Shown in pieces: positions 1 through 64,000 of a DNA stretch of 64,000 nt (the stretch's first letter is position 1; each line of letters begins with the position of its first letter). The position numbers and the translations under genes are program-made. This DNA is from Mesaphorura yosii (lineage: Eukaryota; Arthropoda; Collembola; Poduromorpha; Tullbergiidae), in NCBI GenBank assembly GCA_009869945.1, contig WIXG01000011.1, forward strand, positions 434,001 to 498,000. Direction: 5' to 3'. A model generated the notes under the pieces. The model saw only the letters and a list, made by a program, of their open reading frames with translations. It did no database searches and was not told where the DNA came from.

Positions 1-225
1 CTGGTTTTGGTTTGGTTTTATCGCACGGCAGTGAGAGAGACTTGTTTTTGTGCTGTGCACGCGAAAACGCGTCGCGTTACCCATTGTTGTCATTTGTAAG
101 TCAGTTTGTCATCAAACATTGCCGTTTAGTCTGTGATACATTTTCGCACGAGGAAGTGACAACAACACACGAAACTTCTGCTTGGAGATTCAACGTTGAC
201 GTTAATTCGTACAGAATATTGGACA
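1..225 (+). promoter_or_regulatory. 5' leader region upstream of the Rop gene
   Basis: This stretch precedes the Munc18/Rop start codon and is probably its 5' untranslated leader plus part of the promoter, cut by the window edge. I see no clear TATA box or splice pair that would define a transcription start. An open frame runs through it, but it begins at a non-ATG codon and has no recognisable content. Confidence 0.35.
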
Positions 226-2852
226 ATGGCCCTGAAAGTTGTGGTTGGGCAAAGTAAGACTTCGATTATTTACATGCCAAAATATTGAGCAACCCTAAAT
301 TTTGATTTTCTATTTTCATATCCAAGAAATCATGACGGATGTCGTGCACGGCTGTGCGACCGGCACAACGACGACAGTCACGAGACCACGGAAAGACTTC
401 TGGCGTGTTCTTGTCGTGGACTACTACGCAATGCGAATCATCTCGTCCTGCTGCAAAGTGCATGATTTGGCCGTGGAAGGAATTCTCGTCATCGAAAATA
501 TTGCCAAGAAACGCCAACCGTTTCCAGCCTGGGAAGCTATTTACCTTGTGAGTCCCACCGAGGCGTCAGTGAATGCAATTATTCAAGACTTCAACGATCC
601 CAAGCGTCTCATGTACAGCAAGGCGCACATTTTCTTCACTGATGGTAAGTTTTGCCTTTGCCATTTTCCCAATTTGTGCCATGCATTTGAAATCCGACTG
701 CATTAGCATTTTCTTCGTGTTGCAGTATGTTCGGATGATTTATTCGAAAAGTTAGGCAAGGCTCGATTTGCCAGTCGGATCGAGACGGTGAAGGAAATTG
801 ATATTGCTTTTCTGCCGTACGAGAGCCAGGTGAGTAGGCAATAAGGTCTCAAATGGCCATGGCTGCGCTGCGCTGCTGCACGGTTGCAGTAAAATTTATG
901 AGATTTGCCAAAACTCATTATCATTATCATGAGACACGATTTGACCATAAAATTCTATTTTGCTTGATTGCACCCGACGATAAAAATAATACGTACGTCG
1001 TTCCTGCTTTCTGTTCGTAGGTGTTCACGTTAGATTCGCCCGAAGTATTTAAACTTTACTACGGAGTGTCCACGTGTCCCGACGACAAACTCACAGTGGC
1101 CATGGACCGAATGGCCGAACAAATTGCGACGTTGTGTGCGACGCTGAATGAATTTCCATACATTCGATACAGGCAGGTCATTTTACGACCTTTCTGACTG
1201 TTGACTGTCGATTGTATTCTAATTACTCATTCTGACTTCGCTAATAGCAATTATGGAAATGCGGAGCAAAACATGAAGCTGGCGGACACGGTGCAGAGGA
1301 AACTGAATATTTACAAGCAGACGCACGCACCGACGATGGGTGCCGGAGGAGCCTCGTCACGTTCTCAGTTGCTTATACTTGATCGAAGTTTCGACCTAGT
1401 CTCGCCGCTTCTTCACGAGCTCACGTTCCAAGCAATGGCGTACGATCTCCTGGATATAAAGAATGACTCGTACAAGTTCATAGAAGGCGCTGTGGGTGGG
1501 TCGAAGGAGAAGGAAATATTTCTGGACGAGTCTGATGATTTATGGAGAGAGTTGAGGCACAAAAGCATCGGAACGGTCTCTGAGTAAGTTTTGGTTTCGG
1601 CATTCGGAAACTTTGGACTTACGGAGGCAGTGAGAAATGAAAAATTAAACCGTGCATTTCCAGACTCATTGGAGATGCAGTCAAGAAATTCAGTGCGAGC
1701 AAGAAAGGGCTTATGAAGGGCGACGCTACAAACATGAAGGACTTGGCGAAAATGGTGAAGGAAATGCCGCAGTATCAGAAAGAACTGAAAAAGTATACTT
1801 CGAGTTCACGAGTCGCACAGGATTGCATTCAAGACAGTGATCGAATTCGATTGCTTTGTAAAGTTGAGCAGGTAAACCAAAATTTCCGTGTAAAACACAC
1901 GCACACACGTATGAGGAATGCTTGTCAATTTATGCCTTTGATCTGAAGGATTTGGCAATGACCACGGACGAAAATGGCGAACCAATCAAGGACTACATGT
2001 CGGTGATGAACCCTGTGCTTATGGATTCCATCGGAGTTCGGCCTGAAGAAAAGCTGCGAGTCATTCTTCTGTATCTCCTTTCACAAAATGGCGTTCCTCG
2101 CGAGAGGCTGGAAAAGCTCTTGCAGCACGGTGATCTTAGCTCTTCTCTCATGTCGACGCTGACCAATTTGGAGCTGCTGGGTATAAATGTGACGAATGAA
2201 CCCGTAAGTCACCAGAAACAGCACCAGCTTGTTGAATTCGTCTTTGTTATCCGCTATTATTAATGACTCCGACACTATTTTGTTCACAGAAAAATAGCAA
2301 GCAAAGTCAGGTTCCTCACTGCAAAGTCAAACAGGTTGGCGAGGACGAGACGTTTAACATATTTCAGAGATGGGAACCAACTGTCAAGTACCTAATCAAG
2401 GACTTAATGAGTGGTAAACTGGATGACAAAATGTTTCCGTACTTGCCTGGTCGTGTGATGAACTCCACCGCGAATAAAGCGCAAGCAGTCAGGTAATACA
2501 ACGCATGCAATTGAATGCTAAATGCTTAGTGGTAAATGCGTCGTCTTTCTTGCTTCTTTAGCGCGCGCTTCGGAAATTGGCAAAAAGCTGACAAAAATGG
2601 GCAAGCCACGAGCCAAAGCTCTCTGCCGCGACTCATTGTATTCATCACCGGTGGTGTGGCATTTTCGGAAATGAGATGCGCGTACGAGTTGTCGGAATCC
2701 AAAGACTACGATGTGCTTATTGGTAACAAAAACTCACAAAGCGTAATTTCCTATTGCGATTCTTGACGATTTCCTTCCATTTGTATGCAGGATCCACGAA
2801 TGTCATTACGCCATCAAAGTTTGTTGAGAATTTGAAGGATTTGCGGGCGTAA
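226..2852 (+). CDS. Rop: Munc18/Rop (syntaxin-binding protein 1 type) SM protein, complete, ten exons
   Basis: Sec1/Munc18-family protein that binds syntaxin and SNARE complexes and is needed for synaptic and general secretory vesicle fusion at the plasma membrane. Exons: 226-253, 327-644, 726-829, 1021-1172, 1248-1583, 1664-1871, 1949-2203, 2290-2492, 2562-2722, 2791-2852; 608 aa, against about 595 in fly and human. Family blocks seen in order include [90 protein letters not shown] and SEMRCAYE. The ATG at 226 opens [10 protein letters not shown], which matches the family N-terminus. Residues about 16-30 hold a Thr/Arg-rich insertion of some ten residues compared with Rop and human STXBP1, in domain 1. 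The junction after exon 4 seems to use a GC donor. Introns are 69-191 bp. Identification is from remembered family sequence; the choice of Munc18-1/Rop over another Munc18 paralogue is probable. Confidence 0.93.
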
Positions 2853-2916
2853 AAGCGTGGAACGAAGGAGTACTTGGATAGTCATCGATTTAGTAATTCA
2901 CATAGCGGAATCAAGA

Positions 2917-2922
2917 ATTAAA
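2917..2922 (+). terminator. Proximal poly(A) signal (ATTAAA) of Rop
   Basis: An ATTAAA hexamer lies 65 nt after the Rop stop codon. It is a common variant signal and would give a very short 3' UTR. Confidence 0.4.
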
Positions 2923-3654
2923 GTAGCAACGTAATGCAAAATGTGGGAATCAATTGTTATCTCGTCGTAGAATTCTTAGCCAAGCGTTCGTATTCAATGT
3001 CGCATAGGCTATGAAAGTTGTTCTTGTTAAACTTGTTAGCTGCGATTCGTACTTGTCACAGTTAAAACTTGTTAAAACTCTCGATTCGAGTCGCGAACAC
3101 AAAGCTGCAGTCGCAGTTTTGTTACTCGTAGCTAGATCATGTCACTCGTCACTGATCATGTCAACAGAAATTCGTATGTGCGTGCCTTTTTGTTGTTATC
3201 TTAATGCGTTCTTGTTAGAGTTGTTGCCGTTAAATTCTTGAAAGAAGAGGAAAACTAGTGGCTTTCACATTAAAGTCTTAATCGTATGCAAATCGCGAGC
3301 TGTCGCGTAGTCAATCTTCACGTAGACTGCTGGTTTTGATGTTAATGTTATGATGTTATCTCAAATAGGCTAAGTAAATGCGAAAATTGTGCCCAAGTCC
3401 ATTACAGAGCTTCTGAAAAATCACTTTTCGCATTTAGTTCCTCATTTTTGCTTTTGCTTCTCATTTCCGATTATCTTAATTTCACATTTTTATGTGCTGC
3501 GATCCCGCCGCCACCGCGTAGTTGCGCAATTCTTTTGTGCTGCGTTGTGCCTAATCTCATTTTATACGGGCTTAATCTTTTGCTAATTTACAACCACATT
3601 TTTCAATTTATTTATTTGCTATTTGCTTAAGTTCACGCGAGTCATGAATCGTGA

Positions 3655-3660
3655 AATAAA
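3655..3660 (+). terminator. Distal poly(A) signal (AATAAA) of Rop
   Basis: A canonical AATAAA lies about 0.8 kb after the Rop stop, following a T-rich stretch. If used, the 3' UTR would be roughly 0.8 kb. Which of the two signals is used cannot be decided from sequence. Confidence 0.4.
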
Positions 3661-5077
3661 AATTAATTTATCAAACAGAAGCGAGAGCAAGATTGCAAGA
3701 CAAGTGATTATTCGACGAGCTAGGCAGCAAGTCGGCCACACTTTTGTTCTCGTGTCATGTCATTAAGTCATTAAGTAATTTGTGTGTTTCTGATCTCAAT
3801 TTGGTGGTTGGTGGTCAGCGCCTTGTGCTTGGCACCTACGCGGCGCAATGTCATCAAGAATTGGTTCGAATTATGCAACAATTAAGTGTTTAAGTGCTTG
3901 CTTTGTTTGAACTGAATTTTGTGTCAATTACGCTCACACACTGACTCCATTTCTTACGATTATGACTTTTGTTTGATTTTTTCTTGTTTCGCACCCAATT
4001 TGTACTTGCGTATTATCCTTTTACGTGCACGACATAATTCACTCATAATCACCGCTCAGATCATGCAATTCAATGCGTACGCACTGCATACAAGGCCTAA
4101 TCGCAATTAGTAAAATAGTTCGCACCGTACATTACCTTTCGTCAATCCGCATTGCACCCAAAAAGAAACCGCATCGCATGTTGGAAAATTGCTTTTACGC
4201 TCAACTTACACGCGTTACATGAAATGCGAACCACGAGCGACGATTGCTACAATTAATTAAATTCAAAGCAGGAAGTTGCCAAAAATTAGATCTTGGCATT
4301 TATACGTGCGATCGAGCCGTGCGATTGAGAGCTTTCTTGCAATGCAGTCCTGGTGTTACTTTCGTGCAAATGAACCAAATTAAGGGCTTCTCAACGCATG
4401 AAGATAGGAGGCAGGCGTCAGGCGTAGGTTTTTCCCACTCCACTTTAAATTGAAGTGCCAGGAGCCAGCCAGCCAGCGGCGGTGGCGTGAGCGTGAACCT
4501 GAAAATGCAATGCATGAATTTAAATGATGCGTAATCATCCATAATCATAATAATAATTATATCAACACATAACTCAAACAAGAAAGTTATTAAAAGTGAA
4601 TAGATTTTTTCGCGAGTCACCCGACACTGCAACTGCGATTGCACACGATCACGACCACGGCCATAATTTCTTCAAGGTAGATGAAAGTGGTTCAACGGGT
4701 TGCTTTCATTGCATTCGAATTCACATCTGCATCCACATTGCCCTAATGCCAAATGCACGTACGCAGCAAGTAATTGCATATTGTTGTAGTGTTTCGCTAA
4801 TTGTAATTGAATGAAGGTGATCTTGGCTTCTAAGTTACTACGTTGTACATTGAAGACCAAAAGTTTTCACAAGATTGAAGCCACGACGTATGCAGAATTA
4901 TGCAAGGCGCATACAAAAAGCCAAACAGAAGCAGCGAACTTTTTTTTGACGTTCGTGAAGGAGAAAACTGAAAATGCAACATTGTGGAGTACGATTACAA
5001 TTGCCAGAAAAAAGTCAATTGACTATTACGTACCTTTACATGCATGAATACTGTGAGAATACGTGAAATTCTGAGTT

Positions 5078-7102
5078 ATGATACAGATAATCATCGTCAT
5101 CACCGCATTATGTAGCTCAATTGTTTCTGAGTCGGCCAACGATAATAACACGACGACGGAACACGAAATCCTTCAACTTGCGAATTGTGAACCTCATAAG
5201 AACACGGTCTTTGTCTTCTTTTGTGCCCTCGCTGCAAAAATGAAGACAAGTCGGTCCTGGCTCTGGTCCCGTAGCAGTAATTACTTTCAGTTTATCAGTA
5301 ATAGCTTAATACTTACGTTGTTCTTAAACGTAAGTCCACTCAGCGGCAAGTTCACGTCCCTGGAAGCCAGCGAAGGACTTTGTCCTGCACCGGGCACACT
5401 GCCAGTCGCGGAGCACGCCAATTATCCATGGGTAAGTACTAAAAGTACATACGAATCGAAAGCTCTGTCGACTAGAGTTAACAATGACTAGGCTTATTGT
5501 TCCTAGTTACTGATTGGACGCCGGTACTACGTCCCAATGGCCAGCCGGCACGCAATCCACAAATACGCCGAAGTATTTTTGGGACGTCCTGCTCGAGATC
5601 ATTACGAATTGAATCGCATGAATTTGCAAATCGAACATGTCCTGGGGAAGTACCGGAAAATGGGATTTGACCGTGAATTTCGCCAGCTATGCCTCTCGGA
5701 ATCAAGGACAGTCCGCAGATTCCCACGAAACTTGCTGGAACGATATTGCTACGTCATCCGGTCTTGGTTAGCTGGAGAAGGCACTGATGTTAATTTAATG
5801 GCCACCTCACTGGACACGATTGTCTGGACAGACAACCACACAGCGATTCTAGTCACCAAATGCATCAACCACATGTATTACGACTGGGAGGTGTACTCGA
5901 TTGGGAAAACGTTGCTGCCTCATGTTCGTGACCAGATTCTGGAAGTCATACAATTCTTGGGCTTCAGCCTGCACAACGTCCTCTTCTACGATTATGAGCA
6001 TCACAAATTCTATGAACAGCCACTCGTGCCGCTGATTGCGCATGGACCGCCAGTTGGACTGATTAAGGCAAATGTAGGTCCTTTCAAGGCATTGCCAGCG
6101 CCTCCGTTACCTCTTCCACCGGTTCATCATCACCTAGAGCACGTTAATTTGAATCACGTGGCTGTCGACCATCACCATCACCATCATCCGCATCATCACC
6201 TGGAGCAGGTCAATTTGAATCATATCCCTGTCGACCCTCACTCTCATTCACATCCCCATCATCACCTGGAGCAAGTCAATTTGAATCATATCCCTGTCGA
6301 TCCTCATCATCGACCATCGACCCATCCTGACCACCCACACCAGCATTTGGAGCATGTTAACGTGGATCAGCATCATCATGTGCAGCATGTAAAGGTCGAT
6401 CCACATCACTCGCATCACATCGAGTACGTCAAGACCAATCATGTTGACCCTAATCATCCTTCCGTGGTTCCAGTTGTGCATGCAAGCCATGGGCTTAAGG
6501 GTCATGTACAGGACAAGCAAAAACTACGAGATTATGGGCCGATGTCGTACTATGCAGTCGAGATTCATCCTGACCCCGAGAAGGGATACTATGCTCACCC
6601 TCCTCCAGAATTTCTCAAGCACCACCACGAAGGGCAGACACACGTAATTCATCAGGATCCAATTCTTCATAACCACCACCATCATCATCAAGACCTTCAT
6701 GGCGGGTCTGTCCTTACGGGACCAAGTGCACCTACAGTTCCTATAAATTATGCACCACTTATCCCTTCGTACTCGGAGGACGCACCTGTGCAGAGTGCTG
6801 ACAACGCTCATCATGACGCGCAACCGTCCCAGATGCTGCAAGATTCCAAAAAGTTACTTGAACAAACAAGGAAATTTGCGGAGCTGCAGCAGGCTGAGAT
6901 TCAGCAACTTTACCATAACCCCGTCCTGCAGTATGCGGCGACATCACAACAAAAACAGGTGCTGACACATTCCCAAACACTTTCTGCCACTCCAGCATCC
7001 GCACCTGATGTCCAAACCCACGAAGTAGGAAATCCGCGGCATCCTTCGACTGCCATTACAGCACTTGCACAACTTCCTGTATCCTATTTTACCTCGTCGT
7101 AG
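5078..7102 (+). CDS. Secreted histidine-rich repeat protein, function unknown, two exons
   Basis: Exons 5078-5431 and 5507-7102, joined in phase 0 by a GT-AG intron; 649 aa from the first ATG. I do not recognise the family. From the ATG at 5078 the N-terminus is a hydrophobic leader. A second in-frame ATG at 5240 (Met55) is followed by a basic stretch and the hydrophobic run SLILTLFLNVSPLSG, an equally good signal peptide, so the start is uncertain. Residues about 95-300 form a globular, probably helical region with four cysteines (C102, C180, C199, C237), which could make two disulfides. From about residue 320 the chain is dominated by His, Pro, Asp and Val/Asn, with 22-residue repeats at 325-390 and further His clusters to about 430 and again near 500. 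The end is Gln/Ser/Thr-rich. Secretion and metal (Zn/Cu/Ni) binding or pH-responsive assembly are inferences from composition only. Confidence 0.8.
6125..6322 (+). repeat. 66-bp tandem repeat (three copies) coding 22-residue His-rich units
   Basis: Copies start at 6125, 6191 and 6257, exactly 66 bp apart and in frame. Each encodes H-H-H-L-E-(H/Q)-V-N-L-N-H-(V/I)-(A/P)-V-D followed by a His/Ser/Pro spacer. The second and third copies are nearly identical at nucleotide level, which indicates recent duplication. Degenerate relatives (HLEHVNVD, HVQHVKVD, HIEYVKTN) continue to about 6470. Confidence 0.92.
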
Positions 7103-7106
7103 AGTA

Positions 7107-7112
7107 AATAAA
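7107..7112 (+). terminator. Poly(A) signal of the His-rich gene
   Basis: AATAAA begins 5 nt after the TAG stop. A second AATAAA at 7198-7203 would give a more ordinary 3' UTR of about 120 nt, so the second may be the one in use. Confidence 0.55.
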
Positions 7113-7197
7113 TGTCTGAGAGTCTAGATTTGTTAATGAATAGTTAATTGATTGATCTACATTGGATTGGAATGTATGTCCTATAATTTTTTTAGTT

Positions 7198-7203
7198 AAT
7201 AAA
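7198..7203 (+). terminator. Second poly(A) signal of the His-rich gene
   Basis: AATAAA lies 96 nt after the stop codon, in an AT-rich tail after a run of T. The position suits cleavage near 7220. Confidence 0.55.
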
Positions 7204-8071
7204 GCTCAGTATTATTAGTAAACTACAGTTATACGATTCCAGTCCAGACTCAGAGTTTGTGGATGATACGATACGATCAGTATGATTCTGCTGTGATACG
7301 ATTCCCGTCAAAATTGGATACAGTTGCAAAGAAACAAGGTGTAATAAAAGTTAGTTCGTCGAGGTAATCACATTTCAGCAGATCCTGTTATCCAGTCTGA
7401 ATCGCCACAACTGAATTGTTTGGACGAAGACGGATTTATCAAATTCCAAGCGTTCCGTATCAAGATAGTATCGCAGTCGCAGTCGAACGTCGAGTATTCT
7501 CAACTCGACTTCAATCTGAAGAATTCAGACGCAGGAGCACGAAATTACTTTCACATTTTGCTGAATAATACAAAATTCAAATGATACATTTCCATTCAGC
7601 AGCCTTCAGCGACTTCGTCATTCAAGGCTGACATTCTGTCGTGTCTGTCTTGCGTCTTGCTCCCTTGCCTGGTTGTGGTGCTATTGATTTTCTCTAATAA
7701 GAATTATTTCCATCGCCTGCCGGAATTCGGATCGGATGGCTGGTGGCATGGATGGATGAATTCTCAGGCAGGACTGACGGGCAGACAGAGACTCGAGCTG
7801 GATCTAAAATTTGGAATTCCGCTCACAATTCACAACAAGTTAACGACGACGGCAAGAGACAGAATTAGGACACAGCAACGGCGACGGCACTTGGCATGGT
7901 TCGCATTATGAATAGCAGTTCCTGTGCGGCATGTGTCTTGGTACTTTGGGAAACTTTTCCGTTTTGGGAAGCTGGGACCCACCGACCATTAAGGTCGAGT
8001 CATGTAGATATACGAGGAGCGTGCCTGTTCCTCGTTGGGATCTTCTGCCGTGCAGCAGCACTCAGCACTAT

Positions 8072-8090
8072 CCTGCCTGCCTGCCTGCCT
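8072..8090 (+). repeat. CCTG microsatellite, four copies
   Basis: CCTG is repeated four times and followed by a partial copy. Similar short runs occur at 44551, 45278 and 54598, and as CAGG on the other strand at several sites. Confidence 0.8.
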
Positions 8091-11000
8091 TGGAAAATTT
8101 GGAAATGGAAATGTAGGTCAGCCAAAACTGGAACGAATGGTAAGCCTGCCTGTGCCTGCCTGGTTCCTCTACATCACACGATTTTTAGTGCTTTGGTACT
8201 TTTCACTGTAACCTTTCAGTGAAAGCGAGGAGTAAGGAGAAGAGAAAAGAAGGAATGTGTCCGTGGAATGAATGGGCCAAGTCTCCGAGCAAAGCACATT
8301 TCATTCAGCCAAGGCCTACTCTCCACCACCACCGCCTGCTTCGTCCGTGCATGTGCGAATTTATTTAGTTGAAGGATTCGCAAATCGTAGAATCCGTTCC
8401 TCGTCTCGAAGTTCTCGTGTGGCTTTCGGCAAGGCACAGAACGGGCAAGGGATTGAAAATTAAACCAAGTGAAAATTTTCTATTTGCCTTGCCTTTGTCT
8501 TCGTTTTGTTGTTGATGACTGTGGCGTGGCGTGACTTGATGGTAGTTGAAGCTGAAGGACAATCGATTCTAGCATCAGCTCACAGGCGAGACTCTGCACC
8601 AGACCAAGGCGAGCCAACATCAAGCCATTTATTTCCCGTGGCGGTGTTACCCTAACCGGTGCGGGCCGGTGCACGTACATAGAAACAACGCGTGCAGTCA
8701 ATGATTTCGCGTGCTATTGCTGGAAATGCCTGTAGCTGGTTCAATATCATCCAGTCAGCGTTATTTATGCACTGAAATGTAGGTCACAACATAAGTAACA
8801 CCACCGCAAGCGGTCTCGGCCGAGGCCGGGCTGTGGCGGTGGCCCACCATGATATATTTAGGCTTCTCGTAATTTTGTGTTCACCATTCGTATTCGGATT
8901 CATCGTCGCATTCGTGGGAGCGTAAATAATGGAAAGCAATAAATACACGCGTACGCGGATACGACGATGGTAAAATATGCTGGCGAGCAAGCGGCAAGTG
9001 TGGGATCCATAAAAGTCGCTCTTCACTCAGCTTTCGTCCAGGATCTTCAATTCTCAGGCTTCAGGACGTTGAGTACGCAGGAACAGCTTGACAACGAAGG
9101 CGAGGACCCGCAAGTGAGCAAGCGCGAGCTCCATCGAACAGGCAATAAGTGGAATGAATGTGTCATTTATTAATCCTGTCGCTAATAAATACTTAACGCA
9201 CTATCTGCTCTGGTCACCAGCAGCCAGCCTCAGCCTCCGCTGCTGTGCTTCGATTTTCTAGATTGTGTGCTGGTGCTGGCGCTGGCGCTGGCAAGTATAA
9301 TCCTTCAATCTTTGCAGAGCAAGGAGAGAATTAATGATCTGTTTTAATGGGTTTTCTTTCGCCGGTGTTTACCATTTACTGCTAACTGTTTACTGGTCCA
9401 CAGTTTGCAGTGCGGTGTGCCGTGAGCACTTTGCTTCGTAAATTGTGAACTCATCGATGCTTGTGTGAAACGTCAAGTGAAAGCATTCCGAGACCCGCCG
9501 AAGCGCATGCAATTTGGAAATTCTTGGCGTTATTAAATTCTGTAAAGAGAGTTGCCTTTGGACTTTGGGCATGGCATTCTTGAATGCTTTATGCTTCAAA
9601 GTGAACCAAATTTATCTCTGCGTCCGACTCAAAGTCGTGACTTATTGTTTGGGCAGTTCTCAATGCAATACGGCCTTGGCTTTAGCGATTTGGAGATTAT
9701 TAGTCCAGATTTCTGTATAAATCATGTAATTTTCGAGTCAAATCGCCGTTCGCTTTGATTTCTTGACTATTATGGTGTCTTTGGGCAAAATTGAGTATTC
9801 CTGGCCAGCCATAATGGCAAATAATTCGATTCGTGAGGCTGGGACAATAAATCAACTTCGCACCAGCAGGCCAATGTCAAATTCTGCTGAAGACGCCGTC
9901 TTTTGCTCTGGCTAATTTACTGTTTTCTTGGAATTTCGTGAAATTAGTGCTATTCTGTATTTTGTACTTTGGCAAGAATTTCGTTACACAGATAAAAATC
10001 GACCATGAATGCAAAGGAATTAAGTTATTTATTATTTACTCTTTTTTGGTTCGTTAACTTTTACATTCTGCAATGCTGCATTTCTGTAAATGTAATTACA
10101 GAAACCCTAATGTACTCATTACGTTTAAGATTGTTGCAAATTATTCGGTCTGCTGGCGGTGCAAGCCTGCGCGTGCAAGTGTTACCGTTATCGGCATCAG
10201 CAGTCAAGATCATAAATGCAGGGCACAGAATGGGAAGAAAGTTGTAAACAATTTTGACAAATTGATTCTCAACATTAAGTGACCGTTTAAATCAAAGTTT
10301 GACATGAACATCTGCAGTTCAGAGGTGCTTAATTAGTTGTTTACAAAACGCCGGCAAACAGAGCGTGTAATTTGTATTCAGCGAGCAGTCAGAGAGAATT
10401 ATTCAAGAACATAGTTTCATGATTTAGAAGTAAAGCCTAAAGCCTTCTCCTTTTCTTGGACAGTGTGAATCAAAACTTCAGAATTCCAATTTGAGGAGCT
10501 ACCGTTGTAATGTGCTTTCGTACGTGAATTTGCATTCGAATACGTGATTAAGTTCGCCAAGAGAAAGGCCGGTCATAAACGCGCTAGTTAAAAGGAACAC
10601 CGCGTACGCGTCAGAACACAGTTTATGGAGCGAAGTAAAGCAAAAAAAAATTTTGATGGCGACGGTGATGATGTAAAAGTTGACATTATAAATTGTTAGC
10701 ATACAGCAAAGCACAAGAACGATTAAGATCTCAATTTCATTTCGGGACATTCTCATATTATTTCACGTTCACTCGTCGTTTACGTCGTCTTTTTGGTTCA
10801 CAGCTTGCCAGATTGCTTTACGACGGTCGTTTCCAGCGTTCAGTCATGGCCGTTATCGTTTCCAGTAATAAAAGGGTTCGGAAATTGTAAAGTTTATGTA
10901 CTTAATCTGACGACCATGGAATTGGCAGGCAGGCAGTCATCGCAATCGCACCGGCAGCGGAAAGAAACTCGGGACTAAATAAGCCGGTGTGAGTGCGAGG

Positions 11001-13092
11001 CAGCCAAGAAGACGTGCACAAAGGCCATGAAAATGGCCATGAGCACAGTCTCGGCTCGGCCTGTGTCTGAGTCTGTATTGACGGACGAAACTTTTATGCA
11101 ATGTGTACACAGTAATTGGCCTATGTTGTTGCTATGCGGGCTTTCTTCCAAGCATGTACGAACGCGTACGCTTCGATTCTTTCATCCATCATCGTCGTTG
11201 TCGCAATCTGAATGCTGCCGCCTTGCTTTGCCGCTGAGTAACAGTAAATATACGCCACGGCCACACGCACGGTAAAAGCACATTTGACGATTTAACCGTT
11301 TTGAAAGCGGCACTGACCTGGCCACGGTCGCGAATCGCGATCATGTTCGAGTGCTTGTTGCCGGGCATCACCAGCATCAGGCTAGGCACGAGAGAAAGGA
11401 GAGATTCGCCATTCGCGTTCACATCCAGAAAATTGGGTTAATGGAGGAAATTTGTTCCGCCGGGCAGAGCGACGACATTATTACAAGTTGAGTCTAGGGC
11501 ACGCAACGCAATGTGCCCGTGTCGTGCCCATAACGCAAACGCTGGCAAGGACGGCAGTGGCAGTGGCGGTCCCACAACGCCAACGCAACGTGGTCATTAC
11601 AGCGTGGAACGGAACTGAAAGTTTGAACGAGCTGGATTCTTTTTTTTGCTTAACATTGTTAAAATCGTAATAATGCGAGTTGCGAGTCGCGAGCACAAAC
11701 TGCGACTGCGAATATGAGAAATGAAAGCGGAGACTCTACCATTCCATGCCGGGTCACACCAGCCACCTACGAAACGACTCGCCTAGGTTAGCCTTGGTTC
11801 CTCTTCTGCTTGTTAGACTCGTTCTCGAATCTCCACGTGCACGTGCAGCAGGCACGACGTTCGTTTTCATGTTCATGGCTCTTTCGCGTTCGCCTGTTCG
11901 CTCTTGAAAATCAGCCGAACCGTTTATTGGCGTGCCTGCGTTGAACGCTTGCTTGGTTTCCATGCGAGAGCAGAGCGATGCGATGCCCTACTTATTTTAT
12001 TACTGACTTGGCATTAAACTTACTTCATCTCCGCTAGCTCCTGTTTATTGTGCACTGTAATTCACTTAAGGGCATGGAATTGAAGTCTAAACCGAAGGAG
12101 TTTCTTGTTTACAGTTTGAAATTCGAGCGAGCACGAGCACTCAGCGTACGTACTTGAGTTTCGCTCTGTTCTGTTCTGTTTGTGCTTGGCTCGCTTGTAG
12201 TCGCGTCCGTGTCCGTGATTCTCATCAAACAAACCAAAGCATTAATGGATTTCCGTGTTTCCGGAGATTAAAAGCTGTCGAGTCGAGACGAAGTCTAAAA
12301 GTTAAGACGCGAAGTCGAAGTGTCAGCATCCAGGCTTCAGGCATTGCCTGCTCTGCTCTACCCTATGATTTATGCCGTGATGCATCATTTATATTGAATT
12401 ACTGCTTATGGCTTATTAGAGGTCTCGTATCCCGTTTCAATCACGTATTATATTACGCGTACGCGTATGGCTTGATCTTGGTGTTTGGGCCTTGGTATTG
12501 AGATTTAACCATGAATCCAGTATGGACCCCATACATGGAGTAAGATTTTATGTAAACATATGCACAAAATTAAATTCGTAGTGCAAAAGACCAAGACCAA
12601 GAGCGAAGAGAAGAGTAGCATCACAAGGAAGGTCATTCACACACGTACACGTTCCGTTCTGATCTGTTCCGTGCCATTGCCTCATCACATCACTTAAACA
12701 CGACCTGGAAGTTCATATGATCGAACACTTCAAGCCAAACGCATACATTTTATGTTTACGCACGTGCTGAATTTTTTAAAACCGGTGTCTTCAGTTTTCC
12801 GTACACCAAAGCTGTACTATATTACTTTGCATATTGTCATTGACTTGACATTGCGTCAAATCTTTCTCTGAAAGCTCCAGCTTCTTTATAGCAGCGCTTC
12901 TCGGTAAAATCTCCCATAAAATCCTGTGTGCGTCCAATTTGAATTCGTTTCGCTTTTCGCAACGTCGACGCAAGAAGTACGATTGCGATGTGAGGTAACA
13001 AGGCGCACGGGCTCAAGTAGGCTTTTAAACTCAAACTTGATTCGAAATCCTCTGAATGCCGAATCCCAGGCGAAGGCGAGCCTTGAGCATAG

Positions 13093-13112
13093 GGCATGGC
13101 ATGGCATGGCAT
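13093..13112 (+). repeat. GGCAT pentanucleotide repeat, four copies
   Basis: Four exact tandem copies of GGCAT in non-coding DNA. Confidence 0.85.
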
Positions 13113-16100
13113 GGGCAGCCTAATGACAAGATAAGTTAAAGGGAAATATATTATTGACTCTGACTCTTAAAAGTGCTGGTCGCTTGTCGTGACTTAATCT
13201 TCGTTCTTCGCAGGTCTGTGACTTCAGATGTGTCCTTACTCGAGTTTTCTCGCCCTGTCTTTTATCACAATCACAGCTTTAACAATCTTCTACGTAGAGT
13301 TTTCCCCTTGTGCAATGTTCATGATTCACCATTCAGGCGATGTGTTGGCCATTACTTATTTAGTTGTAAGGCAATTGCATTCTAGAGTAACAGAAGGACT
13401 GGGACTTGGATTTGGATCCCTTCGACACATAAATTTCAAGGCAAGACAGCTGAGAGCTCCTTCTTGCACGCATGCAACAATCAGACCCGGCCGGCTCTCG
13501 TATCGTGATCATAAGAAACAGCAGGACAGGGCCCCGGTAATGAAATCCAGTTTTCCCAGGCTCAGGTTCACGTTCGCCGCTCACCGAAGGGATTCAGCCT
13601 CAGCCCTTCAAGTATCAAGCTGTTGTTTCTGCTGTCGCTGCACGCTTGAAACTCTTGCACTCTTCCACATGGCTTAACGACCAGTTACGGATTTATTGTC
13701 AAGGTTAGGGACGGGAAGAAAACATAATAAGAAACCAAGACAAAGTCGACGAAATGAGAAATGCACAAGAAATGCATCGAGCAACGAACAGCCACAAAAA
13801 TTCACTTTTAAGGGGAGTGGACTTGTACTTTTATTACCTTTACCTGCACGATTTTAATATCTGACCTTACAAGAAAGACATGACGCAGTACAAAAGATTA
13901 AGTTACAAGAATAGGAATTTTTAATCCAGCAACCAACTGCGAGAAGACTGCATTAAATTATAGCACGGACATGGGTCTCATTGTTGTCGGAAGAAAACCG
14001 GGCGGCCGGCCGGTCGAGTAAAGTACGTAGTAACATTTCCCGGAACTACGCACCTTCCAAAACAAGCAAGAAAGTTTTGAGTCATGCATTTAATCATACC
14101 GCATATGTGATACGCAATACGCACAACCTGTTTACCTGTTTGCATTCAAGGTCGCTCGGCTCATCTCGCACTCACTACGTCATTAAAACTCGTAATACTT
14201 AGCGGCACAATTGCTGTTTACATTTACACGTTCAACTCCAGATCAAAGCAACTCGTGATACTTATGCTATATGCGTAATTTAACCCTGTACTTTAGCTTT
14301 TAGGACAGTTGCAAATAAAAATAGACGTCAGAGTCCCATCAACATCAACAACTCAACACCAGCAATGAGCAAGCAACACAAGTGTGATTGTCTCAATCGC
14401 AATCTCTCAATTTATGCAGGGCAAACAGATTATGTCTTTTGGGTTTCTTCTGCGAAATATTCCAGGGCGAGTGTGACTTTGAAAAAACACAGACGCGTAG
14501 TCGACGAGAAGTGTCACGTAGAAGATGATCGCCTAGAGTGTTAAGGCTGACACGGACATCGATTGAAGTGTCAAGTGCAGTCGGCGATCAGGGCGAGAAT
14601 GAGCCATGGTCGTCGCTTGCCGGTTTACATTGTCACTTTTAAATGCCAAATCAACTTGCGCGATGTGACGCGACGCGAAGTCATGCCAAATGTCAGAATA
14701 ACGCGGCGTGTCCTTGCAACTAAAACGTTGCTATTTTTGTTCTTCACAGAACAGAGTAAGTGCTTGTTACGTAACATTCTTCGCTTGATTCTTCGGGAAC
14801 TTGCCATGTTTGCCTTGTTTTGTTTCTCGTTCTTATCCTTTATTCGTACATCTTCTACGCATAAAATTCGCACATGCTCTCTTGTGCGTTACACAACGTA
14901 ATGTATTAACTCACTTAACAAAAAGCGGAGGCAGAAACAGAAGCCTTGGACTCATCTCATCTTGCCGTATATCGTAGAATTAAAGGCCATGGCCAGTGCG
15001 GACATGGAAAATGCCATGCCAAATGCTGTGATGCGGCTTTTGCCATTTGCCATTTGGTTGTAGAATGAAGCACAATTAGATTATACGATGTAATGTAATG
15101 TAGGACACATGTACTCACTGGACTGGCCAGGTCCAAGATAACCGAATTAGTATGTTTACCGCTTTCACCGCACAGAAGTCGTGCATGGGAAGACAATTTG
15201 CACATGGCACGTGGAAGTAAATTCAGCGAAGCGGATGATTTCTTGGGATTTGCAAGCGCAATTCGCCTTCCGCTTTCCCGTCCTGCCGTCCCTTCTACGC
15301 ATCAAATCGGAGGAGTCGTGTTTCGTCTTTTATTGGTTGCTAAAAATACGGAACCGAACTGAAAGCGGGCCCAAGTAAACAAGTCCTGGAATGCGACGCA
15401 GTTCTCAGTTTTTACACAGGGTTACACACAATGGGACTGGTGTAGGTAGGGCAGTTGGAGGTCACCTCGCAACGCGAAACGCGAAAGGAGTACGCGTTTC
15501 CAGTTGCGTGTGCAGATTTTGTCAGGCAATTACCTGCCAAGCCCTCGTCGCTCGATTCTTTCGTTCTGGTAAACATTTTCAGCCATAGATTAGATCATTA
15601 TTTATGAAATTCCTGCATTGAACTGCTGCACGCGTAGTGGGCTTACCATTGTCATTGCGTGCTCGTCCTCTCGCCGGTTTCACAGGCCATGCCAGCGAAC
15701 AGCGAAGTGTCGTCGTCCTCTTTCCAATAACATGTAACCAATGCTTTACGATTACAGAGCGGACACCGAGCACACAATTATTTTTGTTGTGTGTTGTCGC
15801 ATCACGTCATTGTGATTATGTTATGAGTCATTGGCTATCCTTTTTTACGCGTTCATTGCGCGCGATTCTAGTTGTTTTGATCCTCAAATTCTACGTAATG
15901 CGAATGCGAAGCTTCGCTACGCGAAATTCTTAGAATTTAGAGTGTTCGAGCCGGATAAACTTACTTTTAAAGTGGTGATCACATTTTCATTACGCCACGG
16001 CTCTGCTCGTTCCGTATTTTTGCACTCCTTCGTGTACTTTCTTGTTTACGTACATGAATTATTCGCAACTTCTCCATCCATTCGCGAATCGCGTTTCGCT

Positions 16101-19100
16101 GAGCGAGCGCACGTGCTGACGACGGTGATGGGCTATTTGCTATTGCGTTGCTGCGTAGATGCGAGGAAGTCCGTTGTAAACAAAATGAAATTGGTTTCAG
16201 GTTGTGTCCACTTTGAAAACTTTGAATTCGCACAAGGCCTTCCTTATTCCACTGACCAATTCATCGCATAGCACTGTGGGATGAACCCACTCGTGATTCA
16301 TGACATCATGGCGATCATTGATTAGCTTGGTACCTTAATTCGCGAATTATGTTCAGTTATGTACAGTAAATCATGCAGTAATTGCGAATTTCTGTATTCT
16401 ACAAGTCGCTGTTCACTGGTTCAGCAGAAGCCAATGAGAAGATTTGAATTTTCCCAAAATATAATTCTACCAAAAACTCAACACAAATATGGTTGTGAAA
16501 TTAGCGCGGGTAGGCGAGTTTATATTTTCTTACAAATATAAATAGCAATAGCATGTACTTAATTGTTATTGCAATAAGTAAATAATGACCAGACTAGAAA
16601 GAGTGGTGTGCCCAGTTTAGTTTATCACTAGCCGCATACGCATATTATGGACCATGGTACGCCGGCCCATTAAAATAATCACGGATCATGACACAAAATG
16701 CGAAACGCACATTATTATTCGTTGCTGTTGCTATTTGCATGCTTGACATGAGACATGACCCCGTCGTCCATCGTAGCGAAGCGCAACATAACGTAATGCA
16801 GTAGCAAAGCAAAGCAAAAGTACAGTGTTCGGTTTAGGAAAACAAGTGCAAAGTGTAATGAACTGGGCAAGTATGAACAAATGCGAATTCATCCTCGTCC
16901 TGCGAACGAGCTTGACTCTGGCCGATCGGTTGATCCGATGAAGTCCGTTCCGATTGCTTTGGCATTGACTGATTTCGGCACCCAAGCTTATTAAGCACAA
17001 GTGTTTGCTTGTTTGGCTGCTTACTGCAAGGACACTCGTTTACGATCGCATGGCTTACTCGTTCATATTCGTCTCATCCAGCGAATTAGTAAAGATGGTT
17101 CGGTTCACGGTGATAAAAATTCTGCTTGCTGCAAAAAAAACAAGTTTTAAATATAATTTTGTCATGATGCACGCGTGTAAATGTAAATACACTTGTGCTA
17201 AACTAAAATGAAGGGCTGCACTGTACCTCACGTAAATTAGAATCGAAGAGCACAAATGGGCCATAAACCAAGCCATAAGCCAAACAGACTCTGCACTTGC
17301 TGCAAGTAAGCACATGCTTTCCTCGTCTCATCCCGCACCCTTCAGCCGTAAACTTATTTATAGGTCATGCCTTGGCATGCCATAATCCACGGGAACTCGC
17401 TTTTGCTCGAAGTACTATGTGGATCGTGGATTGTCCATGCCTGTTTTTTGTCTCGTGTTATTGTTGTTTTTAACTTTAGACTTGGGCCGAGGCTGAATGG
17501 CTGAATTCGAGATGCTCGTAAACGTCCCAGTGCAAAATAGCTGGGCTTGTTAATAAAAATTATACGAGATCATTTCAGCCAAGCACGTGCAGTGATTCAA
17601 TGCGAAATCGCAAGGCAAGGGTGAGTTGGTCTACTAATTGTCTGAATCACCCCACTCCATTCCAATTCCAATCCGCGATTATACTGTGTTTTATTTACAT
17701 TGGTATTCTGCCAACGTGTCCCAGCTTGTGTATGGAGCGCTTTTGCAGATTCGCATTTGTTGACTGGCAGGCAGATAGACATGGAAGCTGATTTACGAAA
17801 CTTGACTCTGATTCGTTCTTCTTCATGAAGCGCGAAGCGGCGTGTAGAAATAAACGTAAAAAGCCGGCGTCTGTCCAGAATCAATCAGACACAAGCTATT
17901 AAGTTAAGCCCGGTCTAGTTGATATCAAACGTCTGGGTTGGCTGGCATCAGAGTTCATCCAGTTCAGACAGCGATCGGCAATCAGTGATGAATACAAGAG
18001 CACGAGTAAAGCAACGGACAGTGAATTACATCCACAAATACAAATTACGATGAGGATAAATCACAAGAGGAAGGCTTGGGTTTTTTGTTTATACTTCTGC
18101 GAGGCATACTAAAGTAAACGCCAAAGCAATTTGCGAGCGCTGCGCTATCGAGAATTTTATGGCAAGACGAGTCCGCGCTCAACAACTTCAACTGGCTTTC
18201 GATGCTCGACTTGAATCTATTTTAAGGAAAAATGCAGTGCTTGTATTTTCACACTTTGCACACATGCCCACTCACTCAGGCCAGGCAAAAATCTAAAATT
18301 AGGGACACAAAAACATGTTTGCACTAAATTTCAGGTCATTGCATTCACATTTGCGTTTGTATCAGCATTGGCACTGGGTCGACTGGCAAGATTTTCAGCC
18401 GGTGTTTCCTCAAAGGCAGATTATTCCATTCCGTATACTCGTGTTCTTGTTGAATTAACCCAAAATTCATTCTAATGCGCATCATTCACACGGCTGTAGC
18501 TGGATTTAACTTTTAACCGGCGTACGTAAACAGTCTGCCTTTGCGTCCAGCCGGCCACGACGTAATTGCATGGAATTGTCATGCAGCCGCTCGTGATCTG
18601 TTCATGACCAGACAGACCAATACCACATTGAACCCACTTGATTACACAGAACTTCGCTACGCGTTTGATTGTGTAATCACTCTCGTTGGTCCTGGTCGAG
18701 CCGGTACATGCTGCGTAGCTGTAGCGTGAATGGTAAATGGCCATGCTGTGCAAAAGACTATAATGGTATTTTGATGGAGTTGGACTTGGGATTTGGAACG
18801 TAAACATTAAACAGGCAGGAGCGAGATTAAAATAGATCAATTGACATCTGCGATTCGGCCCAATCGAAAATGGAGTCTCATCATATCGAGTGGACCGGCA
18901 GAGCAAGGCTGCTTTTGCTATTGCTGTTGTCGTTGTTGATATTTACAACAACAACAGTACAGCCTCGGATCTATTTACTATTTACACAACGAAGTTCATT
19001 GTAAGCTGGAACTAGCCACCAGGCCAAGCCTGGCCAAGTCCAAGATTTGCAAATGTAGCGAAAATCCACATCCACAGTGGGACTATTTTAGATTATATGT

Positions 19101-22100
19101 ATTTGTGCACTGAAGGAATCAAATAAACCTCGACCGCGACTGCACTGCAACTACGACGTTATTCGATCCATTTAAACTGCAGCAGCAAATAAATGGAGAT
19201 TAACAAAGTTTCAAATGTAAACAGAATCTCAGCTTTCAATGCTGTGAGTGAAATGTGTAAACGTGAAATGTATTACTGGAGTTCAACAGACTTTTGTGTC
19301 TGTAAATAAATCAAATCACAGTGCAAATGCATGGAGGACGAGCAAAAGTGCTTAATTGACAAAAAAGCGATTGAGAATTGAAAGCATTCAGTTTACAAAC
19401 AAATTGAAACTTTGTGCTCCCGTTTGACATTTAACATTGCATGTCAAACATCAAGTCATGTCAAAGTATTCAGCGTCGAATTTAAGTTCACAGTTCAGAT
19501 GTCATGGCGAATCGCGAAGCGTGACAAAGTTGTTCGAACCGGGATTAATGAATGAAGATTGTGGATTCTGAAATTCTGGTGATCATAAATGATGACCATT
19601 GACGAAATTAAACTGAAGATTTCATCATCTTTAATTGAAATCAACCATCCTGATTCGTGATGGTTGCAGATCACCACGTCTAGATTTAATGATTGATTTA
19701 ATTTGCCGAAGCAGGAAATGGCAGAAATGGCAAGATCAACGCCACGAGCATTGAGCCTGCCTCGTGTGTCATGTGGACGTTTCAAATCAAGGCTCACGTA
19801 GGCCGTCGTCGAAGGCCACAGTGCTATTGTTGAGCTGGGTCTCCAATGTCAATGGCCAATGCCGTACCGCATCCGCGTCAGCGTCAGTGATCCGACCGTG
19901 TCGTGCCGACTTGTCAAAGTCAAACTCAGCTCAAGCTCAGTCTCAATCCTAAACTAAAACTTGTTTGCAAGCAGGAAACAATAGCAAAAGTGATAGTTAA
20001 ACTTGCCCTTGTTGCAGTACCACAGGAGACTCGTGAAAAGTGACGTGATTCGCAAGCAGCAAGTGAGATAACATGGTAAATTGATAAGAAACCCCAAAAA
20101 TTCGTTCGCAGAAGAAACGAGCACCTGGCTAATTGGTACCTTTCATCTTGTAAATGATGACCTGAACGGCTACGGCTGCAAATGTGCGGTGAGCCAGGTA
20201 CCACTCGTCTCAAATGCAGAATGCAGAAGAAGAGCAACGGGCAACAACAAAAGAGACTCCTTGCATTTGTTAAAGGATTAATTCTGGAATCCGGATCTTT
20301 GCTTTCTGCTTTCCTTTGTCTTTTCATCTGTTGCCTGCCTGCGAGGTAATAATCCATTCTTCTCGTGTACGTGCTCTTATGCTGCCGATTGCTTTGCCTT
20401 GCCATTCTCGAATCCGAATCGATTCGAGTTCTCTGCAGTGTTTACAAATCTGACGTCATGTGGCCGGCCGAGTCTATATGTACATCAGCTGTTCCTCCAA
20501 TGAGTGACGAAAACATTAGCAACCCACGAAGAACTCGAGCCACCCAACAGCAGTTCCAAACCAACTTTGCTTTGCTGCTTGGCTCTATGCTGGTTGCATG
20601 CACGTAGTCGGCAAGTCGGCTTTTCAGTGTGCTGGTGAGGAAACCGGTATAGAAGTTCTTTCGATCCCCAACACAGCGCAAATCATATGAAAAGCTTTGT
20701 GAGCGCTGCGTTAGACGAAAGGGAATCGTCGAATTCTTGGTTTTTCCGTGCGAATCTTCCTAAAATCTGAACCTACTACGACTGTATTCCGGTCATGTCA
20801 CAATCAGACGAACTAGAAAGGTCAATATTTCCAATGCCCTAGAATTGACCACTGTTAATGCGTAATTCGTGTCGTTTAGCGATGAGGTTTCCTCATGAGC
20901 ACAAGTCGAAATACTGTACAAACACCAAATGAGGGACGAGCCCAAACCGCATCTCTCCCATGCTATTTTAGTTATAACTATAAGTTGAACCCATCATCCC
21001 AGCTGGTTATTACGTAGTTGGTAGAGAAGTTGCAAAAGAACCACAACACGGCACAGTCGAGTCGAGTAGCGAATCACCTTGTAAGCTGTACCCTTTTCAC
21101 ACGCAGATACAGAGTACGAAGTACAGCGCAGCACAAGCACAGATCGCATGTGTTGTTATTATTGTACATTGTGTTTTTAAAGAGCCGAGAAGCCTGGCTG
21201 ATGTACTGCCGCACCGCAGTTAGTTAAAAGTCAAGTCAGTTAGCAACCAACCTCTGTACCGAACAGACATCGCAATCAACGCACCGACACATTTGTCGCG
21301 CAGAACATCATTACATTGAAACATTTCACTGTAAACACATCGGAAAGGACATTTTTCTTAACTGTCTTTATTTTTAACGTTTTATCAACAGACACTGCCC
21401 CGTGTCATTCACGTCTTGATTTATCAACTTTGGATCTTGTTATTTCTATCTTTCATTATCGACGAAAGTGAGATTTATTCAAGTGGAGTTCAACTGCAGT
21501 TGAGTTCCACGTGAAAACACTGCGAATTCTTGGAAATATGTGTTCAGCTCCAAACTCTCTCGACGATCTTTATCTGGGCCACGCTGACGTCGGACAGTTT
21601 TCGTTCTCGCCGGATCGGCTCCAGTTCCCTGCACCAAGCTCCAACGTCCAAGATTTCGGTTTCGACGTTGACCAGTGCACTGGCACATGCGCAATTCAGC
21701 TGCTGATCACAGAATCCACCGTCGCCATCGCGCAGTTGCCTCTCTTCAGCGTCAGCACTGAATCGTACTCTTAAGTGGGAGACGGTCAGCAAGTTCAAAG
21801 TTCACGAGCTCATAAACCAAACGTAAACAAACTCGGAATTTACGAGAAACCTCAGTTTTAGTTTAGTTCGCCGAAAGCAAGCAAGCACACAACAAAGACA
21901 AGACAAATTCCACGCTTCGGAAAGCAAAGCCAGTAAGACCTACAATTCTTAATCAGTATCATCATCTTTATCAGTTATCATCGTCAGTACTTTACATTAT
22001 CGGTGGTGTGCTGAATTTACTTTCTGTTTCTGCGTCTTTGCCTTCCTGCAGCCAGCAGCCGCAGTCAATGCCTTCTTTGTTTTGGAATGTTTTTGTTTTG

Positions 22101-24330
22101 ATTTTTTTCATGGAACTCGAACACGGTTATGGCTCAGGCTAGGCCTGAGGATAGTTACAAGATAGGGAAAGTTATATAGGAAACCTGCTATTAGCAACTG
22201 CATAGCGACAAAGCAGACCAGAGATTAGTTGGGGGAGATTCCAGCACAACACAGCACAGATTCACAGATGCATTTATAGCCAGCACATTGAGTAATCTAC
22301 ATTCTATAGACATGCATGTGGAGTGTAACGCAGTGGAGAGATGCGGAGAAAAAGAGTTCCAGCTGAATGTCATCTCCAAGCATGTGCACAGCATAAAGCA
22401 ATACGCAGCAATAAAGGGTTCTTGCCCTTACGAGTTAACAGTGTCGATGCCGGCCGTGGCGATGCCGAGTTTGTTGTTGTCGAGGTGTATCACGTACGTG
22501 TACGTGTATTGTAGCGTGGAGCAGGGAAACCCTGTATCTGCATCTACATTAGCGGCATCGGCAACAATCATAACAACGAACGACAATGAACTATGACTAC
22601 CATCCACCTTCATACTCTCATACTACTCATACCAAGCAGCAGTGAATTTTATCCGGTATGAGTTGAGGTTCGAGCAGAGCGGTTTGTTGTTGCCTGCCAG
22701 ATTCCTTCAGGCATAAAGCACATGCTGCATGCATAGTCGATGAACCCTTTTCTCTATTGTTGTCGTTGCGCAACGCAACTAACTGCAACAAGCAACGAAA
22801 AAGAGAACTGGTCATAATGATGTGGGGTGCTCCGGCTCAGACTCGTCCGCTGCCTGCTTGCCTGCCTCGTGTGGGATTTTCTTTTCCAGTGCGAGTGCAA
22901 TGATGCAGTGGTTGCTGCTCTTGCTGTTGAGATTGTCAAAATTGTGTAATATGGTAATCATGTACACCAACCGGCTGATTTTGTCAGTTGAACCACTCCG
23001 CATGGCGCGAATGCGTTCGCGTACGTACGTGTAGCCGGTACCTCGGCCGTCGGCCCACCGCCTACAAACATGATTCATGCTGATTTACTTCACTGCTGCT
23101 TTAGTGCTTTAGAGATTTTGGACTGTGGAAGTAGAGTTCCAAAGTGCTAATCTGCTTAAAGCTTTAAATCATCCGCATCCTGAGATAAAAAGAGCCTTCG
23201 CCATTCCATTGCTATTTGTATAATTGATTGCGGAGCTGTGCTGTGCCCGGAGCCAGTGCCGTTGCAGTGAGTGTGAATAGAAAAGGCCGGCCCGAAATTC
23301 GGTTTCAACCAGTTTCAGTTTTGACGGGAGGAAACGGCGAACAAAGGTTGTGTGCGCTGCTGCACGCGAAAGGCGAAACTTGGTACTTGGAAGGAAGACA
23401 AGAAGTTCGGTTTTCGGGTAGGTTCGACTGTGTTGGTGTTGATTGTTAGAGCCGAAGCCTTGAGTTGAGGCTGTGAATCGGAACTTTCTCTCCGCGCATT
23501 CTCCCTATTCTGTTTCTATGCAAGTTCCGTGGCCTTCTCCTTGAATGACGGCGTGTGCTTTGTACTTATGCTGCTCTTGTTCTCCTCTGCGCCCACTTCT
23601 TTGCCCGAAATCCGAATCCAGTCCAGAAATAGAACGGGCAACCTGTTTCATGGCATGATCGCGCACAGCACAGTCTGCCAGCCAGTAGTACACCGAACAT
23701 GTGTACAGCACATCTCGTGCCGTTGCTTTGCCGTTCTCGTCTGCGCTCGCTAACAAAGTTTTCGGATTTTCTGTGTTTCTAGGTGGAGAAGGAAGAGAAA
23801 GCAATTTCCCGTGTTGGAGAATTGAGGTCATCGCGAACGACACGAACGAACGCAGAAAGCAAAGCAGTGCAGAACTCTCATACATTTCGAATGTTGTTGT
23901 CGAGTCGGGAACGTGCACAGTAACCGACGACCGGGTGCGGGTGTGAAACGAAAACGTAACTAAGTGAAGAATACTTATGCGTGAACGGTGAGTGACAAAG
24001 ATAAACACTGATAAGAAATTGAAGGTGAAACAAGACATCACCATCAAGCAACACAACATACGACAGCAATACAAAAATTGCTCCTGCTGCGAGCAGATAA
24101 TGTGAAACCAATTCACTGCGGCGCAGCCAAGAACTTGAACTATTGTCAATAGACGATATTACTGCTTCAACTCCTGCCTGCCTACGCGAAGACAACGCGC
24201 TATTCCTTGACCTTCATTTTATACGTACTTTAAATCAAAAACACAAGTGTTCATTCGTTGCTGGTCATAAAAGCTAAAAATAATTACTGGAAGAATCACG
24301 CATTTGCATTACGCGACCTGCGTTGAAATA

Positions 24331-24348
24331 ATGAATCAAGGATCTTGA
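24331..24348 (+). promoter_or_regulatory. Five-codon upstream ORF in the Glut4EF leader
   Basis: ATG at 24331 reads M-N-Q-G-S and stops at a TGA ending 24348, 35 nt before the main start at 24384. It sits in a different frame from the main ORF. Such minimal uORFs can lower translation of the main frame; here that is inference. It requires that this stretch be in the mature transcript. Confidence 0.45.
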
Positions 24349-24383
24349 GCGTCAAACTCAAGACACAGAAAGACAAATCTAAA

Positions 24384-24860
24384 ATGTCTGCCGGGAAACG
24401 ACTCGCGAAGCGGTCCATCGTGGGCACACGCGTCGGGGCTCTGTACAAGGAGACTGGGTACTACCATCCTGGCTCCATCATAGCCGTCAAGAACCCAGAA
24501 GACCCGAGCGTGCTGCAGCTGAACGGCCAAACCGTGTCTACGGGCCACACGTCGGGCATCACGCCCAACTCCAGGTACGTGGTCAAATTTGAGAGCACGG
24601 GCGACGTCCGAGAGTACGGCGAGACGGACCTCATTGGCCCCGGATTCAAGCCGATGAGCAACCTCAAGCTGAGGTCAGGCCAGAAAATCTACATCACATA
24701 CAATGGGCGCGAAGTGCAGGGCACCGTCGTCTATCATCAGCCAGCCAAAGATGAAGTACTTATCACCATTCAACCACAACAGTTAGCGTCGTCCTCAACC
24801 ACAAACACCAACAACCCGGCTGCTGGGTCAAATCCGAATGGCGTATCATCACCAGTTGAG
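24384..24860 (+). CDS. Glut4EF: Glut4EF exon 1 (N-terminal conserved domain)
   Basis: 159 codons ending in phase 0 at GAG before a GTAAGC donor. It encodes [18 protein letters not shown], the [11 protein letters not shown]...[11 protein letters not shown] core, and the [16 protein letters not shown] segment. These look like two beta-rich, SH3/chromo-like halves, each beginning with a 'G.(R/K)...' turn. It is unusually GC-rich for the window, as are the other coding exons. Confidence 0.9.
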
Positions 24861-27800
24861 GTAAGCCGAGCTTCATTTGCTCACTTCCTTTCATTTTGCC
24901 GACAACGACGCTTGTCGATTCTGCATGTCATTTCATATCGAATGTATAAAATTTGTTGTGAGTGGTTTCAAGTTGGGTGTTTGAATTGAAGGAGGCATGC
25001 ACTTTAAATTTACATGAAATACGCAGTAGCAAGTTGCAAGCAGCAAGCAGCATGTAGCGACAGAGATCGGAGGACTTGATATCCGTGTTCCATGGAATTA
25101 CAAATTATTTGCATACCATTCAGTATTCGGAACTCCGCAGTAGAAGTTAGAAGTTCTACAAGCACAAGCAGAAGTAGCGATAGCATGAGTTCAATTCAAA
25201 GATTCAAAAGCGGAGTGAACCGTAAAGTGAAAGACCCAACCGACGACCGAGTTGAGCAGAGTTCAATAGCAACAGTCGCGAGCCGCGACTCGCGAGTTGT
25301 AGCTTCCCAGAAAGAAAGTACTAACACGAAAATGACAACATTCTCAAGTAATGCAAAGCGTTAAAGCCAAGCCAAAGCAAGACGCATTTCGCATTTTGCT
25401 GGTGCGCAATTTATGAAAACACACCACAACACAGCGTGGAACCTGAAAGGCAGTTCAGCTGATGTTCAGCAAGGCTAGGCAAAGCCAGCTGGGTAGCCTC
25501 CTGTCCAAGACCATCGGCCGAGGGTGCATCGCGCATGTACAAATGAAAGAAAACATTGAACAAGTATGGAAGAGAAGAGAAATGTGCATGTTTTACAGAG
25601 TGCAAAGTACAGGAGCCTATGCCTTGCCGCTGGTCAGCCTGTAAAAGTAAATTCGGTATGGATTTACGGAGAAATGAGCACGATGGTGGTATGTGTTTAT
25701 GGTCCCGCCATCGCATTGGTCGGTTTCAGGTTTACATTTTGTTATTAAAGCTTCGAAGACTGCGTCGCAGCCGCACCGGTGCAAGAAAGTCTTTGTTCCT
25801 TGTAAAGATGCAAGCAGAACCTTGAGCAGTTGTTCTTTCTCTTTTGACAACTAACTTCAGCTGTTTGCTTGCTGTGCTCTTTCAGAGTTCAAGCTAATTG
25901 CGCAAGGATATCGGACAATGTAATTCAATAACCCAGGCGAGTACGGCGGTTCAATGAATGAGATTGCAATTGCAGCAATTTTCCTGGTAAACAGAATAAT
26001 TATTTGTGATTGCAGAATGCTAAATCGAGATCAGATCAGATTCGATGTCGATGTTTCCTCGTGCCGTGCCTCGTGCTCTCGTGCTCGATTATTATCAACA
26101 AAGCAGAGTTTCATTGAACTCTAATAGCCTTAGCTTAGCTGTGATTATGCATCTGCCCTGCTCTGCTTTGCACCCATGATTCGCAATTATAATTTTTCAG
26201 TACATCAACTCGACTGATTGTTTACATTTTTATTCCATAGTTTATATTTTGCAGTTTGCAGTTTCGTTTCTGAATCTGACTACGTTTCACAATTGGTTGC
26301 TGGGTCGTGTCGAAGCGATGCGCGTGCGTGATGTGTCTGAGTCTTCCTTAACCCTTTATAATCTCGAGCATGTGAATCATGTTGCGTTGCGTTGCTTTGC
26401 GTTCATTTTACGTTGACTCGACTTGGCTTATCGTAAATCGTAAGCCTTTGTGGAATCTCAGTCGAGAAACGCTCACATGTGCGCGTAGCATTAAATTTTT
26501 TGTCGACTTGTTTTCGGATTTTTTAAAAACGTAACGAACGTTTGGAGTGTTTGCAATTAAAATGCCTTACTTCTTTGTGATACCGTATTTTTATCGTGCG
26601 AGGGGCGAGTATGAGGCATCAGTCACTGAACCCTGCGCTGTGCACCGCCGTGCTACGACTTCGAGCGAGGTGATTCATATGATACGAGCACTGACACTGA
26701 TACCGCAACTAAGCACCACACGCTGCCGATGATTAGGCTACGATGGGAGGATGTGTAATGTGTAATTGGAATGATACCGATTGGCTTTGTCATTATTGGG
26801 ATTTACGTCATGTAGCTGCAGGATAGAAACAATAGGAAATTGGGGAAGGTTTGACTACCACAAATGCAAACACAAACCCAAAATAATGACGGTCAGACAC
26901 ACGCGAATTGCCCATGCGAATTGCGTGCGACGGCGGGTGCATGGCATTGGTCAATGGCATGAGCCATGACCAGTCAGAAATTTTCCGAGAATTACGAAAA
27001 CAGAAAACGTACGTCTAGTACCTAGCTTTCTAGCAGCAATTATTGCGAAATCTGAAACTCTATCATGTCGAGTCGAACGCCGCAGACAATTCGACGCCCG
27101 ACACGACGCGACGTGCCACTAGGCTACGATTGACAACGTCCTTTATTCTCGGTACTCGGATCAATACACTCGTCCTTGTCAGGTTGTTCATATCCACATT
27201 AATTATTGGCCGGGGCTTTTAGTGTCATTATTTATTGATCGGGTCTCATGGACATGGGCAAGTTTGGACTCCGGCTGGTGCTCTTCCGTTGTAATTAGTG
27301 GATAGAAAGTTCGTATAAACTCTGAACATTTAATTTTACCAAGTTCTTTTGCGTTTTCCCTCACATTTCAGTTTTCATACCGCACGGCACATTCCTTTGT
27401 TCTGGCGGACGGACTTCAGTTTGTTGACATTGACAGCGGACAATGTTCAGCTCAGGTATGTACGTGGCTCAGCTCGCTTCACACGCGATGTGATGCGATT
27501 CGTGCTTTCCTCAAACTCTAAACGAAATTGTCCTGCTCGCACTGCCATACCGGTACTGCACGGCAAAAGCTAAGACGCCAAGACAAGAGCGTAGGACATG
27601 ATTGCGTATAGTGAAAAACTCAAACTATGTAAATGTTGTATTTTAATGACATATTACTATGTATGCGAATATGAAATGCGAGAGCGATGCGAAATAATAA
27701 TGCCCAATTTCACTTCAAAATCCCGTTAAAGAAATTTCCACCACTTTTCGCATCCACATCTTTATATTTATGCGTCGCGTCCTGTCCTGTGCGAAAATAT

Positions 27801-30800
27801 TTGTGAATTACGTGCGCTAAATTTTGAAACCGTTTCAAGCTTGGCTGAACCGTTGTGGCATGGCGGGCATGGCGTGGCATCGCTGGGGACACGACAGGAG
27901 AACGGTAAAGCATCAGGACCTGCCTCAACACTGTATGTGTACGTGTAACAATTGATATGAACGTTAAACACGATAATTGTCAATGTAGTCGGAGTCGAAG
28001 CCTTTATTGGTTATCGCGTCATTTACTATCGGAGTCGAGCTCGAAGTCGTGCCGTAGTGGTGCAAATTCGTGGTTTGGTCACTCTGCACGAACGAACGCG
28101 AACGTCGAACGCATTTGGGCAGCCATTCGTAGTTCGAGCCCATAAGTAGGTTATCACTTGCAGTTTGCAGTCTAGTCAACGTAAAGTTTAGCAAATCATT
28201 AAATGTGCCGTTACACATTCAAGTCGATGGCCAAGTAGTCACAGCAGTCAAATCGACAATCTGCGACCACAAATTGCGGCAATTTAGATTTCATCACTGA
28301 GCAGCTCTGACGCTTACGTGCTTGAAATTGACATAATTACAGGCTTGATTTTGATCCGAATTTATTCGGCATTAATTACATGCTCGAGAACCAAGCCAGA
28401 CCACTGCCACTGCCACTGCCATAATTAACTTGCGTTGGCTGGCTTATCGCAAGGGATTTACGAACTGCCTTTGGTTTTGCGTTTTTGTGCTTGCAAGTTT
28501 GCAGTTAATTCAGCTTGGAAATTGAATTAGTGCAACAGCTCGTTGAAGAAATTAGTCTTAATGAATGGACACTCGCATTCTGTAACAGCCGGCCGGTGCG
28601 ATAAACCGATTAAACTGGCCATACTTTGTTTCTTTAATAATACCGTATTAAGTATTAAGCTTTGCTTTGTCTTGTCTACTTGAGTGTGAGACAGCTCATA
28701 AATAGCAAGCAGCAAATTACACACTGCAAATTGCAACGCAACTGCACGCAATTCACAATTGCAGCAAATAACCGGCTTAATTGTTGCAAACCAATTAGTA
28801 TTGTTAAAATAACTCAATTGTCAAATTCAAAATGTTACAGATATGGTTTTCACTTTGTACACACGCTACACGCTAAACTTGAAGTCAGTCAGCCTCCCTG
28901 ACTTGACTTGGCTTGGCTGACTAATGTGCGGTTTTACTTTGAAATTCGTAATCGTACGCAATTCTTATTCTTTTCACGTCTTTGTTATACTATTGCATTG
29001 CGTTTTGAATTGTCAAGCTTGAGAAAATAAATAAATGCGTTAAAATCGTTCAAAAAAGATGTTTTTACAAAGGCAAAGCAAGCCAAGTCAAGCCAAAAGA
29101 AGAAGAATAGGATCATTTTTTGTGCTGGCAGAGAAGAGAGAAAGCGTACCATGTGTAAGCTCATTGCTTTGCAATCTCAAGAAGTTGCGAATTGCGAAAT
29201 CTGTGCTTTTGCTTTGCTTAAATAACGGGATTCGCAGTGGTGCAGTGGATCTTCTTTCAAAGTGGCAAACATTCAAAAACTCTCGTGCATTAATCCTCGC
29301 AACAATGTTTGCTGTACTGCGACCGCTCTCAAATTAATGTTTACGCAGTTTGTTAACACATTGTGAAAGGCCCTGGCCTGGCCTGGCCTGAAAGAGTTCG
29401 CTGTACCACATCGCATTGCACCAGGCCAAAGCCAAAGCCAAACGGGCAGTCGTGTCGTCATGTAAATGTACCGTGTACAATATTGGTTTGGTTTGACATG
29501 GTTCATGGTTTTAAGAAGGAAAAATTCGTACGCATTACGCTTTGTTTGGCCTGGGCCTGCTCTGCGCTCAAGTCATTGGTCACAAAGAGGAAGTTAATTA
29601 TATTGTAGTTTACACATTCGCATTCTCAATTCACATTACACATACGCACAGCAACAGCAGAAACATCGTATCGTGCATATGAGAAACCGGTACTGCTAGT
29701 TAACCGGCTGAGCCAACAGCCAAGCTGTGGCTGCCGGCTGATTTCTGCGTGCTGGTGGTATTTTGCCATTTAGCACAGTGCTTCATAGTTCATAGTTTGG
29801 ATTCAACACATTGATGTTAATTGTAACGTGACCATTGCCGGCCGGCCGATAGAAATTTGCATGAGAGGAGGATGGCGATGAGGATGATGATGCTTTCGCA
29901 AGCAAGGCAAGGTAAACATCTTTGTAATTTCTGTAGTACGAAACCGGTCTTTACTACGACGCAGTTTTTCACGACGATGCATTCGCAAGGGGAGATTTGC
30001 TGTTGATGGTGATGGTAATTAAATCACAGCCAGAGTCTCCTTGAAAATGACACTGATTACAGATGTGTACGGAAGAAGGCGAGAGGAGAAGAATAGTCGT
30101 ACGAGCTATGATTAAAAATACATCCAGCTGACTTTTGCATGGTTCTTGGCTTTGGCCTCGGGGAAGTCGAACTCTCGATCGTACTGCGTACTTGCTACGG
30201 TCAGTTAAGTTTACGGAGTCCCGGCCATCGGCCATGGTCATGTGAACTTTTTAATTACGTATCCTCAAGGGGATGGGATGGATGTTGTTCGTCTTGAGAA
30301 AGTTTACGGGTTGGCTGTTGTGATTGGGATTAAGATCGAATCGAGACAAACAAACCGTAAAACCTGTAAACCACGTCTACGCTACATCGTAGTCGCAGTG
30401 CAGCATGCTTGCAGGCAGGCAGCAACGAAATTAGTACAAAGGTCAGATTCAGAAGGAAATGGTGGGTTTGCAACATCCTCTTCGCAAATCCTTCAGTCTG
30501 AGATTAGTTTCGGCTTCAGGTTTATTAGGAACATGATATATTGCATGACTTGGGAAATGAGAAGAGGCACGGCACGAGCAGCGAGCAGAGGCTTAATTAC
30601 TTTCTTTACTGTGAGTTATCGAATTTCTCAATACTTGGAAGACAGAAGACGAGACACAAACCACGTTGATGCTGATTAAAGATGTGGGTAGAGGAAGTAA
30701 TGCAAAGGCGAAGAAAAAGCACAAATATTTACTTTGAAGGTGGGTTGGGTTGAAACCTCATTGTGGGTTGCTTTAATTAAAAGTTTACGATGACGGGCTA

Positions 30801-33800
30801 TTTTTCAATATTTTTGATACGGTATAAAATTATGTTAATTCGGTTATGTGTTGTGCTGATCTATATTTCATTTTATTGGGTTTAATCAGCTTTTTCTTGC
30901 ATGACTCGACTCATTGCTTTTTCTTGATAACGATAATAATGATAAATTGATCAGCGAAAGTCGAAAATGGGACTAATTTTAGCTCATTTGTCGTTAGCCT
31001 GACTCGACGCGAGCCTGAGTTTGAGTGACATGGAGCACTCAGAATAACAATAATTACGGTTTCAAATTCGAATTCCTTGCCTTGCTACTTGCTCTGTACC
31101 CATTAGACTACAAGAATTATTATGGTTTTCTAATTTCATTCGACATGTCTCGCAGTCGCATGCATTTTGTTGCTACGCACATTAAATGAACCCAAACTCG
31201 ACCAGCCTCGTGCGCAGCGCAGACGCGATTCGAGGACGGACGTCTGACAGATGAGTTTCAATTAAAGCGTGGCCAAACCATAGACAGTTATATATAAACC
31301 GCCTGTTCTCCTGCGATGCGTTGTTGCTTTCCTACCTGTATTGTGCGGCGAAGGCGATACAAAAGTTCAGACTTTGATTAATGAGAATTCGTCCTTATGA
31401 TGCGCTCTTAATTATCCTGCCGGGCACTGGCGGAGTCGCTGCGCTTTATAAAATTCGCAATCATCATCATTTACTTTTATTATCTCGCAGTGCCTCATTA
31501 TCATTATCATTAAGCCATTACAATTAAGTCACCCCAATAACCACATGCAGTAAGCAAGAACTAACTGTATTTTCTGTTCTATTCTCCGCAGATTCCGATT
31601 CCGATTGACGTGACAAAGAAATTGGACGAAGTTCGGCTCATCGAATCGAGGAAGTCGGCCCGACTCCTCGAGCAGGACTTTGACTTTGCCCGGCTGGCCG
31701 ACGTGGCCGAGCGCAAGCGAACTGGCAGCAGCAGCAGTGGTGGCAGCAGCGGAGGCGCTGGACATTCAGTGATCGTCAGTGCGAATAACTTCAATGGTAC
31801 TAATCAACAGCTTCAGCAATCCATGATGACAAGTACGGTCACTGCCTCCATTGACGTCCCACGAACTAATCTGTAAGTTTACAGTTCGCAAATCGCAATT
31901 TTTTCCCATATGACATCATATCTTCGCATCGTAGCTTATTACTTTGGCACTTTGACCATTGCCCACTGCTATCATCGGCATAACGGTTAACCTGGCCAGA
32001 AAAGGTTAATCTGATCATTTGAGCCGTAGCTTCCGTTTGAATTTCAGCCTGGGCCAGGCCTAGCCTCGAGATCATTGTTCGATTCGAATTTATTACCGCC
32101 GTCGCTTCGCCTTCAACCTTCTCATAAATCACCCCAATTTTGTGATTAAAATTTGCATACAACTGCGTCGAATTGTCGAATTTGGGCAGACTCTCATTGT
32201 CCATTGTCAGTTGGACTTTATGACCTCACCTCGCGGCTTGTCTTGTGGAACGGAAATTAAAACAACAAAAGTGCGTCTGACACTGCCCCGAATAAAGCAA
32301 TTTGGGAATAAAGAGTAATGATCCGGTCAATCACTGCTTCGTTGCACGGTACATCCAAGCTGACTCGCATACGTTTTGCATTTTTATTAAATTAAAGAAG
32401 AAATTACAAACTTGTTTTGTAGGTTTTACAAAAAAGAGCAAACGCGAACGCAAACTCGAACGTAGTCGAAAAAACAAAAAAGGATTCTCTGCTCGTACGA
32501 TCATTATTCATCATTCAATTATGAAGAGCTGTAAAATTGTAATTCTGTAATTTGTACGTACAAAGTGTATTGTATTTTGTGCTGTAACGAGCAATGGAAG
32601 AACAATGCGGCCATTATGCGACAAGGCAGTGGGAACGGCCACTCCACGTACGGTGCGGCCACAAGTGTGGGTATTCATTCTCACCTTCCCTTGACTTGCC
32701 TTGCCATTTTCGCCTTCGCCCTCGACGCGTCTCGCTCTATAATTATTATTTATTTGGGTTCCAGTCAACAGTCACCGAACTTCAACTCTGGGCACTGCCT
32801 GCCCATTGTTGTGTGTACATTGCATTGCATCGCACTGAATATACTCACAATAAAAAATAACAGGATGAGGATGCGAGCCGGTTCGTTGCCTGCCTGGCCG
32901 GCCAGGCAGGTAAAATCCATCGTGTGGCGTAATGAAATTTGCTCCGCTCAGATTTTGTGTTTTACGCACGCTTTATTTTATTGGAGGACATTCCCTTCGA
33001 TAATTAGAACTCTCACCCTGCACTGCCCAGCCAAGATCCGCTGCGCTGCGGTGTGAAGAGGTCAGTCGTCACCGCTATTCGCTATGCTTGGCTCAGTCGT
33101 TTCAAATTGATGTGGTGGTGTAGCAAGTGAAAAGAGCAAAGGCCAAAGATTCGCATTTTCGCGTCGCATGCGAACTGCACTGCAAAGTGCAAACTTGCAA
33201 ACCAAAACTTTGAATTCAGGTTACGCATAATTTGTTGGAAAATTATGCATGGTGTCATTTGCCATTGGCCATTAACAACTAGCTTGCCGTGCCGTGATTT
33301 GTCTCTGCAACTTAACTCGTCTCGTCTTGTGTTTGTGGAGCAAGAAAAGTAGAAACTTTACAATGCGATGTAATACGACGCGACAGAATGCTCATTAGCC
33401 TGTCAAGAAGTAGAGATTTGATTTGGGGTAAACGAGAATGGCAGACAAATGGCGGCTATTGCTAAATCATAATGATGGGTGATGATGGCAGTGGCAGGAT
33501 TTTGTAATCATCTGCATTGTGAGCATTGTTTTGGTTTTGGCATAGACAGCTGTCGCATATCGCATTAACAAGGCAGACAGGCAGGCAGAATGGCCATTCA
33601 CAATCGCGAGTGGTTTATGAATTTAAGATTGTCAAAGGATTTTCATTTTCCTTTCAATTGCGCCCGCCTGTCTTGCGTAGCGCAATCATTTTATTTATAT
33701 TTTATGCATTTCAGCGTTTCGCATTTCACCTTGTCCTCAATCAATGTGGTAATAAAATTAAAATAAACATCGTAAAATTGCCTTTGCCTTGCGAATGATG

Positions 33801-36800
33801 CAAAATGTGCAACAGCCACGCAATGCTGCTGCCTTGCTGTATTATTGTGTCAGTCTGGCTGCCGACTCGTTGTGACGTGACGAGATGAGACGACAAAGAG
33901 AAGGTTGACTTTGACTGTTGCATGAGCAAGAGCAAAAGGCTGTGAGCTGCAACAATGTGAATGCTGCTGTGCCTATAATTGTACTGTACTGTGCTGCACT
34001 TAGTAATCAGTTACAGTATTGTGCCTGATTGTGTTACAAGGTTACGCGACGAGACAGGCAAAAGTTAAGGTAACGGTCGTTAATTACATTTCATGATGGC
34101 AGGCATCGACTAGACTAACGTAAAGCAACGCTGGTTGTGGTAGGATCGTATTACGTATAGCATTGCTATTGCATTATTGAGAGAGGCCTAAAACAATTGG
34201 CGTGTGCATGCATGCCGGTGTGCCGGTCGCGATGTCCTCGCAATTATCTCACTCGTATCCGTATTTGTATCTTTATGACCACAAGAGCACGAGCGTTTTA
34301 AATTTTGAATAGAATTTTATGGCCGATTCGACCCAGTTTCGATACCGCACGGCACGATGGGGGCTAGGCTATATTCGCAAACTCGAACACATTTGCACGA
34401 TTTGCTTATGCAATGAAAGTACGAGTGAAACATTAAACGAATAACGGAAGCCCCGAGCTGGATAAACGAACCAGCCTTCGAGCTGATTTGATTTGATCTA
34501 AAAGCAAATTCGTATAGTATGCAAATATGACCCATTTTCTGCGCATTGTTTTAGGATACTTTTGAATTCTGACGAAACGAACTGTTCTAACATAGAAATT
34601 AACCGAATGCGAATGATTGAGAGACTGCCACACTGACAGTGTGTCAGTGCAGTGCAATGCAGCAAATTGCATTAGAATAATAAAAGCATTTATTTTTAGG
34701 TTTATAGTTTATGGGTTCTAATTTTGTATTCTAATATTCAAATTCTATACCAAATGTAATGCATAGTGCCTTGTTCTGGATGCTGATGTCGGGGCCATCG
34801 CAATACGTTAATATGGAAATTTCATTCCGAGCATGTAAGCCATGAATTGATTGTACGTTCTGAACAATGAATAATGAAGTCAGTGAAGTGCAAATTCTCG
34901 TACCGTAACTAGTAACCAGAGTCATTAATCAATGCTAAATGCTAATTTTCTAATGCTAAACCGTACATCAGCCGGCCGGTTGCATTGATCAGCTGATCGT
35001 ATTTTTCCATGGACAAAGAAAAACTCACACATTTGACCTCCGGTTGACACGTGCCCAATTATTCTCTCTTCTCCGCTTAGGTCATCGTCATCAAGCCATC
35101 ATTTAACCTTCCTACACTCGATAAACAAAGTGGTCGACAATCTTGAACGGCGTTCTATATATTGCCATTTTGCACAAATACCGGCCGGCCACAAACGACA
35201 CAACAGACTTTTAGCTTCTGATGATGTCAGAGTGTGGTTGAGGTTGCCAGTTGCTAGAAACTATTTTAGCTTTAGCCGCACGTGAAGGTAACGTTGATTA
35301 GCACTTATTTCATGCAAAATGCATGCCAGAAGCGAAAACCGAAACGAATGCATGGACAGTTGTGTTGTGGCAGCTAAACCAAAGTCAGACTATCAATGTG
35401 GTGTATTTAATCACGACAAATAAAACAGGATGTTTGCATGCACAGCGCTCTTAGATTAATTAAAAACCAAGCCCAGCCAAGCCACCGAATCGAATTACAA
35501 TCGCAATTGAGAATAAAAACAAAAAATGACTGGCAAAAATGCCTCCAAAGGTCAGAGCATAATTAACTGCAAACACAGACTCAATAACACAATGCAGCAT
35601 GCAAAGTTTGGCGAGATATCCGGAAGCAAGTCTCAAGGACTTGGCATTCATTTGTCTTTACATTTGTATTTGTACTGCTAACGAATGACGGTTGACGGCT
35701 GACAGTGACGATTTGGCTATGGCGTTTGGCAGCTCGAGGCATTAATGACAATGACAAAGACGAAGCAGTCAAGTCGAAATCGAGTGTCGAATTTCTCTAA
35801 TTTGGCACTTGATACAGACGCAGGCTACGAAAACGAGTATGAGTGCGAGCGTACTTGACTCACCCGAGCTTGAGCTTGAGCGCTCTTATGCAATAAACGA
35901 ATGGCATGGAATTTTAAACGAAAGTACTCTTGCATCGCGCATTTTGTATGTAGCATGTAGCCTGATTCGTAGTTTACGTAGGTTAAGTCCGTGCCAAACA
36001 CCAATTGAAGCTATTAAGCCGTTTAAATTGCGTATTGGCGTGAACGTGAAGTTAAGTGCCATTTTTGCTGCTTCTACATTCTGCTTCTCCCTTTTATCGC
36101 ATCCTGCTGACCTATATTTGGCTGGTACTGGTGCTCGCTTGCACTCAAGGCTACACCCGCAGCGCAGCCGTTGCCGGTCCCGTCCCAATTCGTCGCATCG
36201 CATGTCGTGTCGTGACCGTCCGTCACCAATGCTTCTCCTTGTGCACTTGCTTTTACTCTAGCAATTAATCACTTCAATACCAATTCCAATTTCATGTCAA
36301 GTTTGGAATTCGAATTCCTGTCTGTGACTTGAATAAGAGATGAAGGAAGACAAAGGACTAAACACGAAATTGAACACTTGAGACGGCGGCATGGCAGTCG
36401 CAGTCGCAGCATGTGCCCTATTACATAATTACACAGCAATTCAGTACAGGCACAGTATCACAGGGCGATAGCGATTGGGAGTGAACAAAAGATGACGAAG
36501 GATGATGGAAATCTTCATCAATTTATTACTATTTTGAATGAGGGCCAAGGTTATTTCTTGCTTTGCTGGCTTGCTGCTACGCATTGCATCGCCGAGCAGT
36601 CCCAGGAATGGCCGACACGTGGGAACAGCATCGTATGGCCAAGCATAAAAAATGAACCAGCAACCAGCAAATTTGCAAATCGCAATTATACCTGTGCACT
36701 TTACTCTGCCTTGTACTTGAGCCTTGCCTTGCCTTGCATTGTCCGTCCCGCATTTAGCAGTTAATTGCGTCGTAATATTTTTATTTTCGTAATTGTGGTG

Positions 36801-39800
36801 TGTTTTTTCAAGTGTTTCACTCTCGCATCGCGTCGTGTGATGCGCATTGCCATTTGCTGATTCTGTAGGTTGGGCTGAACTCGTTGTTGCGTTGCATAAA
36901 GAGCGTCTGCGGTTCTGATAGTGTCCTACTCCAGTTTAAGCTCTTCTGGAAGCCTCTCGTTGGACTGGACTCGCATATCGCAAAATAGTACTAGAAAATT
37001 TTATTTTATGGGTTTGTTGACGATGTTGGGTTACTACACAATTTCGCAAAACGTAAACACCCAGAACTAGAATCAGAAAGCCAGAACTGCGACGCAGTCA
37101 TTTTTTGCGAATTCGAAAAATGTTGCGCGCACTGGAATCCTGGAAACCTATGGCATGGCAGCATGGGCGATGATGTAGTAAAGATTCGGTTGAAGAACGT
37201 GCCGCGTGCCTCGTGCAATATGCAACCCCCGAGTACGATTGCGATTCTGCTTCCTGAATGAGAGTGGGTCACGCCATACAGCCACAGCCACGGGACGATA
37301 ATACGCAGCAGCGCCGTGGGTTTTGCCTTCGGGTTCGCATTCGCAAATGTTCCAGTGCCTTGTGCCATGCCATGCCAGCGCTGAGGACTCACAGCTCGCA
37401 GCACGCAGAAGGTTATCCAAACAGAATCTTGTGCTCTGTTCCTCTGTAAATAAATACGGAATTTTTGCAACTTGCTTCCCTTCCGTGCTCCGTGCCTCGT
37501 GCAGTAAAAAATGAATGAACCGAGTCTAGTCAAGCCAGACTTCGCGTTCCGTAGCGTGGCTCTGTTCTGTCTGCTCGCGTCGCACGTACACGTGCCGTGA
37601 GTATCTACGTGTACGGACCGGTAAACGCGAAATACAAAAGCGAAAGATGGGTTCCAGAATACAAACTGCGAATTACACGTAATGAAGGAGGATGTTACCG
37701 CGTGCCGGGCGAGCGTTGGCCTTCACCATCGCGTCATTCACATTCACACGACGCAATTTTGTATTTATGTGTGTTTGTCATGTACGCGAGACTTCGAGCG
37801 AATTGGCAATTGGCTTCATTTGCGTATGTATGCATATTCATGTCATTTATAACAGGGCAGGCAGAGGATTTCAAGTCTTGTATGGTAATTATAGTGTGAC
37901 TGTGACAATTTATTGTGAGCAGGCAAGCATTAGCACGTGCCGTGCTCCGTCTTATCGTATCTGGAAGAGGAAGGACGGCCGGCCGGCTTTCAGCCGCAGG
38001 TCAAGCTGCAGTTTCGTATTCGCATTGCTCATGTCAGGTGAATGGTGAAAGTGGCCATATTAAGAAACTCTTTAGCATTATCTTATCGAAATAAGTGATA
38101 CCGGCGCATGCCAGACAAGTGCTTTGCATTGCTTTGCGGTATACGATAATTATTAGTTGTATAATACTCTTGTAACAATGTACTGTGCCGTGCCGCAACT
38201 ATGTGCCGGAATCGTGCCGTGGTGGTCGTGAACGATGGCGATGGCGAGAATTAAATTATGGCACAAGACACATGCTCAGTCGGTCGGAGAATTACGACAT
38301 CGCGTCTTAGCTCAACCAAGCCGGCAAACTTTCCCTTTCATTACCGTGCATCGTGCAGTGTTTATTTATTTTCGTTGATATTTGATTTATTCAATTTGTC
38401 ATTACTACATTCATTACGGTTCGTGATTTGCTGTATTTTCTATTTTTAATCCACTGTTCATAATTTCTCATCTCAAGGCTTTCAGCATCAGCACTCTAAT
38501 TGCATTGCACAATGGCATGACGCGCCGACACGCGGACGTCTTATAGACAAATATTGATTGTTCTACATTCGCATTCGTGCAAGATGTAACGCTTCAAATG
38601 AGAAAAATGAGAATAGCTTCTTGATTTGTACTGGTGCTTGGTAAATGGCAAAGCCACGACTTGGCATGGCTCGGCTTGTTTAAACATCTTGAATTGCGGG
38701 CAGTGTAGTGCAGTGGCAGCTGCGGTGCAGCACAGAAGCCAGGTCTAATTTAATTTATGCAATGTACAAACACAATGACGAGATGATGAAACAGAAATCA
38801 CAAGAGGAAAGATAAGAGAGACGCTCTGCTCTGTTCTGGTTCTATTTTTAATGGCGCTTTACATTTGGGCATATGTGTGGGTGAGAGTGAGTGAGAAAAT
38901 TGTGCAAGTGTAATAAAACTCTGAATGCATTGCGTTACCGCAGAGGCAGCCGCAGCCGTTGATTTACTGCTTTTGCCATTCATCTTGCTGTGCTGAATGC
39001 TGATTGCTGCGTTGAAGTTGAAGCATCGATTGGTGATTGCAATTAAGGTTGGAGACTCGATAGAAATCCCAGGCTCGCGCATATTTGCGGCTTTTTGTCA
39101 TTTAATTCACGAATTCATGCGGAAATCATATACGTGGGCTGCTTAAATCCCACATTTTAGCATTCAGACGAGCTGCGGCGCAGGCGCTGGCTTGCATTAC
39201 AACATCGTCGACAATGCAAATGCGAGCGCAACGTGCACGCAGTGATTAATGATCATTGAAGAAATGCAGCGCAACCCAGCAAAGCACTGCGGTGGTAATT
39301 CTAATCGTCATGCTTAATAATACAATCTCGCAAGCAAGGAACCGTAACGCATTTGGCTTTTGCATTCTGCACTCTGCACTTTGCATTTTGCTTAATTTAG
39401 AAAAAACGCCACTGCCTGCCACTTTGTATCAATCCATCTCTTGTGGATTGTGGCATAAGAGATACGAATACGAGGCGACAGCGGATATTTATAAACCCTG
39501 CCTTGCTTTGCGTTTTGGGAAAGTTTCTCTCTCCCCAAGCCGTGTTATCTTCATCCTTTAATTTCCTTTGTTTCATTGCTATTGCTGCAAGATAAGTCTG
39601 CCTCAGTCTCGATTAGTTTATGTTTGTGGTTTTGTATCTGACGCTGACAATGTTGTATACCGGCATTTTTACTCTCTCACGTCTCACCGGCTTGGGCTGA
39701 CCTGTTTCTACACACATGCCATGCATAATGCAATAATGCAGCGCTGAGCTGTGTGTGGTAATAATGTAATTTAGAATCGACTTCCTGTGCAAGGCTCGGC

Positions 39801-42800
39801 TGCATTGTTTAAATTTCATATGCGCACAGGTGGAGAAAAACAGGAAGTTGATGCCGGACCGGCAAACTACATGGTACACGCTGTATGCATAAAAAGGAGG
39901 CAAATTTATCAATTATGCGTGCAGCGTTCTGCGATTGCGTTGCCTATTGTCTTATCTCGTACGAATACGACTACGACGTGTTTTATTGCCCATAACAAAT
40001 TCTGTGGGAAAAGTGCAGATGCAGAACGCGTATTTCATGGCATATGGCAATATGGCTTCATGACTTTTGATTATACACTTTCAATCGAATTCAATACAAA
40101 TTATTAATAGCTCAATTCTTTTCTTTTCTGGTTTGCAGTTCACGAAAACGAAGACCAAGCTCAGGAATGCTATTCCAACCGGTCCCAATTGGATTGATGC
40201 AGGCGCAGCAGTCGCAGTCTCAGTCGGCAGGCACGGGCGCCGCCGAAGTTGACGGGACGGACGAATGTGCTGCAGCCATGGTTCTGATGAGTCTTTCATG
40301 TAGCCCACATTCACCGCATTGGGACAGCAATGGTGAGTGCAATTTAAATTTTTTAAGATGGACAGCGGACGGATCTTAATGACGTGTAATTAGTGCAAAG
40401 ATTTAATTTGGACTTGGTTTGGACTTTAATTATGACAAATTACGAGCGTTGCACTCCAGCGCAACTGCAATCGATCACATTATTTCAAAATGGGTGCTAC
40501 ATCATCAACATTCATTAGAGACCTTGTAATTACACTTGTTAGTGCATTGACACTGCAACCAGCAGGCAAGAATCATCACGAACTTTACTGATTTGATTAA
40601 ACTCGGGTTTGGGTTTAGGGCTTGTCATTTGTCATTTAGTTGATTCGTGTTATCAGTGCCGAGTGCACGAAATTACGAAATTTAAAGCCAAAGCCAGTAT
40701 TATTTTTGTGTGAAGGAGATTATGGGCTCTTGTGTGGTCAATATTTTCAGTATCACCACCCACACACATGTTATCTCGTGCATATTGCAGTTAAAGTGCT
40801 GGAAAGTTATTTATGAACCAGCAGCAGTATTTATTATCGTTCTTCAGCCTTAGCTTCAGCTGATACGCCCGATGTGCTCGGTCATTGATATTGACCTTTG
40901 ATTGACATGACATGGAAGAAGCTCAGGCATTGACTTCTGTGCAATTGACGCACTGCATTGCATTACAGCAATAAAATTGTCAAGCTAGAAATTTTAAACG
41001 TTTAACGTGTTTTGATGTTTTAATATTTATCCAGCTGAATTGTTTACTAGCAAAATGCACAGGGTGGGCAGGAATTTTAAGCCTGTGACTCTGACTGATA
41101 AAGCTGGCAGTGACAGTAGCATGCATCTCGTGTGTTAAGCGTTAAGCTCGAGCTTCTGCTCATCCCGGCATTCGGCACAGCGAAAATGCAGTGCATGGAC
41201 ATGAAACACGATATGACAGCCTGCGCCTGGTGCGCCTGGCCTAAAGTGCAAAGTGTTGATGGAAAATACATGACGACGAGCTGAGAACACTTGAACTAAT
41301 AATTATACTGATATTTAAAGGTTATTGCACCCCGCAGTAGCAGCACGATGCACGGCACGGCATGGCATGATGACGATCATGCGAGATGAGCCGGGCCTTA
41401 GTCTTGTTCAACTAGATCGAGCGTGTTCTGGTACATGATTTGGCCTGGCTTGGTCGTAACGTCGTATTTATTATTCCTATTTGACTTGACTTGATTTACA
41501 TCCACAAACAGCGTGTTAAGGCTAAGAGGGTTAAGTAAGCAAAGAAACTGAACAGATTGCGATTGCGAGGGCCGAGGCTTAGAGCAAGCAATCTGAACTT
41601 TGCATTCACAATCGTCTGAACTTAATTCATGGATCATGCCTTCATGCCAAATGCGGTCAATACGGCTGCGACGTAGAATAATTTAATTTCACAACGTTTA
41701 ATTGAGTAAGTCAGCCGCGCTCCCACTGCCTTTTTCTATTTACATTGCAGCAGCAGCGCAACGCAGAAAGGCAGAAATTGAGTAATGAAGATGTGCCATA
41801 GAATTGGACTCGATGAATGAATCGATCATATTTTTATGTCTGTAATAAATCGCATGGCAGGGCATGACAAGGCAGTGGAAACTCGTCTCTCATCTGACGA
41901 GCATTAAACACATACGCTAATTTATAGCCTTCACATCGCAACGAAACGAATTGACAAATGAAAGTCGGTCCGCGATACGAGATGAAAAGATAACGTGTGT
42001 CTGCGAGTGTCGAATAAGGGCTTACGAATTTACGACTAATTGAAACATGTGTCTTTGGCTGTGTCGTGTCTTGTAGCTGAACGTGTAATTTAGCCGGCCG
42101 GCCGGCGTTTATTACAACACAGCACAGGTTGCTTGCGGATGTGTGCTCAACGCTCAACCTAAATACTACGTACAGCAAGCGAACCTCATTAACAAGAATT
42201 TGTATAATGCAGTAATTAGAATGCGTAAGCGTGTAACTTACAGTACGCGAGTACGTGCAAAGCATTTAAAAGTTAAACAGTGTTCACCGTACGCGTACGC
42301 GCGGAGCTGTGTTGTTGGTTTTCTTGGGCGAGAAAGAAGTGGGAATAGACAAGAAATGTAAGGCAATTAATTGATGCGTGTTATGCGAACACACAGCAAA
42401 GCAAAGCACGGCACTTGGCGAGACGAGACGCCGGAACCAACTCAGGCCGGCCGGCCGTGATTCGTGATACGGTACGGTCTAGATTAATTAAAACACAATT
42501 TCATTTCACATTAGCTTAATAAAATCTACATGTACTTTCATGCACAACAGATTTCTCTTTTGCGAAATAACAAATAATGCATTCTTGTGTTGTGCTTCGG
42601 GTAATGCTGTTTACCTGCCTGAAATAATTACCGTAGGCGACTTTTGGGGCAAAATGGCAAAACGGTGAATGAAGGCATGTCATGGCATTGAGACGGATGG
42701 TAAACAAATCGTGCTCGAAGGACGGCCGGCGCGACAGGCGAATAGAATTAATTGCGGGAATGCGAACTATGAGCTTGAGTTCACAGGGCTGACCTCAGCC

Positions 42801-45800
42801 AGAAGCCGTAGTTTGATGGCATGGGACTTTATTACAATTAGTAAGTGTAATTTATTGCTTGTGTGGTCGAAGGAGAAATTCACACAATAAATAGATTCCC
42901 TGCTAATTCTGTGTAACTGCCAAATGCGCAGTGTGAAGAATACTTAATTAAGAGCCTTAGCGATTAAAACCTTTTGCCTGCATTATTGCGTACTTGTAGC
43001 TTTTCTAGCCAAGGTGTGAATTGTCCCCGTTTACGTTTACGATTTGTTTATCGTTCAAATTGCGTACTTGTACGCATAAAATAAAATGGCGGATGGCAAC
43101 TTTGTGATACTTTCTTGCAAACAGCGCTCAGGAGGCCAAGCCAAGCCAAGTCAAGCTGGGTGCTGAATGTAATGCTGTAAAGTGCGCAAATGCGGATGGA
43201 CTTCATCATCTTTGATATAATCTTTTTATTAAGAAGACGTGATAACGTGCATTTTCAGGCAGATGAGATGAGAAAGTACAGTTAAATAATTATACGCACA
43301 ATAACATTGTACCATTATTATGATTGCAGTAATATTGTATTTTAGTGTTACAAAAACTAGCCCCGAGCTATCTCGACAGCATCTCGTTTCGACTTCGACT
43401 TCTTCTTATTCAACACTTCGTCACATTAAAACTTAAACGACAAGACGAATTTTGATCCGATGGTCGCTGGTATTCTTCTTTCATCAAGCAAAGCAACACA
43501 AATCGAAATCGAGTCGAAAAATGAGCGAACGCGAAGAGAAACGCAACGCGACGAGATTAAAGCCACAGAATATAAAATTTGGCGAGGATTTACTTTATTA
43601 ATCCATTTCACAATGCACTGCACTGCGATGTACTAAATGTTTGCATTGCATATGTGAATGCCATGCGAAGTGTGAATTTCGCAATTTAATTCCTCCGCAG
43701 TTCGTACGAGTACGCTTGCAAAATGAATTTATAATTAGATGAATGAGAAATTGCTACATTTTTATATCGTAATTAGTACGAAAAATTATGGCCGTGTTGT
43801 AATGCGAAATGTGACCGCGACGCGTGCGCGTGCTGCGTGCTACATTACAATAATTTTCTGCGCTAGTGCTGGGTTTCAAGGACCCTGAGCATTGCAATTC
43901 AATGCAATTTGGGTTATGGCTACGATTTACGGTGTAGTTTGTCGAGCTCGAGTCAAACCAAGTTGAAGGAAAACTCATACCTCAGTTGAGCCGCAATTAA
44001 AAATATTGCAACTTATTTTGCAAGCCTATCAAAGTTAATGCGAATGCTAATGCTAAGAATTCAAAATTTTCCAATTAAGCAATGCGAGCTGTGCGAAAAT
44101 ATGAAAATGCATGCTAAAATACCACGCCAGACGTCTGGTCTCGTCTTGTAGCGTTATGTAATCGCAATTCGCGAAATTCCATTTTGGAACAAGTTTCCTC
44201 CAGACAAAGTTGGCACGAAACACTCAACGCGCGAAGTTGGCGCGAATCGCGAAACTCGGCCTAGTTCGGAGTCAGTCTGGGACTGGAATATCAGGAAACT
44301 GAAACTGATATAAATTGTCATAGACAGATTGCGATGCGAATCTGTGTCAGGCGTTGATTGTATTTGGAAGTGCGCAAGGTCAATACAATCCACACTTGAT
44401 TGTTATTTATTTGTGGGCAGGACGCCATGAATTTGGCCGCCGAGTTGCGAAATAGCGTGGCTGGCTGTCTGTGATTTGCCGCATTGTTTTATGTTTTATC
44501 GCCTGCCTTGCCGGCAGAAAAAGTGAAAGGATGCTTCACTAAACGCGCAACCTGCCTGCCTGCCTGTACGGCTCGCCTTGTCGCGTTGGCTCATGATGCC
44601 TGATACGGAATAAGATTCATCTCTCCACCTTTGCACCACAACGGCGCGATAATGAATTGATTGTATTGATTATGCCAATTACATTCACACTTCACACTCC
44701 AACACGCCTTTAATCCCATAAAGTGGAAGGTCGCGACTCGCAAATAGCAGAGCGATTTGTATAGCGAAGAGCGATTAATTTACATTTTACCTTGCATCGT
44801 CCCGTGTGTTTTTTGCCTACGTGGAAATAACAAGACGAAGACGAATACCGGCCGGGTTCGCAGTTCACAGCTTTGCTTATTAATTCCCTATGCGAATGAG
44901 AAGTGCACGATGTTTTGTTGTGAGAAGTTTTTGCAAGCAAGGCGTTGTTGCGTTCTGCATTCGCAAGACTCTATACTGGGCTTCATTATCATTGTCATAA
45001 TCATTTGTTTACCTTGAAACATATGGGGCAAGCCTTTACTATTATTGTTATTACGTGGTTACTGTATTTGCCATCTATTTGCATGAACAGCCAGTCAGCC
45101 ATCGATAGCCAAGCGCAAGCGATCACTTTAATTTGAATGGGCTTTGTGAGGTAAAAGTAAAAAATAGTTGCAAGACGAATATCTTGCCGTATCGTGTATC
45201 GTATCACGTAGAAGCAAAAATTCGCATTCGCATATTCGCAATCGTACCTCGTAGCCTTGTAATTACACGAGCTGCTCCCTGCCTGCCTGCCTGCAGTGCA
45301 TACATAAAGTAGAGCCAATTTAAACCTTTTTTACTCAAGAAACCTTGAAGTGTCCGTACTGCTTGCTCCTTGCTTATGCTGAATGAAACCAACATAAACA
45401 CATTACTATGACGTGACGAGAACCATGCAATGGCAATGGCAATGGCGATGTTTAGACGGTCAGTTGATTTCGATTCCATGAGCCGCGCCGAGCCACAGCC
45501 GGCCAGCATGGCAAAAAAATAGACGGATAGAATTTAATTTGCAATTCGCATTCGCTGAAACAAGTTTCCAAGATGTTTGATGTTCGATTCATTATGCATT
45601 GTTTGGGGTTGCGATTTACCTGCGCTGCGGCGATTTACGATTGGGATTCTCTTCCTGGCAACCTTGGACGTCACCGCACGGTACGAGCTCGCCTTGCATT
45701 GCAGTATTAAGCATTGTATTGTATGGAATGATAATAGAATGGTGAGGGATTTGGGATTTGGCGAGGATAACGATTCTTCACTTCTGCCGCTGCTTCACAA

Positions 45801-48800
45801 TTGGCACGAAAGTGATTTCTTACCCAATTACATTCTGCTGTTGTCTGTTGCAGCTTTTTCGATAAGAATTGATTTAAAGATTTGAGTCGAGACTGAGCGC
45901 GAGAGAAAAAATCAATTCTCTGAAGGCGAAGGCGGTGCGCGTGTACGTGTGCCGCGGTTGGCGTAGCTGTAGCAAGTAACAAGGAAGTCCTCGTCCATAA
46001 TCTACGTTTAGTTGTGCTAGTCGCTCGCTGTGAGTGCGAAATTGCACTGCAATTTAAATGAACCACCGGATCTCGTTGATGTTTGCGTTCGCGTTCTCGT
46101 TCCTTCTTTCGCATCGCATTGTGGAGTTTTTGTGCATTCTCTCGCTCGTTTTCATTGACAAGGCCACCGAATGTTATAAAACTAGACCAGTAGAGACCTT
46201 GGCCAGTCAGCTAAGTTAGGTTCGGCTCGCCAAATGCTGCTGCTGCTGCCACAGATAAAATCATGTATGTAATCATCACATGCAAGCGAGCGAGGCAGCG
46301 CAGGAATGAAAGAAACTTTTGTTCTAAAAGATAATTGGATTTATTACGTATTCATTCCGGCCGTGCCAGACTGCCGGGCAGGTTGGCCCGCCATTAAATG
46401 TCACCTTGTACGCTCAACGCGAGAACCAACCAAACCAAACCATGCTATAGGAAATATTTTCCAGGCCAGGAAAAATGGGAATTTGAGGCCACCACACAAT
46501 TTCTGGAACTCATCAGTTTTCTCTCGCTTCTTATGTTCTTGTATTTTCGAGTGGTGCGCGCGACCGTGATTTGTGACACTTCGTGATAAATGCCGATGAT
46601 AATAATTCCATTAGCATGCATAATCGACAGGTTTACACGATGCGTTGCGCGTTACGAGATTACATAAATTAGGCTAATTATTTCTGGCCCTGTTTAGACT
46701 CTTGGCAGTCTGAGCCCAGATTTAAAGGCTGCACACTTCCTTATTTACGTTTCGTGGGTAGCTGGCAATCTTAATGTGGTTTTAATGAGAAGTTCGTGCC
46801 GTGCCTGCCTTGCTTTATGGCATGGAGCGGCTTAGGCTCGTATGAATGTTTTAATTGTGCTTTGGTCGGTGGTGTAATTATGAGAGACACGTCGAGCAGG
46901 CAAGCACGTGAATCTTAAGTTTCCTGTTTAGAGTTTAGGCCCTTGTTTTTGTTTTCGATTTTTAAGATTTTTGTGCCGTGTACAGCATGTGTCAGGGTGC
47001 GGTGCGGTGACGCTTTTTACTTTCTTCAATCAGCATCAGCATCCTCCCTCCTTTGTTATTATTGTTGCAAAAACAATGCCACGTTCAAGTCGAGGCGCAG
47101 TCTCAATGTCAACTCTGCAATTAATCCCTTTCCAGATGAGGCATTTAAAATTTTAACTTTGTGTGGTGGTTTTATCGCCGGCACGTGTAAAGCAAAACAA
47201 ATGCAGCCTCGAGCACGAGCGAGAGTTTCATTCCATATTTTTATTGTTCTATTTTTGCACACGTAAGAAAAGGCCTTGACAAAGTATTAACAACATGCAA
47301 CGACGACCGTTGGCGATGGCGATGCGGATAAAAGATGTTGTGGCGTATCTCTGGAACAGATGGGCATAAACTCACTCAATTTAATTGAGAGTGCTTGAGC
47401 CTAGAATTTAAGGGCTGTGACGCTTCGCAGCAACAGCAATAAAGACTTTACAACACGACTTGAGCTCTCGTCATGACGCAGTTTGAATTTAGAAGCTTTT
47501 GCTACAATTTGCAATGACGAGAGACTCCTTTGCTCCCTGTTGCGTTGCGTTGCAGGGTTATGACACTTTGATCTTCGGTCCTGATCAGCTCATTTGTCCC
47601 TCGACTCCATGTGACACGACCTTGGCTGTCCTGTCGCGCATCGCGCCGCTTTGAATTGCAATAGAATCGAGTTACGTAAAGCGAAACGGGTTCAATGAAA
47701 TGATGAGAAGGTCAAAAGGTTGATTGACTGTGCAGCAACAGCCTCAGATGAAAGGGATTTTTGTTGATTCGAGCATACACTGACGAATTGCAAATTGAGT
47801 TTCGATTCGGCTTGATTAAATTGGCTTGAATTCGAGTGAAATTCTGCAAGTAGCAACACGCAGCTCACAAATTGCATTGTAAATATAAATAGCTGACTGC
47901 TGAATTAATGCAAACATATTTTTCCAGCTGGCTTATCTTATCTAGCTTTGACTGCATATTACTTGCTGTATGCTTCGTGTACCGTGCGCGTTGTCATCTC
48001 AGAGCAGGCAGGGGCAGGATCGCAGGATTGATTGAGTTACTGACGTTCGATCGAACCTTCTATTTGCACTCTTTATTGTACTTGACCTGCATGACTCCGT
48101 CCTGGTCGTGTTCTGTTCGTGTGGCAATGGCATTGGCAATGCAATCGTCCATTCACCTCGTCTCACCTTTGCAATGATGCATGTGCAGATGCAAAGGTTT
48201 CAATGTCAACGATTGTAATTGTAATGTAATGAAATGGAACGACAGATGGAAATATTTTAAAGAGCAGATTGCGAGGCTCGGCTTTTAAATTTATGATAAT
48301 GCTTTTATACAATATGTGCAGGCACTTGTTGTGTATTATTCTTATTCTTTCCAGGAGGACGAGAACTTTCGTCCTCTATCGCCAATTTAAGTACATAATT
48401 TATCATTTAACCGGCACGTAAACATATTATTAGCAATTATGGGCTTGGGCTTTGTATCCATATAATTATATTCCGTGTCATCGTGAAGCCGGCGGCTCGC
48501 GGACTCTGTGATCGTTACGGTACGTCATTCACTTGAGCGTGTGACTTGCGAATATGAATAATGATTTGACATTTGGAGGCATGCCGTCTCCGTCAGGACG
48601 CTGTTCATCAGGTTCTGTTCACGCCAACCGTCCTTCAATCGTTCGCAGACAAAAGCCACTTCATGAGCACCGTTCATTAGCGATTGACTGCTCTTGACCT
48701 CTGGCAATGGCAATGGCAAAGAATAGATTCGTCTTTGATTGTGCTGTGTTAACGGTTGCAGATCGCGATTTTGTTCTTGTACTCGTACATACATGATTGA

Positions 48801-51800
48801 CATTTGTTCCGTAATTTGAAGGCTGAATTCAGGAGCCAGGAGCCAAAAGTTAATGAGGAAGCGTGTTACTGGCACAAGCTATTATTAGAATACCGTAAAG
48901 ACCATTAGACGGAGAGAAAAGACACTAGACTGCAAAGGTAATCGAATTCTCCGGAACACGAACACAGGCGTTCAGGCATTCGAAGCATCGAGAAGCAAGT
49001 TAAGTTGTCGAAAGCAAAAAATGACAAGGTTACAGATTTTGCCTGCATTGGCAAAGCAAAAAGCTTCGCACCGGCACCGGCACGAACGTCGACCGACTGG
49101 AATTTTACAGAACTTGATTATGCAACAGCAACACAATGATTACTACCTGCTACCGGTGCGGTTCGGTCTGCGGTAGCTGAGAGGTTTTTTATAAAGACGT
49201 GTTTGTTAAGTAAATCATGTGTGAAGAATAAAAACATAGTAACTCTTAGCCAGGCTGGCAGCAACAGTGAGCAAGAATGTTGTTGTTGCAAATGAAGGCA
49301 AGTAATGACGCCAATGGACTGGCTTATTAATAATCGGGCCTGGAATAGATTACCGGTACGGGTTTTGCTTGGAGGGAAGAGGAATTCGTTGGCAGTCGGT
49401 GATGGTAATGGCGATGTGTGTCAACTGTTCTTGAATCTGCTGCGTCGCCTTGAATCTTGTGCCAACAAAAACCGTAAAGGTGTAACGAAACGTGAAAAGA
49501 AAGAAAACATGTCTTGTGTCTGCGTCTTCATTTCATGGTATCATGACTGGCGTTGGCACGGTGTGCCGGATGCGGACGATGGTTTTGGTTTCTTTCGGTG
49601 CACTGTGCACACAGAATGGTTATGGAGCAAATACGAGGAACTGTACTGACTATTGACTTGACTTGACGCTGACAAACGTGTTGACTTATTTTTAAATATT
49701 TGGTGCTTGACACAATTTTATAAATTAACTTAACCATGCAATGAATGCCCACATGGCACCCAGTGACCTTCCTTGACTTAGAAAATAGAAAATGCTCTTA
49801 AAAGCTTCTCAATTGGCAGCTGTACTTAAATTGGCCGACTGTTTTGTGTTTCCTGCAGGAATGATCTCATCTTCATGGAGCTCTTCCTCATCTGGTGCGT
49901 CCTCCTGGCTGAGCAATGCCAGTTTTGGCACCACCACCAACGGCATCGTGATTCCACCGGGCGGTGGCACAGGCACCGGGATCGGGAGCCTGAGCTCGCG
50001 CCACAGCAGCAGCAGTCATTCCAACCACAGTCAACGCAGTTCAAGTTCACCGGCAGGTGGTGAATTTCATCACATCAACAACTTCAGCCCCACACCGTCC
50101 TCGTCTGACGACGGGATCGAGAGCGACAATGGCGGCACTGCGAGCGTAGGTGGGCTGACAATCTCGGGCAGTGCCGGCGGAGCGGCAAACGATGTGTTCC
50201 TGCTCGGATGGCCAGGAAGCGGAGGTGCCAACGTCGGTGCGGGCAATGGCGATGAACCGCGGAAAAAGAAGACGAAACTCATCTTCAAATGCACTTGGCC
50301 TGGTTGTACAATGATGAAGGATAGTTGCTTTGAAATCGAAGCGCACGTTCGCTATGCTCATTTAGGGTGAGTTGGCTTGATTTATTGTGGCACATCATTA
50401 AAAGAAATTGTCGCATTTACATTCGTTCGTGTTTCACGACTTCGAAACTTGAGCGTAGGACATTTCGACATGAATAGCTCTCAAGTGTGATCATTTATGT
50501 GTCAGTCAATTGAAGGATTTTATGTGTCAAGATTCTGTGTGTGTTTTCGGGGTCGTTTTTCGTGTAGCGCGCCTAATGAGATGATAAAATACAGAATTTT
50601 ATTTATAGAACGTTGAATCTGAGTCAGAAAGAGAGATCATCCGAGATCCGCTTTCCGCGTGTATTAATAAGGAAAAGGTCGCAGTCGCAGGAAAAGCCGA
50701 ATGTTCGATTACGGTCTAACGAAAGTCGAATAATGTCGTCTAATGTGAATTTAATGAAGATGAAGACTTGCTGACTTGCAATTGGAACTCGCATTTATGT
50801 TTATTTATGCTTTTATGTTTATGTTTTGTAGGCCACAACCTGACGCAATTGACGATCATGAAGAGGAATTTTATTACACTGAAATTGAAGCACCCGTGAC
50901 TTCCAGCAGCAGTGATTTCGCACTTTCATCGTCGTGTTCATCATCATCACCACTTGGACTGAATTTCATGGCATTCTCACCGACACTCTCTCACATGGAT
51001 ATGGTTCGTCCACCATCTGAAGGTAAGCCACCCAATGGCTTTAACAATGAAGCATTATTGCCATATGCAACTCGGGCCAGTGCTCAAGGATGTAGATCAG
51101 GAAGATGGCTGGTAATCTCTTCTCTCTGATAAAGTGCGAAATAAACGACGACTGCCAACATGCACGCGTTCAGGCATAAATGACTTACGCTCAAAACTTG
51201 AAACGCCCATGAAGCCAGCCGGCCGAAATGCACGCGCAAAGTAGCTGCTCGTATGATGCAGTGTTTCGATTTGCGATTGTGATCCTGGACTTTAGACAGT
51301 GAACTTTTTTGCGCTATTGTCCTACTTTTGGTAAATGGGAGAAGAAATACCAGCTTAGCCTGATTGTTGTGAAGGTCAACTCCTTTTCGCGATTGCGAAG
51401 CGGCGCAGCTGATCCTGTCGATACGATCACATCCTGTAATGATGATTTATTAAGTAGTCGCTGATCTTGATTTTTGTTTTGTTTCTTTGCAGATCCAGAG
51501 TACAAATTGAGTCAACTACATAATAGCGCACTACGTAAGTCTCCAAATGGAACTGGAAATACTCATCACTTTAACGCTAGTAATAACCCAAAGAAAAGAC
51601 TTTCGCCAAAATCGAGTCCAGTTCGTCGTCCACGAGGTGACACCAAGAAATGTCGTAAGGTGAGGTTACGGGCAATGATTACAAGGAATTATAGTGCCGA
51701 AGGCTTGACAAATCCAATAATCAAATGTCCTCTTCTTGTTAATGCAGGTTTATGGCATGGATCACCGCGAACTTTGGTGCACGCAATGCAAATGGAAGAA

Positions 51801-51825
51801 AGCCTGCACAAGATTCAGCGACTAA
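24384..51825 (+). CDS. Glut4EF: Glut4EF/ZNF395/ZNF704-type transcription factor (conserved N-terminal domain, C2H2 finger, C-clamp), seven exons
   Basis: Nuclear DNA-binding protein of the GLUT4-enhancer-factor/HDBP family. Exons: 24384-24860, 31592-31872, 40139-40332, 49859-50366, 50832-51022, 51493-51659, 51748-51825. Phases match at all six junctions and sum to 631 aa. Residues 1-145 carry the [13 protein letters not shown] module (I believe Pfam DUF4772). Residues 160-185 carry the [19 protein letters not shown] block. Exon 3 ends with the [16 protein letters not shown] block. About 453-487 is a single C2H2-like finger (CTWPGC...H..YAHLG), followed by [11 protein letters not shown]. The last residues form a C-clamp with Cys604, 617, 620 and 626. 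Human ZNF395 also ends at its C-clamp. The first in-frame ATG after the in-frame TGA at 24324 is 24384, in a good context (AAA before ATG). Ser-, Gly- and Gln-rich linkers separate the modules. Introns of 6.7, 8.3 and 9.5 kb contrast with 60-100 bp introns in neighbouring genes. Further 5' non-coding exons are possible. Confidence 0.9.
24861..31591 (+). other. Glut4EF intron 1 (6.7 kb)
   Basis: Bounded by GTAAGC and TTCTCCGCAG. I see no coding exon inside. It contains a GGCCGGCC palindrome at 29840 and two TATA-like motifs shortly before exon 2 (31289 and 31447), which could serve an internal promoter. Confidence 0.75.
31289..31296 (+). promoter_or_regulatory. Candidate TATA box upstream of Glut4EF exon 2
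   Basis: TATATAAA lies about 300 bp before exon 2; a second TATAAAA lies at 31447-31453. A promoter here would make a transcript starting in or just before exon 2 that lacks the N-terminal domain. TATA-like words are common in AT-rich DNA, so this is only a candidate. Confidence 0.2.
31592..31872 (+). CDS. Glut4EF: Glut4EF exon 2
   Basis: Starts in phase 0 with I-P-I-P-I-D-V and carries the family block [20 protein letters not shown], which is also found in ZNF395/ZNF704. A Ser/Gly tract and a Gln-containing linker follow. It ends two bases into a codon before GTAAGT. Confidence 0.9.
31873..40138 (+). other. Glut4EF intron 2 (8.3 kb)
   Basis: GTAAGT to TTTGCAG. No coding exon was found. It includes a 22-bp perfect palindrome at 32889-32910 and GGCCGGCC sites at 32896, 35183 and 37977. 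Confidence 0.75.
32889..32910. repeat. 22-bp perfect palindrome centred on GGCCGGCC
   Basis: The sequence starts CCTGCCTG and reads the same on both strands for 11 bp on each side with no loop. It combines the two over-represented words of this region (CCTG and GGCC). Symmetry ends at the flanking G and T. Confidence 0.85.
40139..40332 (+). CDS. Glut4EF: Glut4EF exon 3
   Basis: Joined after a two-base phase, it reads [10 protein letters not shown], a basic stretch that could be a nuclear localisation signal. A Gln/Ser run and the conserved block [16 protein letters not shown] follow. It ends one base into a codon before GTGAGT. Confidence 0.88.
44551..44566 (+). repeat. CCTG microsatellite, four copies
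   Basis: Four exact CCTG units inside intron 3 of the Glut4EF gene. Confidence 0.8.
45278..45293 (+). repeat. CCTG microsatellite, four copies
   Basis: Four exact CCTG units inside intron 3 of the Glut4EF gene. Confidence 0.8.
49859..50366 (+). CDS. Glut4EF: Glut4EF exon 4 (Ser/Gly-rich linker and C2H2 finger)
   Basis: Begins within a Gly codon and encodes long Ser, Gly and Thr tracts, then [10 protein letters not shown]. The end is the basic K-K-K-T-K-L-I-F-K leading into the finger C-T-W-P-G-C with H-V-R-Y-A-H-L-G. The finger spacing between its Cys pair and His pair fits the single finger of the ZNF395 family. Confidence 0.92.
50832..51022 (+). CDS. Glut4EF: Glut4EF exon 5
   Basis: Completes the Gly codon of the finger exon and reads [19 protein letters not shown], a block conserved just after the finger in this family. 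A Ser-rich stretch follows. Donor GTAAGC. Confidence 0.9.
51493..51659 (+). CDS. Glut4EF: Glut4EF exon 6
   Basis: Reads [18 protein letters not shown], then a basic segment ending R-G-D-T-K-K-C-R-K. The last Cys is the first C-clamp cysteine. Donor GTGAGG at 51660. Reading through the donor would lose the rest of the C-clamp. Confidence 0.9.
51748..51825 (+). CDS. Glut4EF: Glut4EF exon 7 (end of C-clamp) and stop
   Basis: Twenty-five codons plus [28 protein letters not shown]. With Cys604 of exon 6 this gives a C-x12-C-x2-C-x5-C C-clamp at the extreme C-terminus. C-clamps are sequence-specific auxiliary DNA-binding modules, known also from TCF proteins. Confidence 0.92.
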
Positions 51826-53036
51826 ACGAAAAGCAGCCATCCAAATCGAAAAAGAAATGCAAGATAAGAAGCTGGGATTCCGAAATGCAACTGATTACGA
51901 CATTTGAACTTTCAAGTTGACGCAAATTATAACCATGTAGATTAGCAAACCATTGCAAAATTGATTCCATTTGAAGTTCTCAAGAAGTCCAGAAGCTTGA
52001 TGCCAGAGTGCAAGGCGAAAATTTTTAAGAATACTTCGAAATACCAAACTCAGCTGTGAACACAAAATGAAATCTATACGTAGAGAAATATGAGAAATTA
52101 TCGTTAAGGCTATAATTATGTAGAGTATCTTGTTAGATTTTAGCGTAACGAGGCGAACGTGCGAGACGAGACGAAATGTTCTGGATATTTTATATCTATT
52201 TTATTTTTACTTGATTTTAAGGACCTTGATTCTTAAACACTTTACGCAAACACTGCCTAAACATCAGTGTAACATAATTTAGTTATTTTATGTCCGAATT
52301 CGCAAGGCGCAGACACAATTTAAGCACTTACACCGCTAATTAACCCAAAGAGCAACAAATTCGCAACTTTCGTTTGACAACCAAAATTCAAGTCAAGTCA
52401 GATTAGTTTTACAAGCTCTAAATTGCAATATTTTGATTTTCTTGCACAAGTTTCGTCGTTCAGAAAGGCAATCGATTGGAAATTAATGAGATGCAGAAAA
52501 CGTTCAAAGTTTCAAAGACAAGCAAAGAAGGAACTTAAAAATATATGCAAAAATCAAATAATTTTCGTCATGATTCATGACAAAGGATACAATAATCAAT
52601 GTAATTATTAAATTGTTATTCTAATTGTGCATTTTAGCAACTTTGCAAGCATACCACCTCTTTTGTAATGCATACGTAAATATGCTAATTATCGTGCTAA
52701 TCTTAATGTAGTTATGAGTGGAACAAATAGCAATATAGCAATTGAACGCATAAATACTTGTTATCGTCTTGAATTGCAATCACTCGCGTGGCACGTGAAG
52801 CGCAGTAATTTTAGTTTAGACACTCCATATTTAGAATTAATCACCAAATCCAGGAAAGGTTCATAAAAACATGGAGGCATTAAATTGAGAGGCGGCGATG
52901 CAAAAGCAAAAGCAGAATCACGTTACTGACAAATTTCTTTGAGCTTTCGTTTTAAGAATTATAGTTTAGTTTTATTTAAGGCCATTTTCAAAATTCTAAT
53001 TCATTTATTTTTTAATTTCGATGTCTTCCTTTACCC

Positions 53037-53044
53037 TGTAAATA
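53037..53044 (+). promoter_or_regulatory. Pumilio-response-like element in the 3' UTR
   Basis: TGTAAATA matches the PUF consensus UGUANAUA. A single 8-mer match in 3 kb of AT-rich DNA can occur by chance. Confidence 0.2.
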
Positions 53045-54597
53045 TTCGCCTATTCGCATTTTTATAAGTCGCATTTTCCTTCGTTTAACCTTACGATAAA
53101 TTATTTTTATTATTTGTGATCTGAGCGTAGGATCTTTATTATTCTCGTATTCATCGCATCGTCGGTCGGCAAAATCTTGTATTTGTATTTGTACGTGAAA
53201 TTATTTTAATATTAATAAGCAAACACTAGAATACGCGGAACAAAAATTTTACCAAATATTATACAATTATATTTTGAACCAATTTTTACACATTACCTTT
53301 ATTTTAGTTACGATATTCTTTTCTAATACGTAAAGAAGGGCATCATTTATTATCCAATAATTCTTAATTGTCAAAATCTGATGGAATGGAGTGGCGATTG
53401 CAATTAGCTATTGCGATTGTTGGAAGCTTTAGAATAATGTTGGCTCACAGTAGAACTTAAGTACACATTGCAATTCATTATTGTCCTTGTCTTAGAGTAA
53501 GCGTAGTTAAACAAAGCAGTAAAGCTCTCGTAATGAGGAAAACATTCGAATAGTGCACAAAATCTACAAAGGTACCTTTAAACTACGTGAAACTGGAAGA
53601 AAAGAAAGTTTTCGAATAAATACGACTACGATTATGATTACTTCGTTAATCTTATGATATCATACGAGATAAGTAAACTAATTATTTATTACTTAGCGCA
53701 TTAGCATTTTAAGGTTAGCGATGCGCGAGAGAGAGTCGGGCTTGAGAATATCAGTTCGGAAAATTCAGAATGGAAAGACGCCCAGTTAAAAGTTTGATCC
53801 TTCAAGTACAAATGCGGAAAACTTAAATGTGATGGAATTATTAAGATAGTTAGGTCATTGATAGATTGGCCACGATTTTTGGTCGGGGAGGGCGAATCTG
53901 ATAACGCAAATGGCAAATTCTTACCGTCTGGAGATTAGTTGCAGTCGCAAAAATATCAAATCTGCCTCGCCGCAGGTTTAGAATAGGAAAATAAGGGCTT
54001 CGGAAAGAAAAGGGCAAGGAAGAAGTATTCATGACATTACTTTATGTGATTGACAATGATTCGTACGATAAGGGAAAGCGAGATATGAAAAGTACAAAAA
54101 CACCTTACCAATTACGATTCGATACGAGAAATGCGCTGATCAGTAATTAAAACCTTATCAACTTAGGTAGCGAGTGAATGAATTTGTGCCGCGTGCGTCT
54201 GTGTCCAAGTCCAATCTGTAAAAGAATCCAACGAAGATGCTTAAAGCCATTATTCTTGCATTATCTCAAAGTACGTTAAGCACAAGCATCTTGTAGCAGT
54301 TGCTGTAGCTCAATAGTTTAGTCTCTCTTCCCATCATCCCATCGACTCGACGGAATATTCGACATCGGTCCCAAAGAAATTCCACCTTTTAAGTTGTTAT
54401 ATGTACGCTAGAAACTCAAAACTCATTATTTTGATACAATACTTCGTAGTGCATTCTTTTTATACGTTTCTAATTCGGTTGTCCACGAGAAATGCTAAAT
54501 GCTAATAATGCATAAGTGCTAGATTAGTTTCGGCCCGCTAGCCTTTCTTCTAACATTCTAGCTTAGTTTAGATTTTAGAGAGAAGCTTCTCCTCAGG

Positions 54598-54612
54598 CCT
54601 GCCTGCCTGCCT
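54598..54612 (+). repeat. CCTG microsatellite
   Basis: Three CCTG units plus CCT in the presumed 3' UTR. Confidence 0.75.
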
Positions 54613-55070
54613 TTCGCTGCTGCTGTTCGCCCTTCATATTTCTTGACTTCTGAATGCTTGATTCTTACTAGCAATTAATAATTAGCAATAGCAATAGAAA
54701 CCAAAGCGCATCAATTATATGATAAATTGCTATATAGCTTATAATATTGATCGTGTCATAATTAACATCTCTAAGCCAAGCGTCAACACGCAAAAGCAAA
54801 GAAATTGCAACTAATAATCACAACCACGGACACGTTCACGTACTCGTGTTAACGCTAAGGACTTAAACCATATGCAAATCTTTATGTACGGTACGGCTAT
54901 GATTATCTAGACTTGACATATATCATTTTATTCATACACAATTATTATTCTCTACTACTTGTACAGCGGTACAATGTATATAAATAATTGTTATAATATA
55001 AGTGTGCGTACTGATGTTAGTTCAGTCAAGATGTTTCAGCCGCGCAATCGTGCGATGGACGGAAAATGTC

Positions 55071-55076
55071 AATAAA
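55071..55076 (+). terminator. Poly(A) signal of the Glut4EF-type gene
   Basis: AATAAA followed by an A-rich stretch, about 3.25 kb after the stop codon. A T-containing region follows at 55091. Confidence 0.5.
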
Positions 55077-55435
55077 AATACAAATTACAGTTGTATTACG
55101 AAAATAATTTATTGGTGTCTTCTGATTTAATGGCTGTCGTCATTTTCATCCAATCAATTACATGTCACATCTCTTATTATGCAGTCATTTCTCGGATACC
55201 TCAGTTGATCAAGCTGCATAATTGATAATTGAAAATAAAATAAAGCCAAAGGCTGCTGCCACATTTTCCATTGCAATTGCATGTAATCTTTTGGAACATT
55301 GGAACTTTTGGAAAATTGGTCACTTACACATCCCAATGCGATTTTTTCCGTTGCTATTCTGGACCCTGGGCCATCCCAGACTTTTCACGCCAGAAGCATC
55401 TTCAGCAGCACAAAGACGAAATAATTCACGGTTGA

Positions 55436-56043
55436 CAGCAAAATGTACAGGAAGAACCTGATGGCACAAACGATGAGAAACACTTGCATTCGAAGGGCCA
55501 GAAGCTGGTGAAACCCAAATTCTTGGCAGGTGTAAAAGCTTCAAGAGCATTCTTGAACGGCTAAACCTGGAACCACCCTGGTTTAGGTCAATTTCTGCAC
55601 CAATGCTGATAATCAAAATACGATTGGTCCATTCACCACGTTATTAGAAAGGAGAAAGGCAGACCAAAATTAACGACCAGCCAAAGAGCTGAATTCCACA
55701 AGTTGCACAAGCTGTCGACTATTTAACTGTTGGAAATAAGAAATTAACATTAACTAACGCCACGGATTAGAACAAAACTTTTCAGGAATACGCTCGGCCG
55801 GTCCCAGTGAGAACAGCAGCTGATTTTAATGCTGAATCGAGAGTGGCCAAAATTTTTGATGTTACGAATTAAAGCGTCGATAACCAAATTGAAATTTCAA
55901 TACGAACCCGAATTCTGGATAGGCATCAGAATCACATTTGTCAACGGAAGTTGAGTGAAAAGCTAACGGTGGGTCTATCCCAAGCTCGTTTAGCAAGATT
56001 GAAGTTTGATTACAGTGAAAGTGACCAGCATTTCACTTCCTAG
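55436..56043 (+). pseudogene. Possible decayed or fragmentary coding sequence, unidentified
   Basis: Several stretches here read like coding DNA but do not join into a gene. 55436-55528 is open (Q-Q-N-V-Q-E-E-P-D-G..., ending K-P-K-F-L-A) and is followed by a GTGTAA donor-like site. 55786-56043 is open for 85 codons apart from one TAA at 55870, and follows a good acceptor (CTAAC branch-like word, TTTTCAG). Composition is rich in charged residues, unlike the surrounding DNA. I do not recognise a family. It may be a relic, an exon of an unannotated gene, or chance. Confidence 0.18.
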
Positions 56044-56612
56044 CCAATTTCCTCATTTTATTTCAGAAAACGGGGGCACGTGAGGTCGGGCGCTTTTGAC
56101 CATCACTTTTGCGTTGCGGGCTGTGGACCCACTTTCGTAACGGATGTGCGAGAATGCGGATGGGCGACTGAAATTAATTTCCCCATAGTAATTCGTCTGC
56201 ACTCTTTTAATTTATCCGAGTTTGAGGTCGTGTAAGGACCAAACGTGCCGGGTCTGATAAATTGTGCAGATACGATATCATCTCGAATCTCGAATCCCAA
56301 GATAGATGAGGTGAAATCACAAGAGGCGTGGAATCGACTAGGGTCTTGACGGTGCGGGGCATAATTCAATCGGCCATGGGGTTTCATGTAAGACGTGGGC
56401 TCCTGGACTGCTATAATTGCTATCGCTGATGGTTCTGATTGGTCTCGCTTCGTTTACGTGCGTTGCTGGTAAGCGTTAGATACTCGGACTTGACAGACCC
56501 GAGGGCTCGGATTCTCGGCTGCTAAGATAGCTAGTAAATTACGCGTCGTTTCTGTTGTAGATCCCAGATGTTACCACTCTGGTCATGACCCGACGAGAAC
56601 TGACCGGAAAAC
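56044..56612. other. Non-coding spacer upstream of the small gene
   Basis: No supported coding sequence. A minus-strand frame at 56103-56387 has no recognisable content. An acceptor-like TTCTGTTGTAG ends near 56562, which may mark a 5' UTR intron of the following gene. Confidence 0.4.
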
Positions 56613-56964
56613 ATGCAGCGAGGAGCTTGGAGAAGACATGAATGCAACCAATTTGAGAGGGTTTGCATCATGGAAAGAGGAGGTGGCGAGAATACACCGA
56701 GTAAGAATTTTCTCAGCTTTCTTGCCTGCCATAACTGCCACCTTTATCTAGCATTTACGTGAATGCTTCCGTTCTGCAGTGACTTTTCGAGTTTGTGTGC
56801 CCGACGAGAAGGAGGGCTGCTGGACAATCCAAGCATCCACCCCAAGCTGCCATGGTTCTGGTCACAACTGGAGCCGCTACGATCCTGTTCTCCATCTACG
56901 GATATCTGTGAACGTGAACTTCAAGAATCAAGAATCGCCATTTGCCATCGACAAGCTGAAATAA
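56613..56964 (+). CDS. Small two-exon gene, unknown protein of 71 or 90 aa
   Basis: Exons 56613(or 56670)-56700 and 56780-56964, joined in phase 1 by a 79-bp intron (GTAAGA to TTCTGCAG). The first in-frame ATG after an in-frame TGA at 56601 is 56613 (90 aa). A second at 56670 has the better context (A at -3, G at +4) and gives 71 aa starting M-E-R-G-G-G-E-N-T-P. Exon 2 reads F-R-V-C-V-P-D-E-K-E-G-C-W-T-I-Q, then P-S-C-H-G-S-G-H-N-W-S-R-Y-D-P-V, then alternating hydrophobic residues (L-H-L-R-I-S-V-N-V-N-F), and ends F-A-I-D-K-L-K. This suggests a short beta-rich, possibly Cys-containing fold. There is no signal peptide or membrane segment. Codon structure, splice sites and a poly(A) signal 65 nt after the stop support a real gene. 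I do not recognise the family. Confidence 0.6.
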
Positions 56965-57028
56965 TTTCTTAAGCAATTCTCAATTCACATTTTGTCCTCC
57001 TTGTCGTTGTGGCTGGACCCGAACTCAA

Positions 57029-57034
57029 AATAAA
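57029..57034 (+). terminator. Poly(A) signal of the small gene
   Basis: AATAAA lies 65 nt after the TAA stop at 56962-56964, an ordinary distance. Confidence 0.6.
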
Positions 57035-57437
57035 CAAAACTGGACGCAATTAACTGCACACCCCTTTACTTGTGAACTTGAGACACTCGGTAGTCGATAG
57101 TTAGTCAGTTGATTGTACAATTAAGAAATTGAGAAATTCCACCAAGTGCAAATAATGCTACTAAGCGTATCAAATCATTTCAAGAAGATGCTCATCTCTC
57201 GTTTTACGCACGAATTTGAATGATACACGGAGGGATAGCGTTTAATTTGCGACTCACTTCCGAATTTCAAAACATTTGCCAATTTGTCAGCGATAGTTCC
57301 AGTATTGCCACTTTACGGAACGTTCGCTTGTAAAAATTTCACTGGCTATCTCGCATTAAACTTAGAAATCAGTTTTCTGGTAGAAACGGGAATCCTGTCA
57401 GCTTACTAGGACGAACTCCAGTCTGCCATACCCGAAA
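57035..57437. other. Spacer and leader upstream of the USP5-like gene
   Basis: About 400 bp with no coding sequence, presumably the promoter and 5' leader of the USP5-N-terminal gene. No TATA box was identified. Confidence 0.4.
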
Positions 57438-58478
57438 ATGGAGACGGGTCTCCTGTCATTACTTGAATCGAAGTTGGAGACTGTTCGGATTCCCAATGAC
57501 ACCGATAAAGTTTTCAAAGACGAATGCATTTACTCGTTTACAACAATTAAGGTAAGCAAACTCATCATCGGTTGTCGAATTGTGGTATAAAGGCACAAAT
57601 CATGCCCCGTACAAGTTCCAAGACGTAATTTGGGAATCCTTTGTGTCGCAGAATTCGAGTGATGGACTTTACGTTTGCCTGAATAAGTTCTGGGCATTCA
57701 ACAGATCTCACATGAAAGAATACCATAAGATAAGTGGCAACTCATTATTCCTACGGATAAGGAGAGCCAAATCTTCAACAAAAAAGTCGGAGACCTCGTC
57801 CCAATCTGATGAGAAAGGAGAATCCAGCGATCTGCCACCAGCGAAAATGAGTCGGAAAGACAGCAGCGAAGATGAGTACGAGAACCAGTTCGATCTAATT
57901 GTTATGCCAGATTTCCAATCCGTATCCCTACCGAGGGATGAGCTGCCGCAAAAGGTAAATTCAATTTCACATGAGAAGGTTGGCCTTATCTAGATACCAT
58001 CCCTGCCAACGTTTTATGACTGTATTATGCCGATGACAATAGATCCAAGACTCCATCACGGCAATTCAGGAGAAGCCATCTGCCCCTGTTTCTGATCTGT
58101 TATTGGGAGATGAGCCGCTGTTCCTGGAAATAAACGGAAAACAATACACTTCTGAAGACGACCTGTATCAAAGCTCGTTGCAGCAGCCACTTGTACCCGA
58201 CCCTATTATCATTACGAATTGGCGTGGGAGATCTGACAAGGGGAACGGCAGGAATTTTGACAACAACCGTGGTCGTGATCGCGATCGTGACCGAGACAGA
58301 GATCGTGGGTGGGGACGGCCCAGCAGCGGGTCGAGTCACAGTCACGGTAAGACTCATTTTTTTTACAATGAGGATAATTCATCATTCCCTCATTTGTGAT
58401 TGCTCTATTTGGTCTGTCTCAGGAGGCGGAGGCGAAGGAAGCAGGAATGAAGTTCGCTTTCATCGTCCATGGCGTTAA
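57438..58478 (+). CDS. USP5 N-terminal (variant UBP zinc-finger) domain joined to an Arg/Asp-rich tail; no catalytic domain
   Basis: Exons 57438-57551, 57652-57954, 58043-58346 and 58423-58478, with phases 0, 0 and 1 matching; 258 aa. Residues 1-150 match the N-terminus of USP5/isopeptidase T: start L-L-S-L-L-E, V-R-I-P-N-D-T-D-K-V-F-K-D-E-C, then D-G-L-Y-V-C-L-N-K-F, L-F-L-R-I-R-R and L-I-V-M-P-D-F. In full-length USP5 (about 850 aa) this is the non-ubiquitin-binding nUBP domain that packs on the catalytic core. Here the ubiquitin-binding UBP finger, the Cys and His boxes and both UBA domains are absent. Homology fades near residue 155. A new region then ends in an RD-repeat tract (about 215-231), S/H/G residues and R-F-H-R-P-W-R. 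Mixed-charge RD tracts are typical of nuclear-speckle and RNA-associated proteins. It cannot be a deubiquitinase; a decoy, scaffold or RNA-associated role is inference. Introns show it is not a retrocopy. Confidence 0.75.
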
Positions 58479-58605
58479 CCTCCTAACTTCTCGTTTTATC
58501 TGCGTCATTTTATATTGATTGATTGTACAGGTTTAACGTTCAGGAGCGTCTTAACACATTTCTCCCTTTTCTACTTAAGTTTTGATTTTTTATTAACCAC
58601 CTCTA

Positions 58606-58798
58606 CAGGATGCCCAATAAAGATTGTCTCCCCCTGCAGCAAAATCTGGAGGGGTTGGGGTCAAGTCTCATATATCATTCGAAAGCTTATGTTCACACGG
58701 ATCCACACGCAAAACTTCATCAGGACCCGACCACCCGTTCGAAAGTTATGCTCATTTTAGCGAAAAAATGTGAAGGGGCACCGTTATTGGGTACCCTG
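58606..58798. mobile_element. MITE-like element with inverted ends, TA-flanked (Tc1/mariner-type)
   Basis: Left end CAGGATGCCCAATAA and right end, read on the minus strand, CAGGGTACCCAATAA match at 13 of 15 positions. The element is 193 bp and is flanked on both sides by TA (58604-58605 and 58799-58800), the target duplication of Tc1/mariner elements. CAGGGTG-type termini are common in that superfamily. The short open frame inside is not a transposase, so this is non-autonomous. The interior has two copies of a TTCGAAAG(C/T)TTATG-like word. Confidence 0.72.
58616..58621 (+). terminator. Poly(A) signal lying in the MITE left inverted repeat
   Basis: AATAAA is the nearest canonical signal downstream of the USP5-like stop (138 nt away) and lies inside the left terminal repeat of the MITE-like element. 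Another AATAAA lies at about 59421. Confidence 0.45.
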
Positions 58799-58800
58799 TA

Positions 58801-59527
58801 GTAATGGTAATGTCATATACAGGTATAGGAATTGACAGTTTGTAATGTCATGATAATTATTCATTAGCACTTATGGTTTTAAATACTCAAAGACATCTAA
58901 AGTATATTTTACATCTGAACCACCGCACCGCATGGACGGTTGAGGTCATGTTTTAGCTCATTGCCATAATTAAGTTAGCACTTACCTTAGATTATTGACA
59001 ACCAAGGTTTATGAACACAGCCACGTAACAATATGGACCAATAAACGTACTAGTAAGGTTAGTTAAAGTTTTGGCTTAAGTAAAATAAAGCAGTAAAATT
59101 AACCGGACTTATGGTGAGAGCTAAATGAATGGCAGGTTTTAGTTAAAGCCAGAGCTGAGCGTAAAATGAAAACAATGCAAAAAATCTAATCTAACGATAA
59201 ACACTTGGTGTGCTGAGATCAAATTGCAGTAAGTAGAAAAGAGTAACAAAATAAGTTACAAACAGTTAAGTACTTAAAGCCATCTTAATGTATGTTTGTG
59301 ATGCAAGTTGCTTAAAGTATTTCTATTTGGCGTTTTGTAGTCTACAGTTTGGACGGCTCAGTACGCTAGTGTTGCTTGTTCACTTTCTACTCAATTCTTA
59401 TTCTTATCCTAATTAGTTGACAATAAATTGTAACCTACTCCAGTCTGGAAATTCTAAAGTCATAATGCAAATGCAATGGGAATGTTTAAGCGCAGTGAAT
59501 CGTCATCAGTGAAAGACTCATCAGTCA
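58801..59527. other. Spacer between the convergent USP5-like and gliotactin genes
   Basis: AT-rich, with no coding sequence. It should hold the 3' UTR of gliotactin (minus strand) and perhaps a longer 3' UTR of the USP5-like gene ending at AATAAA near 59421. I found no clear AATAAA for the minus strand. Confidence 0.45.
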
Positions 59528-62500
59528 TTAAACTAAAGTGTGGGCCGACGCCTGCTTCTCACGCTCCTTCACAGCCCTCTTCGTCGGAATCGGGTAGCGA
59601 TCTCGCTCACGGCCACTGCCATTGATTGTCGGCTGTGAAATGGCACCAATGTTGGTATGAATTTGTTGCGGATGTGGAAATATGTGCATCTGCACGTCTC
59701 GTGGCATTGGCGAAGGCGACGGAGTCATTCGAGGCTGCTGGCTCAGTTTTACTCCAGAGTCCATCGAGTCAATCGTTTTTACAGTCTCTGCGTACTCGCT
59801 TGTGATTTCATCACCACCGCCAACTGTAACAGAAATTCAATCATTGTACCACCGCCCATGCTTTTAATAGGGTATTGTTCGGGTTCGTAAATCGTACCTA
59901 AATGCCCGAGGACAAGCGGAGTCGCATGGCCGTGACTGTTGAGTCCCAAGTCCTCGTATATTCGATCTCTCTGCCGCTTAGTTGTTCGCCAGAGGAGACA
60001 GCAAATGATCAGAACAACCAGCAAAAGCAAACAAATGCCACTGACCGACCAAAATGCGACCTGAATCGGTTGATTAGCTTCCCACCTAAAATGCAATCAG
60101 GAATTAGGTTAACTTTCCTCGTCGCTCGTACTGAACAGAACTTTACGGGTTTACGTACCAGTATTCCGTCGTTGGAGGCCATGTTGGAACGTACTTCCCA
60201 ACCACAAATGGCATGTATTCAGTCCAGAAAGTCAATTCTCTCTGTCGATAATTCCGATCCATTGTTGAGTTATTCGTGCCATTAAGCGCCAGATATTTAA
60301 GATCAGCCGGAGTGGTTCTCTCCCAGAAGATTCCCAATATCTGACTCGAGGTGGGATGCCCAAGATGGGCAAAGTTCGCGATGGACGTCAACATAAATAA
60401 ACTCATGTTCCGGTCGCCCTCCGTCCAGACAGACCGATCAACCCGTAAACGTTCGGGCAAAAATTCTGGCGAACGCAAATCATTTTAAGCACTTCCTTAA
60501 CGATCGGGCATGTCCGAGATTTACCTGGATCCATAAATGGTGCTCCAGCCAGTAAGTAGTACTCCAGCTCTCGTGAAACTTCCCTCCAATGCGGTAGCCT
60601 GAGTCCTTCTAGCGTGTAGTTCAGTACCATCGTGTGCACTTGAGTTCCTCGAGCCAGCAGTAATTTGATAGTTTGGTCAATCGCTGAACCGTACAAAGCG
60701 TCGGACAGGAACTGCAGAAGAAGTGAACGAAACATTAAGCATCATATAGTTCTAATGGTAACTTTTAACTTACCTCAATGTATTGTTCTCTCATGTGCGT
60801 GGTGTTTGTCGGATCGGGCCAATACGTGTACGCATACCGAATTGCGTGGAACACACCTTCGGGGTTCAGCGTGTAATTGTACTTGCGTATCCACAAATTA
60901 ATCTGCTCGTCAAACCATGGTCTCGTCACAATGAAGTTGGGTGCCAGTGTCTTGTTGGCGTACAGCAGGTCAGCGGCACACTGTCTCGAGAACCCCGTCA
61001 TATATTTAATGGTGGATGGATAATTACTGGCGCGGAGTAAGTTCTCTGGCGTGTCTGGCAGGAATCTCCAGTCGACTTCTTTCCAGTCATGTTGGAAGTC
61101 GTCATGCGGCACAGTGAATTCGCGATCGACGACGGGAGACCACGGGAAGTATCCGACATCCGGCTGTTTAAGAGACGCGTGTCGTGAATTAATAAGCATT
61201 CTTTGACGTAGGAAGATGGGCAATAATGTAAAAAAAGCCAGGTCAGGCTTACGTCTAGTTCCAAATTCGCCAATTCCTGCCAGCTTCTTGACCGTAGGCA
61301 TTGGACCATTGTCCATGATGTGTGATCATACTCGTGCCAACAGCCCATTTTCAAGGCGTAGAGTTCAGTCGTATTTTGCAAACGATAGCGGTCCCAAATT
61401 GCAGCCCAGTCGGCGGTTGGTGCTCCTTCAAGTGCAATTACGTTGTGTACCAGGTCGCGTGTTCTCGGTGACAACTAAAAAGAAGTACAAAAGACACGAT
61501 ACAGCATGAAGATATCACAGTTACGTCGGTTCAGCTTGATTGTAGTGTGTGCGAGTTCGTACCATCAGGAGTCCAGCCGCTGCTGCTCCAGATCCCAATC
61601 CCAGCAAGTTGATGCGATTTGGGTCCCCATTAAACGATCTTAACAAAGAAAATATAATTGGGGCTTACATTTAATTCGTAAGTCACGATCGTGATCTCGG
61701 TGCGAAGGAGCGAGATCTCACGAACACGAACCTGATATTTGTGTGAACCCACTTGAGAGCCATTGACAAGTCAAGCATTCCATAATTTCCAGGAGAAAAT
61801 TCATCTGCAGTACTCAGGAATCCCAGTGACCCCAACCGGAAGTTGACAGTAACGACGACGAGCTTGTACCAGCCAACCAGCTGGTGTGGAGGAAGCGTCT
61901 GGGACCCACCATGAATAAAATCTCCGTCGTGAATATAAAATATGACTGGGTACGGTGCACCCTCCGCTCCGGATCCGACATCCGGTGAGAACACGTTCAG
62001 GTAAAGGCAGTCTTCGTCAACCTGGACAATTCCTTCCTGGTATCCAAAGTATCGGAGTGGTTGTGGGCACGCGGGACCAAATTCTACGGCTTGATGCAGC
62101 ACCCAACCAGGATGCGTTCGTGGCGGACGAAATCGACCTTCATTGATTGGCGCACGTGCGTATGGAATGCCAACAAATGAATGGACGGTGGCTTTCACTT
62201 TATCGACCTTGGCGATCCCGGGACGGGCAGGCAATTCCACAAAGGGTCCTGTCAGCGACAACCGAACACAAATTTGACATTTCGTTTCAACTTTGCATGT
62301 ACGATGCGATAAGAAGTCATTTCAACAAATACATACCGTCGTACAGCTTCACTTTAAATCCCTGTACTCGCCCGTAGGAAGTCGTTGTATAAACTGGTGT
62401 GGGAACCACATTAATATCTTCCGGGCGTTGCATTCCTTGCAGCTCGTCCCTCCATCGGCCCAGGACACCGGGAGCCATCGGGCGATACGTGGTCGTCGAC

Positions 62501-63576
62501 CAGCGCTCATTCCAGAAGTTTTGATTGGGTAATCCGGGATCAAAGACTCCTCGCGAGTCGTAGCGACCACTTCCAGGCTGTTGACGTGGGTCAACGTAAA
62601 TTCCGCCAGGATTGTAATAGCCTATGTTACCCGCACCAGCTCCACCACCTGTCCCGGTGTTTGGTTGCTGCCCTCCAATTCCAAGCGTGCCGCCTCCGCC
62701 AATGATTGGTCTCTCGCGATCTCTGTCCGGCTGAAAATTAACTGGATCTGATCCGAACGGGAAACGACCTGCTCCAAGCGGATCTCGCTCAGTAACTGAT
62801 GACCCCGGATAACGTTGTCCAATGTACGGCCCGCTTGGATCACCGACGTTGCTATTTGGACCCACATTCGATACGTAATTTTGTGAGAACGTTCCAAACG
62901 ATGCACCTCCACGATATCTCGGGTTATTTGGAATGTCTTCAAGCCGGGCAAGCTGATCCTGGCGTCTCTGCGTCTGCTCAACGAAATTCGGTGGGTTGCT
63001 TCCGGTGGTGCCCGACGAAGGGATGCTACGACCGACTGATTGGTCTCCGAACGTGGCGACGTTTGGATTGGCGCCGTAAATCGGTTCTACTTGTTGCACT
63101 GACTGATTGTCTCTTACGTTAGTGCCGAGTGGCGGCTTGACATACTTTTTCGCAATGTTCGGGTCAATAAAAATCGGACCTTTGCCTCCTCCGAACACGT
63201 CTGGATTCTGCTGGTAATACTCAGTAATATTTCCGTGCTGGTACAGGGTATGAGTACCATTTGAATAGTACTGAATTGGTAACTGGCTTTGTCGACCGGA
63301 TCCGGATCGGTCGCCCGCACTGCCGGGCAAGGGCTGAACATTTTGAGATCCATAACGTTGGCTTTGTTCTAGCAGAATTCTTTGATTCTCGTACGGGTCA
63401 TGTACACGTGGCGGCGGGGATGAATTCTCGACGTGCGCCTTTACTTCAAAGTAATGGTCATCAAAGGGCACTTTCGCTACCTGACTGCTTGTGAGAGTTA
63501 GGATCAGGAGGAAGTACACCAGAATGGCAGACATGGAGCGGATAAGTTTGTGTGACTTGAACGGACGAAAATACAT
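59528..63576 (-). CDS. Gli: Gliotactin, catalytically dead cholinesterase-like adhesion protein, nine exons
   Basis: Type I membrane protein of arthropod tricellular septate junctions. Exons on the minus strand, in order: 63576-62337, 62248-61732, 61638-61563, 61474-61253, 61163-60774, 60711-60525, 60465-60154, 60077-59898, 59823-59528; phases close to 1139 aa. Signal peptide at residues 1-32 (start Met1 or Met15). A long Pro/Gly/Asn/Gln-rich leader runs to about 400 and ends G-R-V-Q-G-F-K-V-K-L-Y-D-G. The alpha/beta-hydrolase domain spans about 414-960, with E-D-C-L-Y-L-N-V-F at 492-500, paired Cys474/Cys494 and Y-I-H-D-G-D-F. The nucleophile elbow is G-L-G-S-G (599-603), so the catalytic Ser is Gly, and the usual His motif is absent. 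Transmembrane helix 988-1011. The 128-residue tail ends H-T-L-V, a class I PDZ ligand. Fly gliotactin is shorter (about 950 aa). The exon 7/8 junction is the least certain. Gene identity over other neuroligin-like proteins is likely but remembered, not searched. Confidence 0.9.
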
Positions 63577-64000
63577 CTCGAACTCTTGACTTTTTCTTGG
63601 TTAACTTGATAACTGGCAGTGGAATCTCATTGGCGTGGCTTGATTTGGTTGTAAGCAACTTAATTTCAGATGAAATCTCTCAATAAAAGCCACAAGCACT
63701 CTCTCAATCAGTCACACAGTCTTTTGGGGTTTGTAATTCAGTCCTCGCAGCTCGCTCGGAGGCACACAATGGGAGGAAGTTCGGTAGGTTGATGGAATGA
63801 TACTTCAGCACAGGTAATCGTCAACTAAACTGTACACATTTAACACTTCCTCTACTATCCTGCACTGCAGTACACGCATTGGCGATGGGAAGGGATGAGT
63901 CATCGACTGCAATCGCGACGACTAACATTAAATGCACACACTTGCAATGACTCAGGTCATTGTCAAGTTGGGCATGGCTGACTGATTGCTGACTTCGCTG
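63577..64000. other. Upstream region of gliotactin
   Basis: About 420 bp before the gliotactin ATG, running to the window edge. It should contain the 5' leader and part of the promoter. No TATA box or further coding exon was identified. Confidence 0.4.

Follow-up and report, generated by a model that had tools for sequence, protein, structure and literature searches.

The window analyzed here, a 64,000-nucleotide stretch of the Mesaphorura yosii genome, is part of contig C11 of an assembly of 93 Mb in 1127 contigs. Its plus strand carries a gene of four exons which, as originally predicted, join in frame to encode 258 amino acids, with GT..AG boundaries at all three introns and a TAA stop at 58476-58478. 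Exon 1 (57438-57551) provides the start codon and the first part of an nUBP domain (residues 1-38), to which positions 1-23 of the Pfam profile zf-UBP_var (PF17807) match. Exon 2 (57652-57954; residues 39-139) encodes the nUBP core and a Ser/Lys/Glu-rich loop that replaces the RLAIGVEGGF region of USP5. The first part of exon 3 (58043-58114) holds the end of the nUBP, the junction of the fusion, and a linker to a predicted RAM domain; the BLAST alignment with the animal's own USP5 reaches residue 153. The putative RNMT-activation segment of RAM follows at 58115-58201 (residues about 164-192, continuing to W199 at 58222), as assigned by PF15320 and by alignment with human RAM. The remainder of exon 3 (58202-58346) contains the end of this segment and an Arg-rich, RNA-binding-like RAM segment, covered by the PF15320 match up to residue 240; an Arg-Asp repeat tract read from the sequence (R217-R227; 58274-58306) lies within it. 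Exon 4 (58423-58478) encodes the last 18 residues (241-258), the first of whose codons is split by intron 3, and the stop. A possible poly(A) signal, AATAAA (58616-58621), begins 138 bases past the stop.

Codon scores were trained on 1724 codons from the animal's own USP5, its own RNMT, and one WD40-like frame. For exons 1-3, the called frame was the best of six (0.070, 0.083, and 0.166, respectively). In exon 4, another frame outscored the called frame (0.267 vs -0.019), making this exon the least certain part of the gene. Intron 1 scored 0.058 in one frame, close to the values of exons 1 and 2, indicating that the score is a weak test for short pieces. The gene itself is real, with the exon structure that was first described for it.

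The next gene was said to start about 1.05 kb away on the other strand. Both the strand and the distance were borne out, but what lies nearest is apparently the 3' end of that gene, not its start: a carboxylesterase gene (PF00135) occupies 59528-63600 on the minus strand, with its last open frame at 59528. Because its 3' end appears nearest, the two genes converge. By eye, the carboxylesterase is neuroligin-like, with a likely transmembrane segment near the 3' end. A minus-strand open frame at 62320-63600 contains a long Gly/Pro/Asn-rich stretch and was matched by none of the Pfam families (E up to 0.01). Elsewhere in the window, all on the plus strand, are a DUF4772 (PF15997) frame at 24327-24986; a Ser/Gly-rich frame 25 kb from it (49789-50367), with a terminal C2H2-like motif by eye and no Pfam match; and a 531-residue open frame with His-rich repeats (5507-7099), for which no Pfam match was obtained at E up to 0.01. 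We assume that the DUF4772 and Ser/Gly-rich frames may belong to a single long gene similar to ZNF395/ZNF704, and that the N-terminus of the 531-residue frame resembles BTG/Tob proteins. In the whole assembly, COX1 found no match at E up to 0.001, suggesting that the mitochondrial genome may be missing from it. A telomere-type repeat of one tardigrade likewise gave 0 matches, and the lipocalin/FABP genes did not point to any one phylum.

The N-terminus of the 258-residue protein was confirmed to be USP5-like: PF17807 matched residues 16-78 (E 3.6e-21, 75.1 bits), and human USP5 (3ihp) aligned with residues 9-149 (E 6.3e-15). The catalytic and UBA parts are absent, as had been predicted; a search of the 258 residues for zf-UBP, UCH, and UBA found none of them at E up to 10. 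When USP5 was sought elsewhere in the genome, a full-length copy was found on the minus strand of contig C125, indicating that the gene studied here is not a fragment of the sole USP5. Our hand-built 15-exon model of this copy encodes 805 residues, in which zf-UBP_var, zf-UBP, UCH, and UBA are all present. In the same model (C125:140501-150500), two GC-AG introns (donor GCAAGT), after 6121 and 5859, keep the frame.

The fusion protein and the animal's own USP5 are 40% identical (58/144; BLAST E 3e-27). Intron 1 is common to both genes, lying in phase 0 four residues before a shared GLY, and intron 2 of the fusion coincides in position with USP5 intron 3, also in phase 0; USP5 intron 2 is missing from the fusion. 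Two introns at USP5 positions and phase point to DNA duplication and fusion; retained introns had originally been taken to argue for DNA duplication or gene breakage. These comparisons support a partial USP5 paralogue that arose by duplication at the DNA level, and the identity of 40% suggests that the duplicate is probably old. The homology passes intron 2 into exon 3 (IQDSITAIQ in the fusion vs VLDSIAAIQ in USP5), so that the junction to the RAM domain falls inside one open exon. The frame of exon 3 is closed on its 5' side by a TAG at 58040-58042, and the exon itself lacks an in-frame ATG; translation of RAM must therefore begin in exon 2 or before it, barring an unseen 5' exon. The in-exon junction, the upstream stop, and the lack of a Met are hard to reconcile with an assembly error or with two neighbouring genes.

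The original prediction described the gene as only an nUBP domain followed by a novel segment. The Pfam match presented here, and the shuffle controls given below, instead identify the C-terminal part as a RAM domain. PF15320 (RNMT-activating mini protein, RAM/RAMAC) matched residues 172-240 with E 6.1e-8 and 33.5 bits against a cut-off of 25, and the C-terminal half alone scored 35.6 bits. The supposedly free nUBP with a novel tail is thus joined to a known domain, and the RD tract lies inside the arginine-rich RNA-binding segment of that domain. The protein architecture is, as judged from its sequence, nUBP(USP5)-RAM, so its natural reading is a cap-methyltransferase activator. An exon-by-exon profile search of the 93-Mb genome, from which an intron-split RAM could escape, found no second RAM over the cut-off. 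The only other PF15320 match at E up to 10, on contig C74, scored 19.8 bits, below the cut-off. It was rejected as a second RAM; it sits in a 521-residue frame in which WD40 repeats and a basic tail can be made out by eye, and which we take to be WDR33-like.

We then compared the C-terminal half with human RAM. Local alignment with human RAM 2-45, the letters of which were checked against 5e8j_C, scored 52, whereas none of 5000 shuffles scored above 45. In a pairwise MAFFT alignment, 13 columns were identical, or 12 without the leading D, which is located ahead of a gap. W199 of the fusion corresponds to W43 of human RAM (5e8j_C). Among the 16 human contact residues listed in the available text of PMC5137418, five are identical (F11, Y26, P38, I39, and W43) and two are similar (F19Y and V40I); F15, R18, E25, Y29, R32, P37, and E42 are not kept, and A7 and V8 are unaligned. 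Of the human residues that form salt bridges, E25 is replaced in the fusion by L, R32 by Q, and E42 by N. Past the activation segment, residues 200-230 are rich in R, N, and D, and the PF15320 match runs on to residue 240. The QYP-rich C-terminal nuclear localisation segment of human RAM is absent; the fusion ends in GGGGEGSRNEVRFHRPWR, encoded in part by the uncertain exon 4.

All four pieces matching PF03291 at E up to 0.001 belong to one RNMT gene on contig C68 (model at C68:129001-133500, positions 1545-3085). The gene is complete; its protein has 391 residues in the chosen model, or 400 with the other in-frame acceptor, and scored 364.7 bits against PF03291. Where human RNMT has its 41-residue RAM-binding lobe (416-456), the animal's own RNMT has a segment of 43 residues (52 in the alternative splice model). 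The two segments are weakly alike, with 11 of 40 aligned residues identical. Seven of the 19 RNMT contact residues listed in the available part of PMC5137418 are identical and five are conservative, while R450 and Y443 are replaced by F and D; since the two enzymes share 138/307 residues overall, the contact residues are conserved no better than the rest. The phmmer alignment of the same RNMT to 1ri1 (Ecm1) stops at residue 318, before the lobe segment, and a piece at 369-391 scored only 0.1 bits. The lobe-length insert indicates the presence of an insert and is not in itself proof of binding.

On balance, we think it probable that the nUBP-RAM fusion works as the animal's RNMT-activating subunit, with the nUBP as an extra protein-docking domain. 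The gene and the fusion are well supported, and the architecture is new within a known family; support for the role in RNMT activation is moderate. The roles of the RAM domain have been described (PMC5137418, PMC12599247, and PMC3235549). The RAM segment (residues about 164-200) would dock on the groove between lobe and hinge of the animal's own RNMT and raise cap methylation, and the Arg-rich stretch (about 200-240) would bind nascent RNA. The nUBP may serve as an N-terminal docking module through which some partner is brought to the capping machinery, and the surface with which it once contacted the USP5 core may have been lost. An isolated cryptic ZnF (human USP5 1-168) bound c-Maf by IP, according to the available text of PMC5636991. 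In human RAM, control is exerted through phosphorylation of Ser36 followed by ubiquitination, with K10, K24, and K31 implicated, as stated in the accessible part of PMC4977272. In the fusion, L165, D179, Q186, and P191 take the places of K10/K24/K31 and Ser36, and none of the human residues is kept; turnover of the fusion should therefore be controlled differently from that of human RAM. That the deubiquitinase domain carried by the fusion has a part in this is a tempting but speculative idea.

Alternatively, RAM may be functional with the nUBP as a tolerated passenger, captured behind a USP5-derived promoter and first exons, such that the nUBP only helps folding or expression. We regard this as unlikely, although it has the strongest claim among the alternatives. 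Conservation of the nUBP bears on it directly. The animal's own USP5 and human USP5 (3ihp) are identical at 59 of 138 positions in the nUBP, and the fusion retains 28 of these 59. In the first 82 residues, corresponding to the Pfam core, 20/33 common residues are kept, and 5/9 are kept past residues 83-118; within the 83-118 region, which contains RLAIGVEGGF and whose loop is hard to align, the fusion retains 3/17. The fusion also matches human USP5 at another 13 positions, where the animal's own copy has a different residue. A domain of which the Pfam core alone is well kept would suit a passenger, as would the fact that human RAM, a protein of 118 amino acids, functions without such a domain according to the available text of PMC3235549. 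However, the fusion nUBP still scores 75.1 bits to PF17807, compared with 85.2 bits for the animal's own USP5, to which it is 40% identical; this suggests that the fold is still under constraint. Judged from these three sequences, whose loop is difficult to align, the nUBP fold seems to have been kept and a USP5-specific surface not.

The same pattern weakens the idea that a free nUBP could act as a dominant modulator of USP5, given 3/17 retained residues in the RLAIGVEGGF region, with its loop hard to align, vs 20/33 in the Pfam core. A related reading is that the fusion acts on USP5, either by competing for its catalytic core or by bringing USP5 to RAM and RNMT and shielding both from ubiquitin-dependent degradation. 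In its favour, the accessible text of PMC5636991 and PMC11201890 has the cryptic ZnF of USP5 binding the catalytic core, and human RAM is under ubiquitination control in that of PMC4977272; the fusion lacks Ser36 and K10/K24/K31 at the aligned positions. Yet the animal's own USP5 has an intact nUBP, and 14/17 of the residues common to human USP5 and this copy are lost from the 83-118 region of the fusion, making such an action improbable.

Because the tail is rich in Arg and Asp, the match to RAM was controlled for composition; if the match were false, the gene would be a shortened USP5 paralogue ending in low-complexity sequence rich in arginine. When the RNMT-binding and activation segment was shuffled and the tail left real, 0/5 controls matched PF15320. 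Conversely, when the RD tail was shuffled and the activation segment left real, 4/4 sequences scored above the cut-off (26.9-31.4 bits). Neither the RD tail alone nor a hand-scrambled activation segment followed by the real tail gave any PF15320 match. The activation segment by itself falls below the curated Pfam cut-off (22.6 bits, E 1.6e-4; 19.3 bits with another cut), phmmer of the C-terminal half against the PDB at E up to 10 returned one chance match and did not find the RAM chain 5e8j_C, and several human RAM contact residues are lost. These points are outweighed by the shuffle controls and by the pairwise comparison, in which 0/5000 shuffles reached the real score. In addition, the activation segment and the arginine-rich segment follow one another in the correct order, and the same genome encodes an RNMT whose insert has the length of the lobe. 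We therefore consider a spurious RAM match very improbable. Least credible is a pseudogene, or a chimera from assembly or annotation: the evidence comes from the DNA of one genome and exon 4 is not favoured by its codon score, but the frame is open across four exons with canonical splice sites and a downstream AATAAA, the junction is in frame within one exon, and the intron positions are conserved.

In three papers, RAM or the RNMT lobe is described as confined to vertebrates. The available text of PMC5137418 places RAM only in vertebrates, where the RNMT lobe co-evolved with it, and asks why RAM evolved; that of PMC12599247 (2025) again restricts the lobe to vertebrates, and that of PMC3235549 identifies RAM orthologues in vertebrates only. 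A RAM of a Daphnia iridovirus is nevertheless in print in PMC5873915, as seen in its accessible part, and already hints at RAM beyond vertebrates. We scanned IMG/VR for close relatives with single-sequence queries: the C-terminal half yielded 26 stretches that fit the pattern and human RAM 1-49 yielded 17, of which 0 were confirmed in either case. These scans were not exhaustive, as judged from the reported Daphnia iridovirus RAM (PMC5873915). The Pfam RAM family may also hold invertebrate members, in which case databases may already contain RAM from animals other than vertebrates. The nUBP-RAM fusion is the firmer novelty; no report of it was found among the matches listed in the openly licensed literature.

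The assembly size of 93 Mb and the identities to human proteins (138/307 for RNMT and 59/138 for the USP5 nUBP) fit an animal that is not a vertebrate, since vertebrate orthologues are far closer to the human ones. An invertebrate RAM domain together with an RNMT that has a lobe-length insert would argue that the activator system is older than vertebrates. In its fullest form, this interpretation holds that an invertebrate has its sole RAM in permanent fusion with a domain of deubiquitinase origin, so that the activator would bring its own docking site and couple mRNA capping to the ubiquitin system, and that RAM-type activation of an RNMT with a lobe predates vertebrates. We put this forward tentatively, as a possibility that falls short of being the probable one. 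The fusion offers a natural experiment on the couplings possible for RAM. It also illustrates that a two-domain fusion can be concealed when a gene is read as a shortened enzyme followed by a novel tail.

The predicted protein can be compared with three known systems. With USP5 (isopeptidase T) it shares the nUBP, or cryptic ZnF-UBP (PF17807), at 40% identity to the animal's own copy and with two intron positions in common. Unlike USP5, it has no zf-UBP, catalytic, or UBA domains, carries a Ser/Lys/Glu-rich loop in place of the RLAIGVEGGF region, and continues from the nUBP into RAM. Its likeness to RAM (RAMAC, FAM103A1) consists of an activation segment with equivalents of F11, Y26, P38, I39, and W43, followed by an Arg-rich, RNA-binding-like segment. 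Whereas human RAM is a free protein of 118 amino acids, according to the available text of PMC3235549, the RAM of M. yosii has a USP5 nUBP joined to its N-terminus, lacks the QYP-rich tail and equivalents of Ser36 and K10/K24/K31, and belongs to an invertebrate. The activator of the vaccinia D1-D12 cap methyltransferase, named in the accessible part of PMC5137418, is likewise a separate polypeptide that activates allosterically; it is reported there to be unrelated to RAM in sequence.
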